From: SAR116 cluster bacterium AG-337-N21 | GTDB taxonomy: Bacteria > Pseudomonadota > Alphaproteobacteria > Puniceispirillales > Marisalimonadaceae | Assembly: GCA_003282145.1 (NCBI GenBank) | Contig: QBZZ01000011.1 | Location: 1 to 63,362 of the forward strand | Reading direction: 5' to 3' | Length of the DNA: 63,362 bases | Shown here: in pieces, positions 1 to 63,362 of the stretch | Numbering within the stretch: position 1 is the first letter of the stretch | How the letters are laid out: every line of letters begins with the position of its first letter | Notes under the pieces: generated by a model | What the model was told of the DNA's origin: nothing | Seen by the model: the letters and a program-made list of their open reading frames with translations, nothing else | The model's database searches: none | Made by a program: the position numbers and the translations under genes

Positions 1-769
1 ACATAACCGTAACACCTCCGTTAAAAAGTGTCCCTACGCAAATATTCCCATTATTTTCAACAGCAAGTGAATCAAATCTTTTAATTCCTCCTTCATTATT
101 TAACAAAATGCCTCCGTTAATAGAATGTGGAAATGGAATTTTTTCAACTTCTCCATCACCTATAATTTTAAAACTGTAGAGTTTACCCCCTTCTGTTTCA
201 GCTACATAAAGGGTTCTTTCATCAGGAGACAATCCTATTCCGTTAGGTGTCATAAAAGGGTGGATAACTTCTTTAATCATTGATCCATCAGCCTTAGCCC
301 AATATATTGCACCCCTATCCATATCTCTATTTCTAACTTTACCAAGGTCTGTGAACCAAAAATTACCATTTTTATCAAAAACTATGTCATTTGGACCATT
401 AAGAGGTATATTATTACAATTGTCATATAAAGTAGAGAACTCACCAGTAATAATATTGACTTTTTGTATTTTCCCACCCGCATAAGATTTACTTTCTAAG
501 ATAGGCCTCATGAACTTATTATTAGAAATTTCCCACTCAAACCCACCATTATTACAAACATAACAATATCCATCTGGTCCAATAGCAGCTCCGTTAGGCC
601 CCCCTCCTAAATTTGCAATTACTTCTGTTTCCCCTGATATGTTAATCTTACTTAGAGTACCTCTAGCAATTTCAACTAAAATAATTGATCCATCATTCAT
701 AGAAATAGGACCTTCAGGAAATTTTAAACCTTTGGCTTTAACTTTGAACTCTCTAGTAATAATACTCAT
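1..769 (-). CDS. SMP-30/gluconolactonase/LRE family protein, C-terminus cut by left edge
   Basis: Open reading frame running off the left edge; about 256 residues are visible of a family usually near 300. The N-terminus reads MSIITREFKVKAKGLKFPEG, followed by FPEGP-type and GGGPNGAAIGPDGYCYV segments typical of the calcium-dependent SMP-30 beta-propeller lactonases, which hydrolyse sugar lactones or related esters. Start chosen at the ATG with an AAGGAAG Shine-Dalgarno 7 nt upstream. The MFS gene ends 14 nt upstream on the same strand, so the two are probably co-transcribed: uptake of a sugar acid or lactone followed by hydrolysis is a reasonable inference, but the substrate is unknown. Confidence 0.85.
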   Translation of the reverse strand, partial: MSIITREFKVKAKGLKFPEGPISMNDGSIILVEIARGTLSKINISGETEVIANLGGGPNGAAIGPDGYCYVCNNGGFEWEISNNKFMRPILESKSYAGGKIQKVNIITGEFSTLYDNCNNIPLNGPNDIVFDKNGNFWFTDLGKVRNRDMDRGAIYWAKADGSMIKEVIHPFMTPNGIGLSPDERTLYVAETEGGKLYSFKIIGDGEVEKIPFPHSINGGILLNNEGGIKRFDSLAVENNGNICVGTLFNGGVTVM

Positions 770-783
770 GACATCTTCCTTTT

Positions 784-2022
784 TTATATTTTAGCATATC
801 TTATTTGAGGAACAGTCCAAAACAACAAAGCACCCAAGAATGTAAATATAGTACATATTAAGAAACCAAAGTTATAACCACCAGTCAAATCAAAAAGAAA
901 TCCTGCTAATAAAGCCCCAGAAGCAGCACCTAAGCCTTGACCAAGGTTTGTAGCTCCGTATATAGATGCTAATCCTTTACCAGCAAATATTTCTGCCATC
1001 AAAGTTGTGATTATTGGCCCTCTTGCACCTGCAGATAAACCAAAACCTAATATAAATAGAATTAATAGTATTATAGAAGGAAATAATTGCATTAATGCTA
1101 AACTAAAAATAGCAATAAAACTTAGTAAATAACTTACTGTTGCCACAATATGTCTGGGGTACTTATCAGCCGCTAAACCAGTCAAAACCATGCCAACAAA
1201 ATTGAGCATTCCTGCTATGCCAAAAGAAAATGCCGCCTGAACTTCACTCAACCCAATGTAAACTAAATACGCAACAACATGTAATGATATTCCAAATATG
1301 CCAACAGCTGTAAAACAAAAGATAAAGAAAAAACCCCAAAATGTTTTTTCTTTAACGGCTTTAATTAGTGAAATACCTCCTACTGCTTTTCCATTAAAAG
1401 TTTTACGAGGATTATTTTTAGAGCCTTTTGAAATCCTATTCCAAGGAAGAATTGATGCTATTATGAATAAAAAAACAAATACATATGAGATATATTTATA
1501 AGATAATTGCCAACCAACATCATCAATTAAAATTTGTGATATTGGAGCCATAATTAAAACGCCTAGCCCCTGACCAGCATAAGCGATTGATAAAGCTGTT
1601 CCTAAATTTTTGTCAAACCATCTAGAGACTAAGCTCTGTGCAGGAACTACGCCAACCATGGACGCTCCAATACCACCAAAAACTCCTAAAATAATAAAAA
1701 ATTGCCAAATGGAAGTTAAATTACCTAATAATCCATAAGATGTAGCAAGCAAGCCCAATCCAACCATGTAATTGAACCGTGGGCCAAATCTATCAAAAGC
1801 CATACCCGATAATAATGATCCAAGTCCCAGACATACCATATATATCGAATATATAGACGCTACTGATGCCCTGTCCCATGAAAAATGGGAACTTAGAGGT
1901 AATAAAAAAACACCAAAACTTTCACCTGCACCTCTACTAAGCGAAGTCATTATTAAGCAATAAAATAATACTAATAAAGATGAAAAAGATGCTAAAATAT
2001 AAAAAATATTATTCTTAAGCAT
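784..2022 (-). CDS. MFS transporter, oxalate/formate-antiporter or monocarboxylate type
   Basis: A 412-residue polytopic inner-membrane protein with about 12 hydrophobic segments. The loop after TM2 carries the MFS A-motif variant GMAFDRFGPR, and a second copy (GLAADKYPR) sits at the start of the C-terminal half, as expected for a 6+6 fold. The N-terminal GAGESFGVFLLPLSSHFSW segment resembles the OFA/MCT branch that moves small organic anions. An AGAGG Shine-Dalgarno precedes the ATG. It is the first gene of a two-gene unit with the SMP-30 lactonase. The actual substrate is not deducible. Confidence 0.85.
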   Translation of the reverse strand: MLKNNIFYILASFSSLLVLFYCLIMTSLSRGAGESFGVFLLPLSSHFSWDRASVASIYSIYMVCLGLGSLLSGMAFDRFGPRFNYMVGLGLLATSYGLLGNLTSIWQFFIILGVFGGIGASMVGVVPAQSLVSRWFDKNLGTALSIAYAGQGLGVLIMAPISQILIDDVGWQLSYKYISYVFVFLFIIASILPWNRISKGSKNNPRKTFNGKAVGGISLIKAVKEKTFWGFFFIFCFTAVGIFGISLHVVAYLVYIGLSEVQAAFSFGIAGMLNFVGMVLTGLAADKYPRHIVATVSYLLSFIAIFSLALMQLFPSIILLILFILGFGLSAGARGPIITTLMAEIFAGKGLASIYGATNLGQGLGAASGALLAGFLFDLTGGYNFGFLICTIFTFLGALLFWTVPQIRYAKI

Positions 2023-2130
2023 ATAAAACCTCTATCTTAGACGAACTTTGTTAATTTGATGATTAATTATTATTTAGATTTTAAAATTAATATATTATTA
2101 AGATATCTAAAATTGAATTAAAAGGAAACA

Positions 2131-2601
2131 ATGTACCAAAAAATAAATAAAGAAGTAGACAATAAAATCCAAGCTATAATTGAAGGTGATTACGATGTTT
2201 CAATCCTTGGAACCTTGGGCAAGGAAGGTTATCCTTTTCTATCAAAAATTCTACCAATGTATCATAATAATAAAATCTACATTTTAATAAGTGACTTGAG
2301 TGAACATACACAAAACATAAAATTAAATGACAAGGTAAGCTTCTATTTCTCAATGAAAGAAATTAATAATACAAAATTAAATAATCCACGTTTAACTGTG
2401 AATGGTTCAATTTCTAAAATTCAGTTAAATAAAAGTAATTTACAATATATTGATTTATTAAAAAATTATCAAAAAATAGATAAAGGAAGTAAAATGTGGG
2501 GAATGTTTTCTGATTTTAATTTTTATTTCTTCACACCCTCTAGAGCACTCTTCATAGAAGGCTTTGGAAAAGCATATCAAAAAAATTACCCAACAATCTA
2601 A
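2131..2601 (+). CDS. Pyridoxamine 5'-phosphate oxidase-like (HugZ-type) FMN-binding split-barrel protein
   Basis: 156 residues. The pattern YDVSILGTLGKEGYPFLSKI, then a strand-rich core, HTQNIKLNDKVSFYF, an LTVNGSISKI strand and the C-terminal FYFFTPSRALFIEGFGKAYQ segment match the small pyridoxamine-phosphate-oxidase-like split-barrel flavoproteins, especially the HugZ heme-utilisation branch. The C-terminal histidine-rich heme site of HugZ is not seen, so heme binding should not be assumed. AAAAGGAAACA precedes the ATG. First of three closely spaced plus-strand genes; the next starts 8 nt downstream. Confidence 0.75.
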   Translation: MYQKINKEVDNKIQAIIEGDYDVSILGTLGKEGYPFLSKILPMYHNNKIYILISDLSEHTQNIKLNDKVSFYFSMKEINNTKLNNPRLTVNGSISKIQLNKSNLQYIDLLKNYQKIDKGSKMWGMFSDFNFYFFTPSRALFIEGFGKAYQKNYPTI

Positions 2602-2609
2602 TAATTAAA

Positions 2610-3386
2610 ATGAAAAATAAATTAATAAATACATTTGTAGAAAGCAGACTAAAACAAGTATTAATAAATAATTTAGATTCATATCAAGTCAAGGACTCAA
2701 ATGAAGCATATAATTTGCAAGAAATTGTAAATAAAAAACTCAGTTTGTCTGGGTTAGGAGAAGTTATCGGCTATAAAATTGGTTGTACCAATAAAAGTAT
2801 TCAAAAAGAACTTGGGGTTAGCAGCCCTATATTTGGCCCTATTTTTAAAAATAAAATCATTAATAGTAACAAAACAATTTATCTAAAAGAATTTACAAAA
2901 GTTGGAGTTGAATGTGAAATTTATATTAAAATTTCTAAAGAGGTTAATGAAAATAGCAATTACAATATAAATAATATAAGAAACTTTATTGCTAATTACG
3001 GAGTATCTTTAGAGTTGGTAGAAAATAGATTTTTTGATATTAAAAAAAATAAAATTGAACACATAATAATTGACGGGAGTTTAGGAAATTCAATTATTTT
3101 AGGAAAAGAAATTAGTAATAATTCCCTTAATTTTTCAAAATTAATTGGAAAATTATTAATAAATAAAAAAGAAGTTTATTCAAATTCTGCTTCTACAATC
3201 CTTGGAGACCCCTTAAATGCACTATTATGGTATTTTGATCAGAAATTAAGTTTAAATAAGTTTATTAAAAAAAATGAAATAATTAGTCTTGGGAGTATTA
3301 CACCTCTTTTATGGATAGGTTATCCATGTAATGTAGAAGCTGTAATAGATGGATTAGGCAAATGTTCAATAAATTTTGTTGATTAA
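2610..3386 (+). CDS. 2-keto-4-pentenoate hydratase (MhpD)-like protein, FAH superfamily
   Basis: 258 residues, the usual length for MhpD/2-oxopent-4-enoate hydratases, which add water across a dienol in meta-cleavage pathways. Diagnostic stretches are GEVIGYKIGCTN (substrate-side Lys), SPIFGPIF, the metal-ligand strand VGVECEIYIKI (E-x-E), VSLELVENRFFD, DGSLGNSIILG and a DPLNALLWYFDQ helix. The metal-binding Glu pair is intact, so it is probably active. No ring-cleavage dioxygenase is nearby; the co-transcribed flavoprotein and methyltransferase do not identify the pathway. The DNA is visibly more A+T-rich than the core region. Confidence 0.8.
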   Translation: MKNKLINTFVESRLKQVLINNLDSYQVKDSNEAYNLQEIVNKKLSLSGLGEVIGYKIGCTNKSIQKELGVSSPIFGPIFKNKIINSNKTIYLKEFTKVGVECEIYIKISKEVNENSNYNINNIRNFIANYGVSLELVENRFFDIKKNKIEHIIIDGSLGNSIILGKEISNNSLNFSKLIGKLLINKKEVYSNSASTILGDPLNALLWYFDQKLSLNKFIKKNEIISLGSITPLLWIGYPCNVEAVIDGLGKCSINFVD

Positions 3387-3400
3387 ATAGATAATAAATA

Positions 3401-4132
3401 ATGAAAAAACTCTTTTATAAAATTACAAAAAAATATTGGAATATATTAAGTTACGAACATGCTAAAAAAAATAATTTTACTGTTCAAAATGGTGTTTTTA
3501 AAAATTTAAAGATTAATAAAAATATTTCATGGGGCCGCGGAGATATAGCCTCTAAAATTTATGGATTTTACGAAAATAAAATCCAAAAAAAATTAAAAGA
3601 ATTAAAAAAGCCAATTTTAATTGATATAGGTGCAGCTGATGGTTTTTTTGCTATTGGATGTTTACATTCAAAATTATCAAAATACTGCTATGCCTTTGAA
3701 CAAAACGAAACAAGTAGGTTAGCACTACACAAAACTGCTGAGCTGAATAATGTTGCAAATCAGATTTCAATAATGGGTAAAGTAGACAATCAAATTTTTT
3801 TATCATCATTACCAGATGATTTAGATTTATCTATGGCTGTCATATTATGTGATATTGAGGGTGAAGAATATAATTTTTTTTCAGAAACTATTCTTAAAAA
3901 ATTACAAAAATGTAATTTAATTATTGAGATTCATACTGAAGAGACAAATTCAAAAGAGGCTGATTTAATAAAATCAGTTAAAAAATATTTTAATGTCAAT
4001 ATAATTTTAGATAATAACAAAGATATGTCTGCTGTAAGTACACTGCATAATTTAAATGATATTGATAGAAATCTTATTTCCTGTGAGGGAAGAAGTTATA
4101 TAGGTAAATGGTTGCACTTAAGTCCAAAATAA
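3401..4132 (+). CDS. FkbM-like class I SAM-dependent methyltransferase
   Basis: 243 residues. SAM-binding motif I is ILIDIGAADGFFAIG (about residues 73-87), followed by the acidic end of strand 2 (CYAFEQNE) and the motif IV-like ILCDIEGEEYNFFS, the D-I-E-G-E pattern of FkbM family methyltransferases. Targets in that family are usually O-methylated sugars or natural products. The very Lys/Asn-rich composition and A+T-rich codons set this gene apart from its neighbours and may indicate acquisition. It ends 1 nt from the stop of the convergent TRAP permease. Confidence 0.75.
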   Translation: MKKLFYKITKKYWNILSYEHAKKNNFTVQNGVFKNLKINKNISWGRGDIASKIYGFYENKIQKKLKELKKPILIDIGAADGFFAIGCLHSKLSKYCYAFEQNETSRLALHKTAELNNVANQISIMGKVDNQIFLSSLPDDLDLSMAVILCDIEGEEYNFFSETILKKLQKCNLIIEIHTEETNSKEADLIKSVKKYFNVNIILDNNKDMSAVSTLHNLNDIDRNLISCEGRSYIGKWLHLSPK

Positions 4133-4133
4133 A

Positions 4134-5882
4134 TCATATAAACATTATAAAAAAACCTAGTAAAAAAACAGCTATTCTTAAGAATGTGTTATAATTCCCT
4201 ATTATAGAAAAAGACAGCATTATTAAGCTAAGAGCTATTTTAATAAAAGCTAATAAAGATAAAATAAACGTCGAGTTTAAATCAAGAATAGATTTATTTG
4301 CTATCATTGCTAATGGAATAAAGTAAAGACCAATACCAAGTGACATTGACGTAATCGACACTTTTAACCAATTTTCATCAACCATTCCAGCAGCAATAAA
4401 TACTGTTCCACATACAGGTGGTGTTATTGTAGATAACAATGCAAACCAAAAAACAAATAGATGTACTTGAAGTAATTCTAAACCCATATCAACTAAAGCA
4501 GGACCAGCTACTGAAACACAAATTACATATGCAGCTGTAGTGGGAACTTCCATTCCAAGAATTAAACAAGCCAAGCCAGTTAAGAGTAAGGCAGGCCAAA
4601 TATTATTATCAGAAATAGAAATTATTAGTGATGTAAGTTTTACTCCCAATCCAGTAATTGATAAAACACCAATGATAAGGGAAGCGCATAAAATAATAGA
4701 ACCAATTAGAGAAATTTGCTTTCCTGAAGAAGTACAAGCACTAAAAAATCTATTTAATCCTAACTTAAAATTAAAACCAGTATCCAAATTAAAGAAAAGA
4801 AGTAAAAAAGAAGCTAAAATAGCAACTGAAGCTGCATATTGAGGAGTAAAGCCTATAAACATAAAAAATAATAATATAGAAAAAGGAATAAGGAAAAAAA
4901 ATGAAGTAATTAATACAATTGATTTTCTAGGCAAATATTTTTGATCTATAGGCTTCAGGTCATATTTTTTAGCATAAAAATCAATACCAACCCAAACAGC
5001 AAAAAAAAATAAAATAGCTGGAAGTAACGCTGCTAATATAATTTGATTATAAGGTATTCCAGTTAACTCCACCATCACAAAAGCACCTGCGCCCATCAAT
5101 GGAGGCATAATTTGTCCACCTGAAGATGCAACAGCTTCAACAGATGCAGCTAATCTTTTAGGATATTTTAAATTTGTCATTGCAGGTAAAGTAACCATTC
5201 CAGTTGAAGCAACATTTGCCGATGCAGAGCCTGATATTGAACCAAAAAGCGCTGAAGATATAACAGAAACTTTAGCCGCTCCACCCTTAAGTCTACCGGC
5301 AAATGCTGTTGCTATATTCATGAAACCAGATCCAGCTTCACCAGAATTTAAGAAAGATCCAAAAATTACAAATATAGAAACTATAGATACTGAGACACCT
5401 GTTAAAGGTCCCCATATTCCACCTTCAGCAATAGTCAAAGTTCCCAAAAAACTATTTAGTGGTATTCCAGGATGACCGAATTCCCCTGGGATAAAATTTC
5501 CAAAAATTCCATACAATATAGCAATTAGACTTACTAAAGGTAGAGGCCAACCAACAGAACGTCTTGCCATTTCTAATACTATTAATATTAAAAATATAGA
5601 TATTGAAAATTGAAAACCACCCTCTAAAAAGCCATATTGGTCCATTAAACTTTCATGACTGAAAGATATCCAAAGACAACTAAAAATACCTAAAAAGACA
5701 ATAAATGAGCTTATTAAGTTATTAGAAAAATTTTTGTCATATAAAAATATCCAAGGTAAAATTAAGGCCATGTGAATAGGCCTAGATATTAAATTTGGAA
5801 CTAAACCAGAAAAAATCAGATAAATGTGGAAAGCAATTGAAACAAATCCAAAAACAATCCACATTTTTTTTGTTGAAGACAT
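4134..5882 (-). CDS. TRAP transporter permease, fused small and large subunits (TAXI type)
   Basis: 582 residues, almost entirely hydrophobic helices: a short N-terminal DctQ-like part fused to the DctM/TRAP-T large domain. Key signatures are GSFLNSGEAGSGFMNIATAFAG, the strongly conserved GSISGSASANVASTG turn and ASSGGQIMPPLMGAGAFVM, both sodium- and substrate-site elements of the large subunit. The gene starts 6 nt after the solute-binding gene, forming a two-gene transporter. TAXI-type TRAP systems use fused permeases and import carboxylates or amino acids such as glutamate; the specificity here is unknown. Confidence 0.92.
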   Translation of the reverse strand: MSSTKKMWIVFGFVSIAFHIYLIFSGLVPNLISRPIHMALILPWIFLYDKNFSNNLISSFIVFLGIFSCLWISFSHESLMDQYGFLEGGFQFSISIFLILIVLEMARRSVGWPLPLVSLIAILYGIFGNFIPGEFGHPGIPLNSFLGTLTIAEGGIWGPLTGVSVSIVSIFVIFGSFLNSGEAGSGFMNIATAFAGRLKGGAAKVSVISSALFGSISGSASANVASTGMVTLPAMTNLKYPKRLAASVEAVASSGGQIMPPLMGAGAFVMVELTGIPYNQIILAALLPAILFFFAVWVGIDFYAKKYDLKPIDQKYLPRKSIVLITSFFFLIPFSILLFFMFIGFTPQYAASVAILASFLLLFFNLDTGFNFKLGLNRFFSACTSSGKQISLIGSIILCASLIIGVLSITGLGVKLTSLIISISDNNIWPALLLTGLACLILGMEVPTTAAYVICVSVAGPALVDMGLELLQVHLFVFWFALLSTITPPVCGTVFIAAGMVDENWLKVSITSMSLGIGLYFIPLAMIANKSILDLNSTFILSLLAFIKIALSLIMLSFSIIGNYNTFLRIAVFLLGFFIMFI

Positions 5883-5888
5883 TAAAAA

Positions 5889-6839
5889 TTAATGATGATC
5901 AGCCAGCTTTGCTCCAATCTCTTTATATAACTTTATTGCCCCTGGATGAATTTTAGTAGATATATTAGAAAGCATTCCTGGTGTAACTCCATTCCACCAT
6001 TTTGCTGCTTCACCTAATTTACCTTTATTATCCCAATAAGCTTTGGTTAGGTTGTATGCTACTTCATCACTCATATCAGTAGTTGTATATGCAACAACTG
6101 GAAGTGATGTTGTAGAAATATCTGATTTTTGGCCAGCGTAAGTACCTGCAGGTATTATTAATTTAGTTCTCTTTGAGGATTTTATTTGATCATTATTAAG
6201 TGATATAACATTTATACCCATTGACGCTGCTGCTTCAATAACATTAGGTGCTGGATAAGATCCAGCAGTTACAAAACCATCAATTTGACCATTTTTTAGA
6301 GCAGGAACAGCATTTGAAAGCTCAACCTGGGCTAGTTTAACTTTACCTTCTAAACCAAATTTTTTTATGTATTTAGCACCTTCTTTAGCACCAAAAGAAC
6401 CTTTGCCTAAAAGTATAGTTTTGCCTTCCATGTCTTTGAAACTTGTTACACCTGATTTCTTTGACATTACAAAATGCATAGTCAGAGAAGGTATTGGGAA
6501 TAATGCCCTAATATTTTTATATTTTGGATTCCCTTTACCTTTAAACATAGCTTTTTCTGCAATTGCAAGCTTTACAAGCACAGGTGGTGTTGTGAATACA
6601 TAGTTACCCTTTCTACCAGCTACCTCTTTAACATTTTGAACAGAGCCTTGGCTTTCTTCAATTGTTAAAATCATATCTCCATTAGTAGATTTTTTTATAG
6701 TATCGGCTATTTGAACAGCCATCTGGTAATAAGAAGATGTAGACTTTGCTGATTTGTAAGTTATTCTAGTTTCTGCAATAGATTGACTTACAGCAAAAAA
6801 AGATAGAAATGATATAAAGATTATATTTTTCATTTTCAT
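5889..6839 (-). CDS. TRAP transporter solute-binding protein, TAXI family
   Basis: 316 residues with a cleavable signal peptide (cleavage probably after SQSIA, near residue 22). The mature part begins RITYKSAKSTSSYYQMAVQIA, then NVKEVAGRKGNYVFTTPPVL, KTILLGKGSFGAKEGAKYI and GQIDGFVTAGSYPAPNVIEAA, matching the TAXI periplasmic binding proteins. GGGAGGAATGC upstream of the first ATG supports that start. It is first in the unit and directly precedes its fused permease. A 316-residue length is normal for the family. Confidence 0.92.
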   Translation of the reverse strand: MKMKNIIFISFLSFFAVSQSIAETRITYKSAKSTSSYYQMAVQIADTIKKSTNGDMILTIEESQGSVQNVKEVAGRKGNYVFTTPPVLVKLAIAEKAMFKGKGNPKYKNIRALFPIPSLTMHFVMSKKSGVTSFKDMEGKTILLGKGSFGAKEGAKYIKKFGLEGKVKLAQVELSNAVPALKNGQIDGFVTAGSYPAPNVIEAAASMGINVISLNNDQIKSSKRTKLIIPAGTYAGQKSDISTTSLPVVAYTTTDMSDEVAYNLTKAYWDNKGKLGEAAKWWNGVTPGMLSNISTKIHPGAIKLYKEIGAKLADHH

Positions 6840-6923
6840 TGCATTCCTCCCAAACGTTGAATTTGAAAAAGTATTGTATTAAAATAATAACTAATAAGAT
6901 TATTACATTAAAAGTTTAATAAA

Positions 6924-7139
6924 TTGGATAATTTTTTTAAAAAATTTGATTCATCTTTAATCATAATTGAAGAAAAAATTAACTTTTTGTTTATGTTAAT
7001 CGAAATTGTATTTGGATTAATAGCTTTATTATTAATAATATGGGTATATGGATTTGTTAGAAGAAATTTAGGTATAGACAAGCAAACAAAAGAGCTAAAA
7101 AAAATAAGGGAAATTCTAGAACAAAATTTAAAAAAATGA
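6924..7139 (+). CDS. Small single-pass membrane protein with C-terminal coiled coil
   Basis: 71 residues, not a family I recognise. Residues about 20-45 form one hydrophobic helix (FLFMLIEIVFGLIALLLIIWVYGFV); residues 50-71 are charged and heptad-like (KQTKELKKIREILEQNLKK). The TTG start has only a weak purine stretch upstream. It is divergent from the TRAP operon and its stop lies 1 nt from the stop of the convergent 72-residue gene. It could be a membrane adaptor or a spurious frame; the clear TM plus coiled-coil architecture favours a real gene. Confidence 0.5.
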   Translation: MDNFFKKFDSSLIIIEEKINFLFMLIEIVFGLIALLLIIWVYGFVRRNLGIDKQTKELKKIREILEQNLKK

Positions 7140-7140
7140 A

Positions 7141-7359
7141 TTAGAAAGGAAACCTAGTATTATTAGAGTTTTTTCTATAAATTTTAAAATCTTTGCCCTT
7201 AGCAACTGGGATACAAGTAAATTGAGGAGATGTTAAACCAACATCTCTCATTTCAGTAGCGACATTTTGTGTCTCTGAAAAACATTTAGCGGCACTTTTA
7301 TATCTTAAGCCACTATCAATAACATCGCCGCCTAAGACCCAAATTAATAAATATTCCAT
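7141..7359 (-). CDS. Hypothetical small protein
   Basis: 72 residues starting MEYLLIWVLGGDVIDSG, with SAAKCFSETQNVATEMRDVG and FTCIPVAKG segments. It has one cysteine in each half and no recognisable motif. The N-terminal hydrophobic stretch is too short for a confident signal peptide or TM helix. The composition is protein-like rather than random, and it fills the space between the 71-residue gene and the heat-shock gene exactly, which supports it being real. Confidence 0.5.
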   Translation of the reverse strand: MEYLLIWVLGGDVIDSGLRYKSAAKCFSETQNVATEMRDVGLTSPQFTCIPVAKGKDFKIYRKNSNNTRFPF

Positions 7360-7428
7360 TTAAATGCCAAATTTACATGGGTTAATAATAAAGGTTAGGA
7401 CAAATACTTGCCCTAACCCAAAAAATAC

Positions 7429-7851
7429 TTAAACCGATTTTAAAGCAATTTGCCTTGGTTTTCTCTCTTCCGGAATTTCTCTTAAGAGGGAGATTTTCAG
7501 TAAACCATTTGATAACTTTGCATCTTTAACATCAACATATTGTTCTAATCGAAACTTTTGTTCAAAAGATCTTTTTGCAATACCTTTATATATATATTGG
7601 ACGTTGTCGTCTTGAATTTCTGAACCACCATTGCCTTTAATAGTAAGAACACCGTCATGAACATCTATAGAAATATCTTTTTTGTTGAAGCCGGATAAAG
7701 CTAAAGTTATTTCATATTCATCTTCAGAAATTCTTAAAATATCATGGGCAGGAAATGAATTTTGTTTTTGTGTTGAAATTGTCTCTAGTTCATTGAAAAG
7801 GTTATCAAAACCTACAAAAGAACGTAAAGCGAGTGTTGGTAATATAGTCAT
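7429..7851 (-). CDS. Small heat-shock protein, Hsp20/IbpA family
   Basis: 140 residues from the chosen start. An alpha-crystallin domain covers about residues 35-130: PAHDILRISEDEYEITLALSG, SIDVHDGVLTIKG, the IAKRSFEQKFRLEQYVDV segment and the ADLKNGLL-like AKLSNGLLKISL strand, with a C-terminal RKPRQIAL (I-x-L/I-like tail). It is an ATP-independent holdase that keeps unfolding proteins soluble for DnaK/ClpB. The start is set by AAGGAG 6 nt upstream of this ATG; an in-frame start 11 codons further up would lie inside the leader hairpins and has no ribosome site. Expression is probably controlled by heat twice, by a sigma-32-like promoter and a thermometer leader. Confidence 0.93.
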   Translation of the reverse strand: MTILPTLALRSFVGFDNLFNELETISTQKQNSFPAHDILRISEDEYEITLALSGFNKKDISIDVHDGVLTIKGNGGSEIQDDNVQYIYKGIAKRSFEQKFRLEQYVDVKDAKLSNGLLKISLLREIPEERKPRQIALKSV

Positions 7852-7853
7852 TT

Positions 7854-7934
7854 TTAGCTCCTTATAAAGCGAGTTAATAAACATTCCATTATGGCAATGT
7901 TAGTTTTTTATTGAGTGATCCATTATGGCATCAC
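7854..7934 (-). promoter_or_regulatory. ROSE-type RNA thermometer in the hsp20 leader, three hairpins
   Basis: On the minus strand the leader contains three tandem hairpins of the same design: a 3-nt loop, a 3-bp apical stem, one bulged G on the 5' side, then a longer lower stem. Hairpin 1 is 7934-7915 (lower stem GTGAT/ATCAC), hairpin 2 is 7901-7880 (AACATT/AATGTT); both share the core GCCATAATGG. Hairpin 3 is 7877-7854 and contains the Shine-Dalgarno AAGGAG (7863-7858) in its 3' arm, paired with CTCGCTT in the 5' arm. The 5'-UCGCU-3' opposite AGGA with a bulged G is the defining ROSE motif (UYGCU) of alphaproteobacterial small heat-shock genes. Read by hand from sequence; folding energies not computed. 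Confidence 0.85.
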
Positions 7935-7940
7935 TTAATT

Positions 7941-7970
7941 CATTTAGGTGTTGAAAAACTGATTTTCAAG
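7941..7970 (-). promoter_or_regulatory. Sigma-32 (RpoH)-like promoter for hsp20
   Basis: Minus strand: CTTGAAA at 7970-7964, a 15-nt spacer, then CCTAAATG at 7948-7941. The first element equals the RpoH -35 consensus; the second is a partial match to the C-rich -10. Transcription would begin near 7935, which puts the first thermometer hairpin at the extreme 5' end of the mRNA and gives a leader of about 85 nt. Confidence 0.65.
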
Positions 7971-8004
7971 ACCTAGTATTCAAAATATTATCAAGGAGGA
8001 TTTT

Positions 8005-9606
8005 TTGAAGATTGATAAATGTCTAGATACATTAATCGTGGGTGCAGGTTTTGCTGGCATGTATATTTTACATAAACAAATGTCAGAAGGGTTTAAAGTT
8101 GAAATATTTGAACAAGCTGATGATGTTGGTGGAACTTGGTATTGGAATAAATATCCTGGGGCTAGATGCGATATTGAAAGTATGGATTACTCTTATTCTT
8201 TTTCTGAAGATCTACAACAAGAATGGAATTGGAAAGAAAAATATGGAACACAACCTGAGTTACTTGAGTATGCAAAATTTGTATGTAAAAAATTTGGTTT
8301 AAGAAAAAATATTAATTTTAATACTAAAATTATTAAATCAAAGTTTTCAAAAGAAAAGCAAAAATGGATTGTGACAACAGATAAACAAAAAGTTATAGAA
8401 TGTGAGCACTTAATTTTAGCTACTGGAAATTTGTCGACGCCAAATACTCCAAAAATCCCAGGATTAAATAACTATAAAGGGAATATATATCACACGGGAG
8501 CATGGCCTGGGAAAATGCCCGATTTTAATGGTAGAAAAGTTGGAATAATAGGTACAGGTTCTTCAGCTGTTCAATCTATTCCTATAATCTCTAATACTGC
8601 TGAAAAATTAATAGTGTTTCAAAGGACGCCTAATTTTAGTTTACCTGCTAGACATAGAGATCTTCCTAAAGATAAAAGAGAGGAATATAAAAAGAACTAT
8701 AAAAAATATCGTCAACTAGCTAAAAATTCATCTTTCGGAATTGCAAAATATCAACCCCCTACACAATCAACTTTTGAAGTAAGCGACGAAGAAAGAAATG
8801 TTATTTATGAAAAAGCTTGGCAAGAAGGCGGACAAGCAATGTTATTTGCATTTACAGATTTACTCATTGATGAAAAAGCAAACGAAACTGCGGCTGAATT
8901 TGTGAGAAATAAAATAAGAAAAATTGTTAATGACAAAGAAACAGCTGAAAAACTATGTCCCAAAAACCATCCAATTGGAACTAAAAGACTGTGTTTAGAT
9001 AGTAACTATTTTGAGACATATAATAAAAAAAATGTTTCTCTAATAGATATTTCTAATGAACCAATTGAAAAAATTACAGAAAAAGGATTGTTTACCAATA
9101 ATATTGAATATTCTTTTGACGATTTAGTATTTGCTACAGGTTTTGATGCAATGACAGGTGCAGTTAATGCTATTGAAATCTTAAATGATGAGGATGTAAG
9201 CTTAAAATCTAAATGGTCTGATGGTCCCAAAACATATTTAGGGATGATGGTATCCAATTTTCCGAATTTGTTTATGATAACTGGACCTCAAAGTCCAGGT
9301 GTAAAAAGTCAAATGATTTTATCAATTGAACAACATGTCGACTTTATTCATAATTTAATAATTCACAAAAAAGATAATAAATACAGAAAAGTAAATGCAA
9401 ATTCTGTAAATCAAGATAAATGGGTTAATCATAATAATGAAGTTGCTAATGCAACTTTATATCCGTTAGCTCATTCTTGGTATAATGGTGATAATATTGT
9501 TGGTAAAAGTAAAGGATTTATGCCGTATGTTGGAGGTGTTGCCAATTATAAAAAAATATGTGACGAAAAAGTCAGTAATAACTATGAAGGGTTTGAATTC
9601 TCTTAA
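8005..9606 (+). CDS. FAD/NADPH-dependent Baeyer-Villiger-type monooxygenase
   Basis: 533 residues, the normal size for type I Baeyer-Villiger monooxygenases, which insert oxygen next to a ketone to give esters or lactones. FAD-binding Rossmann motif VGAGFAGMY (residues 12-20), the GGTWYWNKYPGARCD signature (42-56), the family fingerprint YKGNIYHTGAW (157-167, FxGxxxHxxxW with Tyr for Phe), the NADPH Rossmann motif GIIGTGSSAVQ (180-190) and the conserved GTKRLCLDSNYFETYNKKNV block are all present. TTG start with AAGGAGG 5 nt upstream. The following enolase-superfamily and thioesterase genes suggest a small catabolic cluster. Substrate not predictable. Confidence 0.9.
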   Translation: MKIDKCLDTLIVGAGFAGMYILHKQMSEGFKVEIFEQADDVGGTWYWNKYPGARCDIESMDYSYSFSEDLQQEWNWKEKYGTQPELLEYAKFVCKKFGLRKNINFNTKIIKSKFSKEKQKWIVTTDKQKVIECEHLILATGNLSTPNTPKIPGLNNYKGNIYHTGAWPGKMPDFNGRKVGIIGTGSSAVQSIPIISNTAEKLIVFQRTPNFSLPARHRDLPKDKREEYKKNYKKYRQLAKNSSFGIAKYQPPTQSTFEVSDEERNVIYEKAWQEGGQAMLFAFTDLLIDEKANETAAEFVRNKIRKIVNDKETAEKLCPKNHPIGTKRLCLDSNYFETYNKKNVSLIDISNEPIEKITEKGLFTNNIEYSFDDLVFATGFDAMTGAVNAIEILNDEDVSLKSKWSDGPKTYLGMMVSNFPNLFMITGPQSPGVKSQMILSIEQHVDFIHNLIIHKKDNKYRKVNANSVNQDKWVNHNNEVANATLYPLAHSWYNGDNIVGKSKGFMPYVGGVANYKKICDEKVSNNYEGFEFS

Positions 9607-9630
9607 AAAACAACTTAATAGGAATTTGTA

Positions 9631-10719
9631 ATGGAAATTTCAAAAGTTGAAGTTGATACTTATCAAATCCCCTTACCAGAACCAGTTGAGGCTTTTGCGG
9701 CGGGAGTTATGAAAGCCTTTGATTTGGTTATTTGTAAAGTAACTAATGATAATAACGAACAAGGTATTGGTTACATTACTGTTCATGAAAATCAAGGCTT
9801 AGCAATCGCTGCAATTATTAAAAATAGTTTTATTCCTATTATTTTAAAAAAAGATCCAAGATTAATTGAATTACTCTGGAAAAATATGTGGAAAGCAACT
9901 CATTATGCAGGTAGAGGTGCACCTGTAAGTTTTGCAATAGCCGCTGTAGATGTTGCATTATGGGATCTAAAGGGAAAATGCCTGAAAGAACCCTTATGGA
10001 GATTGCTGGGAGGACATGATAAAAAAGTACTAGCTTATACTGGAAATATTGACCTTAATTTTTCTATAGAAAAATTACTAGATGGAGCTACGAAATCACT
10101 AGAAAAAGGATTTAGGTCTATTAAAATGAGATTAGGGAAAGAGTTTTTAATAGATGATTTAAAAAGAATAGAAGCAATGCGAAATCACTTGGCAGATAAT
10201 ATTATGCTAATGGCTGATGCAAATGAAGCATGGAGAATAGATCAGGCTGTTATTGCATTTAAAGAAATAGAAAAATTTAATTTAGTATGGCTTGAAGAAC
10301 CAATAAAGCCTGACGATTTCAAAGGGTACTCGTATTTACGTTCTTTAGGTAAAATACCTATAGCTGCTGGAGAAAATCTTCACAATCTTGCAGAATTTAA
10401 TCAACTTATTGATGTTAATGGTGTTGATTTTTTGGAACCTGATTTAACTACTTGTGGAGGAATAACTCCTTTTATGAAGGTAGCAAAGTTAGCCGAAATT
10501 AATAATTTACCTGTTTGTTCTCATGGTGTCCATGAATTGCACGTTCATTTATTAGCTTCATGTCCAAATGCATCATACCTTGAATTTCATGCTTGGAGAA
10601 TAGATGAATTTATTGATTCTCCATTAAAGGTTTTAAATGGATATACAGAGGCACCAAATTTACCTGGACATGGAATAAATTTTGATTTTGAAAAAGTTAA
10701 GAAATATAATGTTCGATAA
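9631..10719 (+). CDS. Mandelate racemase/muconate lactonizing enzyme family protein (enolase superfamily)
   Basis: 362 residues: capping domain 1-125, then a modified TIM barrel. Catalytic residues line up one position off mandelate racemase: K165-x-R167, metal ligands D196 (in MADANE), E222 (LEEP) and E248 (AGENL), D271, and base H298 (CSHGVHE). All Mg2+ ligands and the His-Asp dyad are intact; the second Lys of the K-x-K pair is Arg. The enzyme should abstract a proton alpha to a carboxylate, giving an acid-sugar dehydratase, racemase or epimerase. It follows the monooxygenase gene by 24 nt and is probably in the same transcript. Confidence 0.9.
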   Translation: MEISKVEVDTYQIPLPEPVEAFAAGVMKAFDLVICKVTNDNNEQGIGYITVHENQGLAIAAIIKNSFIPIILKKDPRLIELLWKNMWKATHYAGRGAPVSFAIAAVDVALWDLKGKCLKEPLWRLLGGHDKKVLAYTGNIDLNFSIEKLLDGATKSLEKGFRSIKMRLGKEFLIDDLKRIEAMRNHLADNIMLMADANEAWRIDQAVIAFKEIEKFNLVWLEEPIKPDDFKGYSYLRSLGKIPIAAGENLHNLAEFNQLIDVNGVDFLEPDLTTCGGITPFMKVAKLAEINNLPVCSHGVHELHVHLLASCPNASYLEFHAWRIDEFIDSPLKVLNGYTEAPNLPGHGINFDFEKVKKYNVR

Positions 10720-10769
10720 TTAATAAAAATTAATATTCTTTAAATTTGTAATATTTAGAAAGTTATTTA

Positions 10770-11207
10770 ATGAATGAAATAAATAAAATTAGAGATATTG
10801 GGGCCTCTATGTTGTCCGATGCAAATAAATCTGACTTGCAAGATTTTGGTTCTTTTTATTTATCAAGGTTCTTAGGTTTCAAAATTTCCTATGAAGATAA
10901 TAAATGTTTAGTTAACTTTGAAGCTAAGCCGCCAATGTTTAATCCCCAAGGAACTCTTCACGGGGGAATAATAGCAACTGCTATGGATGTATCTATGGGA
11001 CACTTACTCTATAATACGACAGGTGCAGGTGCAACTTTGGAAATGAATATTAAATACCTACTACCAATAAAGGAGGGAATCGTTTTATGCGAAGGAAGCT
11101 TTCTTAAGCCAGGAAAAACAATTAGTTTTCTTCAATCACATTTGCATAGAGATGATGGAAAACTTGCTGCATATGCTAGTGCAACTTGGATACCTTTTAA
11201 AAAATAA
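10770..11207 (+). CDS. PaaI-like hotdog-fold thioesterase
   Basis: 145 residues. The hotdog helix signature is NPQGTLHGGIIATAMDVSMGHL (about residues 57-78), with the HGG motif and following Asp of acyl-CoA thioesterases of the PaaI/YbgC group, then GATLEMNIKYLLPIKEG and CEGSFLKPGKTISFLQS strands. It probably hydrolyses an acyl- or aryl-CoA. It is third in line after the monooxygenase and enolase-superfamily genes with a 50-nt gap, and its stop is 3 nt from the convergent sirtuin gene. Confidence 0.85.
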   Translation: MNEINKIRDIGASMLSDANKSDLQDFGSFYLSRFLGFKISYEDNKCLVNFEAKPPMFNPQGTLHGGIIATAMDVSMGHLLYNTTGAGATLEMNIKYLLPIKEGIVLCEGSFLKPGKTISFLQSHLHRDDGKLAAYASATWIPFKK

Positions 11208-11210
11208 TAA

Positions 11211-11972
11211 CTAGGTTTTTAATTTTTTCATTTCACAATATTCTTCAGCAGTCATTTTAAAATATTCTATATTTTCATAATCTAATTTAACAGGCTCAGG
11301 ATCAACTATATCAATATCAATTCCTCGAGAAATGCCTGACCTTAGTGCTATAGACGTAATATTTACACTAAATGAGGTCCCTATAAAAATCATTTTACTA
11401 GCTACTTTCATCCATTGTTCTGCTTCTGAAATACGGTATAAGTCTGTATAAATTTCGTCGAATAGCAACACATAAGGTTTTAGCGAAATACCATTCTCTG
11501 GGCTGAATTTATTGCCAATTTTTCTAATTTTAAATTTCTCTAATAATTTTCCTTTTAAAACCTCATCAGTTGGATTTGATGTCATATCAATTTCATCCCA
11601 TTCAGCATCAAAAGGTAATTGTTTGTCCATTTCATTTCTGAAATAAACAACTTTATCTAGTCTGCCATGGATAGATATATAATCAGTATTACCTGCTCTT
11701 CCATCTAAGCCGTCTATATTTTGAGTTATTAACTTTTTGTCAGCAAGCCAATAATGTGCTGAATTTGGTTTTACTGTTCTATAAGATGCAAATCTTTTGA
11801 AATACCATAATAAAAAATCTGCAGGATTATTTTCGTACATCCATCTTGTTGCCATTTCCTGAGGTGTATAATTTTCACTTCCAACTGTCCAAAAACCATC
11901 ATTACCTCTAAATGTTGGTATTCCGCTACTTGCACTTACGCCAGCTCCAGTGATAAATAATTCTTCATTCAT
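11211..11972 (-). CDS. Sir2-family protein lacking the zinc-ribbon cysteines
   Basis: 253 residues from the chosen ATG. NAD-binding motifs are intact: ITGAGVSASSGIPTFRG (about 7-23), TQNIDGLDGRAG, the catalytic ISIHGRLD histidine, LKPYVLLFDE in place of LRPxVVxFGE, GTSFSVNITS and a terminal DIDIVDPE. Between the His and LKP, where sirtuins normally carry four Zn-binding cysteines, there is no cysteine. NAD-dependent deacylase, ADP-ribosyl transferase or NAD hydrolase activity are all possible. The longer frame (12 more codons) lacks a ribosome site, so the internal ATG is preferred. Convergent with the thioesterase gene; no defence genes adjoin it. Confidence 0.85.
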   Translation of the reverse strand: MNEELFITGAGVSASSGIPTFRGNDGFWTVGSENYTPQEMATRWMYENNPADFLLWYFKRFASYRTVKPNSAHYWLADKKLITQNIDGLDGRAGNTDYISIHGRLDKVVYFRNEMDKQLPFDAEWDEIDMTSNPTDEVLKGKLLEKFKIRKIGNKFSPENGISLKPYVLLFDEIYTDLYRISEAEQWMKVASKMIFIGTSFSVNITSIALRSGISRGIDIDIVDPEPVKLDYENIEYFKMTAEEYCEMKKLKT

Positions 11973-12083
11973 AATGATCTCACAAGTAATTAATTTAAAA
12001 TATAACAATTTGTTTGATTTAATTATTAATTGCTAAATAATAAAGTTATTGTTTTAACAATTTAAATCAGGAGTTTCAAATAA

Positions 12084-12797
12084 ATGAGTAAAATTGATAT
12101 CGCATATATTCCGGTTGTTGGAAGAGGACTTCAAATTGAGATTATTTGTGCCTTACATGGAATTGAAACAAACATGATGATGAGTAAGCCGATGGGCGAA
12201 GATTTTGATAAAAACACAGAAGCTCCTTTTGGAACTATTCCATGGTTAAAAGATCCCTCAAACGGAATTGAACTAAATGATTCATTAGCAATTGTTCAAT
12301 ATTTAATTACCAAATATCCAGGCCCCCTTACACCAAAATCAACGGAAAATGCCGCTCTAGCAGCTATGTATTGGTCTTGGGCTCAGGATTATTACTCTTT
12401 TGTATTATCACCATTTCATGACATTATTACTGGACATAATGAACCTTTTTGGAGAAATTTGAGACTTACTGACACACTTGCAGAAGGTGGGAAAGAACTT
12501 GGAGTATCAAATCTAACAAAATTACATCATTCAAGACTTCAATATTTAGAAAATCATATTAAAAGTAAAAAAATAGGTCCTTTTATTACTGGTGAATTTT
12601 GTTCTTACGCAGATATTTTTATCTATACTTGTATTAGAACCGTTCAGGAGACAGCTGGTTTTTCTGTATTAAGAGATACATGTCAAGATAAACCTTTCAA
12701 AAAATGCCCCAACGTATTAAAGATATGTGACGAAGTAGAAAAAGATCCCAAAGTAGTTAAGGCTGTAGGCTCTAAATTTAAGGATTGCCCAATATAA
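12084..12797 (+). CDS. Glutathione S-transferase family protein
   Basis: 237 residues. N-terminal thioredoxin-like domain with a Tyr near residue 8 (IAYIPVVGRG), a cis-Pro in FGTIPWLKD and the glutathione gamma-Glu-binding Asp-Ser pair in ELNDSLAIVQYL; C-terminal all-helical domain from about residue 90. Cytosolic GSH conjugation or an isomerase-type role is likely. GGAG precedes the ATG. It stands alone between convergent and divergent neighbours, so context gives no substrate. Confidence 0.8.
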   Translation: MSKIDIAYIPVVGRGLQIEIICALHGIETNMMMSKPMGEDFDKNTEAPFGTIPWLKDPSNGIELNDSLAIVQYLITKYPGPLTPKSTENAALAAMYWSWAQDYYSFVLSPFHDIITGHNEPFWRNLRLTDTLAEGGKELGVSNLTKLHHSRLQYLENHIKSKKIGPFITGEFCSYADIFIYTCIRTVQETAGFSVLRDTCQDKPFKKCPNVLKICDEVEKDPKVVKAVGSKFKDCPI

Positions 12798-12834
12798 AAT
12801 ATTTTATTTTAGACAAAACTAAATGATTTATTTA

Positions 12835-13128
12835 TTAATTGTTAGTGCTTGTGAAAGATTCTGCACACATCATAGTGACTGTACTAGTTTCTAACATTGC
12901 ACCAGCCTCTGCTCTAATTTTAGAGAGTTCTTCATCACTAGCAAAACTTTTTAATGCTTCAGGTGAGTCAAAGTCCATAATAACAGTTAATTTATTATCG
13001 TTATCTTTTTCAGTACCTGCGAAAACCAACCTACCGCCGTGAGCATTTAATTTATGTTCATTTTTAACAAACATTTCTTTCCAAGGTCCAAAACCCCTAG
13101 CTAAATCTATATCCATTTTAACAATCAT
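12835..13128 (-). CDS. Small dimeric alpha/beta-barrel-like protein (DUF3764-like)
   Basis: 97 residues: MIVKMDIDLARGFGPWKEMFVKN, then HGGRLVFAGTEKDNDNKLTVIMDF, SPEALKSFASDEELSKIRAEAG. The beta-alpha-beta repeat with an exposed helix and a central strand pair resembles the small ferredoxin-like ABM/DUF3764 families, though the family assignment is tentative. Its ATG has TAGGAG 7 nt upstream and lies 9 nt after the folE stop, so it is probably co-transcribed with folE from the Zur-controlled promoter. Confidence 0.6.
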   Translation of the reverse strand: MIVKMDIDLARGFGPWKEMFVKNEHKLNAHGGRLVFAGTEKDNDNKLTVIMDFDSPEALKSFASDEELSKIRAEAGAMLETSTVTMMCAESFTSTNN

Positions 13129-13137
13129 TTTAATCTC

Positions 13138-13743
13138 CTATCTAATTAATTCCATAAATTCAGATCTTACATTTTCATCAGTTTTAAACACACCTAGCAT
13201 ACGCTTTGTAACTGTACTTGACTCTAGTTTATGAACTCCTCTAGTAGTCATGCACTGATGAGACGCGTCAATTAGTACAGCAACTCCAAGGGGATCTAGT
13301 ACTCTTTGAATAGTTTCTGCAATCTGAGCAGTTAGGGTTTCTTGTATTTGAAGTCGTTTAGCGAATACATCAACCAATCTAGCTAACTTACTAATTCCTA
13401 CAACTTTTTTATTGGGCATATATGCAACGTGAGCAATGCCTAGGATTGGAACAATATGATGTTCACAATGAGATTCTAGTCTAATATTTTTAATAATAAC
13501 CATCTCATCATAACCCTCTACTTCTTCGAACGTTTTAGATAGTATTTCGTCTGGGTTCATTTTGTATCCATCAAAAAACTCTTTGTAAGCGTCTACAACA
13601 CGCTTTGGAGTTTCTACTAACCCTTCACGATTAGGATTATCTCCAGCCCATGCAATAAGAGTTTTTACGGCTTGCATAGCCTCTTCTCTAGACGGATCAG
13701 GATTAAATTTAATAATATTTTCATTATTTATATTTTTGGTCAT
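13138..13743 (-). CDS. folE: GTP cyclohydrolase I, type IA (zinc-dependent)
   Basis: 201 residues, standard for FolE. It converts GTP to 7,8-dihydroneopterin triphosphate, the first step to folate and pterins. Zinc ligands C93 and H96 (SHCEHH) and C164 ([10 protein letters not shown]) are present, as are the IGISKLAR-like [21 protein letters not shown] block and the QETLTAQIA segment. It is divergent from a COG0523 GTPase with a Zur-type palindrome between them. That placement mirrors systems in which a zinc-requiring FolE and its proposed metallochaperone are induced under zinc limitation. The 97-residue gene follows 9 nt downstream. Confidence 0.97.
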
Positions 13744-13767
13744 TGTTACTCTTTTCTAGACAATTAC

Positions 13768-13785
13768 GTTACGTTATAACATAAC
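13768..13785. promoter_or_regulatory. Zur-type operator between folE and cobW-like gene
   Basis: GTTACGTTATAACATAAC, an 18-bp inverted repeat with one mismatch, centred in the divergent gap between folE (ATG at 13743) and the COG0523 gene. Its GTTATAAC core and flanking arms match the palindrome in front of zur at 17711-17730 and the general Fur/Zur box form. One operator could repress both promoters. Confidence 0.8.
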
Positions 13786-13826
13786 ATACAATTTATATTC
13801 AGAATTACAATGTGTTAACTTTAATA

Positions 13827-14873
13827 ATGTCTCAATTTCTTACTAATATTCCTGTATCAGTAATAACTGGGTTTTTAGGCAGCGGAAAAACAACTCTTTT
13901 GTCTGCTCTTTTAAAACAAGAGTTTATGACAAATACCGCTGTAATTATTAATGAATTTGGAGAAGTTGGCATAGATCATAATTTAGTAGAGACTACTGAC
14001 GAAAACATAGTCGAACTTCAAAATGGCTGTATATGCTGCACTATCCAGGAAGATCTAAAATCAACTCTTCTTGATTTAATGAAGAAATTAGAAAGAAAGA
14101 CCATTCCTTATTTTGATAGAGTTATTATAGAAACTACCGGTTTAGCAGACCCTGTTCCTATCATACATACTCTTATGACATCTCTAGATTTACATAGAAT
14201 TTACGCTATTGACGGTATCATTACATTAGTTGATGCTGTAAACGCTGAAAATACATATAATAATCACAAAGAAGCAATCAAACAAACAGCCTTAGCTGAT
14301 AAGATTATTTTAAGCAAAACTGATCTTTCAGAAAGCTCTAATACTAATTCAATTAAAAATAGAATTAAGAAAATTAATCCAAAAGCAAATATAATTGAGA
14401 GTAATAAAAAAAATCTCCCTTTAACCGAGCTAATAGGATTAAATGATTACGATCCACTAAATAATTCATGGGATTCTCGAAAGTGGTTAGCAATTGAAAA
14501 ATACAATGAAACCAATAACAAAAATACCCATCATAATCACGAACACGAGCATCATGATATAAATCGTCATGGTGATAACATCGAAAGTTTTTCATTAGTA
14601 ACCAATAAGCAGATAAGTATGACAACTTTTAATTTTTTTGTTGAATTACTTTCAAGTCAAATGGGAGCTAAATTGTTAAGATTAAAAGGCATAATAAATA
14701 TAAAAGGCAAGGATGGGCCTGCAATTATTCATGGTGTTCAACATATTTTTCATCCTGTGAAATGGCTAAAAGAATGGCCTGACAAAGATAAAAGTACCCG
14801 AATGGTATTCATTACTCGTGATGTTAAAAAATCGATTATAGAGGATTTTTTTAAAATTATTGGTGAAAATTAA
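13827..14873 (+). CDS. COG0523 (CobW/ZagA-like) GTPase, putative zinc metallochaperone for FolE
   Basis: 348 residues from the ATG at 13827; a GTG five codons earlier is possible. Walker A GFLGSGKTT (15-23), the metal-binding CxCC motif in NGCICC, the base motif SKTD, and a histidine-rich linker (THHNHEHEHHDINRH) before the C-terminal CobW_C domain. G3E-family GTPases of this type deliver zinc to client enzymes under scarcity. Sharing a divergent, Zur-box-containing promoter with folE makes GTP cyclohydrolase I the natural client, as shown for ZagA and FolE in Bacillus subtilis; for this organism it is inference. Confidence 0.9.
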   Translation: MSQFLTNIPVSVITGFLGSGKTTLLSALLKQEFMTNTAVIINEFGEVGIDHNLVETTDENIVELQNGCICCTIQEDLKSTLLDLMKKLERKTIPYFDRVIIETTGLADPVPIIHTLMTSLDLHRIYAIDGIITLVDAVNAENTYNNHKEAIKQTALADKIILSKTDLSESSNTNSIKNRIKKINPKANIIESNKKNLPLTELIGLNDYDPLNNSWDSRKWLAIEKYNETNNKNTHHNHEHEHHDINRHGDNIESFSLVTNKQISMTTFNFFVELLSSQMGAKLLRLKGIINIKGKDGPAIIHGVQHIFHPVKWLKEWPDKDKSTRMVFITRDVKKSIIEDFFKIIGEN

Positions 14874-14936
14874 AATTAATATAAACTATTTAAATTTTAA
14901 TTAAATTATTGATATATAACATTAAATTTAAAATTT

Positions 14937-15194
14937 CTAACTTTGATTAAGTTTTTCTAGGTCTTCTAAACCAATCTCATTAATAGATTTAGCTAAACGC
15001 CAGTTTTTGACAGACCCATCAATAGATCTAGTTGTAATTACAGTCTCTTTAGGAGGACAATTAGGCTCATGACAATGAAGTTCTGTAATACTTAAAATTG
15101 TACTTTCTGGTAAATTTAATTTCTTAGTAATTTTATTTTTTAAATCTCTAATTACTTCAGGACTTGCATTTTTGCGTTCAAACATACCTATCAT
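14937..15194 (-). CDS. Small Cys/His-motif protein of the zinc cluster
   Basis: 85 residues, family not recognised by name. It has an amphipathic N-terminal helix (SPEVIRDLKNKITKKLNL) and then a compact candidate metal site H40-C41-H42-E-P-N-C46-P-P in ITELHCHEPNCPPKETVITT. The ATG directly abuts the stop of the WD40 gene, so the two are translated from one message, last in the zur operon. Context and motif suggest zinc binding or handing-over; this is inference only. Confidence 0.75.
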   Translation of the reverse strand: MIGMFERKNASPEVIRDLKNKITKKLNLPESTILSITELHCHEPNCPPKETVITTRSIDGSVKNWRLAKSINEIGLEDLEKLNQS

Positions 15195-16250
15195 CTAATT
15201 ATTTTTCCATAGCGTAGACCATAAAATATTTCCGTCTGAGTCACCTATTAAGATATATGAACGATTAGGAGAAATTGCTATTGCAGAAATTTCAGAACCT
15301 TTTGGATTTCTTATTACAAATGGATTTTTATTTTCATCGAGCTCAGACAACAAGACACTACCATCATTAAAACCTACAAAAACAGCTTTTTCTCCAGTCA
15401 AGGGCTCTATAAAAGTTGAAATTTGTTTGCCACAATCTGCAACACAAACTGGTTCACGACCAAGTGGACCATCTTTTCCATCAAATGGCCAACATATAGC
15501 TTGATGGTCTCCAGAAGTTGCTAAATGCGGAGTATCTCCAACCCATGCAAAGCTCTTAATCTTTGCAGGATAACCTCTCATGGCTAAGTCAACTTTATCT
15601 CTTAGACGCCAACCATGAAGTTCACTTTCTTGCATTGAAGTTACAATATATTTTCCATCTGGACTAAAACCTACTTTACTATGAGAACCCTTCCATACTA
15701 ATCTTTTTGACGTCCATCGACGCTCTCCTCGTTCCCATACTGTTACACCTCCATATGAAGAAACAGCTAAACGTTTTCCAGTATGATCAAAGGCTAAACC
15801 TCCTACAGTACTTGAATGCTCAAGTGACTTTGCTTTCTTTTGATCCCCAGACCATATGTAAACATTACGACCAGATGAACAAACCATACTATCTTTGTAA
15901 GCAGCAACAGAGTCTACCCATCGAGAATTAAAATTAGCTATCTCAACAATATCTCCATTTTGAGATAACTTTAAAAATCTTCCATCATCTCCACCTGTAA
16001 ATATATATTCGCCATTTGTAGCTATTGATAAAACAACACCGTTATGAGCGTCAATAATTCTAGGTTTTTCTCTTTCAAAAAAAAACCTAACTTTACCATC
16101 ACCAAAACCAACAGCAATCGAATGACTGGTAGTCACTGAACAAGTTACAGGAGCTTGAAAATTAAAATGCTCCCCCCTACTTTCTAGCTCAGTTTCCTCT
16201 GGGACAAGGGAAGATATTTTTTCTTTTAAAAATTTTTCTCTTTCTGACAT
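15195..16250 (-). CDS. WD40-repeat beta-propeller protein of the zinc cluster
   Basis: 351 residues from the ATG at 16250 (a TTG sits one codon earlier). Repeating blades of about 40 residues: FGDGKVRFF, VVLSIATNGEYIFTGGDDGRFLKLS, SVAAYKDSMVCSSGRNVYIWSG, VGGLAFDHTGKRLAVSSYGGVTVWE, KVGFSPDGKYIVTSMQESELHGWRL, ATSGDHQAICWPF and EISAIAISPNRSYILIGDSDGNILW. This makes a six- or seven-bladed propeller without signal peptide, so cytoplasmic. It lies between a COG0523 GTPase and a Cys/His protein under a Zur-type operator; a scaffold or client role in zinc handling is plausible but unproven. Confidence 0.88.
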   Translation of the reverse strand: MSEREKFLKEKISSLVPEETELESRGEHFNFQAPVTCSVTTSHSIAVGFGDGKVRFFFEREKPRIIDAHNGVVLSIATNGEYIFTGGDDGRFLKLSQNGDIVEIANFNSRWVDSVAAYKDSMVCSSGRNVYIWSGDQKKAKSLEHSSTVGGLAFDHTGKRLAVSSYGGVTVWERGERRWTSKRLVWKGSHSKVGFSPDGKYIVTSMQESELHGWRLRDKVDLAMRGYPAKIKSFAWVGDTPHLATSGDHQAICWPFDGKDGPLGREPVCVADCGKQISTFIEPLTGEKAVFVGFNDGSVLLSELDENKNPFVIRNPKGSEISAIAISPNRSYILIGDSDGNILWSTLWKNN

Positions 16251-16286
16251 CAATATATGCTATTTAGTAGTATATCACTTGAACAT

Positions 16287-17258
16287 TTAGGCTACTTTAC
16301 AGCCTTCAAAGCCTTCTTGAAGATTCATAGTTTCAAGATTTCTTCCAATAAACACAACTCTTGAACTACGATCTTTACCTGCCGGCCATGGACCCATTGG
16401 AGATGCATCCATAAGCATATGAACTCCTTGGAAAACATACCTATCATCTCTACCTTCAAAATTCAGAATGCCTTTTGATCTCAAAATATCTTGGCCTTTT
16501 TCTTGTAACAAATTACCAAACCAAGCTTGAAATTTATCCATATCTAAAGGCGTATCAGACACAAATGATAAACTTGTAACATCATCATCATGTTCATGGT
16601 CATGGTCAGATTCTAGAAAATCTGGTTCAACTTCTAAAACTCGATCTAAACTAAAGGCGTTTAAACCTAGAACTTCCGTTAATGGCGCAGAGCAGTGATT
16701 AGTTTTAATAATTTTTGCGTAAGGGTTTATTTTACGAATACGAGTTTGAACATTTTCAACGGCTTTATTATCGACAAGGTCAATTTTATTAAGTAATACA
16801 ACATCTGCAAATGCTATTTGTTCTTCAGCTTCATGATGCTCACCAAGTTGTGAACTTAAGTGAACAGCATCTGCAACTGTAACTATAGCGTCTAATTTAG
16901 TTCTGTCTGAAACATCTTGGTCTACAAAAAACGTCTGTGCAACTGGAGCTGGATCTGCAAGGCCTGTAGTCTCAACTATAATTGCGTCAAGTTTGTCCGC
17001 ACGCTTCATTAGACCGCCAAGTATACGAATTAGGTCACCTCTAACTGTACAACAAATACAGCCATTATTCATTTCAAAAACTTCTTCATCAGCATCTACA
17101 ACGAGATCATTATCAATACCTTGTTCTCCAAATTCATTAACAATTACAGCATATTTTTGCCCATGCTGTTCTGTAAGTATACGATTTAGGAGTGTGGTTT
17201 TACCAGCACCAAGAAATCCAGTTAGTACTGTTACTGGTACTTGCGACATATCATTCAT
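16287..17258 (-). CDS. COG0523 (CobW-like) GTPase, putative zinc metallochaperone
   Basis: 323 residues. Walker [10 protein letters not shown] (14-22), NGCICC with the CxCC metal site, LNKID base motif, acidic/His linker (DHDHEHDDD) and CobW_C domain ending [20 protein letters not shown]. It is a second paralogue besides the folE-linked copy. It begins 23 nt after zur and precedes the WD40 gene by 36 nt, so it belongs to the zur operon. GAAAGGA precedes the first ATG. A role in zinc supply follows from family and regulation, not from direct evidence. Confidence 0.92.
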
Positions 17259-17281
17259 TATTTTTCCTTTCAGGTACTCTA

Positions 17282-17674
17282 TTAATTATTTGCACATGCA
17301 CCACATCGACCGTGAATTTCTAGAACTGGATTATCAGGGATAAAACCAGTTCTTTTGGATAAATTATTTATATTGTTCGTAAAATCTTGGTCAAGATGTT
17401 CTTTAACATATCCGCAATCATTACATATTTCAAAGACAGGTGTTTTGTCATTGTGAGATCCACAACATACTGTCCATGCATTAAGAGATTCTATTTTGTG
17501 CACTAATCCAGTAGTCAGTAATTTGTCTAAAGCTCTGTAAACTGTAGTAGCGGCTGCAACGCCTTCTGACCTCATACCCTCAAGAATATCATAAGCTGTA
17601 AGTGGTTGATCTTTACTTTTTAAATACTGAAATACTCGATCTGCATGAGTTAGACAAGATTTACTTTTTATCAT
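17282..17674 (-). CDS. zur: Fur-family zinc uptake regulator
   Basis: 130 residues: winged-helix DNA-binding half ([33 protein letters not shown]) and a dimerisation half with the structural zinc cysteine pairs CNDC and CGAC near the C-terminus plus a regulatory CCGSHN patch. The ILxxMR...TVYRAL pattern with a short N-terminus favours Zur over Fur. It is first of the operon zur-cobW-WD40-small Cys/His protein, with a perfect 20-bp palindrome 37 nt upstream implying autoregulation. AAGGGAAAAAA precedes the ATG. Confidence 0.92.
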
Positions 17675-17710
17675 TTTTTTCCCTTTAATTAAAAAAGTAA
17701 TTATTCACTT

Positions 17711-17730
17711 TGCAATGTTATAACATTGCA
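17711..17730. promoter_or_regulatory. Perfect Zur-type palindrome upstream of zur
   Basis: TGCAATGTTATAACATTGCA is a perfect 20-bp inverted repeat lying 37-56 nt upstream of the zur start. It shares the central GTTATAAC with the operator at 13768-13785. Zinc-loaded Zur would be expected to bind here and repress its own operon. Confidence 0.85.
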
Positions 17731-17898
17731 TTTTTTTTTTGACAACACCCTACTAAAATCTATGTTAAGAACTTTTTTTGTTTTGTTACTTAATGAAAAT
17801 TAGAGATATTTTTGTTGATTAATAATATTGATATTATATCTATTATGGATAATTTTATAAGTATATCTTATAATAACCATTGAAAGATAATTAGAAAA

Positions 17899-18369
17899 TT
17901 GAAAAATATTATTTCAAAAGAAGATGTGATTAATGCCCAAAGATTATGGGCAGATCATGTTATTCAAATTGGGGATCTTTATACAAATAAAGGTGACTAC
18001 AAGCAAGCCGCATACGACTTTATTTCTAATTTTTACGCATATGGTTTTAGTAACGTACTTTTCAAACCGACTTTAGCCTCAAAAAACCAGTTCAGAATAA
18101 AATTTGATGATGCTTTATCCTATTTCGTCGGTGGTTCAGTAAAAGAAGATAAAGGATTTGCTCTAAAACCATGGAAAAAAATTCGTTTTGGCGATAGATA
18201 TTTTATTTTGGAAGATCATACTGCTCTAGTAATGGGCAATTATTATTTTCAAACTAGCACTGTAAGTGAAGAGGTTAGAGTTGAGTATACTTTTGGTTAC
18301 ATTAAGAATGATAACGGAGAATTAATTATAAATCTTCATCATTCTTCATTACCTTATCAAGGAGATTAA
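17899..18369 (+). CDS. NTF2/SnoaL-like protein, CaMKII-association-domain type
   Basis: 156 residues. An N-terminal helix is followed by YDFISNFYAYGFSNVLFKPTLAS, ALSYFVGG, VMGNYYFQTST, VEYTFGYIKNDNG and a terminal LIINLHHSSLPY. The final HHSS motif with the preceding Y-T-F-x-Y strand is characteristic of the cone-shaped NTF2-like/CaMKII-association domain group. The biochemical role is unknown. A TTG start is used; upstream purines are weak. The DUF1289 gene follows by 28 nt. Confidence 0.7.
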   Translation: MKNIISKEDVINAQRLWADHVIQIGDLYTNKGDYKQAAYDFISNFYAYGFSNVLFKPTLASKNQFRIKFDDALSYFVGGSVKEDKGFALKPWKKIRFGDRYFILEDHTALVMGNYYFQTSTVSEEVRVEYTFGYIKNDNGELIINLHHSSLPYQGD

Positions 18370-18397
18370 ATATAATGGTGATTTTAGGATTACAAGA

Positions 18398-18574
18398 ATG
18401 AAAAGTCAGAAAAGTCCTTGCATTGATGTGTGTAAATTTACCGGTCAAAATGGTTGGTGCATAGGGTGTGGAAGAACAAGAGAAGAATGCCAAAAATGGA
18501 AAAAAATGAAACCATTCGATGTAAAAGCGCTTCAAAAACAGCTAAAAAAAAGAATGTTAATAATTGCAAACTGA
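18398..18574 (+). CDS. DUF1289 family small cysteine-rich protein
   Basis: 58 residues beginning MKSQKSPCIDVCKFTGQNGW, followed by CIGCGRTREECQKW. The four-cysteine pattern C-x3-C...C-x2-C followed by GRT.EE is diagnostic of DUF1289 (YdhL-like) proteins, thought to bind a metal or Fe-S centre. Its stop is at 18572-18574. An overlapping ATG at 18375 closes after eight codons and is not used. Confidence 0.85.
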   Translation: MKSQKSPCIDVCKFTGQNGWCIGCGRTREECQKWKKMKPFDVKALQKQLKKRMLIIAN

Positions 18575-18701
18575 ATTAAATTTTCTAGTTTCTGTTTCTA
18601 TTACATAGTTAATGTAATATTTTTTAAACTATTTAATTTAAAAAATTACTTTTATATAAAATCAATGTAATGATTTATTTATATAAATTAAGGAAAAAGA
18701 A

Positions 18702-19622
18702 TTGTCAGAAATAATTTCAGTTAAAAGCTTAGTTAAGAAATATGACAATGATTTTATTGCAGTTAAAAATTTAAGTCTGAAAATTAATCAAGGGGAAATA
18801 ATTGCTCTCCTGGGTCCTAATGGAGCAGGTAAAACTACTCTCATTTCCACAATATGTGGACTTGCGTCCATAACATCTGGGAGCATCACAGTTAATGGAT
18901 TAGACGTAATTCAAGATTATAGAAAAACAAGAGAGATTATTGGGCTTGTACCTCAGGAATTAGCACTAGAACCATTTGAAAAAGTAATTAATTCGGTTAA
19001 ATTTTCAAGACGATTATTTGGTAAAAAGAATGATAACGAATACATAGAAAAACTTCTTACAAAATTACAGTTATATGACAAAAAAGATAATATTATTAAG
19101 TCTCTTTCAGGAGGTATGAAACGCAGGGTAATGATTGCAAAAGCATTAAGTCATAACCCAAAAATTTTATTTTTAGATGAACCTACAGCAGGCGTAGATG
19201 TCGAACTTAGAAAAGACATGTGGAATATCGTGAAAGAATTAAAAAATGAAGGAGTTACAATAATTTTGACAACACATTATATCGAAGAGGCTGAAATGAT
19301 AGCTGACAGAATAGGAATTGTAAACAATGGAGAATTACTATTAGTTGAAGAAAAAAATAAATTAATTAAGAGAATGAGTATTAAAATTTTAAAAGTTAGA
19401 CTTAAAAAACCTCTTAAAAAGATACCTCAGAAACTAGCAAAATATAAATTAAAGTTAATAGATGATGGTAATTCTTTTAACTATTATTATAATATAGGTA
19501 AAGAAAAAACAGGCATAACATCCCTTCTCTCTGACATGAATGAAATTGGAATAAATTTATTTGACATACAAACCGAAGAAACTTCGTTAGAAGATATTTT
19601 TGTAAAAATTATTAAGGATTAG
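18702..19622 (+). CDS. ABC-2 type exporter, ATP-binding subunit
   Basis: 306 residues. Walker A GPNGAGKTT (about 37-45), Q-loop VPQEL, signature SLSGGMKRR, Walker B ILFLDEPTAGVD and H-loop TTHYIEEAE; a C-terminal domain of about 90 residues follows, as in DrrA/NatA/YadG-like exporters. TTG start with AAGGAAAAAG upstream. It is separated from its permease by 3 nt. Substrates of this subtype include lipids, polysaccharides and drugs; none can be assigned. Confidence 0.93.
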   Translation: MSEIISVKSLVKKYDNDFIAVKNLSLKINQGEIIALLGPNGAGKTTLISTICGLASITSGSITVNGLDVIQDYRKTREIIGLVPQELALEPFEKVINSVKFSRRLFGKKNDNEYIEKLLTKLQLYDKKDNIIKSLSGGMKRRVMIAKALSHNPKILFLDEPTAGVDVELRKDMWNIVKELKNEGVTIILTTHYIEEAEMIADRIGIVNNGELLLVEEKNKLIKRMSIKILKVRLKKPLKKIPQKLAKYKLKLIDDGNSFNYYYNIGKEKTGITSLLSDMNEIGINLFDIQTEETSLEDIFVKIIKD

Positions 19623-19625
19623 TAA

Positions 19626-20387
19626 ATGAACCTAAGAGGAATTCAAGCAATATACATATATGAAATGAATAGATCTTTTAGAACTTTAATTCAAAGTCTT
19701 GTTTCGCCAGTTTTATCAACAATACTTTATTTTATTGTTTTTGGTGCAGCTATTGGTTCTAGAATGGAAAATATTAGTAATGTCTCATATGGTGCATTTA
19801 TTGTCCCAGGTTTAATAATGTTAACCGTGCAAATGCAAAGTGTTAACAATGCGTCTTTTGGGATTTATTTTCCAAAATTTATTGGAACTACTTATGAACT
19901 TTTGTCAGCCCCATTATCATTTGTCGAAATAGTAATTGGTTATGTAGGTGCTGCAACTACCAAAGCATTTTCTATTGGATTAATAATATTAGCAACATCT
20001 TATCTTTTTGTTACTATAAATATTGTTCACCCATTTTTTATGGTTTTTTTCTTATTGTTAACATGTATAAGTTTTAGCCTTCTAGGATTTATTATTGGCA
20101 TTGTTTCAGATAATTTTGAGCAGTTAAATATAGCTCCTATGTTAATAATAACTCCCTTAGTATTTTTAGGAGGAAGTTTTTATACATTAGATATGTTACC
20201 ACCATTCTGGCAAAACTTTGCTCTATTAAATCCTATAGTTTATCTAATATCTGGATTTAGATGGGCTTTTTTTGGTATTGGCGATGTGCCGATACTAACA
20301 AGCGTTTTTTTTATACTTTTGTTCACTAGCATTTGTATTAGTATAATTTGGTATATTTTTAAAACTGGATATAGAATAAAAAACTAA
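19626..20387 (+). CDS. ABC-2 type exporter permease
   Basis: 253 residues, six hydrophobic helices, beginning with a cytosolic N-terminus and an RTLIQSLVSPVLSTILYFIVFG amphipathic-plus-TM1 segment. The conserved ABC-2 block near residues 180-220 (TPLVFLGGSFYTLDMLPPFWQNFALLNPIVYLISGFRW) is clearly present, as in YadH-like permeases. Coupled to the ATPase gene immediately upstream. Confidence 0.93.
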   Translation: MNLRGIQAIYIYEMNRSFRTLIQSLVSPVLSTILYFIVFGAAIGSRMENISNVSYGAFIVPGLIMLTVQMQSVNNASFGIYFPKFIGTTYELLSAPLSFVEIVIGYVGAATTKAFSIGLIILATSYLFVTINIVHPFFMVFFLLLTCISFSLLGFIIGIVSDNFEQLNIAPMLIITPLVFLGGSFYTLDMLPPFWQNFALLNPIVYLISGFRWAFFGIGDVPILTSVFFILLFTSICISIIWYIFKTGYRIKN

Positions 20388-20436
20388 TTCGAATAATAGA
20401 CAAATTTTTTTTAAATAAAAATTTTAGAGGTAATTA

Positions 20437-21075
20437 ATGAAGTTATACACTTTCACCCCAGCAGCAAACGCTCTAAGAGTAGAAATGTTCCTAAAAGAGA
20501 AAAATATAAATATAGAAACTATTCAAGTAAATGTTAGAGAAGATGAAATATTTAAAGAACCATATAAAACAATGAACCCGTTTAATTGCGTTCCATTTTT
20601 GGAATTAGAAGATGGTACAATTATTTCTGAAACAATATCAATTTGTCGTTATTTAGAAGATAAATTTGAAAATCCAAATTTATTTGGAAGTAATAGTAAG
20701 GAGATAGCTATTATTGATATGTGGAACAGAAGAATAGAATTAGACGGATTTTTACCTCTCTTGCATTCTGTAAGAAATAAAACATCTTTTTTTAAGGGAA
20801 AAGTAGTTCCGGGCACGCGGAACGAAATTGATCAATCGCCTGAAATTGTTGTTCGTGGAATTGAAATGTTTAAAATTTTTCTTAGTAGGACTGAGCCACA
20901 TCTTTCAAACAACAAGTTTATTGCTGGAGAAAAATTTTCTGTTGCAGACATAACAGCACATTTTATGTTTAATTTATCAAAAATCTTAAAAATTGATCTT
21001 GAAGATAAATACAAAAATGTTTTTAGATGGAAATCAGAACTTGAAGATAGGCCATCAAATCCACTAACAACCTAA
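20437..21075 (+). CDS. Glutathione S-transferase family protein
   Basis: 212 residues. Thioredoxin-like N-domain: KLYTFTPAANALRVEMFLKEK, MNPFNCVPFLELEDG with the cis-Pro, and ISETISICRYLED with the E-S/T pair binding glutathione; helical C-domain with the N-capping SVADITAHFMF motif. It differs from the GST at 12084 in subclass. TAGAGG precedes the ATG; the downstream SDR starts 26 nt later and may be co-expressed. Confidence 0.88.
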   Translation: MKLYTFTPAANALRVEMFLKEKNINIETIQVNVREDEIFKEPYKTMNPFNCVPFLELEDGTIISETISICRYLEDKFENPNLFGSNSKEIAIIDMWNRRIELDGFLPLLHSVRNKTSFFKGKVVPGTRNEIDQSPEIVVRGIEMFKIFLSRTEPHLSNNKFIAGEKFSVADITAHFMFNLSKILKIDLEDKYKNVFRWKSELEDRPSNPLTT

Positions 21076-21101
21076 GCTAATACGTTGAGTATGTAAAAAC
21101 A

Positions 21102-21866
21102 TTGAACGAAGATAGTAAAAAGTTAGCCATAGTTACAGGAGCCGCTAGAGGGATTGGGCTAGCTACAGCTTTTGTGTTTAATGAAAATGGTTATAAAGTT
21201 GCAGTAATTGATAATGATAAGAAAGAGATTGATAACTTACCTTTGAAAAATAAAGATATGAAAACATTTTGTTTTGACATTTCAAATGATGATGAATTAA
21301 AGAAAATGTATAGTCAAATATTGGAATGGCATAATAGAATTGACGTATTAGTCAATAATGCGGGTGTAGCTGATTTTGGTAATATTGAGGAAACTAACTT
21401 CAAAAGATGGAATGAAGTTATGAAAACGAATTTAGATGGTGTTTTTTTATGCTCACAAAAAGCAATTACGCATTTAAAAAAAACAAAAGGAAATATAATT
21501 AATATTGCATCTATATCTGGTTTACGGGCATCAACCCTCAGAGTCGCTTATGGGACGTCAAAGGCAGCCGTTATTCAGCTAACCAAGCAACAAGCAGCCG
21601 AATTAGGTGAACATGGTATTAGAGTTAATTGTGTCGCTCCAGGTCCAGTAAAAACAAAACTAGCAATGGCAGTGCATACTCAAGATATTATTGACGCTTA
21701 TCATGACGCAATTCCACTTAATAGATATGGCACCGAACAAGAAATTGCTAATGGAATTTATTTTTTAGCATCTGAAAAAGCTTCTTATATTACAGGTCAA
21801 GTCTTGGCAGTAGATGGAGGATTTGAAGCAACAGGAGTTGGCCTTCCTTCTTTAAGAATTAAATAA
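21102..21866 (+). CDS. Short-chain dehydrogenase/reductase
   Basis: 254 residues, classical SDR. Nucleotide motif TGAARGIG (about 14-21), NNAG (about 88-91), catalytic Ser in NIASISG and Y-x3-K in YGTSKAA, then RVNCVAPGPVKT and a C-terminal ITGQVLAVDGG. An Asp at the end of strand 2 (VAVIDND) favours NAD(H). TTG start. Substrate unknown; it follows a GST on the same strand. Confidence 0.92.
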   Translation: MNEDSKKLAIVTGAARGIGLATAFVFNENGYKVAVIDNDKKEIDNLPLKNKDMKTFCFDISNDDELKKMYSQILEWHNRIDVLVNNAGVADFGNIEETNFKRWNEVMKTNLDGVFLCSQKAITHLKKTKGNIINIASISGLRASTLRVAYGTSKAAVIQLTKQQAAELGEHGIRVNCVAPGPVKTKLAMAVHTQDIIDAYHDAIPLNRYGTEQEIANGIYFLASEKASYITGQVLAVDGGFEATGVGLPSLRIK

Positions 21867-21909
21867 TTATTTAAATAATTACAAAACTTTATAAATATTT
21901 ATTAATATT

Positions 21910-22377
21910 TTAATTCACTAATTTTTTGATTAAATATTTATGGAACCCTTCAAAAACTAGTATGTTTTTTTGGTTCTTAATAGTTGCTTTCATTTCTAAA
22001 ATTCCTGTAGTGTTTTGAGAAATTAGATTAGAAATCATTAGTTCAGGGTATAAAGTATCTTCTCTATAAACAGGTTTTAACATTTTTCCAGAAATCTCAA
22101 TTAAACCAATTAAACTATCCCTTACCTCAGAAGGAAATGTTCCAGCACCTGCTGCAGTTTGTATCATGACTTGTAGTCCATGAGCTAACATTTCTGGATG
22201 TCCCCTTTTTTTACAATATTCTAAATCATAATGAATTGGATCATTATCTCCTGAAGCAGCCTGAAACATTGAAAATATACCACTAGTTTGGGTTCTAGAT
22301 GGTATTAAGTATTTATCACCAATTGAAAAATCCTCGAAATACTTACTATTTTTATTATTTTCTTTTTTTACCATCAT
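21910..22377 (-). CDS. MaoC-like hotdog dehydratase/hydratase
   Basis: 155 residues. The hydratase 2 motif is GDNDPIHYDLEYCKKRGHPEMLAHGLQVM (about 49-77), with the catalytic Asp and His of R-specific enoyl-CoA hydratases; a FSIGDKY entry strand and a VYREDTLYPEL strand fit the MaoC hotdog. It probably hydrates or dehydrates an enoyl-CoA thioester. The first two codons are both ATG, so the start is uncertain by one residue. It is divergent from the second SDR gene. Confidence 0.85.
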   Translation of the reverse strand: MMVKKENNKNSKYFEDFSIGDKYLIPSRTQTSGIFSMFQAASGDNDPIHYDLEYCKKRGHPEMLAHGLQVMIQTAAGAGTFPSEVRDSLIGLIEISGKMLKPVYREDTLYPELMISNLISQNTTGILEMKATIKNQKNILVFEGFHKYLIKKLVN

Positions 22378-22459
22378 AATAAAATATGTCTCTAATATAT
22401 AAATAGCAAGAAATCATAAAAAACTTTATTCATAAACAAATTTGTGCTGAAATTTAAAT

Positions 22460-23284
22460 ATGGATCGATTAAAAGATAAAGTTGCTTTAATTACAGGGGC
22501 TGCTAGAGGCCTAGGGGCCTCAATTGCCAAGCATTTTACTAATGAAGGCGCAGTGGTCATATTGTGTGATATTAACATCAATCAAGCTTCTGAAAGAGCT
22601 AATGAGTTAGGTGGCACGGCCTTCTATGTAGATGTATCAAATTCCAAAAGTGTTAAAGATGTGTTCACGAAAGTTAGATCAAATTTTAAACAATTAGACA
22701 TTCTGGTAAATAATGCGGGCATTAATGGTTTTGAAAACAGACAAGACTTAATTGATGAAAGAATAAAAGTAAACAAACTTCAAATAAAAGAATTTTCAAA
22801 ATCAGAAAAAATTAGTACTCATTTTGATGTGACTGTAAACATGTCAGATGATGAATGGCACAAAATGATATCAGTTCATTTGAATGGTACTTTTTTTTGT
22901 ACGAGAGAAGCCTTAACTATAATGAACAATCAAGAAAGTGCCTCAATAATAAATATGGGATCAGTTTTGGGTACAACAGGCGGTCCATCTTCTCCCCATT
23001 ATTCTGCTGCAAAAGCTGCAATTCTTGGCTTCACAAGGGCTACAGCAAGGGAATTGGCGTCTAGGAATATAAGAGTTAATGCTATTGCACCAGGTTATAT
23101 TGATACTGATATGACAAGTGGCCTAGGAGATGTGATAGAGCTTGTTAAATCATCCACACCTATGAAAACATTTGGAGAAGTTGACGATATAGCATGGGCT
23201 GCGGTTTATTTAGCATCTGAGGAAGCTAAATTTGTTACCGGACAGACAATCTCGCCTAATGGTGGATATGTAATGAGCCAATAA
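22460..23284 (+). CDS. Short-chain dehydrogenase/reductase
   Basis: 274 residues. TGAARGLG (about 13-20), VDVSNSKSV, NNAG, Ser in NMGSVLG, YSAAKAA and AIAPGYIDTDMT, then VTGQTISPNGG. Compared with the typical 250-residue enzyme it has an extra charged segment after NNAG (about 95-130: GFENRQDLIDERIKVNKLQI and following), perhaps a substrate lid. An Asp after strand 2 (ILCDIN) indicates NAD(H) preference. Function unknown. Confidence 0.92.
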   Translation: MDRLKDKVALITGAARGLGASIAKHFTNEGAVVILCDININQASERANELGGTAFYVDVSNSKSVKDVFTKVRSNFKQLDILVNNAGINGFENRQDLIDERIKVNKLQIKEFSKSEKISTHFDVTVNMSDDEWHKMISVHLNGTFFCTREALTIMNNQESASIINMGSVLGTTGGPSSPHYSAAKAAILGFTRATARELASRNIRVNAIAPGYIDTDMTSGLGDVIELVKSSTPMKTFGEVDDIAWAAVYLASEEAKFVTGQTISPNGGYVMSQ

Positions 23285-23388
23285 TATTTAGTTAGATGTA
23301 TAAGTTTTAATCATAATTTTACAACTTAGTGAAATACATATGATTATTTAATAAAATGATCTATGGATAATACAATGAGGATTTTTTG

Positions 23389-23751
23389 ATGGCTAAAATT
23401 TTATTTAACATTACTAATGGTACAAACAACCAAACCAAGGCATCACTTGGTTTTATGTTAGCAAGGACTGCAGTTGAAGAAGGTCATGAAGTTGTTGTAT
23501 TTCTTAATGCTGATGCCGTTAGTTTGATAAGACCTCCAGTTTTGGATAATTTAGTTGGTTTAGGGACTGGCAGTTTAAAAGAACACTTTGAAATACTAAA
23601 AAAAGCAAAAGTACCAATGTACGTTTCAGCAATCTCTTGTGAAATAAGAGGTGTAACGGAGCAAGATCTTAAAGATGCTAACGCAAGAAAAGTTTTTCCA
23701 AAGACGTTATTAAATTTGTCATTAGAGTCTGATAGGACATTTGTTTATTAA
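23389..23751 (+). CDS. DsrE-family protein
   Basis: 120 residues starting MAKILFNITNGTNNQTKASL, a DsrE/DsrF-like Rossmann-type fold: MLARTAVEEGHEVVVFLNADAVSLI, then HFEILKKAKVPMYVSAISCEIRGVTEQDL, with one conserved cysteine in the position used in sulfur transfer. The ATG directly after a TTG is preferred and has GAGG upstream. Standalone DsrE proteins of this length are common; no dsr or tus genes adjoin it, so a sulfur role is only suggested by the fold. Confidence 0.82.
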   Translation: MAKILFNITNGTNNQTKASLGFMLARTAVEEGHEVVVFLNADAVSLIRPPVLDNLVGLGTGSLKEHFEILKKAKVPMYVSAISCEIRGVTEQDLKDANARKVFPKTLLNLSLESDRTFVY

Positions 23752-23818
23752 AATAATAAATGAACTCTAAAAAATTTCTCTAAAATTAAATATTATTAAG
23801 TCAATAAATATTAATTTT

Positions 23819-24151
23819 TTAAACAGAACATATCTCAGATCTAGTAATGAACCTTTTACCTCGACCATTATCCAAAGAAAACATGCCACCCTGTCCATCA
23901 ACCACATCTATTATTAATCTTGTGTGTTTCCAAGCCTCAAACTGAAGTCCACCTATATAAAAAGGAACACCACCAATCTCTCCCATCTGCACATCATGAT
24001 CCGCAATTAAGAAATCACCTTTTTGAAAGCACATAGGTGCGGACCCATCACAACATCCTCCAGATTGATGAAATAAAACTTCACCGTAGTCTTTTTTTAT
24101 ATCTTCAATTAAATCTAAAGCTTCTTGAGTTGCTTCAACCTGATCTAACAT
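23819..24151 (-). CDS. DUF779 family protein linked to aldehyde dehydrogenase
   Basis: 110 residues. FHQSGGCCDGSAPMCF near residues 48-63 and GGVPFYIGGLQFEAWKHTRLIIDVVDG are the DUF779 hallmarks. This family is nearly always encoded next to AldB/ExaC-type aldehyde dehydrogenases, as here, and carries a conserved Cys cluster; its function is not established. TTTAGGAG upstream of ATG. A terminator-like hairpin lies between it and the upstream dehydrogenase gene, so its level is probably set by readthrough. Confidence 0.92.
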   Translation of the reverse strand: MLDQVEATQEALDLIEDIKKDYGEVLFHQSGGCCDGSAPMCFQKGDFLIADHDVQMGEIGGVPFYIGGLQFEAWKHTRLIIDVVDGQGGMFSLDNGRGKRFITRSEICSV

Positions 24152-24169
24152 TGATTAAATCTCCTAAAG

Positions 24170-24196
24170 AAAAAAAGGGCGCAACTTGCGCCCTTT
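24170..24196 (-). terminator. Rho-independent terminator between aldehyde dehydrogenase and DUF779
   Basis: Minus strand: AAAGGGCGC, loop AAGTT, GCGCCCTTT, running into a seven-T tract. The GC-rich 9-bp stem in an A+T-rich genome and the T-run make a strong intrinsic terminator. It lies 3' of the dehydrogenase stop and just 5' of the DUF779 ribosome site. Confidence 0.85.
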
Positions 24197-24204
24197 AAAT
24201 TGAA

Positions 24205-25695
24205 TTAAAAGAAACCTAGCTTTTTTGGGCTATAGCTTACTAATAAATTCTTAGTTTGCTGATAATGGTTTAACATCATTAAATGGTTTTCACGACCAAT
24301 ACCAGATTGCTTATAACCACCGAAGGCAGCATGAGCTGGGTAATCATGGTAACAATTTGTCCAAACCCTTCCAGCTTTAATTGCGCGTCCAAATCTATAA
24401 GATGTGTTGAGATCTCTTGTCCATATACCAGCACCTAGACCATAAAGAGTATCATTGGCTATTTCTAGTGCCTCTTCATCTGTTTTGAAAGTACAAACAG
24501 AAACAACCGGTCCAAAAATTTCTTCTTGGAATATTCTCATCTTATTATGACCTTTAAATATTGTAGGTTGTATATAATATCCATTTGCAAGGTCACCACT
24601 CATTTGAGCGACATCACCACCAACAAGAACTTCTGCTCCTTCTTTTTTTCCAAGGTCTAAATATGATTTTACTTTTTCATATTGCTCAGCAGAAGCCATT
24701 GCTCCTATCATAGTATTTGAATCAAGAGGATCACCTTGAGTTATTGCTTTTGTCCTTTCAATACATCTTTCAATAAATTTATCATAAATATCTTCATGTA
24801 TTAATGCTCTACTAGGGCAAGTGCAAACTTCACCTTGATTAAGAGCAAACATAACAAAACCTTCAATACACTTATCAAAAAAGTCATCATCTGCTTCAGC
24901 AATATCCTTAAAGAAAATATTTGGAGACTTTCCACCTAGTTCTAAAGTACTAGGAATTAAGTTTTGACTCGCATATTGCAGTATCATTCTTCCTGTAGTC
25001 GTCTCACCAGTAAATGCTATTTTGGCTATTCTTGTACTTGATGCTAATGGTTTACCAGCTTCTAGTCCATAACCATTAACTATGTTTACAACACCTGGTG
25101 GTATCAAATGACCAATTAATTCCATCATTACCATTATTGAAGCTGGTGTTTGTTCTGCAGGTTTTAAAACAACACAATTTCCAGTTGCTAAAGCAGGTGC
25201 TAATTTCCAAATAGCCATTAATAAAGGAAAGTTCCATGGTATTATTTGACCAACCACACCTAATGGTTCAGGTATTAGATAAGAAACAGTGTCATTATTA
25301 AGTTCAGCAAGTGTTCCTTCTTGAGCTCTAATTACACTAGCAAAATATCTAAAATGATCAATACCTAAAGGTAAATCCGCAGCAGTAGTTTCTCTTATGC
25401 CTTTTCCATTATCCCAAGTCTCAGCCTCTGCTAACATGGCAAGATTATCTTCTAATATTTGGGCAATTTGTATCATAATGTTGCTTCTTTCAGTAACACT
25501 TGTTTTTCCCCAAGCATCTTTTACTGCGTGAGCTGCATCTAAAGCTGAATTTATATCTTTTTCGTTTGATCTAGCAATCTGGCATAAAACCTTACCATTT
25601 ATTGGTGTAATATTATCAAAAAACTTACCGTCTACTGGGTCTACAAATTTACCATTAATATAGTTCCCATATTTTTCTTTGTATTTAAAAGTCAT
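24205..25695 (-). CDS. NAD(P)+-dependent aldehyde dehydrogenase, AldB/ExaC type
   Basis: 496 residues, standard length. Catalytic Asn in [10 protein letters not shown], cofactor motif GETTTGR ([11 protein letters not shown]), Glu in LELGGKSPN and nucleophilic Cys in [11 protein letters not shown], with GIWTRDLN and [23 protein letters not shown] at the C-terminus typical of acetaldehyde dehydrogenase II. It oxidises acetaldehyde or similar short aldehydes to acids. DUF779 next door supports this subtype. No sigma-54 site was found in the 148-nt upstream gap. Confidence 0.95.
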
Positions 25696-25843
25696 TAATA
25701 CTTTCCTCCCCCTTAAATCTTTTAAAAATTAATATTAGGTTTAATTTGCTTAATAAGTAAACATAAAAATTAATTTAATTGATATTGTTATAATTTTATA
25801 AGTAATATCGAATTTCATTTAATTAGATAAGGTCTAAATCAAC

Positions 25844-26194
25844 ATGCAAAAATATATTATCACTGGTAAAACTTCCCAAGAAACTGCTGCATCTATGTTA
25901 AATAAACCCCAAAATAGACGTGAAATTACAGAACCTTTAGCTGAAGCATTTGGAGCCAAATTTATTGAATTTTTATATTTAAATCATCCTGAGTTTGATT
26001 TTATGTGTGTTGTCATGGCTAAGAGTGATGAAGATATTGCTGCAACAACAAATTTAATATATGCAAGTGGAGCTTTTTCTTCATTTAATTGGTATAGAGG
26101 ATTTGAAGCAGAAGATTGGAAAAATATTTTTCAATTAGCCTCAAAAAATATGGCTACATATATATCAGCAAAACAAAAATCTCAGGAGGATTAA
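25844..26194 (+). CDS. GYD-domain-like small protein
   Basis: 116 residues. KYIITGKTSQETAASMLNKPQNRREITEPLAEAFGAKFIEFLYL and FDFMCVVMAKSDEDIAATTNLIYASGAFSSFNWYRGF resemble the GYD family of dimeric ferredoxin-like proteins, with the beta-alpha-beta-beta-alpha order and an exposed aromatic-rich loop. Function unknown. Its TAA stop is immediately followed by the TTG of the next gene, with AGGAGG inside the 3' end of this one, indicating tight translational coupling. Confidence 0.65.
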   Translation: MQKYIITGKTSQETAASMLNKPQNRREITEPLAEAFGAKFIEFLYLNHPEFDFMCVVMAKSDEDIAATTNLIYASGAFSSFNWYRGFEAEDWKNIFQLASKNMATYISAKQKSQED

Positions 26195-26455
26195 TTGTAC
26201 GGGCGCAATATTAATTTCACTCTATTGGCTCCATCATTATGGGCGGTAGTTCAGGCTATTGGTTCCAATATTGAGGAAGACAAATATAAAAGAATGTTAT
26301 TTAAGACGGGCGATAATAATGGATTTATAGTAGAAATATTTGAAAATATAAATATAGCTGGTAAAAAAATTGAAACTATGAAGGCAATGCAAGGTCTAAG
26401 TGAACAGGCTATGGCAAAAGTTTCTATTCAAGAGGGATCTGTAATTAAAAGCTAA
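26195..26455 (+). CDS. Hypothetical protein coupled to the GYD-like gene
   Basis: 86 residues beginning MYGRNINFTLLAPSLWAVVQ, with FIVEIFENINIAGKKIETMKAM. Family not recognised. TTG start placed by AGGAGG 6 nt upstream and by zero-gap adjacency to the previous stop. The mixed alpha/beta pattern could again be a small ferredoxin-like fold, but this is a guess. Confidence 0.6.
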   Translation: MYGRNINFTLLAPSLWAVVQAIGSNIEEDKYKRMLFKTGDNNGFIVEIFENINIAGKKIETMKAMQGLSEQAMAKVSIQEGSVIKS

Positions 26456-26559
26456 TTAATCTATAACTTTTTAAATCTTAATAGATAATCTACCAATTAA
26501 TATTGATTGATATTTCTTTTTTTATAGCCTAAAAGAAGTTTCTATTTTGGAGGTAACTA

Positions 26560-26883
26560 ATGAAAAAAAAACATTATATTTGCACACATACTTGGTCTAA
26601 TCCAGATACAATTAAAGACGTAATTAAGCAACAAGGCGAAATGACAGACAAAGAATTTTTTGCTGGATTAAAAACAGAAAAGGCTGAGACTTTACAGCAT
26701 TGGATGGGTAAGGATGACTTCTTTTTTTGTCATTGGTATGCTGAAGATGAACAGTCCATAATAGATGTACTAGAAAAAGTGGGTTTAAACGATGTTATCG
26801 TAACTATGCCAAGTGAAATGCAAAGATATGTTTCTTCAGAAAAAATTACAAATCAAAAACTAGTCAATCCTTTCGAAACTTAA
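26560..26883 (+). CDS. Small ferredoxin-fold-like protein (DUF4242-like)
   Basis: 107 residues: HYICTHTWSNPDTIKDVIKQ, FFAGLKTEKAETLQHWMGKDDFFFCHWYAEDEQSIIDVLEKVGLNDVIVTMPSEMQRY. The strand-helix-strand order with CHW/HTW aromatic-His pairs is like DUF4242 or other small dimeric barrel proteins; assignment is tentative. A strong TTGGAGG ribosome site precedes ATG. It is third of a plus-strand run ahead of the adenylate cyclase. Confidence 0.6.
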   Translation: MKKKHYICTHTWSNPDTIKDVIKQQGEMTDKEFFAGLKTEKAETLQHWMGKDDFFFCHWYAEDEQSIIDVLEKVGLNDVIVTMPSEMQRYVSSEKITNQKLVNPFET

Positions 26884-26924
26884 AAAATATAAATTTTTAA
26901 ATTAATTGATAATCGTTGATTAAA

Positions 26925-27743
26925 ATGGAAACTAACCAAAGTAATGAAATTAGAACTCTTAAGATGCAAGTTGCAAAATTACAACTTGAATCCAAATTAC
27001 GTCGTAATTTAGCATCTGAAATTGACAAACAAAAACAAATAGCAAAAAATGCCGAAGAAAAAGCTAAGGAAAAAAGTAGAGAAATTGAGGGAATAGCTAG
27101 TCAACTTTCAAAATATCTTTCGCCTCAATTGTTTAGTTCTATATTTTCTGGTGAAAAAAAAGTTTTGCTTGAAAGTGAAAGAAAGTTTCTTTCTATATTT
27201 TTCTCTGACATTGTTTCCTTCACGACAATTTCTGACAACATGGACTCAGCTCCATTAACTGAAATGTTAAACTTATACTTGACTAAAATGTCAGAAATAG
27301 CTCTTAAATATGGTGGTACTATTGACAAGTATATTGGTGACTCCGTGATGATTTTTTTTGGTGACCCTCAAACTGCTGGTAAAAATCAGGACGCTATAAA
27401 TTGCGTAAAAATGGCAATAGAAATGCAAAATACTATGAAAAAATTATCTAAAGTTTTTATGAATGATTTTAATCTTTCAAATCCCCTAAATATTAGAGTA
27501 GGAATTAATTCTGGTGAATGCACAGTGGGAAATTTTGGAAGTGAAAAACGTTTAGACTACACTGTTATAGGTGGAACTGTAAATCTTGCTTCAAGGTTAG
27601 AAAGCAAATCTCCAATAGGACAAATTTTAATTTCAGAAAAAACAAAGTCTCTAATAATCAATGAAATTGATTGTAAAAAACACAATGAAATAAAAGTAAA
27701 AGGGTTTAAAGAGGTTATAAATACATTTACCCCTGTATTTTAA
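26925..27743 (+). CDS. Class III adenylate cyclase with N-terminal coiled coil
   Basis: 272 residues from the ATG (a TTG lies three codons upstream). Residues about 5-65 are a charged coiled coil (KMQVAKLQLESKLRRN onward); the cyclase homology domain starts near 80. Metal-binding Asps occur in FFSDIVSFT and YIGDSVMIFF, the base-specifying Lys in IDKYIGD and the Thr in DYTVIGGTVN, and the transition-state Asn/Arg in NLASRLE: the Lys/Thr pair indicates ATP, so cAMP is the likely product. No membrane segment or sensor domain is present. The IASQLSKYLSPQLFSSIFSG linker is typical of soluble bacterial cyclases. Confidence 0.9.
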   Translation: METNQSNEIRTLKMQVAKLQLESKLRRNLASEIDKQKQIAKNAEEKAKEKSREIEGIASQLSKYLSPQLFSSIFSGEKKVLLESERKFLSIFFSDIVSFTTISDNMDSAPLTEMLNLYLTKMSEIALKYGGTIDKYIGDSVMIFFGDPQTAGKNQDAINCVKMAIEMQNTMKKLSKVFMNDFNLSNPLNIRVGINSGECTVGNFGSEKRLDYTVIGGTVNLASRLESKSPIGQILISEKTKSLIINEIDCKKHNEIKVKGFKEVINTFTPVF

Positions 27744-27755
27744 TTAGAGAAAAAT

Positions 27756-28748
27756 TTACTTTAAGTTCTTAAGTATATCTATTCCTAAAATCTTCAAAAA
27801 ATGTAACAAGTCTATAAATACCCAATTTTCAGTTAACTTTTTACCTTCCCTACGATACATATCTATTACTCTCATTTCAGATGATTTTGGAGCAGTTTTA
27901 ATTCCCATAAACTTTTTTTTAGGCGTTAAAGTTAAATTAGGCCAACCAAAAAAACCACCATAATTGCCTTCTGACACTCGACAAAGATGACCGTTAAATT
28001 TTCTATCTATAAAAGTTTCTCTAAAAGGGACTGCATGTTGGTCTGCATATCTTTCGATTGTATATGTTGAACCAATTCCTGTTGGTCCCCACCAAATCAT
28101 ATTATCGTTCCAACTTTTTTTTAGCTCATCAATTAATGAAGCTCTATTCGTACTTGTCCAAACTTTCACGTCATTAATCATATTTTCAATTATTTCTAAT
28201 GTCTTATTTCCTTCATTTGGATCTTGTTCGTTAAACATTAAACCATCATGTGTTAAAGGGCCAGGTTGAACCAAACTAATACCAGTTTCACTTGGGAAAG
28301 GTTTAATTCCCGCTTGTAGCATTAGATGAGGTATATCAAAGAACATCGCCACTTCAGTAATTTTGCCGTTTTGTATTTTACTAAATTCACAGTAACGTAA
28401 TATAGCAATTTTTTTTGTATCTTTGATGCCAATCCAAGGATTGTCAAACAAGCTCATTAAATGTCCCATTGAGACAACCCAAACACCCTCATTACCAGAA
28501 ATTGTATTATATCCAGCTAAAAAGATGTCCATCCTTCTTTGAGAATAAAAAAAACTTTTTTTAAATGGTTTCCAGAATTGTAAATATAAATTATCTAATC
28601 CATTAATTTCATTAAAAGGATGAAAACCACGCCACAATAAATATTCTGAACAATAATTAGATAATACCTTTGGTATTTCTTCAATTTTACTATTTCCTAT
28701 AGCATCATAGAAATTGAGAATTAATTGTTTTTCAGATTGAAAATTCAA
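27756..28748 (-). CDS. Protein of two tandem SnoaL/NTF2-like domains
   Basis: 330 residues. Domain 1 (about 1-145): helix, LSNYCSEYLLWRGFHPF, GVWVVSMGHLMS, EFSKIQNGKITEVAMFFDIPHLMLQAGI. Domain 2 (about 185-325): SLIDELKKSWNDNMIWWGPTG, GNYGGFFGWPNLTLTP, YRREGKKLTENWVFIDLLHFLKILGI. Each ends in the W/F-x-x-x-D-x-x-x-L-LxQLGI pattern of SnoaL-like polyketide cyclases and related hydrolases. It is last gene of the ABC-SnoaL-cupin-MetE operon. TTG start. Catalytic role is unknown: cyclase, epoxide hydrolase or isomerase are all known for this fold. Confidence 0.8.
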   Translation of the reverse strand: MNFQSEKQLILNFYDAIGNSKIEEIPKVLSNYCSEYLLWRGFHPFNEINGLDNLYLQFWKPFKKSFFYSQRRMDIFLAGYNTISGNEGVWVVSMGHLMSLFDNPWIGIKDTKKIAILRYCEFSKIQNGKITEVAMFFDIPHLMLQAGIKPFPSETGISLVQPGPLTHDGLMFNEQDPNEGNKTLEIIENMINDVKVWTSTNRASLIDELKKSWNDNMIWWGPTGIGSTYTIERYADQHAVPFRETFIDRKFNGHLCRVSEGNYGGFFGWPNLTLTPKKKFMGIKTAPKSSEMRVIDMYRREGKKLTENWVFIDLLHFLKILGIDILKNLK

Positions 28749-28770
28749 TTATTTTAAACCCGTGTAACTT

Positions 28771-29892
28771 TTATTTAACTCTACTTGCACCTTCAACTAA
28801 AGACTGTAGCTTTAAGTAAGCAATATCTGGATCTACATTTCCAAAACCTGCAAACGTTCCAAACCCACAATCCGTACCAGCTATTACTCTATCTTTACCA
28901 ACAATTTTTACGAACTTTTCAATTCTTTGTCTTACAAGAGAACTATGTTCAACGAAATTACTTGTTGTATCCAAAACTCCAGGAATAAGTATTTTATTTT
29001 CAGGTATTTTATTTTTTAATTTCTCAAAAATTTCCCATTCATGTTGATGCCTTGGATTCGAAGATTCAAAAAGTAAATAGTTACCCTTAAATGACATCAA
29101 AACATCAAAAATCTGTTCAATAGATATATCATGTATGTGTGGACCCTCATAATTTCCCCAACAAACATGAAGTCTCAACATTTCTGATGGAATATTTTCA
29201 AGGCTTTGATTGAGTATTTCCATATTTTCACAAGCAATTTTAACAAAATCTTTATCACTCTTACTTTTAAAAGTCATATGTCTAGATAAAGCTAAATCTG
29301 GGCAATCTAACTGCAGTTTGATTCCAGAATTAACGATTGTCTCATATTCATCTTGCATAGCTGATGCAATTGCATCTAAATATTCATTTCTATTTGAATA
29401 ATAAGAATTACTAAGAAATAGTGATATCACTCCTGGAGAGGCTGCGTTCATAAAAATTTTATTATGGTTAAACTTTTTTGATGCACTCAAAATATTTTTA
29501 ATATCATTAGTTAAATCATTATTCTTTTTTGAAGATATTGCAGCAACACAGCAAGGTCGTGAATAAGTTGGCGTGCCTCCACTATCCGCAATCTTTTTCA
29601 TATAATTTGGAAACTTTTCTAAATCTTGTGGTGGATTTCTCTCGCTATCACCAGCAAAACCATTATACCTATCTTTCACATAAGTTGCATAGGATATTTT
29701 AGACATTTCGCCATCTGAAATTATATCAACACCAACATCTAATTGTTTTTTTACTACTTCTTCTACACTATTTGATATTACCTCTTCAAAATATTGTAGA
29801 TTATACTCCTCTTCTTTTTCTCTTTTAAAAAGTAAATCAGAAACTATCTTAGGTCTTGGAAGAGAACCTACATGTGTTGTTAAAATGGTCAT
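28771..29892 (-). CDS. Core MetE-like cobalamin-independent methionine synthase family methyltransferase
   Basis: 373 residues, a single MetE C-terminal barrel without the N-terminal repeat. MTILTTHVGSLPRP at the N-terminus and all four zinc ligands of the family are present: H242 and C244 (LRLHVCWGN), E276 (LLFESSN) and C342 (GTDCGFGTF); also DIISDGEMSK and PGVLDTTSNFVEH. It should activate a thiol (homocysteine, CoM-like or other) for alkyl transfer. Short core enzymes include methylcobalamin-dependent methionine synthases and epoxyalkane:CoM-transferase relatives. It sits 6 nt after the cupin gene; context does not resemble methionine synthesis. Confidence 0.88.
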   Translation of the reverse strand: MTILTTHVGSLPRPKIVSDLLFKREKEEEYNLQYFEEVISNSVEEVVKKQLDVGVDIISDGEMSKISYATYVKDRYNGFAGDSERNPPQDLEKFPNYMKKIADSGGTPTYSRPCCVAAISSKKNNDLTNDIKNILSASKKFNHNKIFMNAASPGVISLFLSNSYYSNRNEYLDAIASAMQDEYETIVNSGIKLQLDCPDLALSRHMTFKSKSDKDFVKIACENMEILNQSLENIPSEMLRLHVCWGNYEGPHIHDISIEQIFDVLMSFKGNYLLFESSNPRHQHEWEIFEKLKNKIPENKILIPGVLDTTSNFVEHSSLVRQRIEKFVKIVGKDRVIAGTDCGFGTFAGFGNVDPDIAYLKLQSLVEGASRVK

Positions 29893-29898
29893 TAAATA

Positions 29899-30861
29899 TT
29901 ATTTCCTTTGAGTAGAGCCAGGCTTATCATCCGTTGGAATGATTTTATAAATTGAAGCATTCCCTGACTTTGTTGGCTCTAAAGTATATTTATTATTTTT
30001 AGGAAGTGAAAACGTATCGCCTGGATTTAAAATTATGTCAAACATTTCAGACTTTATTCTCCAATTTCCATAAACCGGGATAAAAACAACGTCTTTAGTA
30101 TATATTCCATAGTTTTTTTTAGACTTGTCTGAAATAAATTCTACTTCAAACCCTGGTTTATCATAAATCTTTCCTTTTTCACCTATTACTTTACATGGGG
30201 TTTCAGATGATAATGAATACAAGTCTAAATATCTTGCAACATAATAAGGAACAATTTCACTAGTTGTATATTCTGGAAAATTCTTTAATTCATCATCTTC
30301 TAGAGGTTTCATTTCATTTTCGTCGTTAGGTATTTGTTGATCTTTAAGTGTGTCATAGATTTTACCCTTTTCCGATAATATTAAACCATGTTTCTTTGCT
30401 TCTAAAAGTACTTCGGGTGCCCATATCACACCACCACCTGCATCATCGCCTCCTAATATAGCCATAAGCATCCCGTAAGTTTCTCCAATATTCTCAAACC
30501 CTCTGAAAATACCTGTCGGAATGTTAAAAATATCACCCTTTTCAAGTATAACTTCACCAGCATTACCATAACGCCCCCAAAAGAACCTCCACCTTCCAGA
30601 TAAAACAAAAAAAACTTCAGCAGTGCGATGACTATGAAGAGAATTATTACATTTTGGTGGTTGACCAGCTGCCCCAATATTAAAGCCGTGAGGTATACTT
30701 ATATGAACATGTTGTTCTGGATTTTCTGAAACACCAGAACCAATAATAGTAAAATTTTCTTTTTGATCTGAGCCTGGTGTATGCGTGTCTATAAAAGCTG
30801 TTTTACATGGTATCAATTCTCCATATCTAACTAACCTATTATTTATATTTAATTCGTTCAT
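29899..30861 (-). CDS. Bicupin protein
   Basis: 320 residues with two cupin barrels. Cupin 1 (about 60-140): NNSLHSHRTAEVFFVLSGRWRFFWG, then GEVILEKGDIFNIPTGIFRGFENIG; its HxH...E metal half-site is intact but the usual His in the second motif is missing. Cupin 2 (about 225-305): VFIPVYGNWRIKSEMFDIILNPGDTFSLPKNNKYTLEP, without an obvious metal site. Such proteins act as dioxygenases, isomerases or sensors. Its place between a triple-SnoaL gene and a MetE-like gene suggests a step in the same unknown pathway. Confidence 0.82.
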   Translation of the reverse strand: MNELNINNRLVRYGELIPCKTAFIDTHTPGSDQKENFTIIGSGVSENPEQHVHISIPHGFNIGAAGQPPKCNNSLHSHRTAEVFFVLSGRWRFFWGRYGNAGEVILEKGDIFNIPTGIFRGFENIGETYGMLMAILGGDDAGGGVIWAPEVLLEAKKHGLILSEKGKIYDTLKDQQIPNDENEMKPLEDDELKNFPEYTTSEIVPYYVARYLDLYSLSSETPCKVIGEKGKIYDKPGFEVEFISDKSKKNYGIYTKDVVFIPVYGNWRIKSEMFDIILNPGDTFSLPKNNKYTLEPTKSGNASIYKIIPTDDKPGSTQRK

Positions 30862-30877
30862 AACCTTCCTATCAATA

Positions 30878-32341
30878 TTAAAGCAATAATTGTTTCCAAA
30901 TTGAAATTTCGTCTATTAAAATAAACTCTCTTACAATTCCTTGTTTGCCGAACTCAGCGTGAGAAATACCATAAATTTCAATTTCTTTGTTAGTTGGTAA
31001 GCCGAAAAAACCATTAGAGTTATGCAAGCAAATTAACCTCCATCTCAATGCTGCCCTTGGCCTCATATTATTTTGATCTAAAGCTATACTATTTGAAACT
31101 TCACATTTTAATATTTTAAAGCATGAAAGAAACAAGTTCCATTTTTCATATATATTTTCAATAGTATTAATTAATTCTCCACCAAACCAGTATAACTGTG
31201 CTGAACGCTCATATACTTTTTTCTCAAATGAAAATTTATCTTCTACAAGATCTATAATTGAATCTTTATAAGTTTTTGCGTAAATATTTTGACAATCAAT
31301 AATTATATTTTTTTTGATAAATGAACTTTTTGTAGCCTCAACATCATTTTTTTTAAAAGTTCCATCACTAATTCGTTGTTCAACAAAATCACTTACTTTA
31401 AAGCCTAATTGATTTAAAATACTTGCTTCATCTCTAATTATCCATTCTTCTACGATTTTATTGTTAATAACTAAACAATCAGCAATAGCCCTATATATAA
31501 CTTTCTTACCCGTGGGTTTACCATAAAATCCGTCGCCTAAATGAGTTCCTGTAGATAGGATCCTATGAGAACTAAGATAAGTACTTTTTATTGATCCAAA
31601 CGAAATGACATCCTCACCAATTAACTGTCTGTCTGGAAATTGCTCAAGTGTTTTGTAGGTTGCTTGAACCACACTATCACAATCGTATGTTGTAATACTT
31701 GGTGATCTTACAATTACATCTGTTGAGTAATAGTTTCTGATATTTTCAACTTTTTTATTTTCCCAAATTTCTTCTGTAATTCTGTATATAAAATCTTCAA
31801 TTTCATTATGATCAAGTGAATGTTCATTAATTAAATTTTTTTGACTATCGAATTTTTCCCAACCTTCTCCTTTAAAAATATCAACCCCTAATTGTCTCAA
31901 CACGTCTGGAAAATCTACCATCACCCAATTATTAATTATTTTATTATCTTTGGTTTGCCAAAAATCCATATATCTTATGTTAATTTTTTTATTTGTTGGG
32001 CTTATACCCATAAATGTTCCACTATGTACTGCTTCTTGCCTTCCAAATGCAGCACCCCAATCTCCCTCAAACAATCTTGCCTCATCCACACAAACTTTTT
32101 CTGAAAAAGCTTTTTGAAATGGAACTTGCCAATTTTCTTGAAATTCTTTCAAGCCTATTTTTGTTCCACAACCATAGTTACCAAACCAGTTAAAATTGTC
32201 GGAAAAAAACTCTCCTATATCATCAATTCTATGGTTATTGAGTGCTATAACCATATTATCAATTATTTCTTTAGTAACTTTTGTCTTAGATAAGTTGTTC
32301 ACAGCAGTTAGAGTTGATTGTTCTATCACTTTTTTTTTCAT
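30878..32341 (-). CDS. Protein of three tandem SnoaL/NTF2-like domains
   Basis: 487 residues. Domain 1 about 20-173 (IGEFFSDNFNWFGNYG ... INNWVMVDFPDVLRQLGVDIF), domain 2 about 195-333 (ENIRNYYSTDVIVRSPS ... IVEEWIIRDEASILNQLGF), domain 3 about 350-487 (DLVEDKFSFEKKVYERSA ... IVREFILIDEISIWKQLLL). Each ends with the same E/N-x-W/F-x-x-x-D-x-x-x-I/L-x-x-QL motif. SnoaL proteins are usually single-domain of about 140 residues; three in one chain is unusual. It starts 14 nt after the ABC permease gene and is clearly in its operon. Role unknown. Confidence 0.8.
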   Translation of the reverse strand: MKKKVIEQSTLTAVNNLSKTKVTKEIIDNMVIALNNHRIDDIGEFFSDNFNWFGNYGCGTKIGLKEFQENWQVPFQKAFSEKVCVDEARLFEGDWGAAFGRQEAVHSGTFMGISPTNKKINIRYMDFWQTKDNKIINNWVMVDFPDVLRQLGVDIFKGEGWEKFDSQKNLINEHSLDHNEIEDFIYRITEEIWENKKVENIRNYYSTDVIVRSPSITTYDCDSVVQATYKTLEQFPDRQLIGEDVISFGSIKSTYLSSHRILSTGTHLGDGFYGKPTGKKVIYRAIADCLVINNKIVEEWIIRDEASILNQLGFKVSDFVEQRISDGTFKKNDVEATKSSFIKKNIIIDCQNIYAKTYKDSIIDLVEDKFSFEKKVYERSAQLYWFGGELINTIENIYEKWNLFLSCFKILKCEVSNSIALDQNNMRPRAALRWRLICLHNSNGFFGLPTNKEIEIYGISHAEFGKQGIVREFILIDEISIWKQLLL

Positions 32342-32355
32342 TATAAATTTAACTC

Positions 32356-33246
32356 CTACCCTTTCACAGCACCTTGAGTAAGACCACTTACTATTTTTGT
32401 CTGAAAGAACATAATTAATATAAAAAGTGGCACAGTAGCAGAGACAACTGCAGCAACTGCAAACATGACATTACCTTCGGTATAAGTAGTACCTAGGAAG
32501 GCCGCTATCTTCGGTACCATTGTCCTGTTTTCATCAGATAAAAGCATTGAAGTTACTGCAAAATCATTATAAGCCAATAAAAAACTAAATAATCCAGTAG
32601 TAATTATTCCTGGCCACATAACAGGTACAATTACGTGGCCAAAAGCTTGATATTGTGAACAACCATCAACCTTTGCACTCTCATCAAGTTCTTTAGGTAT
32701 ATTTTGAAAAAAAGAATGCAACATCCATAGAGTAAATGGCTGATTTATTGAAACTAGAACTATAATTGTTGTTGGTAAAGTCCCCCACAAATTCCATTCA
32801 AAAAAGGGTGGAAGGTAACCAGCAACTAGCGTTATGGGAGGCATTGCTCTGAATATAAGTGCCATTATTAAAAGCCAAAAAGTGTATTTATAATTTGATC
32901 GTGAAAGCGCGTATGCTCCAAGTGTACCTATTGTTAGTGAAGTTATTACCACAAAAAAACAAACTAACGATGTATTTATAAAAGCCTTCCAAAACTCTTC
33001 TTGAATCCATGCTCCATGATAACCAACAAAAGTAAATGGAGAACCATAAGTTTGCTCTGTATTTTTACCTGTTATTGCATTTGTCCAATTAGAAATTGAA
33101 AAAAAATCTAATTCTACTTTGAAAGAACCCCAAAAAGTCCAAATAAAAGGAAAAGCAGCAACAAAAACCCATATAAAAATTAAAAAATAGATTATAATTG
33201 ATATAAAAGGCTTATTATTAATGTCTTTATTCAAGTTAAAAATCAT
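32356..33246 (-). CDS. Carbohydrate-type ABC transporter permease (MalG-like)
   Basis: 296 residues, six TM helices. The EAA cytoplasmic loop is IPKELDESAKVDGCSQYQAFGHVIVPVMWPGI (about 190-222), as in CUT1 permeases; the N-terminal FPFIWTFWGSFK and the C-terminal QTKIVSGLTQGAVKG are typical of MalG/UgpE-like subunits. The start codon overlaps the stop of the partner permease by ATGA, indicating translational coupling. Confidence 0.93.
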   Translation of the reverse strand: MIFNLNKDINNKPFISIIIYFLIFIWVFVAAFPFIWTFWGSFKVELDFFSISNWTNAITGKNTEQTYGSPFTFVGYHGAWIQEEFWKAFINTSLVCFFVVITSLTIGTLGAYALSRSNYKYTFWLLIMALIFRAMPPITLVAGYLPPFFEWNLWGTLPTTIIVLVSINQPFTLWMLHSFFQNIPKELDESAKVDGCSQYQAFGHVIVPVMWPGIITTGLFSFLLAYNDFAVTSMLLSDENRTMVPKIAAFLGTTYTEGNVMFAVAAVVSATVPLFILIMFFQTKIVSGLTQGAVKG

Positions 33247-34268
33247 TTTTTAAACTCAAATTCTTTCCACGTCTTTATTAAAACTGGCAACAGTAAAATT
33301 ATAATACCCAAAATAGTTAGTATAGAAGAAGTTGCAGCTGCAGATAATTGTCTAGTTTCACCACCAAGATCATTAAAGATAATCCAGCTCAGTGAAGTGG
33401 CGTGAGCTTCTGCGTTAAAGCCAACAATTGGTTCAAAAACTCTAAAATTATCCATTAGTTGCATTAAGGTTACAAATGTAATTAGTGGCATTATGTGCGG
33501 TATTATTATATGTATTGTTTGCTGAAAACTATTTGCACCGTCAATTTTTGCAGATTCTATCTGGTCTTTTGGGAGAGTTTGTAAACCTGCATAAAAAACA
33601 ATAAATGAAAAAGGAATAGCGTGCCAGACACCATAAACTATTAACATTATCCAAGTTAAGAATGTAGATGCCTTTAGAGACAAATTTGGGTCTTCAAACA
33701 GTATTTGTAAAAAGTTACCTACAATACCTCTACTGTCTATCATCCAAAAAAGTATTATAGATCCTATTAAAGGAGTAACTATCATTGGTAGAAGAGAAAA
33801 GAAAATAATTAAACCTTTTAATTTTTGATTAAATGAATTCACACCTAAGGCAATCAAAAGCCCAAAAACAAGCATTATTGGTGTAACGGTAAAAGTGAAA
33901 GTTAAAGTAAAGAATAAAGCCTTATAAAATGGTAAATCTGCAGTTAATTTTAAAAATTCAAAAATATTATTTGTTTTTGACCATAAATTTTTGACCTGTT
34001 GAATTGCTAAATGTCCTCTATCAAAATATATGTCTAAACCAACATATTGACCTAATGGATTATTTTCTTTTAATTTTTTAGTTGCATCATGGTCAATAGT
34101 CGTAGCCTTTTTGCAGCCGAAAGGGTCACAATTTTCTACGGTTATGAGAAGGTTTTCGTGCGGAGTATGAAGAGATTGTAAGCTTACCGAAATAATTGGC
34201 AATGTAATGAAGAAAAACATTGCCAAGAATGTTGGAAAAATAAACCAGAAAAAAGTTTTGTGTTTCAT
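33243..34268 (-). CDS. Carbohydrate-type ABC transporter permease (MalF-like)
   Basis: 341 residues. TM1 is followed by a periplasmic segment of about 85 residues containing two cysteines (ENCDPFGCKK), then five more TM helices and the EAA loop LPKDQIESAKIDGANSFQQTIHIIIPHIMP. It is a MalF/UgpA-like CUT1 subunit; the C-x4-C periplasmic insert is a distinguishing feature. Preceded by a hairpin that separates it from the binding-protein gene. Confidence 0.93.
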   Translation of the reverse strand: MKHKTFFWFIFPTFLAMFFFITLPIISVSLQSLHTPHENLLITVENCDPFGCKKATTIDHDATKKLKENNPLGQYVGLDIYFDRGHLAIQQVKNLWSKTNNIFEFLKLTADLPFYKALFFTLTFTFTVTPIMLVFGLLIALGVNSFNQKLKGLIIFFSLLPMIVTPLIGSIILFWMIDSRGIVGNFLQILFEDPNLSLKASTFLTWIMLIVYGVWHAIPFSFIVFYAGLQTLPKDQIESAKIDGANSFQQTIHIIIPHIMPLITFVTLMQLMDNFRVFEPIVGFNAEAHATSLSWIIFNDLGGETRQLSAAATSSILTILGIIILLLPVLIKTWKEFEFKK

Positions 34269-34276
34269 ATTTTAAA

Positions 34277-34301
34277 ACTAGAGAGTTTATAACTCTCTAG
34301 T
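34277..34301 (-). terminator. Intercistronic hairpin between binding protein and permease genes
   Basis: Perfect 11-bp stem ACTAGAGAGTT/AACTCTCTAGT with a 3-nt loop, followed on the minus strand by TTTTAAAAT and then the permease ATG. It lies between the solute-binding gene and the first permease gene and could partly terminate transcription or protect the upstream message, giving excess binding protein. Confidence 0.75.
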
Positions 34302-34311
34302 AACCTTTTTT

Positions 34312-35538
34312 TTACAAAAATCCCTTTTCTTTAGCAGATGCTTTATAAGCATCTTCTATATCTGACAAAGTCTTTTTTGCAGTCTCTTTACCTTGCATGA
34401 AATCTGATATTTCTTTTCCAATAGCGGAATGCATTAATCCTGCATATGGCAACATTGGGTATGGGGTGGTATTCATTTTTGCTGCAGCAAATACACCTCT
34501 AGCAGCCTCTGTAGGTTTATAACCGTCAATTAACCAAACAGCTTGCTTTCTAATGTCATTATTATCCATAATCGAAGGCCTTATAGCATTAGTCATAGCA
34601 ATAAATGTTGCTTCCGCTTCTTTATCACTTATTTTCTTTGCAACTGTCCAACCATCCCAAAACAGTGTTGAAGCAGGTGTTTTACCACCGCCTACTGTCA
34701 TTGGACCAGCAATGTCCATACCATTTTTTACTTCGTCACTAACTCCATCAGCATCAACTAATGTGGCAGCTCTACTTCCCCACATATTCATTATAGCAAC
34801 ATTTCCAGCCCTAAATTCAGCATTTGTCGCATTACTATCGTGAGTTAAAAAATCTGGATTCATATAACCAGACAGAGCCTTCATCATATTAAGAGCTTTT
34901 ACACCAGACTCGGAATTTACGTTTGGCTCAGCAGTATTACCTTTAAAATGTGAACCACCATATCCAATAAACATATTGTTAAATTCTTGGGCTAAATTCC
35001 AACCCGCCTTGTAGGCGCCACCAACTGGATTTTTAACAAGACCAGAATCTCTAATCTTTTTGGCAGCAGCTAGCATTTCTTCATAAGTCTTCGGAACATC
35101 AATATTTAGTTTTTTTAAAATATCTTTTCTATAAACAAGATGTTGAGCATTAGCCATAAAAGCTACAGCCATTATTTTACCGTCAATTGTGATTAGCTGA
35201 TTTTTTTTCAAACCTTTCCCATGTTTTTTGACCAAACTATCTAACGGTCTTATAAGATCGTCGTTTAGTAGCGCAACAATTGAGGTGTTAGCAACAATAG
35301 CTGAAGTATATTCAGCTGGCTCACTACTCATTCCAGCAACATTAATTTTTTGATGATCTGCGGTTAAATTTGCTGATACTTTAGCACCTTTACATTCCTT
35401 AGCACCAGAACCAACAGTTTGAATTGCTGGAAATTCGTTCCCAACAATACTAACCCTAGCAGCAATACTACAAGCGAATGCACTTGATGAGGTTAAAAAA
35501 ACAATTGTTGAAAAAATTTTAATTAATAATAGTTTCAT
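34312..35538 (-). CDS. Extracellular carbohydrate-type solute-binding protein
   Basis: 408 residues with a signal peptide (cleavage after SSAFA, about residue 22). ITIDGKIMAVAFMANAQHLVYRKDILKKLNIDVPKTYEEMLAAAKKI is the family 1 binding-protein hinge region; FRAGNVAIMNMWGSRA and TLFWDGWTVAK follow as in CUT1 sugar binders. An AAGGAG-type site precedes ATG. It is second after the ATPase gene. The ligand could be a sugar, polyol or a glycosylated compound; downstream SnoaL, cupin and MetE genes hint at something beyond a plain sugar. Confidence 0.93.
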   Translation of the reverse strand: MKLLLIKIFSTIVFLTSSSAFACSIAARVSIVGNEFPAIQTVGSGAKECKGAKVSANLTADHQKINVAGMSSEPAEYTSAIVANTSIVALLNDDLIRPLDSLVKKHGKGLKKNQLITIDGKIMAVAFMANAQHLVYRKDILKKLNIDVPKTYEEMLAAAKKIRDSGLVKNPVGGAYKAGWNLAQEFNNMFIGYGGSHFKGNTAEPNVNSESGVKALNMMKALSGYMNPDFLTHDSNATNAEFRAGNVAIMNMWGSRAATLVDADGVSDEVKNGMDIAGPMTVGGGKTPASTLFWDGWTVAKKISDKEAEATFIAMTNAIRPSIMDNNDIRKQAVWLIDGYKPTEAARGVFAAAKMNTTPYPMLPYAGLMHSAIGKEISDFMQGKETAKKTLSDIEDAYKASAKEKGFL

Positions 35539-35551
35539 AGATTCTCCTTGA

Positions 35552-36601
35552 TTAACTTAAATTATAACCAGTTTTATCATCAAAAATCTGACACTTAGAT
35601 GATAAAATTGATATACTAATAACATCTCCTATAGATGCATTAAAAGTATTTTTCATTTTTACTGAAATTAGATTTTCTTCCACTTTTACTGTAACCATCG
35701 TCGCATCCCCTAAAAGTTCTATGGAAAAAATTGGACCTTTAATATTTCCAGAAATACTTTTATTTACTTTACCATCTTCTGCACGAAATCCAAGTTTATA
35801 TTTCCCACTCGGATGATCAAAATTTTCAATTTTTATATCGTTTGAAATAAAAACGTTATTTTTAATATTTCCACTGATTAAATTCATAGGCGGGTTACCA
35901 ATGAAAGATGCAACAAATGTATTTATTGGTTTTTCATAAATTTGTTTTGGTGTTCCTATTTGTTGAATAATACCCTTGTCCATTATCACTACTCTGTCAG
36001 CTAAAGTCATTGCTTCTATTTGGTCGTGAGTAACATATACAGTAGTAATTTTTAATTTATTTTGTAAATGTTTAATTTGACCTCTTGTTGAAACCCTTAA
36101 TTTAGCGTCCAAATTTGAAAGTGGTTCATCCATTAAAAAAACATTTGGTTTTCTTACTAATGCTCTAGCTAATGCCACTCTTTGTTTTTGTCCTCCTGAT
36201 AGTTCAGCTGGTTTTCTATGACAAAAATCTTCTAATTCGACAAGATTAATAGCCTTCATAACTAAATTATTATGGTCATTTTTTGGTATTTTACGTATTT
36301 TTAGTGGAAATCGTACATTTTCAAAAACAGTCATATTCGGGTACAAACCATATGATTGAAATACCATAGAAATATCTCTATCTTTAGGTTCTAAATCATT
36401 TACAATTTTATTATTAATTTTGATAATGCCATCTGTTAAATCCTCTAACCCAGCTATCATTCTCATTGTAGTAGTTTTACCACAACCAGAAGGTCCTAAT
36501 AACACTAAAAACTCTTTGTCTTTAATCGTTAAATTAAAATCAACTACAGCGTTGAAATCTCCCCAACTTTTTGACACTTTAATTAATTGAATTTCAGCCA
36601 T
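35552..36601 (-). CDS. CUT1-family ABC transporter ATP-binding protein (UgpC/MalK/SmoK-like)
   Basis: 349 residues. Walker A GPSGCGKTT (38-46), Q-loop VFQSYGLYPNMTV, signature LSGGQKQR, Walker B VFLMDEPLSNLD, switch THDQIEAMT; then FIGNPPMNL and a C-terminal TOBE domain of about 100 residues. The partner permeases and binding protein are the next three genes. The TOBE region is slightly shorter than in MalK. Confidence 0.95.
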   Translation of the reverse strand: MAEIQLIKVSKSWGDFNAVVDFNLTIKDKEFLVLLGPSGCGKTTTMRMIAGLEDLTDGIIKINNKIVNDLEPKDRDISMVFQSYGLYPNMTVFENVRFPLKIRKIPKNDHNNLVMKAINLVELEDFCHRKPAELSGGQKQRVALARALVRKPNVFLMDEPLSNLDAKLRVSTRGQIKHLQNKLKITTVYVTHDQIEAMTLADRVVIMDKGIIQQIGTPKQIYEKPINTFVASFIGNPPMNLISGNIKNNVFISNDIKIENFDHPSGKYKLGFRAEDGKVNKSISGNIKGPIFSIELLGDATMVTVKVEENLISVKMKNTFNASIGDVISISILSSKCQIFDDKTGYNLS

Positions 36602-36611
36602 TTGGTATCAT

Positions 36612-37265
36612 TTAACTCTCTTCAAAGAATGATTTAACAGATTTTAGTATATCTCTGCTTATTAAAGAATTTTCGCCATAAATAGTATATTCACCCGGGT
36701 AAAGAAGAGTTTGTATTTTTGCATTTATTGAAGAATTACAATTTTCTAAAGTATTCTCAATTGCTATCGAGCTCGATTGAGTTGAACCAAGGTAATTTAA
36801 AGCAAATTTATAAATTTCTGGGTCAGGTTTTCTATTAGTGACAAACTCATCATGAGTAATTAAGTCAAATTTTGAAAAATCAATATATTTTGATAAATTA
36901 TTGATTACTATATCAAGAGTATCTTTTGTTGTCGTTGTAATAAAAGCAATTTTAATATTATGTTTCAACGCATATTGGATTACATCTAAAACACCATCTC
37001 TTGGCTTTAAATTATTTTCCGATAACAATTTGAAATGTTTTATTTTTAATAAATATATTAGTTTAGCATCATCTGAATTTAATTCATTTTTTGAATATTC
37101 AACCAGACGGTTTAAACCACCTGGTTTTTGTAGCATTTTGATATAGTTACCTACATTCCAATACCAGTCAACACCAAACTCTTTAAAAGCTTCATTAAAA
37201 GCTTGTCTTTGAATTTCAGAACTTTCTACTACAGAGCCTATTGAGCCGAATAATATAGACTTCAT
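36612..37265 (-). CDS. HAD-like (CbbY-type) protein without the catalytic aspartates
   Basis: 217 residues from the ATG (a GTG lies three codons upstream). Motif I reads ILFGSIGSVVESSEIQRQAF; aligned with the usual LFDLDGTLVDS the nucleophile Asp and the acid/base Asp are replaced by Gly and Ile. Motif II Thr (AFITTTTKDT) and motif III Lys (NRKPDPEIYKFAL) remain; motif IV is IENTLEN rather than xEDSxxG. Phosphatase activity is therefore unlikely. It precedes the ABC ATPase by 10 nt and probably opens the operon. A sensing or regulatory role is possible. Related CbbY-like proteins accompany polyol transporters in other alphaproteobacteria. Confidence 0.85.
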   Translation of the reverse strand: MKSILFGSIGSVVESSEIQRQAFNEAFKEFGVDWYWNVGNYIKMLQKPGGLNRLVEYSKNELNSDDAKLIYLLKIKHFKLLSENNLKPRDGVLDVIQYALKHNIKIAFITTTTKDTLDIVINNLSKYIDFSKFDLITHDEFVTNRKPDPEIYKFALNYLGSTQSSSIAIENTLENCNSSINAKIQTLLYPGEYTIYGENSLISRDILKSVKSFFEES

Positions 37266-37379
37266 GATGTGCACACAATAAAATACATTAATACTTTTTA
37301 TAAGAAAAAATAGTTAAAATAAATAGTAAATTTAAGATTGTTGATTACACCAATTTCTATCCTAAAGTCTTACGATATT

Positions 37380-39077
37380 TTAAAATTCAGATTCAATTTT
37401 TGGCATTAATCTTAAAAGTTCTTTGGTGTAATAATGTTTAGGATTATTAAAAATATTTTCAGTTTTATTTATTTCGCAAATACTACCTTTTTTTAACACG
37501 GCTATCCTATCACACATTTGACGAATAACTGCCAGATCATGACTTATAAATAATATTGTTAGGTTTAATTGTTCTTGTAAATCCTTTAAGAGATTTAATA
37601 CTTGTGCTTGGATTGTTACATCTAAGGCTGAAGTAGGTTCGTCGCAAATTAATAATCTAGGTTTTGTTGCGAGAGCTCTAGCAATAGAGATTCTTTGCCT
37701 TTGTCCACCAGAAAATTCATGAGGAAATCTCTCAAGTGATGTTCTTGATATACCCACAATATCAATTAGGTCATTTATATTTTGATTTAAAGAATAATTA
37801 TCAATATTCTTTTGAAAAAACTTTATTGGTTCAGAAATAATATGCTTAATCTTAAACCTTGGGTTCAATGATGAATATGGATCCTGAAAAATCATTTGGA
37901 TTTGACCTTTAAATTCCCTAATCTTCATTTTATTTTTTGGATTAAATAATGATAAATTATCAAATTTAATTTCTCCCTTTGATGGAGGTAACAAACCACT
38001 TATAATTTTAGCTATTGTTGATTTTCCAGATCCAGATTCACCGACTAATCCAAATGTTTCTCCTTCAAATATGTTAAAAGATACATTGTCTAAAGCTTTA
38101 ATCTTATCTTCAACATCTTTAGTGGAAAGAATTTTTTCTTCATCGAACACCTTTGTAACATTATTAAAATCCAATAATTTTTTATTGCTTAACTCTCGAA
38201 TTCCCCAATTTTTAATAATATTTTTTGTTAAGTTTATTGAAGTATTAATAATTTGTTTGCCTTCAGGACTTAAATATTTAAATCTATTTATTTTTTTGTT
38301 AGTTGGAGGAACAGACATTACTAAACTTTTACATTCCATAGAACTAGGTTTAGATAAAACCTTATGAGTTTCTCCATGCTCAACGATCTTGCCATGTCGC
38401 AAGATTATTACTTTGTTTGTAATTTCTGCTATCACACCCATATCGTGGGTGATAATTAAAACACCTAAATTTCGATCTACAGTAAGTTTCTTTAAAAGAT
38501 TTAGTATTTTAAATTGTATACTCACGTCCAAAGCAGTTGTTGGTTCATCAGCTATTAATAAATCTGGCTCACAACTTATTGCAAGGGCTATTACAACCCT
38601 TTGTCGCATACCTCCACTAAATTGATGTGGATAATCATAAATTCTTTTATTAGGGTTCTCTATTCCAACCTCTGTTAATAACTTTATCGATTTTTCTAGA
38701 GCTTTTTCATAATTAAGATCTGTATGTGTTTGAATTGTCTCTACTAATTGATCTTTAATTGTGAAAAGAGGATTTAGTGATGTTTGTGGATCTTGAAAAA
38801 TAAAACCAATTTTTTTTCCTCTTATAGATCTAGTGACTTCTTCATTATTACATAATTCTGTTTCATCTAATAAAATAGAACCATTCGTAATTTTTCCAGG
38901 TTTATCTATTAAATTAATTATTGCATTAGCTATTGTTGATTTTCCTGATCCAGATTCACCAACTATTCCTATTATTTCACCTCTTTTTAGAGTAAAAGAA
39001 ACATTTTTACTCGCAGAAATAGTTTCTTTACGAGTTTGATATTCAATATCTAGATTATTTATTTTTAAAAAAGTCAT
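37380..39077 (-). CDS. Dipeptide/opine-type ABC transporter, two ATPase domains fused (DppD-DppF)
   Basis: 565 residues from the chosen ATG. Domain 1 (about 1-270): Walker A GESGSGKST, IFQDPQTSLNPLF, FSGGMRQRV, LIADEPTTALD, followed by the VPP...KKINRF tail of oligopeptide ATPases. Domain 2 (about 300-565): GESGSGKST, IFQDPYSSLNPRF, FSGGQRQRI, LICDEPTSALD, and a YYTKELLRLMPKI tail. The start is fixed by an ATGA overlap with the permease stop. Both ATP sites are intact. Last gene of the transporter operon. Confidence 0.94.
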   Translation of the reverse strand: MTFLKINNLDIEYQTRKETISASKNVSFTLKRGEIIGIVGESGSGKSTIANAIINLIDKPGKITNGSILLDETELCNNEEVTRSIRGKKIGFIFQDPQTSLNPLFTIKDQLVETIQTHTDLNYEKALEKSIKLLTEVGIENPNKRIYDYPHQFSGGMRQRVVIALAISCEPDLLIADEPTTALDVSIQFKILNLLKKLTVDRNLGVLIITHDMGVIAEITNKVIILRHGKIVEHGETHKVLSKPSSMECKSLVMSVPPTNKKINRFKYLSPEGKQIINTSINLTKNIIKNWGIRELSNKKLLDFNNVTKVFDEEKILSTKDVEDKIKALDNVSFNIFEGETFGLVGESGSGKSTIAKIISGLLPPSKGEIKFDNLSLFNPKNKMKIREFKGQIQMIFQDPYSSLNPRFKIKHIISEPIKFFQKNIDNYSLNQNINDLIDIVGISRTSLERFPHEFSGGQRQRISIARALATKPRLLICDEPTSALDVTIQAQVLNLLKDLQEQLNLTILFISHDLAVIRQMCDRIAVLKKGSICEINKTENIFNNPKHYYTKELLRLMPKIESEF

Positions 39078-39997
39078 CTTACTTTTAGTTTTGGATTTAA
39101 GGCGTCCCTCATCCAATCTCCTAATAAATTAATTGATAAAGCAAGAACAACAAGAAAAATTGCAGGAAAAAAAGTAATCCACCATTCTCCAGAAAATAAA
39201 AAGTTATTTCCAAATCTAATTAGAGTGCCTAAAGATGGATTTGTAGGAGGAAAACCTACCCCTAAAAAACTAAGAGTAGATTCAGTTATAATAGCCTGCG
39301 ATAATCCTATAGTTGCTATAACTAAAATAGGTCTAAGAATATTAGGAAGAATGTGTCTTATCATAATAACAACATGAGATAGTCCAATTATCTTAGACGC
39401 TAAAACATATTCTTTATTTTTTTCAACAAGAGTGGCTGCTCGTGTAATTCTGGCAAATTGCGGCCATTCCGAAATTCCTATTGCTAAGATTAAAACATAT
39501 ATAGCCATATCATCATGAAGTGATTTAGATATGAAACCCCTAGCTATTCCATCAACTAAAAGAGCCATCAAAATGCTAGGTATAGTCAGTTGGACATCAG
39601 TTAATCTCATAACTATAATTTCATAGCGACCACCTAAATAACCTGCTGTAACTCCTAAAAAAACTCCTAAAAACATAGCAAAAATTATTGAAGCGAAACC
39701 AACTATTAAAGAAATTTGTGAACCATAAATCATAGTTGACAGCATATCTCTACCTTGTTGGTCAGTGCCCAGTATAAAGTCAATACTTCCACCAACCGAC
39801 CATATTGGGGGAGTAAAAGCATCCATTAATGAAATATTTTTAGGGTCAAAAGGATTATAAGGGGCAACTAGAACTGCAAATAAAGAAATAAGCACAATTG
39901 TTAAAAAAATTATTGAAGAAACAATAGCTACTTTAGATTTAATGAAACTATACCCAATGTCTGAATCTAAAAAATTTTTAATTATTTGAGGAATCAT
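39074..39997 (-). CDS. Dipeptide/opine-type ABC transporter permease (DppC-like)
   Basis: 307 residues, N-terminal cytoplasmic segment then six TM helices. HPFDPKN-like NPFDPKNISLMDAFTPP, LGTDQQGRDMLSTMIYGSQISL and the EAA loop EYVLASKIIGLSHVVIMIRHILPNILRPILV are diagnostic of DppC/OppC. ATGA overlaps occur at both ends, coupling it to the DppB-like and the ATPase genes. Confidence 0.94.
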   Translation of the reverse strand: MIPQIIKNFLDSDIGYSFIKSKVAIVSSIIFLTIVLISLFAVLVAPYNPFDPKNISLMDAFTPPIWSVGGSIDFILGTDQQGRDMLSTMIYGSQISLIVGFASIIFAMFLGVFLGVTAGYLGGRYEIIVMRLTDVQLTIPSILMALLVDGIARGFISKSLHDDMAIYVLILAIGISEWPQFARITRAATLVEKNKEYVLASKIIGLSHVVIMIRHILPNILRPILVIATIGLSQAIITESTLSFLGVGFPPTNPSLGTLIRFGNNFLFSGEWWITFFPAIFLVVLALSINLLGDWMRDALNPKLKVR

Positions 39998-40977
39998 TTA
40001 ATTGTTTCCTCTTCTTTAAATCTAATTCTCGGATCAATAAAATAATAAGTAATATCCACGATGAAATTTATCATTACAAATAAAAAAGCAACCATTATTA
40101 AATAAGCTGACATAATTGGAATATCTACAAATTGAACTGCATTTATAAATAATAACCCCATCCCAGGCCATTGAAACACAGTTTCAGTAATAATTGAAAA
40201 TGCTATGAGAGTCCCAACATTTATTCCTGTTATAGTTATAACAGGAATCAAACCATTTTTGAGAGCGTGCCTGTTGTTTACTACTTTATTATTGATACCT
40301 CTTGCTCTTGCAAATTTGATATAATCAGTTTGTAAAATTTCCATCATTTCAGCTCTAACAAGTCTGATGATATAAGTCATTTGAAACAAACTTAGAGTAA
40401 TTGATGGAAGAATTAATGCTTTTATACCACTTAAGGTAAGAAACCCAGTTGACCAGAAACCAAAGTTGACTACTTCTCCTCTACCAAAAGAAGGTAAAAT
40501 ACCAAGAATGACTGAAAATAAATATATGAATAAAATTCCTATTACAAACGTTGGAAGAGAAACGCCTAATAATGAACTAATTAATACTAAGTTACTAACA
40601 AAACCTTCACGATTAATAGCAGTATAGACGCCAAAAAATACACCAAAAAAAATTGCAATAAAGGCTGAAACTAAAACTAATTCAAGAGTAGCTGGTAATC
40701 TTTCAGAAATTAGCAATGAAACTGGTCGTCTTAATTCATAGGATAACCCAAAATCTCCATTTGACACATTACCAACAAATTTAAAAAACTGTGTGTAAAC
40801 TGGATCATTTAATCCAAGTTTTTCTCTAATTTCATCTCTAGTTTCTTCACTAGCTTCTTGTCCGACCATATTGTGGACAGGATCTCCAACAAAGTTAAAC
40901 AATGAAAAAGATACAAACCCAACAATAAACATAACAAGGATTGATTGTAAAAGTCTTTTTAAGAAATAATTAAACAT
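39994..40977 (-). CDS. Dipeptide/opine-type ABC transporter permease (DppB-like)
   Basis: 327 residues. N-terminal YFLKRLLQSILVMFIVGFVSF, LGLNDPVYTQFFKFVGNVSNGDFGLSY and the EAA loop DYIKFARARGINNKVVNNRHALKNGLIPVITI mark DppB/OppB. It starts 66 nt after the binding-protein stop, with a hairpin between, and overlaps the next gene by ATGA. Confidence 0.94.
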   Translation of the reverse strand: MFNYFLKRLLQSILVMFIVGFVSFSLFNFVGDPVHNMVGQEASEETRDEIREKLGLNDPVYTQFFKFVGNVSNGDFGLSYELRRPVSLLISERLPATLELVLVSAFIAIFFGVFFGVYTAINREGFVSNLVLISSLLGVSLPTFVIGILFIYLFSVILGILPSFGRGEVVNFGFWSTGFLTLSGIKALILPSITLSLFQMTYIIRLVRAEMMEILQTDYIKFARARGINNKVVNNRHALKNGLIPVITITGINVGTLIAFSIITETVFQWPGMGLLFINAVQFVDIPIMSAYLIMVAFLFVMINFIVDITYYFIDPRIRFKEEETIK

Positions 40978-41002
40978 CTTAAATACTTAAAGTTTATTTA
41001 AA

Positions 41003-41037
41003 AACAATGCCAGTTAATGTTTTGTACTGGCATTGTT
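41003..41037 (-). terminator. Intercistronic hairpin after the peptide-type binding protein
   Basis: 12-bp perfect stem AACAATGCCAGT/ACTGGCATTGTT with an 11-nt loop, followed on the minus strand by TTTTAAATAAAC. It is placed 6 nt after the stop of the solute-binding gene and before the permease genes, the classic position for an attenuator or RNA-stabilising hairpin giving more binding protein than permease. Confidence 0.75.
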
Positions 41038-41043
41038 ATTTAT

Positions 41044-42603
41044 TTAGTTAACTTTAGCGAAACGAAAAAGTGGCTCATTATTAGTTCTTATTGGGATTAT
41101 AACGTTACTCTTACTTCCCCAAGAAATCACTTGATGGTGAAGTGGTAAATAAGGCATGTTATCTTGAACAATTGACCAAGCTTCTGCAATGTTAGCATTT
41201 CTCTTATCAAGATTTGTTTCAGTCAGCATAGTTCCAACTAATGCATCAACTCTATCATTTTTAAAACCAGATTTGTTCCAACTTCCGTCAGACTTTAAAA
41301 GAAACGAATATACATAATGACTGTCAAATGTTGGAACGCCCCAACCTAACATATAAAAATCACTAAAACCACCTTTCAAGTCTTTAAAATGAATACTTTT
41401 TGGTTGAGAATCTAAATTTACTTTTATACCAACTTTTGCAAGCATTCCTACTGCAGCCACACAAATTGCTTCATCGTTGATGTACCGATTATTTGGACAG
41501 TCTAAGGTTATTTCAAAACCATCAGGATATCCCGCATCAGCTAAAAGTTTTTTTGAAAGTTTTGGATCATATGATAATCTTTTATCTAATTTCTTTGTGT
41601 AACCTTGTACACCAGGAAAAGTAATCATACCGGCTGGTTCACTTAGACCTCTCATAATTTTCTTTTTAATAGCATTCATATCTAGTGCATGATAAAAAGC
41701 AAGACGTACTTTTTTGTCTTTAAAGGGGTTTTTACCTTTAATATTTGATGATCTTAATTCATCAACACCCTGATCCATGCCAAAGAAAATTGTTCGCGAT
41801 TGAGCTGCACTTACAACTTTATGCATTGAGGAGTTTTTGATTCTATTTATATCTTGAGCTGGTGTAAAATTTGTAAAATCAATATCACCTGACAGAAGAG
41901 CTGCAACCCTAGTAGCATCATTTTTAATCGGCAAAAGTTCGATTTTATCAATGTTATGTTGAGATTGATCACCCCACCAGTTATCATTTCTTTCAAAAAT
42001 AGTTCTTGTATTTTGTTCTCGCAAAGTAATTTTAAAAGGCCCTGTGCCCATTGCATTTATAGAGCAAAATGTTTCCTGAGAAGCATTATAATCTTGTGCT
42101 GTTTCACACCCATTTTTCTTTGACCATGATTCAGACATTATAAATATTTGAACTAATTGATTTAGTAAAATAGGGTTTGGACCCTTTGTTTTAATTTCGA
42201 TTGTGGAATTATTTAAAGCCTTAACTGAAGTAATACTATTAATAAGTTCTTTAACATCAGAAGTTCCGGTTAAAGCTCTGTTAATACTAAATTCAACATC
42301 ACTAGCTTTTAGTAAGCTTCCATCTTCAAATTTAACACCTTTTCGTAAAGTAAAAACCCAAGTTTCTGGATCAGTTGTTTTCCAAGAGGTAGATAATTGA
42401 GGTTTAATAGACATATCATTTGCTCTTGTGACAAGTCCTTCATAAACTTGCCTTGAAACCATGTGTGTAGGCCCCTCATTTTGCGCATGTGGGTCTAAGG
42501 TAAGAGAGTCTCCTGGCATAGACCATTTAATAGTTGCAGCATAAAGAGGAGAAAACATAGTAACGAAAAGCATAGTTGCAATTAACTTAGTTAATATCTT
42601 CAT
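41044..42603 (-). CDS. Dipeptide/opine/nickel-type ABC transporter solute-binding protein
   Basis: 519 residues, signal peptide cleaved after PLYAA (about 23). The family 5 signature is WSMPGDSLTLDPHAQNEGPTHMVSRQVYEGLV, then KTTDPETWVFTLRKGVKFEDGS, VSAAQSRTIFFGMD, KDKKVRLAFYHALD and a C-terminal DNMPYLPLHHQVISWG. Two cysteines in NGCETAQDYNASQETFC may form a disulphide. GGAAGG precedes ATG. First gene of the operon. Ligand unknown: a peptide, opine, amino-alcohol or similar cationic compound. Confidence 0.93.
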   Translation of the reverse strand: MKILTKLIATMLFVTMFSPLYAATIKWSMPGDSLTLDPHAQNEGPTHMVSRQVYEGLVTRANDMSIKPQLSTSWKTTDPETWVFTLRKGVKFEDGSLLKASDVEFSINRALTGTSDVKELINSITSVKALNNSTIEIKTKGPNPILLNQLVQIFIMSESWSKKNGCETAQDYNASQETFCSINAMGTGPFKITLREQNTRTIFERNDNWWGDQSQHNIDKIELLPIKNDATRVAALLSGDIDFTNFTPAQDINRIKNSSMHKVVSAAQSRTIFFGMDQGVDELRSSNIKGKNPFKDKKVRLAFYHALDMNAIKKKIMRGLSEPAGMITFPGVQGYTKKLDKRLSYDPKLSKKLLADAGYPDGFEITLDCPNNRYINDEAICVAAVGMLAKVGIKVNLDSQPKSIHFKDLKGGFSDFYMLGWGVPTFDSHYVYSFLLKSDGSWNKSGFKNDRVDALVGTMLTETNLDKRNANIAEAWSIVQDNMPYLPLHHQVISWGSKSNVIIPIRTNNEPLFRFAKVN

Positions 42604-43098
42604 TTTGTGTCCTTCCTATAAATTTAAAATAGTAATTGAATAAATGTCTAAATAATATATTTTTTTAAAATGACATATTTGATAGATATGTAAATTTAAA
42701 AATTAAAATGAATTGACTTATATAAAATTATTTTTCAAATCAATATTTTAACAAAACTTCTTCGTAAACAGGATAGCTTAAACGTTCATCATTAAACTTT
42801 TTAATAATATCGTAAATTTTTAAAAGTTTATCACCCTCTATTGATTTTTTTACATTTTCAAAATGTTTTAATGCTTTTACTTATAAAAAAAGACACATAA
42901 CAGTGAAACTTTTGCTCTATACTTGTCAGCACTACTTAATTTTACTAGACACTTTAATGCTATTTGAGGGTAATTTTAACCTATGTTTTAGGTATCAAAT
43001 AGGTACGTTTTAGGATTGGTGTTTAAAATTAGGTAATGTTTTCAATGAGTTGTTGGAAAAGTCATTGTATTTGTTACCACTATTCAGATTAGGAAAAG
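42604..43098. other. 495-bp stretch without an intact gene
   Basis: It holds the upstream region of the binding-protein gene (42604-42739), a decayed C-terminal coding fragment (42740-42880), and a 200-bp A+T-rich stretch directly 3' of the tRNA-Lys with short repeats of TAGGTA and GTTTTAGG (about 42985-43040). No other coding frame or RNA structure was evident on either strand. Confidence 0.6.
42740..42880 (-). pseudogene. C-terminal remnant of an unidentified gene
   Basis: 46 sense codons ending in TGA, bounded upstream by an in-frame TAA and lacking any in-frame ATG, GTG or usable TTG near its beginning. The conceptual peptide contains ALKHFENVKKSIEGDKLLKI and ends DERLSYPVYEEVLLKY, with amphipathic, protein-like composition. 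I do not recognise the family. It looks like the tail of a gene whose front has been deleted, close to the 3' side of a tRNA. Confidence 0.4.
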
Positions 43099-43174
43099 TG
43101 GTGAGCGCGACAGGGTTCGAACCTGTGACCCATTGATTAAAAGTCAATTGCTCTACCAACTGAGCTACGCGCCC
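43099..43174 (-). tRNA. tRNA-Lys (anticodon UUU)
   Basis: 76 nt including encoded CCA. Acceptor stem GGGCGCG pairs with CGCGCTC (one G-U); D-arm TAGCTCAGTTGGTAGAGCA; anticodon stem ATTGA with loop CTTTTAA (anticodon at 43141-43139); T-arm ACAGGTTCGAACCCTGT; discriminator A. All canonical positions are present. It follows coaD on the same strand with a small palindromic terminator candidate between. Confidence 0.97.
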
Positions 43175-43194
43175 TAAGATAAAAAGAAACTATG

Positions 43195-43214
43195 TGATTA
43201 TAATATTATAATCA
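43195..43214 (-). terminator. A+T-rich palindrome downstream of coaD, possible terminator
   Basis: TGATTATAATATTATAATCA, a perfect 20-bp inverted repeat, then CATAGTTTCTTTTTATC on the minus strand. It lies 10 nt after the coaD stop and 20 nt ahead of the tRNA. The weak A-T stem makes termination uncertain. Confidence 0.4.
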
Positions 43215-43224
43215 AGTTATAAGT

Positions 43225-43737
43225 TTAAATTTCAGTGTTTTTTTTGTTTTCAATAGCTTGATGAACATTAGAAGGAACAAAAGAAGAAATATCACCTCCT
43301 AAAAGAGCTATTTCTTTTACAAATCTTGAAGCAACAAATTGATGTCTCTCAGAGGCAGTTAAAAATACAGTTTCAATATCATTTGCTAGCCTAGCGTTCA
43401 TACCAGCCATTTGAAATTCATAATCAAAATCTGACACTGCTCTTAAGCCTCTTATAATCATAGTTACTGAATTAGATCTGGCAAAATCAATAAGTAGGTT
43501 ATCAAAATTTTTAACCTGTATCTCTCCCAATTTCCTTTTAGATTTAACAATACTAGTATTTACTGCCTCTACAATAAGAGATTTTCTTTGAGAAATATTA
43601 AAAAAAGGATTTTTACCAATATTTTCTGCAACACCTATTATTAAAACGTCGCAAAGAGAACTTGCTCTATAAATAATATCTAAATGACCATTTGTTACAG
43701 GGTCGAATGTTCCTGGATACAATGCTATTCTTTTCAA
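43225..43737 (-). CDS. coaD: Phosphopantetheine adenylyltransferase
   Basis: 170 residues from the TTG at 43737 (MKRIALYPGTFDPVTNGHLD); GAGG lies 7 nt upstream of it, whereas a TTG two codons earlier is too close to that site. It transfers AMP from ATP to 4'-phosphopantetheine in CoA synthesis. The nucleotidyl-transferase motif GTFDPVTNGH, GLRAVSDFDYEFQM and SSR-like ASRFVKEIALLGGD are present. Following gyrA on the same strand is a conserved alphaproteobacterial arrangement. Confidence 0.95.
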   Translation of the reverse strand: MKRIALYPGTFDPVTNGHLDIIYRASSLCDVLIIGVAENIGKNPFFNISQRKSLIVEAVNTSIVKSKRKLGEIQVKNFDNLLIDFARSNSVTMIIRGLRAVSDFDYEFQMAGMNARLANDIETVFLTASERHQFVASRFVKEIALLGGDISSFVPSNVHQAIENKKNTEI

Positions 43738-43770
43738 ACACAAACCTCAATTAAAATTTTAATTTATAAG

Positions 43771-46377
43771 TCATTTGCCATCATTTTCATTTTCAACAAA
43801 ATCTTCTGAATTTTCTTCATCCTGTTCATCTTCATTTTCACTTAACAATGCAACTGACACAACTTTTTCACCTTCTTCAACATCAAACAACCTTACACCC
43901 TGGGTTTTCCTTCCTGCAACTCTTATTGAATCACCTTCTCCTCCGTGAACTCTTATTCTTATTAATTTACCTGAATTTGTTACTAACATTATTTGATCAT
44001 CTTCAGAAGCCACGTATGAAGCAACAACAGGACCATTTCGTGTAGAACATTCAATATTAGCTACACCTTGCCCCCCTCTATTAGTCATCCTGTAATCGTC
44101 AATCGGTGTACGCTTTCCAAAACCATTTTCGGTAACGGATAGTATAAATCTATTTTCTAAATTTGGTATTAATGACATTGATACAACATAGTCGTTTGGC
44201 TTTAATCTAATTCCTCTAACTCCTGATGATCCTCTACCTACAAAAACTCTAACATCATGCACATCAAATCTTATTGCCTTTCCTAATCTGGTAGCTAAAA
44301 GGATGTTGTCCTTGTCACCACATGGAATTACTGAAACTAGTTCATCTTCCTCATTTAACTTCATAGCAATTTTACCGTTTTGTCTAATATTAGTAAAATC
44401 ACTCAGTTGATTTCTTCTAACATTTCCATTTTTAGTAGCAAAAATAATTTGTAAATTTTGCCAAGTTTCTTGATCTTCAGGCATAGGCATTACGGTATGT
44501 ATATTTTCGTCTTGATCAATAGGTAACAAATTAATCATGGGTTTACCCAGCGCTTGAGGAGCAGACTCGGGTAGTTTATAGCATTTCATTTGATAAACCA
44601 TACCTGATGAAGTGAAAAACAATATTGGGGTATGTGTGTTTGTTACAAAAAGCGAGGTTACTGTGTCTTCATCTCTCATTTTCATCCCAGCTCTACCTTT
44701 TCCACCCCTTCTTTGGGCTTTGTATGTAGATAATGAAACTCTTTTGATGTAACCTCTATGACTTACTGTTACAACCATGTCCTCTTTCTGGATAAGATCT
44801 TCATCGTCATGGTCTACAGCACTATCACTAATCTCTGTACGTCTAGGATCATCAATTCGACTTATAACCTCATCAAGTTCAGTTTGAATAAGATTAGTTA
44901 ATTTATTTTTATCCGAAAGAATTATTAAATACTTATTAATTTTTTCAGATAATTCTTGGGTCTCTTTTTCAAGTTTATTTCTTTCCATACCTGTAAGTCT
45001 TTGCAACCTTAACTCTAAAATTGCCTTAGCTTGAGTAACAGACAAAGTATAATTATTATCAACTATTTGATGATTTGGGTCATCGATTAATTTAATGAAG
45101 GCTTCAACTTCTTTTGCAGGCCAGGTTTTTGAACATAGTTGATTTCGAGCGTTTTCTGGATCAGAAGACGATTTTATAAGCTCTATTATCTCATCAATAC
45201 TTGTTATAGCAACCATTAACCCGGCTAAAATATGAGCTCTATTTCTTGCTTTATTTAGAAGAAACTTTGTTCTTCTTATTACAACTTCGAACCTAAAATC
45301 TATAAAAGCCTTAAGGATTTCAATCAGTCCTAATTGCTTTGGTTGTCCGCGATCTAAAGCAAGCATATTTACTGGAAAACTAGTTTGGAGCCTTGTATGC
45401 CTCCACAACTGATTTAAAACCACATCCCCTTGGATATCTCTTTTTATCTCGATAACAATTCTCATACCATTTCTATCGGATTCATCCCTTAAATCAGAAA
45501 TGCCTTCAATTGTTTTATCCCTAATCAATTCTCCAATTTTTTCTAAAACAAGAGCTTTATTAACTTGAAATGGTATTTCTGTAATAACGATCATTTCACG
45601 GTCAGCATTTTTGCCAGTTTGTATAATTTCTGCTCTTGAACGCATAATTATGCTACCCCTACCAGACTTAAAAGCCTCCCTAATACCCGACCTGCCCATT
45701 ATTAGAGCAGCTGTAGGAAAATCTGGTCCAGGAATGATTTCCATCAATTCTTCTAAACTTAATTCTGGATTGTCTATTAAGGCTTTGCATGCTCTTACTA
45801 CTTCTCCAGGATTGTGAGGAGGAATGTTAGTCGCCATACCTACTGCTATACCACCTGCCCCATTGACTAACATATTAGGAAATTCTGCAGGTAAAACAGA
45901 AGGTTCAGACTGCGATTCATCATAATTTGGAATGTAGTCAATAGTATCTTTATCAATATCTCTTAATAAACTTTCAGAAGATTTGGCCAATCTAGATTCA
46001 GTATACCTCATTGCTGCAGGAGGATCTCCATCCACGGATCCAAAATTACCCTGGCCGTCGACTAGCATTAATCTCATAGAAAAATCTTGGGCCATTCTTA
46101 CCATTGAGTCATAAATAGCAGTATCACCATGGGGGTGATAATTACCCATAACATCACCAACAACTCTTGCAGATTTTCGATAAGGCTTTGACCAATCATA
46201 GCCACCTTCAATCATTGCATAAAGAATTCTTCTATGAACGGGTTTCAACCCATCTCTCACATCCGGCAAAGCTCTAGAAACTATTACACTCATAGCGTAA
46301 TCTAGATAAGATTTTTTCATTTCGTCAGTAATAGAAATTAGAGAATAATTTGAAGGTTTGTTATTTTCTTCAGACAA
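43771..46377 (-). CDS. gyrA: DNA gyrase subunit A
   Basis: 868 residues. Catalytic Tyr125 in AMRYTE, the quinolone-resistance-determining region [15 protein letters not shown] with Thr86 and Asp90 at the positions of E. coli Ser83 and Asp87, and the GyrA box [10 protein letters not shown] in the C-terminal pinwheel. The tail is highly acidic ([20 protein letters not shown]), as in other gyrases where it tunes supercoiling. It lies between ssb and coaD, all minus strand. Confidence 0.98.
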
Positions 46378-46486
46378 AAAAAGGCTCCAAGGATAATATT
46401 CTTATTAAAAAAATTACTAAATATTGTATATGTTTTTAATTAATATAACAATATGTATTATTTTGTATTAAGTGTTGAAATTTAAT

Positions 46487-46948
46487 TTAAAAAGGTATTT
46501 CGTCGTCTAAATCAGACGCAATATTGGAAACAGAAGGTTCACTTAACTGATCAATTTCAGATTTATTGTAATCATTGTTTATTTGATTGTCTGATCTGGA
46601 CCCAAGTAAAGTTAATTCTCCTCTGTATCTTTGAAGAACAACCTCGGTTGTATATTTATCTTGACCAGATTGCTGGTCAGTCCATTTTCTTGTTTGAAGT
46701 TGGCCTTCTAAATATACAGTACTTCCTTTTTTTAAGTATTGTTCTGCAATTTTGCCTAAAGCATCGTTAAAAATGACAACTCTGTGCCATTCAGTTCTTT
46801 CTCTTTGTTCACCAGAATTTTTATCTTTCCATCTGTCAGATGTAGCGATGCTAAGTTGGACAATTTTATCACCATTTTGCATAGCTCTAATTTCAGGGTC
46901 TCGACCTAAATTGCCTACTAAAGTGACTTTATTAACACTTCCGCTCAT
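46487..46948 (-). CDS. ssb: Single-stranded DNA-binding protein
   Basis: 153 residues. The OB-fold begins VNKVTLVGNLGRDPEIRAMQNG, contains TEWHRVVIFN and YLKKGSTVYLEGQLQTRKW, and ends with the partner-recruiting tip DDEIPF. The linker is short and Asn/Ser-rich. Divergent from uvrA and upstream of gyrA, a common alphaproteobacterial order. Confidence 0.98.
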   Translation of the reverse strand: MSGSVNKVTLVGNLGRDPEIRAMQNGDKIVQLSIATSDRWKDKNSGEQRERTEWHRVVIFNDALGKIAEQYLKKGSTVYLEGQLQTRKWTDQQSGQDKYTTEVVLQRYRGELTLLGSRSDNQINNDYNKSEIDQLSEPSVSNIASDLDDEIPF

Positions 46949-46965
46949 TATTTAAACTCCATAAA

Positions 46966-46994
46966 AAAACAGTATTCAATATAAAACAGTATTC
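46966..46994. repeat. Two direct repeats in the ssb-uvrA divergent promoter region
   Basis: AAAACAGTATTC occurs at 46966-46977 and again at 46983-46994, a 17-bp period, just upstream of ssb. The TACTGT half (minus strand) resembles half of the gammaproteobacterial LexA box, but no alphaproteobacterial GTTC-N7-GTTC box was found. It may be an operator or simply overlapping promoter elements. Confidence 0.4.
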
Positions 46995-47096
46995 CGTTAA
47001 AAAAAACAATAATTTAATCTTTTTCATTGACTTTTAGGGTTTCAAAGTTAACTAAATGGAAAGTTGTATTTCTTTTAATGAGGACATAATTATCTA

Positions 47097-49970
47097 ATGA
47101 CTATAACTCTTGAACCTAACCAATTTCTTAAAGTTCGTAGTGCCAATGAACATAATTTAAAAAACGTTAATATTAACATTCCAAAAAATAAATTAATTGT
47201 TATGACTGGAGTTTCTGGTTCTGGTAAAAGTTCACTCGCCTTTGATACAATTTATGCAGAAGGTCAAAGAAGATACGTAGAATCACTTTCAGCGTATGCA
47301 CGACAATTCTTACAAATGATGCAAAAACCTGATGTAGAATCTATTGAAGGCTTATCACCTGCAATTTCAATTGAACAAAAATCTACTAATAAAAATCCAA
47401 GGTCTACGGTTGGTACAGTAACTGAAATATATGATTACATGAGACTTTTATGGGCAAGAGTAGGAATTCCATATTCTCCAACGACAGGTTTACCTATAGA
47501 AAGTCAAACTGTTAGTCAAATGGTTGATCAAATTTATAAAAAAGAAGACAACACCAAAATTTACATACTATCCCCTATTGTAAGAGGAAGAAAAGGAGAA
47601 TACAGAAAAGAATTCATAGATTTAAGAAAAAAAGGGTTTCAAAGACTTAGAATCAATAATGAATTTTATGATATAGAAGAATTACCAACACTTGATAGAT
47701 ATAAAAAACACGATATTGAAGTTGTTGTTGATAGATTAATAATTAAAAAAACTACTGAGCAAGAAAATAAAGATTTACTGCAAAGGCTTGCAGATTCTAT
47801 TGAACTTTCATTACAATTATCAGACGGTTTGTTATATACCTTAGAGGTCGACACAAATAAAAAAGAAATATATTCATCTAATTTTTCTTGCCCTGAGAGT
47901 GGTTTTACGATTGATGAGATTGAACCTAGAATCTTTTCTTTTAATAATCCAGCTGGCGCATGTGATAAATGTGACGGATTAGGTAATGCTGTAGCATTTG
48001 ACGTAAACCTAGTAGTTCCTGATGAAAATATTTCTTTAAGAGATGGTGCAATTGCCCCTTGGGCTTTAAATACCAGTAAACTATATGTTCAAACACTCCA
48101 ATCTTTGGCAAAACATTATAAATTTGACATTGATAGCAAGTTTTCAGATCTTTCAGATGATATAAAACAGAGACTTTTATATGGTTCTGGTGAAGAAAAA
48201 ATCGAAATCGTATATAATGATGGAACTAGAGTTTACAGATCTAACAAAGCATTTGAAGGTGTAATTCCAAATTTGGCTAGAAGACTAAAAGAGAGTGAAA
48301 GTAAGTGGGTTAAAGAAGAACTGGGTAGATTTCAATCTGATAAAGATTGTGAAAAATGTAATGGAAAAAGACTTAAATTAGAAACTTTAGCAGTTAAAAT
48401 TAATAAAAAAGACATTGCAGATGTTTCTAGATTAACAATTGAAGACGCTAGAGAATGGTTTTTAAATCTAAATTCAATACTGAATGAACAAGAATTAGCA
48501 ATTTCAAGGCAGGTTTTAAAAGAAATAAATGACCGACTTGGTTTTTTAACAAGTGTTGGGCTTTCTTATTTGTCAATTTCTAGGAATAGTGGAACATTAT
48601 CTGGTGGAGAAAGTCAAAGAATACGTTTGGCCAGTCAAATTGGTTCTGGATTATCAGGAGTATTATACGTACTTGACGAACCAAGCATTGGATTACATCA
48701 AAGAGATAACGAGAGATTATTACATACACTTCAAAAATTAAGAGATCTTGGAAACACTGTTATAGTTGTTGAGCATGATGAAGAAGCTATTTTAATAGCA
48801 GATCATGTTGTAGACATTGGTCCTGGTGCTGGAATTAATGGTGGAGCAATTATAGCTGAAGGGACACCTCAAGAAATTAAAAATAATAAAAATAGTATTA
48901 CTGGAAATTATCTCTGTGGTGTTAAAAAAATTGACGTTCCTAAAAAAAGAAGAAAAGTTAATCCAAATAAACATATCATACTAAGAGGAGCCTCTGGTAA
49001 CAACCTTCAAAATGTTGATGTAGAGTTTCCCATAGGAATCCTTACATGTGTTACTGGCGTGTCTGGTGGAGGAAAATCTACTTTAGTAATACAAACACTT
49101 CAAAAAAGTTTGTCAAAAATTTTAAATGGTAATAGTTCAATTCCTTCACCATATAAATCAATAAATGGCATATCACAAATTGATAAAATTATAGACATTG
49201 ATCAGTCACCTATAGGAAGAACTCCTAGATCAAACCCCGCAACTTACACTGGAGCTTTTAATCATATTAGAGATTGGTTTGCGGGTCTACCTGACGCAAA
49301 AGCAAGAGGTTATTTACCTGGTAGATTTTCATTTAATGTTAAAGGGGGAAGATGCGAAGCATGTCAAGGTGACGGAGTAATAAAAATCGAAATGCATTTT
49401 TTACCTGATGTCTATGTTAAATGTGACCAATGTAAAGGGATGAGATATAATAGAGAAACACTTGATGTAAAGTGGAGAGATAAATCTATTTCAGACGTTT
49501 TGGATATGACTGTTTCAGAAGGAGCAGAACTTTTTAAGGCTGTACCATTGATTTATGAAAAATTAGAAACATTAGAAAGAGTTGGTTTAGGGTATATTAA
49601 AATTGGTCAACGATCTACAACGCTATCTGGAGGAGAAGCTCAAAGAATAAAGCTTGCAAAAGAGTTATCAAGGAAAGGAACAGGCAGAACCATTTACATA
49701 TTAGATGAGCCAACAACAGGTCTACATTTTCATGATATAAAAAAACTTTTAGAAGTTATGCAAGAACTTGTAGATAACGGAAATACAATGATTGTGATTG
49801 AACATAATCTTGATGTAATTAAGACAGCAGATCATATTATTGACTTAGGACCTGAAGGAGGTGACAAAGGTGGATACGTAGTTGCTCAAGGTACTCCTGA
49901 AGAAGTTGCTAAAGTAAAAGAAAGTCATACTGGTATTTTCCTAAAAAGAATATTAGGTAATAAAAAATAA
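47097..49970 (+). CDS. uvrA: Excinuclease ABC subunit A
   Basis: 957 residues, two ABC ATPase halves with Walker [10 protein letters not shown] (about 39-47) and GVSGGGKST, signatures LSGGESQR and LSGGEAQR, and the UvrB-binding and DNA-contact zinc module [20 protein letters not shown]...CDQCKG fully intact. The first zinc module reads [13 protein letters not shown] ... CDKCDG: the second Cys is Ser, a pattern I recall for alphaproteobacterial UvrA. It recognises bulky DNA lesions in nucleotide-excision repair. GAGGA precedes ATG. TrmFO follows 1 nt later. Confidence 0.98.
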
Positions 49971-49971
49971 C

Positions 49972-51330
49972 ATGAAAAATCAAAATAAAATTAATGTTGT
50001 TGGTGGTGGTTTAGCTGGATGCGAAGCGGCTTATCAAATTTCTAAATTAGGAATTGATGTTGACCTTTATGAAATGAGACCTGGCAATAAAACTGAAGCT
50101 CATAATACTGAATATTTAGCTGAACTAGTATGTTCTAATTCTTTTAGATCAGACGATAAAGAGTATAATGCGGTAGGAGTTTTACATGAAGAACTAAGAA
50201 TGTCTAACTCATTAATTATGAAAACTGCTGATTTGAATAAAGTACCTGCAGGTTCAGCTTTAGCTGTAGATAGAGATGATTTTGCTAAAGAAATTAATAG
50301 TATTATCAAAAGCAATTCAAAAATTAAAATAATAAATAAAGAGGTTAAAAATCTTGATGAATTTAGAGATCAAATAGTAATTGTTTCCACAGGCCCATTA
50401 ACGTCAGGTCATTTAACAGAGTATATTAAAAAAAAAACATCTGAAAATTCGTTAGCTTTTTATGATGCAATAGCTCCAATTATTTACAAAGATACAATAA
50501 ATATGACTATTGCTTGGAAACAATCTAGATATGATAAAGGTGATGGAGATGATTATATAAACTGTCCGTTATCAAAAAAGGAATACTATGAGTTTATAGA
50601 AAAAGTAAAAAAAGCACCTAAAATGGACTTCAAAAATTTTGAAGACACACCATTTTTTGAAGGATGTATGCCTATAGAAGAAATAATTAGAAGAGGTGAC
50701 GAAACACTGCGTTATGGGCCTATGAAACCTATAGGTTTAACAAATCCAAACAGTTTTGAAGAACCATATGCTATTGTTCAATTAAGGCAAGATAATAAAT
50801 CTGGTACATTATTTAATATTGTTGGTTTTCAAACCAAGATGAAACACAGTGCACAAAAAGAAGTTTTCAAAACAATTCCTGGTTTAGAGGATGCTGAGTT
50901 TGCAAGACTTGGAGGTCTTCACAGAAATACATTTATAAAATCTCCCATATTATTAGATCAATATTTACGTTTAAAAAAATCTCCAAATATTATTTTTGCT
51001 GGCCAAATAACTGGCGTTGAAGGTTATGTTGAATCTGCGGCAATAGGTTTGATTTCAGGCATGGTAGCTGCGCATGATTTTAAAAAAACTGATTTCAAAC
51101 TTCCACCAGATAATACCGCTCATGGTGCTTTATTAAAACATATTACAATGAATGCAAATCCAAAAACATTTCAACCTATGAACATTAATTTTGGTCTAAT
51201 GCCTGATATCAACTTTACTGGTACAATTCAAAATAAAAAGGGATATATAAAAGGCAGAGAAAAGAAAAAAATACAAGCTAATAATGCGTTAAACTCATTT
51301 AAGAAATGGGTAGAAGAAATTAATATTTAA
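49972..51330 (+). CDS. trmFO: Folate/FAD-dependent tRNA (uracil-54-C5)-methyltransferase
   Basis: 452 residues. N-terminal FAD motif NVVGGGLAGCEAAYQISKLG, the TrmFO hallmark EMRPGNKTEAH and ELVCSNSFRSDD, SGTLFNIVGFQTK, and GQITGVEGYVESAAIGLISG with the catalytic Cys region. It makes ribothymidine-54 in tRNA with methylenetetrahydrofolate. It starts 1 nt after uvrA, so is probably co-transcribed, and its stop directly abuts the convergent secF stop. Confidence 0.97.
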   Translation: MKNQNKINVVGGGLAGCEAAYQISKLGIDVDLYEMRPGNKTEAHNTEYLAELVCSNSFRSDDKEYNAVGVLHEELRMSNSLIMKTADLNKVPAGSALAVDRDDFAKEINSIIKSNSKIKIINKEVKNLDEFRDQIVIVSTGPLTSGHLTEYIKKKTSENSLAFYDAIAPIIYKDTINMTIAWKQSRYDKGDGDDYINCPLSKKEYYEFIEKVKKAPKMDFKNFEDTPFFEGCMPIEEIIRRGDETLRYGPMKPIGLTNPNSFEEPYAIVQLRQDNKSGTLFNIVGFQTKMKHSAQKEVFKTIPGLEDAEFARLGGLHRNTFIKSPILLDQYLRLKKSPNIIFAGQITGVEGYVESAAIGLISGMVAAHDFKKTDFKLPPDNTAHGALLKHITMNANPKTFQPMNINFGLMPDINFTGTIQNKKGYIKGREKKKIQANNALNSFKKWVEEINI

Positions 51331-52272
51331 TTATCTTTCATATTCTGGAACATTTGGTTGGTCCTCTACTTTGTCTCCTTTATTAATATTAAAATAGGTC
51401 AATAACGAAACTGCAACAAAAATTGAAGAAAATGTTCCTATTAATACTCCCCATATCATTGCAAGAGCAAAGTCAGATAATACAGCACCACCAAAAAAGA
51501 AAATAATAAATAAAGCTATCAGAGTAGTGACTGATGTTATTACAGTTCTAGATAAGGTTTCATTAACAGATTTATTATATATAAAGTAATGGTCTTTTGA
51601 CTTATATCTTCTTAAATTTTCTCTAACTCTGTCGAAAATAACCACAGTGTCATTTATGGAATATCCAGCAGTGGTTAAAATAGCTGCGATTGTAGCTAGG
51701 TTAAACTCTAATTGGAGAATAGAAAATAAACCAACTGTAGTTAAAACATCGTGAGTTAAAGCAACAATTGCAGCAATAGAAAATTGCCACTCAAACCTGA
51801 ACCAAATATAGACCATGATTGATAACAAAGCTAAAGAAACAGCTAACATTCCAGCAGTTTTTAACTCATCACCAACAACTGGACCAACAAATTCGGATCT
51901 TCTTACATTGTAATCTTTATTGGTAACAGATTTAACTTTTTCAATCATAGCAATTTGTTGTTTTTGGTCACCATCTTGTTTTTGAATTCTAACTAAAAAA
52001 TCTGTTTCTTTTCCAAAGTTTTGTATTGAAACTTCACCAGCGTTTAAAGTGGAAACTTTATTCCTTAGATCATCAATGTTGCCATTATTTGAATTATTAC
52101 TTCTTAATTCTAATAATATGCCACCTTTAAAATCAATACCATAGTTCAAATTATTAATTAGTAAACTGACGAAAGTTCCTAAAATTATTATAGCCGAGAA
52201 AATAAAAGCAATTTTTTTAAAACGTAAAAAATCAAAGTTTGTATTACTCGGAATTAATCTTAATAATTTCAT
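51331..52272 (-). CDS. secF: Protein translocase subunit SecF
   Basis: 313 residues, six TM helices with a periplasmic domain between TM1 and TM2. NYGIDFKGGILLELRS, VGPVVGDELKTAG, GYSINDTVVIFDRVREN and a final LIGTFSSIFVAVSLL are SecF signatures. It acts with SecD as a proton-driven aid to Sec translocation. The gene starts 9 nt after secD. Confidence 0.97.
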   Translation of the reverse strand: MKLLRLIPSNTNFDFLRFKKIAFIFSAIIILGTFVSLLINNLNYGIDFKGGILLELRSNNSNNGNIDDLRNKVSTLNAGEVSIQNFGKETDFLVRIQKQDGDQKQQIAMIEKVKSVTNKDYNVRRSEFVGPVVGDELKTAGMLAVSLALLSIMVYIWFRFEWQFSIAAIVALTHDVLTTVGLFSILQLEFNLATIAAILTTAGYSINDTVVIFDRVRENLRRYKSKDHYFIYNKSVNETLSRTVITSVTTLIALFIIFFFGGAVLSDFALAMIWGVLIGTFSSIFVAVSLLTYFNINKGDKVEDQPNVPEYER

Positions 52273-52281
52273 ATTTAAACC

Positions 52282-53844
52282 TTAAAATAAAATATTATTA
52301 ATATCTTTTTTCTTTGAATAGAATAAAACAAGATATTTAGTTATAATAATTGCAGTAAACATAGATGTGGCTATTCCTATCATCAAGGTAACTGAAAAAC
52401 CTTTTATAGGACCACTTCCAAAAGAAAACAAAGCAAGAGCGGCAAATAATGTTGTTAAATTAGCATCAACAATTGTTGAAATAGCTCTTTGAAAACCAGC
52501 TTCGATAGCGTCAACAATTTTTCTTCCGGCATTAAACTCTTCTTTAATACGTTCAAAAATCAAAACATTTGCATCTACAGCCATGCCCATAGTTAAAACT
52601 ATTCCAGCAATGCCTGGTAATGTTAAAGTTGCTTGAATCATGCTTAATAAAGCTATAATAAAAATTATGTTACAACAAAGAGCAATATTAGCAAGTATCC
52701 CAAATATGCCATAAGTTATTAACATAAAAAACATAACGGCTATTAAGCCTATTATACTGGCTATTTTACCTGATGATATTGAATCACTACCTAACCCTGG
52801 TCCTACTGAACGTTCTTCTAAAATAATCATTGGTGCAGGTAATGCACCTGATCTAAGAACTAAAGCTAGATCATTTGTTTCTTGTACACTGAAAGCCCCG
52901 GTTATTTGACCTGTTGAAAAAATTTGAGTTTGAATAACAGGTGCACTAACAACTTTACCGTCTAGGACAATTGCAAAAGCTCTACCAACATGTTTACCGG
53001 TTACTCTTCCAAATTTTTTACCTCCTAAGGGTGATAATTGGAATGAAACAGAAGGACTATTATTTCTGTCAAACGTAGGACTAGCGTCTTTTAACATTTC
53101 TCCCGAAACCATTACTCTCTTATTAACCATATAAAAACGATCAAAATTTTTATCTTCCGGTAATACAATATAACCTGGAGGAGATTTCGAGTCTTTGTTA
53201 ATATCTTCAGATGAAATTGTAGGATGAACTAATTGAAAGTTTAATTTAGCAGTTTTTCCTAATAACTTTTTTATACGACTTGGATCATCTAAACCTGGTA
53301 ATTGAACAATTATTCTATCAGTACCTTGTTGCTGAATACTAGGCTCATTAGTTCCAGTTTCATCTATTCTTCTTCTGACTATTTCAATTGCTTGCTTCAT
53401 TGTTGTTTTAGTAATTATTTGCTTGTTAGCATCAGAGAATTCAATTTGAAAAATATCAATATTATTCTTAACAATTAAATTTTTATCTATGTTTAATATA
53501 ACAGATTTTATTTTTTCTACAGATGTTCCTTTCCGCATTTGAAAAGAAACAAAATCTTCCTTTACATTTAATTTCTTATAACCAATTTTGGATTTTCTAA
53601 GAGAGGATCTAATATCAGACATTAACGATTCTAATTTTTCGGCAAATACTACCTCCATATCAGCTTTTAATAAAAGATATGATCCACCTTTTAAATCTAA
53701 ACCAAGATTTATTTTTTTTCCTGGCAATAAATTAATAGAATTATTTTGCAGAGAACTATAAAAAAAGTTAGGTGCAGCATATACAAGACCTAAAAATACA
53801 CTAAACAATATTAAAACAATCCTAATTTTAGATAAACTTTTCAT
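52282..53844 (-). CDS. secD: Protein translocase subunit SecD
   Basis: 520 residues. INLGLDLKGGSYLLL near residue 42, a large periplasmic domain with RRRIDETGTNEPSIQQQGTDRI and VQLPGLDDPSRIKKLLG, FAIVLDGKVVSAPVIQ, then the C-terminal six-helix RND-like bundle with GMAVDANVLIFERIKEE. It lies between yajC and secF as usual. Confidence 0.98.
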   Translation of the reverse strand: MKSLSKIRIVLILFSVFLGLVYAAPNFFYSSLQNNSINLLPGKKINLGLDLKGGSYLLLKADMEVVFAEKLESLMSDIRSSLRKSKIGYKKLNVKEDFVSFQMRKGTSVEKIKSVILNIDKNLIVKNNIDIFQIEFSDANKQIITKTTMKQAIEIVRRRIDETGTNEPSIQQQGTDRIIVQLPGLDDPSRIKKLLGKTAKLNFQLVHPTISSEDINKDSKSPPGYIVLPEDKNFDRFYMVNKRVMVSGEMLKDASPTFDRNNSPSVSFQLSPLGGKKFGRVTGKHVGRAFAIVLDGKVVSAPVIQTQIFSTGQITGAFSVQETNDLALVLRSGALPAPMIILEERSVGPGLGSDSISSGKIASIIGLIAVMFFMLITYGIFGILANIALCCNIIFIIALLSMIQATLTLPGIAGIVLTMGMAVDANVLIFERIKEEFNAGRKIVDAIEAGFQRAISTIVDANLTTLFAALALFSFGSGPIKGFSVTLMIGIATSMFTAIIITKYLVLFYSKKKDINNILF

Positions 53845-53886
53845 TTTGTATCACTTTATTACATATTTAAGGAGTGAAAAAATTAT

Positions 53887-54252
53887 TTACTTTTTGGATT
53901 TTGGTTTACTCTTATTTTCAACTGCTTTTGCTTTAATTTTTTCTTCGCCTCTTACTTCAGAAATCATTTGTCTTGCTAATTCTACTGTTACACCTGAAGA
54001 AATTTCTACACTGACTGTTTCAGAACCATCAATTGCTTTAGTAACAACTCCAAGAATTCCTCCTGCTGTCAAAACTTTATTTCCCCTTTTTAAACTTTCA
54101 ACCATTAATTTATGTTGTTTAACTCTTTTTTGTTGAGGTCTTATTAACAAAAAATAGAAAATTATAAAAATTAAAATAAATGGGAGAAGTCCTTGTAAAG
54201 AAAATCCTCCGGCTCCCCCAGCTGCCGATTGAGCGAATGCACTTGAAATCAT
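53887..54252 (-). CDS. yajC: Preprotein translocase accessory subunit YajC
   Basis: 121 residues from the ATG at 54252, which has GGAG 6 nt upstream; an ATG four codons earlier lacks a site. MISSAFAQSAAGG, one TM helix (LLPFILIFIIFYFLLIRPQQKR), then VLTAGGILGVVTKAIDGSETVSVEISSGVTVELARQMI. The C-terminal extension is Lys-rich (KAKAVENKSKPKSKK). It heads the secD-secF unit. Confidence 0.95.
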   Translation of the reverse strand: MISSAFAQSAAGGAGGFSLQGLLPFILIFIIFYFLLIRPQQKRVKQHKLMVESLKRGNKVLTAGGILGVVTKAIDGSETVSVEISSGVTVELARQMISEVRGEEKIKAKAVENKSKPKSKK

Positions 54253-54371
54253 TGGTAACTCCATAAAAATCGTAAATTAAGATAACAACTTATATAAAAA
54301 AAATCTAAGAAAGACCATAGATAAATTCTAAAAATTATATATATTACAACTTCAACAGTTTGGGCTCTCAA

Positions 54372-55238
54372 ATGATTAATAACGACAAAACAATTTCTTT
54401 ATTAGAACGTATAGCAAACGCTTTGGATAGATTGGCACCACCAGAAAAAAAAATAGATAATTTACACAAAAGTGAGGGGTTTGTTTATGATTCAAAGACA
54501 GGTCTTATTAGACCAATTAAAGGTATTAATCGTATTCCAATTTCACTTCTTCAAGGCATTGAACCACAAAAAAAGTTACTTCTTGATAACACATTAAATT
54601 TTTCTCAAAACTTAACAGCTAATAATGCGCTCTTGTGGGGAGCAAGAGGAACAGGGAAATCGTCTTTGGTTAAGGCTGTACATGCAGAAATTTTATTAAA
54701 GACAAAATCCACAAATTTAAAATTAGTTGAAATTCATCGTGAAGATATTTCTGAACTTCCAGAATTACTTTATCTACTATCACAAAATGAAAATTTTAAA
54801 TTTATCTTATTATGTGATGATTTATCCTTTGATTCTGGAGAAAACACTTATAAAAGCCTTAAGGCAGCATTAGACGGGGGAATTGAAGGAAAACCTAATA
54901 ATGTAATTTTTTATGCAACATCTAATAGAAGACACCTAATGCCTAGAGATATGATGGAAAATGAAAGATCAACAGCCATTAACCCATCTGAGTCTGTAGA
55001 AGAAAAAGTTTCTTTGTCAGACAGGTTTGGATTATGGATAGGATTTCACAACATGTCTCAAGATACATTCCTAGAAATAGTTTATGGATATTGTGATGAA
55101 TTTAAAATATCAATAGACAAAAATATTTTAAAATCAGAGGCACTTGAATGGTCAATTACCAGAGGAGCCAGATCTGGGAGAGTTGCATGGCAGTTCATAC
55201 AAGATTTAGCTGGAAAAAATAAAATTAAAATATATTAA
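54372..55238 (+). CDS. DUF815 AAA+-type ATPase
   Basis: 288 residues from the ATG (a TTG four codons upstream is possible). Walker A WGARGTGKSS (about 89-98), Walker B FILLCDDLSF, FYATSNRRHLMPRDM as a sensor 1-like strand, and a C-terminal lid ARSGRVAWQFIQDLAG. DUF815 proteins are soluble AAA+-related ATPases of unknown function that commonly sit beside yajC in alphaproteobacteria. Its stop overlaps the convergent nlpD-like stop within the tetranucleotide TTAA. Confidence 0.9.
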   Translation: MINNDKTISLLERIANALDRLAPPEKKIDNLHKSEGFVYDSKTGLIRPIKGINRIPISLLQGIEPQKKLLLDNTLNFSQNLTANNALLWGARGTGKSSLVKAVHAEILLKTKSTNLKLVEIHREDISELPELLYLLSQNENFKFILLCDDLSFDSGENTYKSLKAALDGGIEGKPNNVIFYATSNRRHLMPRDMMENERSTAINPSESVEEKVSLSDRFGLWIGFHNMSQDTFLEIVYGYCDEFKISIDKNILKSEALEWSITRGARSGRVAWQFIQDLAGKNKIKIY

Positions 55239-56143
55239 TTAAGATAATTTACTGGATTAACGGGAGTTCTGTTATATCTTAATTGAAAATGAAATAACCC
55301 ATTATCTGCAGAAGTAAAAGCAATAATATCACCTTTCTTAATTATATCACCTTGTTTTACATTGTATTTACCTAAATTTGAATATGCTGACAACCAGCCG
55401 TTATCATGCTTTACAAGAATAAGGTTCCCAAATTTTTTAATTTGAGATCCAATAAAAGCAACCTTTCCGTCGTACGTAGAATATATTGGCACATTTACAC
55501 CTAATTTTATATCGATTCCATCATAATATTGCCCCTTGCCAAATTTACCAAAACTTTTAGTAACAGTACCTTTTGCTGGCCAAATAAATTTAGGTGAATT
55601 TTTAATTAGGTTTTTTTTACTTTTGTTAAATTTAGGGACTACTAATTTAGATCTATAAACTTTTTCATTAATTATTAAGTCAACGACAGAATAGTCTCTA
55701 ATTTTTGGAATTAAAATTTTGTTACCCACAATTAACTTGTATGGTTTTTGAAGTTTATTAAGTTTAATAACATCTATTTTCTTAACGGCGAACCTTATAG
55801 AAATTTTATCAATAGTATCTCCCTTTTTTAAAACGTATAAATTTTTATTTCTTAAAAATAAAATTTGATTCAACTTTAAATCGTAGGGCTTTGAAAGCTT
55901 ATTATCCTCAATAATGTCTTTTGGAATAACATTATATTTATTTGCAATGCTATAAATTGTTTCATTTTCTTTTACCATTATCATACCATTTAAAGGTATG
56001 TTATTTTTAATTAATTCTTCATATTTATTGAAAACTACAGCTTTTGTCTCTGGGGCATAGTCATTTTTTAAACCTTCAACCAAGTTATTGGTTTGGCAAC
56101 CAAACATAAAAAAAAATAAGATAATTAAATGAAGTTTTAACAA
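55235..56143 (-). CDS. NlpD-like lipoprotein with two LysM repeats and a degenerate M23 domain
   Basis: 302 residues. Lipobox FMFGC gives a lipidated Cys17. Two LysM domains (about 56-100: ENETIYSIANKYNVIPKDII; 103-147: KKGDTIDKISIRFAVKKIDV) bind peptidoglycan. The C-terminal LytM/M23 domain (about 190-300) has GQYYDGIDIKLG where active enzymes have HxGxD, and GLFHFQLRYN in place of HxH, so the zinc site is incomplete: an amidase activator like NlpD/EnvC rather than an endopeptidase. It follows pcm by 50 nt, as nlpD does in many proteobacteria. Confidence 0.9.
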   Translation of the reverse strand: MLKLHLIILFFFMFGCQTNNLVEGLKNDYAPETKAVVFNKYEELIKNNIPLNGMIMVKENETIYSIANKYNVIPKDIIEDNKLSKPYDLKLNQILFLRNKNLYVLKKGDTIDKISIRFAVKKIDVIKLNKLQKPYKLIVGNKILIPKIRDYSVVDLIINEKVYRSKLVVPKFNKSKKNLIKNSPKFIWPAKGTVTKSFGKFGKGQYYDGIDIKLGVNVPIYSTYDGKVAFIGSQIKKFGNLILVKHDNGWLSAYSNLGKYNVKQGDIIKKGDIIAFTSADNGLFHFQLRYNRTPVNPVNYLN

Positions 56144-56193
56144 TTTTTATTTCCCATACTAAATCATTAATGTTTCAAAAAATTAAAAATTAT

Positions 56194-56838
56194 TCAATCT
56201 TTTTCAGTAATTAATGGTACAAAACTAACTTGACCTAAATCTTCCCAAACATCTTCATTTCTGTCATTTCCAATTATAATTTTCTTTAATCTTTGCTGTG
56301 TTTTTGTTTTACCTATTGGTACAACACATGAACCATTAACTCTAATTTGGTTTAATAATCTATTATCTATTTTTTTTACTGCACATGTTATTATCATGTG
56401 ATCAAAAGGTGCTAATTTTGGCCAACCTAAAAATCCATCTCCAAATTCAGAGATTATATTTGTTAACTTAAGCTTTTTAAAACAACTTTGAGCATTAACA
56501 AGTAATGCCTTTATTCTTTCTATAGAGTAAACTCTTCTAGATAAAAGGGATAAAATTGAGGTTTGATAACCAGAACCAGTACCTATTTCTAAAATTACTT
56601 CGTTACCCTTTAGTGATAAAGCCTCAGTCATAAGCGCGACAATGTAAGGTTGACTAATTGTTTGCTCAAAACCAATGGGTAAAGGATTATTTTCATAAGC
56701 ATATGATTGAAATGTAGTTGGTAAAAAAATTTCGCGTGGAATTTTCTCTATGGCTGAAAGAACATCATTGGATGAAATACCCATTGATCTCAAATCCATT
56801 ATGAGATTTGCCTTTTGAATTGAGCTTTCATATAACAT
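56194..56838 (-). CDS. pcm: Protein-L-isoaspartate O-methyltransferase
   Basis: 214 residues. PREIFLPTTFQSYAYENNPLPIG, the substrate-binding ISQPYIVALMTEAL, SAM motif I VILEIGTGSGYQTSIL and RRVYSIERI are conserved PCMT elements. It repairs isoaspartyl residues in aged proteins using SAM. One nt separates it from surE upstream. Confidence 0.95.
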   Translation of the reverse strand: MLYESSIQKANLIMDLRSMGISSNDVLSAIEKIPREIFLPTTFQSYAYENNPLPIGFEQTISQPYIVALMTEALSLKGNEVILEIGTGSGYQTSILSLLSRRVYSIERIKALLVNAQSCFKKLKLTNIISEFGDGFLGWPKLAPFDHMIITCAVKKIDNRLLNQIRVNGSCVVPIGKTKTQQRLKKIIIGNDRNEDVWEDLGQVSFVPLITEKD

Positions 56839-56839
56839 C

Positions 56840-57598
56840 TTAAGAGATCTTCAAATTATTTATAATTATATTATTAGTTAAATTTAATAATAATGGAGTT
56901 ATTGAAATTTTATTTTTCTTTAAAGTTTCTAAATCTGAATTTAAAACACATTCATTGTGGTTTATCATTCTTCCTATGCTAAAAGAATTATTATCTTGAC
57001 TAAAAATAATTTCATCTGCTTTTTTTTGGGAAGCTAACTCAGTAAATAAATAATCTTTACTTTTTATAATTTCAGAAAATATAAAAGGAAAATTAACATT
57101 ATAAAATTTTGGATGACCTAAATTTAAATCAAGTAGATAATTTATAACATTTAAAGCATTATTTTTAGAATTCTTGTAGGAATAAATATTATTATCTCCA
57201 CCATATTGACTTAATGCAATAGAGTTGATACCTCTAACTGCGCCTTCCCAAGCAGCAGCCACAGTACCTGAATAAGACACCTCATCTCCAATGTTACTAC
57301 CTGCATTTATTCCACTTAAAATTAGATCAGGTTTATCCGATTTAAAAATATGATTTAAAGCAAAAATCATACAATCTGTTGGTGTTCCATCTACAATCCA
57401 ATTATAATTTGATATTTTTTTATAATTAATGTTATTCCTAATAGTTATAGACTTAGATTTAGCTGATTGGTTTTTTTCGGGAGAAATTACATAAACATTT
57501 TTTCCAAGCTTTTCTGCAATTTCTAACAATATTTTTATACCAATAGCATTATAACCGTCATCATTTGTTATAAGAATGTTATTTAATTTTTTTTTCAT
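56840..57598 (-). CDS. surE: 5'/3'-nucleotidase SurE
   Basis: 252 residues. Metal-binding ILITNDDGYNAIGI (Asp13-Asp14), SAKSKSIT, DGTPTDCMIFALNH, LSGINAGSNIGDEVSYSGTVAAAWEG and NVNFPF match SurE, a divalent-metal nucleotidase. It lies 5 nt after serS and 1 nt before pcm, the standard surE-pcm pair. Confidence 0.96.
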   Translation of the reverse strand: MKKKLNNILITNDDGYNAIGIKILLEIAEKLGKNVYVISPEKNQSAKSKSITIRNNINYKKISNYNWIVDGTPTDCMIFALNHIFKSDKPDLILSGINAGSNIGDEVSYSGTVAAAWEGAVRGINSIALSQYGGDNNIYSYKNSKNNALNVINYLLDLNLGHPKFYNVNFPFIFSEIIKSKDYLFTELASQKKADEIIFSQDNNSFSIGRMINHNECVLNSDLETLKKNKISITPLLLNLTNNIIINNLKIS

Positions 57599-57603
57599 AT
57601 ATT

Positions 57604-58893
57604 TCAGTTTGGAATGTCAATTTTCAGTGTCCCTTTCATATAAGGTACTAACACATCAGGTATTAAAACAGATCCATCTATCTGTTGATAATTTTCTAAT
57701 ATAGCTATTATTGTTCTGCCTATAGCAAGTCCAGAGCCATTTAAAGTATGTAAATAATCAATTTTATTAGTTTCTTTATCCTTAAATTTTGCATTCATTC
57801 TTCTCGCTTGAAAATCTCCGCAATTAGAGCAAGAAGATATTTCTCTGTAAGCACCCTTACCTTTGTTTTGACCAGGCAGCCAAACTTCTAAGTCATATGT
57901 CTTTTTTGCAGAGAAACCAACATCTCCAGAACATAATTTCATTACTCTATAAGGTAATTTTAATTTTTGAAGAATAGTTTCTGCACATATAACTAAACGA
58001 TCTAATTCATGATTAGATTCTAAAGGATTAGTTATAAAAACCATTTCAACTTTAGAGAACTGATGCTGTCTGATCATTCCTCTTGTATCTGCCCCAGCGG
58101 CACCTGCTTCTGATCTAAAACAAGGAGTATTAGCTACAAATCTTAAGGGCAATATTTTTTTATCAACTATTTCATTACTTACAATATTAGTTAATGGAAC
58201 CTCAGCTGTAGGTATTAACCATCTATTATCTGTTGTGTTAAAAAGGTCTTGTGAAAACTTTGGGAGCTGTCCAGTGCCAAACAAAGCGTCTTCCCTAACA
58301 ATATAAGGAGGAGAAACTTCTTCAAAATCAAATTCGCTTAAATGAGTATCCAGCATAAACGATGAAAGTGCCCTCTCCAACAAAGCTAACTGACCTCTTA
58401 ACAAAACAAACCTCGAACCGGAAATTTTTACACCTGTCTTAAAATCCAGTTCGTTTAATATTTCACCAATCGCTACGTGATCTTTTGGTTTAAAGGAGAA
58501 TTCAGGCTTATTCCCCCAATCTTTAACAAATACATTTTGAAATTCAGTTTCACCATCTGGAACATCTTCATCTAAATAATTAGGCAGTTCTTTTAAAATA
58601 TCATTTAAGTCCTTTGATAATTTTTTAATTTTATCGTCTAATTGACTTAAATCAGATTTATAACTTTCTAAATTTAATTTTAAACTTGATACATCTGAAC
58701 CAATTGATAATAACTTTCCGATTTCCTTAGAAGCAGTATTTCTTTTTTGCTGTATCGTTTGAATTTCTGTTTGATAACCTCGTATTGAGGTATCAATTTC
58801 AAGAATAAACGAAGATTTTATATCTAAACCTCTCCTTCTCATTAGTTTTTCAAATTCTTCAGGATAATTTCTTATAAATTTAATATCATGCAT
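57604..58893 (-). CDS. serS: Seryl-tRNA synthetase
   Basis: 429 residues. An N-terminal long antiparallel coiled coil (about 30-100) grips tRNA-Ser; class II motif 2 FRSEAGAAGADTRGMIRQHQFSKVEMV and motif 3 NGSGLAIGRTIIAILENYQ, with TAEVPLTN before motif 2. The YREISSCSNCGDFQARR segment is intact. Positioned between tatC and surE as in other alphaproteobacteria. Confidence 0.98.
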   Translation of the reverse strand: MHDIKFIRNYPEEFEKLMRRRGLDIKSSFILEIDTSIRGYQTEIQTIQQKRNTASKEIGKLLSIGSDVSSLKLNLESYKSDLSQLDDKIKKLSKDLNDILKELPNYLDEDVPDGETEFQNVFVKDWGNKPEFSFKPKDHVAIGEILNELDFKTGVKISGSRFVLLRGQLALLERALSSFMLDTHLSEFDFEEVSPPYIVREDALFGTGQLPKFSQDLFNTTDNRWLIPTAEVPLTNIVSNEIVDKKILPLRFVANTPCFRSEAGAAGADTRGMIRQHQFSKVEMVFITNPLESNHELDRLVICAETILQKLKLPYRVMKLCSGDVGFSAKKTYDLEVWLPGQNKGKGAYREISSCSNCGDFQARRMNAKFKDKETNKIDYLHTLNGSGLAIGRTIIAILENYQQIDGSVLIPDVLVPYMKGTLKIDIPN

Positions 58894-58910
58894 AATATTT
58901 CTCGTCTAAT

Positions 58911-59687
58911 TCAATTGGTACTAAGAAATTTTGAAAATATTATAGAAATTTCGTATAAAGCAATAATAGGTAAAGCAAGCAAAATTTGTGAGATAACATC
59001 AGGAGGTGTTAAAATTGCAGCAATCACAAAAGCTGTTAAAATTGCATATTTTCTCTTACTAGCCAAATCTTCTGGAGTAATTATGCCAGTCTTGACAAGT
59101 AATAATAATATAACGGGTAATTCAAAACATAATCCAAAAGCAAAAATTAATTTCATTATTAAAGACAAATATTCAGATATCCTGGGCTCTAATTCAATAG
59201 GTAACGAACCGTCAACACTGCTGACTTGGAATGAAAGGAAAAAGTCCCAGGCTAATGGGATTACAATATAATAAACCATCGCAGCACCTGCTATAAAAAG
59301 GACTGGAGTAGCAAGCAAGAAAGGAAGAAAAGCTTTTTTTTCATTTTTGTATAAACCTGGAGCTACAAAACGCCATACTTGTATTAAAAAAATTGGTAAT
59401 GAAACACATATTGATATAAAAAAAGCTACTTTAACTTGAGTAAAAAAACCTTCATGTAATGCTGTGTAAATCATTCTACCACCGTTTTCTAATATTTGCG
59501 ATGCTAGAGGAGCTTGCAGAAAATTATAAACAATATCAGCTAGATTTTGATTGTCGCTTGTAAATTTTATAAAGCACAAAAAAAACAGGAATAAAAAAGC
59601 GCAAAAAGAAACTAAAAGCCTATTTCTTAATTCAATTAAGTGATCTAATAGTGTCATATTATGTTCTGATTTTTTTACTTTTGCCAT
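58911..59687 (-). CDS. tatC: Twin-arginine translocase subunit TatC
   Basis: 258 residues, six TM helices. The N-terminal MTLLDHLIELRNRLLVS and the FFLSFQV...LSLIMKLIFAFGLCFELPV block with the conserved Glu of the signal-peptide site are TatC hallmarks; SKRKYAILTAFVIAAILTPPDVISQ closes the core. Starts 16 nt after tatB. Confidence 0.97.
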   Translation of the reverse strand: MAKVKKSEHNMTLLDHLIELRNRLLVSFCAFLFLFFLCFIKFTSDNQNLADIVYNFLQAPLASQILENGGRMIYTALHEGFFTQVKVAFFISICVSLPIFLIQVWRFVAPGLYKNEKKAFLPFLLATPVLFIAGAAMVYYIVIPLAWDFFLSFQVSSVDGSLPIELEPRISEYLSLIMKLIFAFGLCFELPVILLLLVKTGIITPEDLASKRKYAILTAFVIAAILTPPDVISQILLALPIIALYEISIIFSKFLSTN

Positions 59688-59703
59688 AGTAAATTCTTAA
59701 ATA

Positions 59704-60066
59704 TTATTTTTTAACAATTTTAGAAGTTTTGTTTTGTTTAAATGATGTGTTTTGAGAGTTTTTAATTTCATTAATATCGTCCTTCAAAGATTTTACGTTT
59801 ATCTCATTTTGAAAATCTTTGATATCGCTTATTTCAGAATCAATGATGGAATTATTTTCTATTTTACTAACTTCCTTTCTTAGGTCTGATATCTCAGATT
59901 CGTTAGCTAAATCATCAATTCCAGAGTGGAATTGAGAAGCCATTGATTTTATTTTTCTAACAAAAGTTGTAATTGATCTTAACACTTTTGGTAAATCTTT
60001 AGGCCCAACTACAATAAGTAACACAAAAGAAATTAGAAGAAATTCTGGAAAACCAATATCTAGCAT
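59704..60066 (-). CDS. tatB: Twin-arginine translocase subunit TatB
   Basis: 120 residues: MLDIGFPEFLLISFVLLIVVGPKDLPKVLR is the TatB membrane helix plus amphipathic helix, with Glu8 and the GP hinge; the remainder is a charged tail with repeated DIKDFQNEIN-like helices. Lies between tatA and tatC. Confidence 0.95.
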   Translation of the reverse strand: MLDIGFPEFLLISFVLLIVVGPKDLPKVLRSITTFVRKIKSMASQFHSGIDDLANESEISDLRKEVSKIENNSIIDSEISDIKDFQNEINVKSLKDDINEIKNSQNTSFKQNKTSKIVKK

Positions 60067-60088
60067 TTAGAACTTTCTGAAAAGATTG

Positions 60089-60340
60089 TTAAGATTTCTT
60101 TTTAACAGTTTGTTTCTTTTTTGCTGATTTTTTAACTGTTTTCTTTTTAGGGCTAGCTTTCTGTTCAGAAATAACCTCAACTTCCTCTTCATTTTTCTTA
60201 TTAGATTTAACTTGATCTTTGAAGTTTTTTAGACCTTTTCCAAAATCACCCATTATGCTAGATAATTTACCTTTTCCACCAAATAAGATAAGAACAACTA
60301 TCAAGACGATAATCCAATGCCAAATACTAAATGCACCCAT
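60089..60340 (-). CDS. tatA: Twin-arginine translocase subunit TatA
   Basis: 83 residues: [41 protein letters not shown] gives the short TM helix, FGG hinge and amphipathic helix; the C-terminal 30 residues are Lys-rich ([19 protein letters not shown]). First of tatABC, separated by 79 nt from the ABC ATPase gene upstream. Confidence 0.96.
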
Positions 60341-60419
60341 AATATTTACTCCTAAAATTATAAAACATTTATAACTTATTTAGTATTATATGTAATTTTT
60401 ATTTTTTTTAATATTAAAA

Positions 60420-61496
60420 TTATTGCTTAAAAACAAAAATTTGTGAAGGATCACTAGAAACAAAAACTTTTTCATTTGTGTTAAAGAAGTTTAATCCAGG
60501 AATTTTAGCATGAATATGAAAATTTGATTGGTTAACCTTTAAAGATAAATGAACTAACGTTGAACCTGCCAATAATCTGGCTTCCATTACATAGCCAAAA
60601 TAAGGTGAAGTAACAAATTCAGGTTGTTTGTACTTCTTTAAATTTAATTTATTTTCAGCAAAAACATTAATAGCTTCGTTTCTTATGACAATCTTTACTT
60701 TTTTGTTATTGAACTTATTTGGACATTTAAAAGTACCTAAAACAGTATTTACAGACCCATCCTCTACTATTCCTTCAAAAACATTAATCTCTCCAAAAAA
60801 CTCCGCAATGAAAGCAGATTTAGGACGCAAATACAAATCTATCGGACTTCCAAACTGTTCAATAGAACCATTATTTAAAATACCAATTTTATCTGACATA
60901 AACATCGCTTCTTCTGGGTCATGAGTTACAAGTAAGGCAGAAATATTATGCTCTCTTAGTATGTGTAACATTTGGTCCCTAATTTTTTCTTTCAACCTTG
61001 AATCAAGGTTTGAAAAAGGTTCGTCTAAAAAAATAATTTTGGGATCACTCGCCATTGCTCTAACCAGTGCTACTTGCTGTTGTTGCCCTCCTGACAATTC
61101 ATGTGGGTATTTTTCTGACAATCTTGAAATATTGATTTCTTTCATCAAGCTTTCTATTTTATTTTTTTGTTTTTCTATTTCAATAGATGTCATTCCAAAA
61201 AAAATATTCTGTAATATTGTCAAATGTGGGAATAGAGCACAGTCTTGAAAAACATAACCAACATCTCTTTTTTCTGTATTAAGATGAATATTGGGAGATG
61301 ATACTATTTCATTATTTAATTTAATCTCACCATTCTGAAGTTTTTCAATACCACTAGCTAATTTAAGTAAGGTAGTTTTACCGCAACCGGATGGTCCTAA
61401 TAAAGAAACTACTTCACCATATTCAAGCTTCATCGAGAAATCATTCAAAATTTTTTGTTTATTATATGAATGAGATATGTTTAAAAACTCTAACAA
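60420..61496 (-). CDS. Orphan FbpC/PotA-type ABC transporter ATP-binding protein
   Basis: 358 residues. Walker A GPSGCGKTT (34-42), VFQDCALFPHLTILQNI, signature ELSGGQQQQVALVRAM, Walker B IIFLDEPFSNLDSRL, switch THDPEEAMF; then IAEFFGEINVFEG and a C-terminal TOBE-like domain of about 120 residues. Closest to the Fe3+/spermidine ATPases. No permease or binding-protein gene is adjacent; it lies between scpB and tatA, where other alphaproteobacteria usually have nothing. Its partner must be elsewhere. Confidence 0.9.
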   Translation of the reverse strand: MLEFLNISHSYNKQKILNDFSMKLEYGEVVSLLGPSGCGKTTLLKLASGIEKLQNGEIKLNNEIVSSPNIHLNTEKRDVGYVFQDCALFPHLTILQNIFFGMTSIEIEKQKNKIESLMKEINISRLSEKYPHELSGGQQQQVALVRAMASDPKIIFLDEPFSNLDSRLKEKIRDQMLHILREHNISALLVTHDPEEAMFMSDKIGILNNGSIEQFGSPIDLYLRPKSAFIAEFFGEINVFEGIVEDGSVNTVLGTFKCPNKFNNKKVKIVIRNEAINVFAENKLNLKKYKQPEFVTSPYFGYVMEARLLAGSTLVHLSLKVNQSNFHIHAKIPGLNFFNTNEKVFVSSDPSQIFVFKQ

Positions 61497-61530
61497 AAAA
61501 ATCCCAATATTAAAAAAGTTAAATAAGTAT

Positions 61531-62118
61531 TTAATCTATTGATTGATCACTAAAAATTATTTTATTTTTATCAAGAAGCCCAGAACTTTTTAAATCTTCA
61601 ATTCCAGGAAGTTCATTGATTTCTTTTAAACCAAAATGATCTAAAAAATTATTGGATGTTTTCCAAGTTAGAGGGTTACCAGGCGTTGCTCTTCTTTGGC
61701 CAGGTTTTATCCAACCTAATTCTAATAACAGATCTATTGTACCTCTACTAAGAGAAACACCTCTAATATTTTCAATTTCTGATCGAGTAATTGGTTGATG
61801 ATAAGCAATAATTGCTAGGGTTTCAGTTGCTGCTCTAGATAAAGGTTTAGGAACTATTCTTTCTATGTTCAAATATTCTGAAACTTCGGAGGAAGTCCTA
61901 AAGGCATAAGAGTTACTTATTGTGTATAAATTTACCCCACTAGACATATATTTTTTTTCTAAAGCAATTAAAATTTTATCAAGTTGTTTATGGTCAGTAA
62001 TTGTTTTTTGTAATTCTGAGTATGGAATAGGTTCAGCTGAAGAAAAAATCAAAGCCTCAACAATCTTTTGGTTTAAACCAAAATCAATATTTTTATAATC
62101 TTTATTTAAATTTTTCAT
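61531..62118 (-). CDS. scpB: Segregation and condensation protein B
   Basis: 195 residues, two winged-helix domains: VEALIFSSAEPIPYSELQK, then the ScpB signature RAATETLAIIAYHQPITRSEIENIRGVSLSRGTIDLLLELGWIKPGQRRATPGNPLTWKT. It works with ScpA and SMC in chromosome compaction. It begins 43 nt after scpA. Confidence 0.95.
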   Translation of the reverse strand: MKNLNKDYKNIDFGLNQKIVEALIFSSAEPIPYSELQKTITDHKQLDKILIALEKKYMSSGVNLYTISNSYAFRTSSEVSEYLNIERIVPKPLSRAATETLAIIAYHQPITRSEIENIRGVSLSRGTIDLLLELGWIKPGQRRATPGNPLTWKTSNNFLDHFGLKEINELPGIEDLKSSGLLDKNKIIFSDQSID

Positions 62119-62161
62119 AAATTCACCAAATCATGTGTCAAATATTATTAAGATGTATATT

Positions 62162-62914
62162 TCATTTATTTTTAAAACTTATTAAAATTTTGTCATTAAA
62201 TTTATCTTGTCTTAAGAATATATCACCCTCTTTTACAAGTTCCAAAGATGCTACAAAATGTGAAGCTAAAGCAGATTTTATTTCAAGTTTATCTTTTATG
62301 TTTTTTGGAATAAATTCTAGTAAATTCATCCAACCATTAGATGTTTTTACAAAACTTTTTATTCTATTTATAGCATCTTCAACAGAATAAAATTTTGTTT
62401 CAGCAATAGTTATTGATTTATTATTATCTTGTGTAACAATTTTTCCATAAGTTTTGATTAAATCAAATAAACTTAACTCATAATGCACTTTATTATTATT
62501 ATTAAAAAACTCTGGATCACCTCTTTTAAAAAAATGAGTTCCTAATTGATGTTTTTTAAAAAGAAGTTTTGATACTTTTTGAATACCTTCTAACCTCTTT
62601 ATTTGAAATTCTAATAACTCCGACATTTCTTCAGCAGTATACGAGTTTTTAATTTTATCATCAGGTAATAATAGTTTTGATTTTAAAAAAGCAAGCCAAG
62701 CTCCCATTACAAGGTACTCAGCGGCAATATCAATATCCTTTTTTATAGCATGATCTAGGAATTCTAAATATTGTTCTGCTAATTTAAGTATTGATAATTT
62801 AGTTAAATCAATTTTATGATCTCTAGCTAAACTCAAAAGTAAATCAATAGGTCCTTCAAATCCGTCTAAGCTCAAGCTTAATACATCTATTTTAGGATTA
62901 ATTAATTTTGACAT
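62162..62914 (-). CDS. scpA: Segregation and condensation protein A (kleisin)
   Basis: 250 residues. N-terminal kleisin helix-turn-helix LSLDGFEGPIDLLLSLARDHKIDLTKLSILKLAEQYLEFL and AAEYLVMGAWLAFLKSKLLLPDD; C-terminal winged helix DAINRIKSFVKTSNGWMNLLEFI ... SHFVASLELVKEGDIFLRQ. It starts 7 nt after the SPOR-domain gene, with no nagZ between. Confidence 0.95.
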   Translation of the reverse strand: MSKLINPKIDVLSLSLDGFEGPIDLLLSLARDHKIDLTKLSILKLAEQYLEFLDHAIKKDIDIAAEYLVMGAWLAFLKSKLLLPDDKIKNSYTAEEMSELLEFQIKRLEGIQKVSKLLFKKHQLGTHFFKRGDPEFFNNNNKVHYELSLFDLIKTYGKIVTQDNNKSITIAETKFYSVEDAINRIKSFVKTSNGWMNLLEFIPKNIKDKLEIKSALASHFVASLELVKEGDIFLRQDKFNDKILISFKNK

Positions 62915-62921
62915 GTTTTGC

Positions 62922-63362
62922 TCATTTATTTACTTGTAAAATACAAACAATATTTTGTTTTTTAAACTTGTCACATAATTCAAGACCATTAACTTTAGTT
63001 AAAGGAGAAGTCCAAACTCTATGAAAAACCACTTTGTCATTGTTAGTATAAGAATAAATTTCTAACTTGTTATTGGACAATAAATTAACATGTTTTTTAT
63101 TCATGCTATTTTTAGCAAGCTGTGCCTTATCTAAATTTTTAAATGAACCAAATTGCACTCTATACAATCCGAGTTCTTTTTTCGATTTTTCTTTAATTTT
63201 GCTAGAGCTTTGGACTTTTATCTGATTGTATGGAATAATGTTATTTTTAGATTTTATTATTTTTTCTGTTTTTTTTACAACCTTTTCTTCACTAATATCT
63301 AAAGGCAAAAGTTCAGGTTCAGCAGGAATCAGTCTTAGTTTCTCATCGACAATTAAAGCTTT
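62922..63362 (-). CDS. SPOR-domain protein, N-terminus cut by right edge
   Basis: The frame is open to the window end (first visible residues KALIVDEKLRLIPAEPEL), so the TTG at 63308 is not the real start. A Lys/Ser-rich linker is followed by a SPOR domain (about the last 80 residues: LYRVQFGSFKNLDKAQLAKN ... VVFHRVWTSPLTKVNGLELCDKFKKQNIVCILQV), which binds denuded septal peptidoglycan. It precedes scpA, as in many alphaproteobacteria. Confidence 0.85.
   Translation of the reverse strand, partial: KALIVDEKLRLIPAEPELLPLDISEEKVVKKTEKIIKSKNNIIPYNQIKVQSSSKIKEKSKKELGLYRVQFGSFKNLDKAQLAKNSMNKKHVNLLSNNKLEIYSYTNNDKVVFHRVWTSPLTKVNGLELCDKFKKQNIVCILQVNK

Follow-up and report, generated by a model that had tools for sequence, protein, structure and literature searches.

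The SAR116 cluster bacterium AG-337-N21 carries a small heat-shock gene (hsp20) behind a short leader made up of three hairpins, and the question raised by this locus is why a leader whose last hairpin covers the Shine-Dalgarno (SD) sequence should carry the same bulged G in the two hairpins ahead of it. The window, by which is meant the whole stretch of DNA that was analysed, comprises 63,362 nt of contig QBZZ01000011.1 (assembly GCA_003282145.1). Within it the leader occupies the minus strand from 7852 to 7941 and consists of approximately 85 nt with three hairpins, each having one 5' bulged G (Table 1).

Table 1. Elements of the hsp20 locus, in window coordinates.
Feature	Position	Strand	Details
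Heat-shock (sigma-32-like) promoter, putative	7942..7970	minus	CTTGAAA at 7970-7964 and CACCTAAAT at 7950-7942; start site predicted
Hairpin 1	7934-7915	minus	GTGAT(G)CCA-TAA-TGGATCAC; bulged G at 7929
Hairpin 2	7901-7880	minus	AACATT(G)CCA-TAA-TGGAATGTT; bulged G at 7895
Hairpin 3	7873-7858	minus	CTC(G)CTT-TAT-AAGGAG; bulged G at 7870; UCGCU facing AGGA of the Shine-Dalgarno
hsp20 (IbpA-type small heat-shock protein)	7429..7851	minus	ATG at 7851-7849; PF00011, E 1.6e-16

The hsp20 product shares 39% identity with E. coli IbpA, and the closest named relatives belong to the SAR116 cluster alphaproteobacteria. Aligned with E. coli IbpA it retains Arg93 and Lys98, with Phe at the position of Tyr34 and Gln at that of Arg97; of the features of a self-repressing small heat-shock protein (sHsp) of the IbpA type, Arg93 together with an aromatic residue at 34 is present (R, F) and positive charge at both 97 and 98 is lacking (Gln 97, Lys 98). 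The SD of the gene is AAGGAG, with 6 nt between AGGAG and the ATG of the PF00011 ORF. A heat-shock-like promoter just upstream, claimed in the preliminary description, finds support in the presence of CTTGAAA and CACCTAAAT and of an RpoH in the genome that scores above its family cut-off. The promoter pattern, which was fitted by eye, is matched by 22 of the 31 SAR116 leaders aligned below and is incomplete in 9, eight of which retain TTGA at -116 to -119 and one of which (L055) has neither. The intergenic region is common to hsp20 and a divergent gene for an FMO-like flavin monooxygenase (window 8005-9606, plus strand). The same genome encodes a second hsp20 (L002; contig C12:21109-21483, plus strand), which starts one base past the stop of a 94-aa ORF and whose protein has Asn at the position of IbpA Arg93 and Thr at that of Lys98; a ROSE leader was looked for upstream of this paralogue and was absent.

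The three bulged-G hairpins of the hsp20 leader are confirmed as real, both within the window and by comparison with related leaders. Two copies of GCCATAATGG occur in the window, both in the hsp20 leader, where 0.07 would be expected, and none of 100 shuffles held two. For the 93 nt from 7941 to 7849 the predicted folding energy is -17.5 kcal/mol (z -2.44), a stability equalled by 4 of 200 shuffles. An alignment was built from the window leader and those of 30 loci with at least 71% protein identity, and five loci with 37-43% protein identity (L063-L067) were kept out of it and handled separately. Run on these 31 SAR116 leaders without a supplied structure, RNAalifold returned exactly three hairpins with three single-base bulges. 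Under a hand-defined structure, whose cells are not independent events because the leaders are related (with a median identity of 0.68 and ten clusters at the 85% level), standard pairs make up 97.2% of 742 cells (85.6% in shuffles), changes on both sides affect 85 cells (27.8 in shuffles, 0-13 with the partners slid), and the covariation score is 0.385 (0.177 in shuffles), values that 0 of 500 shuffles reached in each case. Double-changed pairs (11 vs 9.5, reached by 61 of 500) and further pair types (27 vs 25.1, reached by 96 of 500) were not clearly more numerous than in shuffles.

Double changes are found in six of the eight pairs of hairpin 1 and five of the ten pairs of hairpin 2, and the 31 leaders contain 21 distinct lower stems for the former and 15 for the latter. 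In hairpin 3, four of the six pairs are invariant and none is changed on both sides, because one of its arms is the SD. The bulge column is G in every leader for hairpins 1 and 3 and in 30 of 31 for hairpin 2, the exception (L036) having its bulged G one column earlier. All 31 leaders place U(U/C)GCU opposite an SD with AGGAG, so that the assignment of hairpin 3 as a ROSE-type SD hairpin is upheld. RNAalifold and the pair counts likewise bear out the common plan with a 5' bulged G in each hairpin, and covariation, at first noticed within the single leader, holds there and across species. The homologs have kept the pairing, a point on which the preliminary description had been made to depend and which was checked over all 31 leaders. 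Chance hairpins are ruled out by the shuffles.

The form extends through much of the family. A covariance-model search of related genomes, proposed earlier, recovered the three-hairpin leader under stricter filters in 31 of the family's 58 genomes, spread over 4 genera and each with a single strong site (E 6.0e-22 to 2.7e-15), the other matches listed having E above 0.04. Within the window's genus 40 genomes were searched, and the same 20 hold both a strong leader site and a close hsp20 ortholog. Among seven loci outside its training set, model R1 matched L066 and L067 at E up to 1 and left L063, L064, L065, L068 and L002 unmatched at that threshold.

The window leader is very probably a three-hairpin RNA thermometer of the ROSE type, a reading in whose favour published ROSE biology is counted (PMC3669281; PMC13104619) and whose heat response we infer from ROSE elements that have been studied. 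The heat-shock promoter would give rise to an hsp20 mRNA whose leader folds once made, and hairpin 3 would mask the SD through the weak pairing and bulged G seen in its anatomy. Warming would open hairpin 3, as studied ROSE elements lead one to expect, with Hsp20 being made mainly in heat, and hairpins 1 and 2 would remain folded. The bulged-G core of these two would then act as a stable 5' scaffold or as a recognition site for Hsp20; as a recognition site it would allow Hsp20 to repress its own mRNA when unoccupied by unfolded protein.

Folding across temperatures, which had been suggested as a check on the thermometer, agrees with it in part: the energies point in the expected direction, and the predicted opening of the SD is shallow with no sharp transition. 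Over the 31 leaders the mean energy at 25°C is -3.3 kcal/mol for hairpin 3 and -8.9 and -10.1 kcal/mol for hairpins 1 and 2, and the minimum free energy (MFE) reaches zero at a mean of 51°C for hairpin 3 and of 71 and 74°C for hairpins 1 and 2. Deleting the bulged-G column from hairpin 3 raises its value from 51 to 72°C, a predicted stabilisation that agrees with the Pseudomonas leader, in which deletion of the matching SD-hairpin G is reported to abolish regulation (PMC3669281). In the window leader the SD openness predicted for 37°C is 0.33, which drops to 0.06 once the hairpin 3 G is removed and does not change on removal of the G of hairpin 1 or hairpin 2. Computed with ViennaRNA, mean SD openness over the 31 leaders is 0.14 at 10°C and has reached only 0.24 by 42°C without sharp melting, a shallow opening that is to be read as a limit rather than as support, since nearest-neighbour folding omits the non-canonical pairs reported for ROSE. 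The window leader is flat on this measure (0.33 to 0.34) because its MFE structure takes another register of hairpin 3. In this single-sequence fold hairpin 3 adopts GCUUU/GGAGC with the bulged G paired (window 7849-7873, minus strand), a register made possible by the C that follows AAGGAG, which among the 31 leaders is found only in the window, L033 and L034.

The bulged G of the upstream hairpins is not confined to this lineage. The Rfam consensus structures of ROSE, ROSE_2 and ROSE_3 each include an upstream hairpin with a 5' bulged G, and the feature was surveyed in a class-wide set of 110 loci (80 chosen regions and 30 loci) among the matches listed, together with 7 others, an hsp20 ORF being present in 116 of the 117 (all but L146). 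ORFs scoring at least 100 bits were classed as IbpA-type (56), and omission of L002, which has no ROSE leader, and L065, whose leader is the same as that of L178, gave 54 leaders, 51 of them alphaproteobacterial and three not (L066, E. coli ibpA and ibpB); 48 of the 54 come from 47 genomes and 35 families among the matches listed. From the region between -135 and -27 of each leader the two hairpins of greatest stability were taken, either unbulged or with one bulged base of any kind on either arm; presence of a ROSE SD hairpin was no condition for including a leader. As controls, the same procedure was applied to those 61 of the 68 lower-scoring hsp20 ORFs that have an ATG and enough upstream sequence, with starts set by a simple SD rule.

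Among the matches listed, 49 of the 54 IbpA-type leaders have at least one upstream 5' bulged-G hairpin, 28 have two and 5 have none; 77 of their 98 hairpins carry the 5' bulged G, as against 3.8 per shuffled set, and the control leaders gave 0 of 66 hairpins and 0 of 61 leaders. The single-base bulges in these upstream hairpins comprise 77 5'-G, three 5'-A/U and five on the 3' side (again among the matches listed). MFE folding of the upstream stretch, with L065 included, yielded 56 5'-G bulges in 55 leaders as against 1.2 in shuffles, 13 of the 55 leaders being without one. Two upstream bulged-G hairpins are present in E. coli ibpA and one in ibpB. Beyond the alphaproteobacteria, 44 leaders gave the 5'-G in 41 of 64 hairpins (1.5 per shuffled set), with at least one such hairpin in 29 leaders and none in 15; this set combines the best matches to E. 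coli IbpA (17 of 26 positive) with 18 hand-picked genomes (12 of 18 positive).

The core around the bulge is itself conserved, usually as Y/G-[G]-C-C opposite G-G-R/C. Immediately above the bulge the pair is C-G in all 56 SAR116 hairpins and in 69 of 77 others, and C-G follows as the next pair up in 49 of 56 and 71 of 77, respectively; the pair below the bulge is pyrimidine-purine in 54 of 56 and 57 of 77, with G-C in 19 of the 77. The antisense strand, examined as a control, holds mirror hairpins with a 3' C, a necessary consequence of strand complementarity, in smaller numbers (34 vs 56 in SAR116, 44 vs 77 elsewhere). Two families depart from the pattern. Nine leaders of family f166 (L219-L227), which we take to be Vibrionaceae or Vibrio-like, place a ROSE-like UAUUGCUU opposite AGGAUA at the SD; upstream they have no clean CC/GG bulged-G module, and two of the nine register a weak, differently shaped 5'-G hairpin. 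In L254 and L255 of family f157, presumably Pseudomonas-like, the best upstream hairpin has a bulged U rather than G, a natural exception.

The upstream bulged-G module is thus a property of the ROSE family at large and not of SAR116 alone. The preliminary description had taken a bulged G in all hairpins to be new, a claim that must be withdrawn given the three Rfam consensuses and the further leaders counted above (49 of 54 and 29 of 44). Invention of the repeated module within SAR116 is ruled out by the Rfam consensus lines and the 49 of 54 other IbpA-type leaders. In the literature searched, the bulged G of upstream ROSE hairpins is undescribed; the founding ROSE papers lay outside that search, and a description may be in print. 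A search for SAR116 together with RNA thermometers returned 0 papers.

Why hairpins that are not expected to open should keep this G bears on a wider gap: what the 5' hairpins do in ROSE elements is described in print as incompletely understood (PMC3669281). One reading, plausible without being probable, is that hairpins 1 and 2 form a stable 5' scaffold that protects the mRNA and prevents misfolding of the SD hairpin, the bulged G tuning stability or avoiding over-stable helices. Their clearly greater predicted stability relative to hairpin 3 is in keeping with this, and so is much of the Pseudomonas work, in which melting of hairpin I is not seen, regulation persists with the SD hairpin by itself, disruption of hairpin I causes derepression at 25°C, and the authors suggest that hairpin I aids folding or mRNA stability (PMC3669281). 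According to the same source, B. japonicum ROSE1 becomes less responsive when its first three hairpins are removed (PMC3669281). Stability, however, needs no G in particular, yet the bulges are overwhelmingly 5'-G (77 vs 3 and 5, among the matches listed). The scaffold role is ranked somewhat ahead of an Hsp20 recognition site.

The recognition site is the more doubtful possibility: the upstream bulged-G hairpins, perhaps all three, might be an operator for the oligomeric sHsp itself, with free Hsp20 attaching simultaneously to several identical bulged-G hairpins and silencing the mRNA and unfolded proteins titrating it away, and if this were true the leader would sense temperature and aggregation load together. 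In E. coli, IbpA binds its own 5'UTR and represses its own translation, for which Arg93 and an aromatic residue at 34 are needed; it acts as oligomers, also represses IbpB, and is said to favour structured RNAs such as thermometers over any mRNA (PMC10474464). Two or three copies of one bulged-G hairpin would be well matched to a protein that forms oligomers, and the hairpins recorded above for E. coli ibpA and ibpB are consistent with such a role. Arg occupies position 93 in 54 of 56 IbpA-type ORFs as against 10 of 68 other hsp20 ORFs among the matches listed, the two without it being E. coli IbpB and the SAR116 paralogue that lacks a ROSE leader. The window protein has both Arg93 and Phe34. 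The association of Arg93 with the leader may nevertheless reflect common descent alone. IbpA is thought to act on rpoH mRNA as well, and the first 400 nt of the E. coli rpoH gene, examined with 17 nt of upstream sequence, showed no 5'-G-bulged hairpin among the best listed, which speaks against the module as the feature recognized. The Gln of the window protein at Arg97 also counts against an operator, since self-repression is lost in E. coli IbpA when residue 97 is Ala, and so do the f166 leaders, in which the clean module is missing although the IbpA of V. harveyi acts as a repressor of its own leader (PMC10474464). The boldest extension, which we consider unlikely, is that every ROSE hairpin is built on one bulged-G motif, the leader being a multivalent sHsp operator as well as a thermometer and the motif, conserved between alpha- and gammaproteobacteria, supplying the RNA determinant still missing from the account of IbpA self-repression.

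Cooperativity, proposed at the outset as a chain of thermosensors melting together and sharpening the response, is improbable and not favoured: the core geometry is the same in all three hairpins, and on the same rough scale a value of 69°C is obtained for the known E. coli SD hairpin, near the 71-74°C of hairpins 1 and 2, so that neither energies alone nor absolute predicted temperatures decide the matter, but over the same leaders hairpins 1 and 2 are predicted to be on average ~20°C more stable than hairpin 3 and, as the better argument, Pseudomonas hairpin I is reported to stay closed up to 50°C (PMC3669281).

With this leader a marine lineage, SAR116, joins the bearers of ROSE thermometers through an element that the Rfam models overlook. 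Of wider importance than the SAR116 case is the single bulged-G core carried, among the matches listed, by 49 of 54 further IbpA-type leaders and by 0 of 61 controls. This narrows mutation to one base, with IbpA proteins that have or lack Arg93 as the partner to try it against.

Measured against the Rfam ROSE models, the window leader falls below the gathering scores, at 23.5 vs 65 bits for ROSE_2 and 19.5 vs 43 bits for ROSE_3, these sub-threshold matches lying on the correct strand and at the correct position; six other SAR116 leaders (L033, L037, L043, L051, L053, L059) have no ROSE family match at E up to 1. A gathering score is a database cut-off rather than a biological criterion, and by anatomy the element is a 5' leader of an sHsp gene with three hairpins, within the range of two to four, and a U(U/C)GCU-SD hairpin with one bulged G. 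ROSE (RF00435) resembles it in having a consensus bulged G in the first and SD hairpins, although the window is unmatched by this model among the matches listed, even at E up to 10; the alphaproteobacterial relative L063 reaches 35.3 bits against its gathering score of 45. ROSE_3 (RF02523) has the same bulged G in its first hairpin (GAUGCC..GGGUC), but the model contains two hairpins. The short ROSE-like ibpA leaders of Pseudomonas also combine a stable first hairpin with a weak SD hairpin containing U(U/C)GCU, and differ in having a single upstream hairpin where there are two here (PMC3669281). They are 61-62 nt long, and the very short leader that had been put forward as a new feature is therefore not one (PMC3669281). 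In the fold of the E. coli ibpA leader an extra stem encloses the first bulged-G hairpin, in contrast to the window leader; otherwise this leader and ROSE_2 (RF01832) share with the window a bulged-G hairpin ahead of a UCGCU/AGGAG SD hairpin, a CTTGAAA promoter and an sHsp gene.
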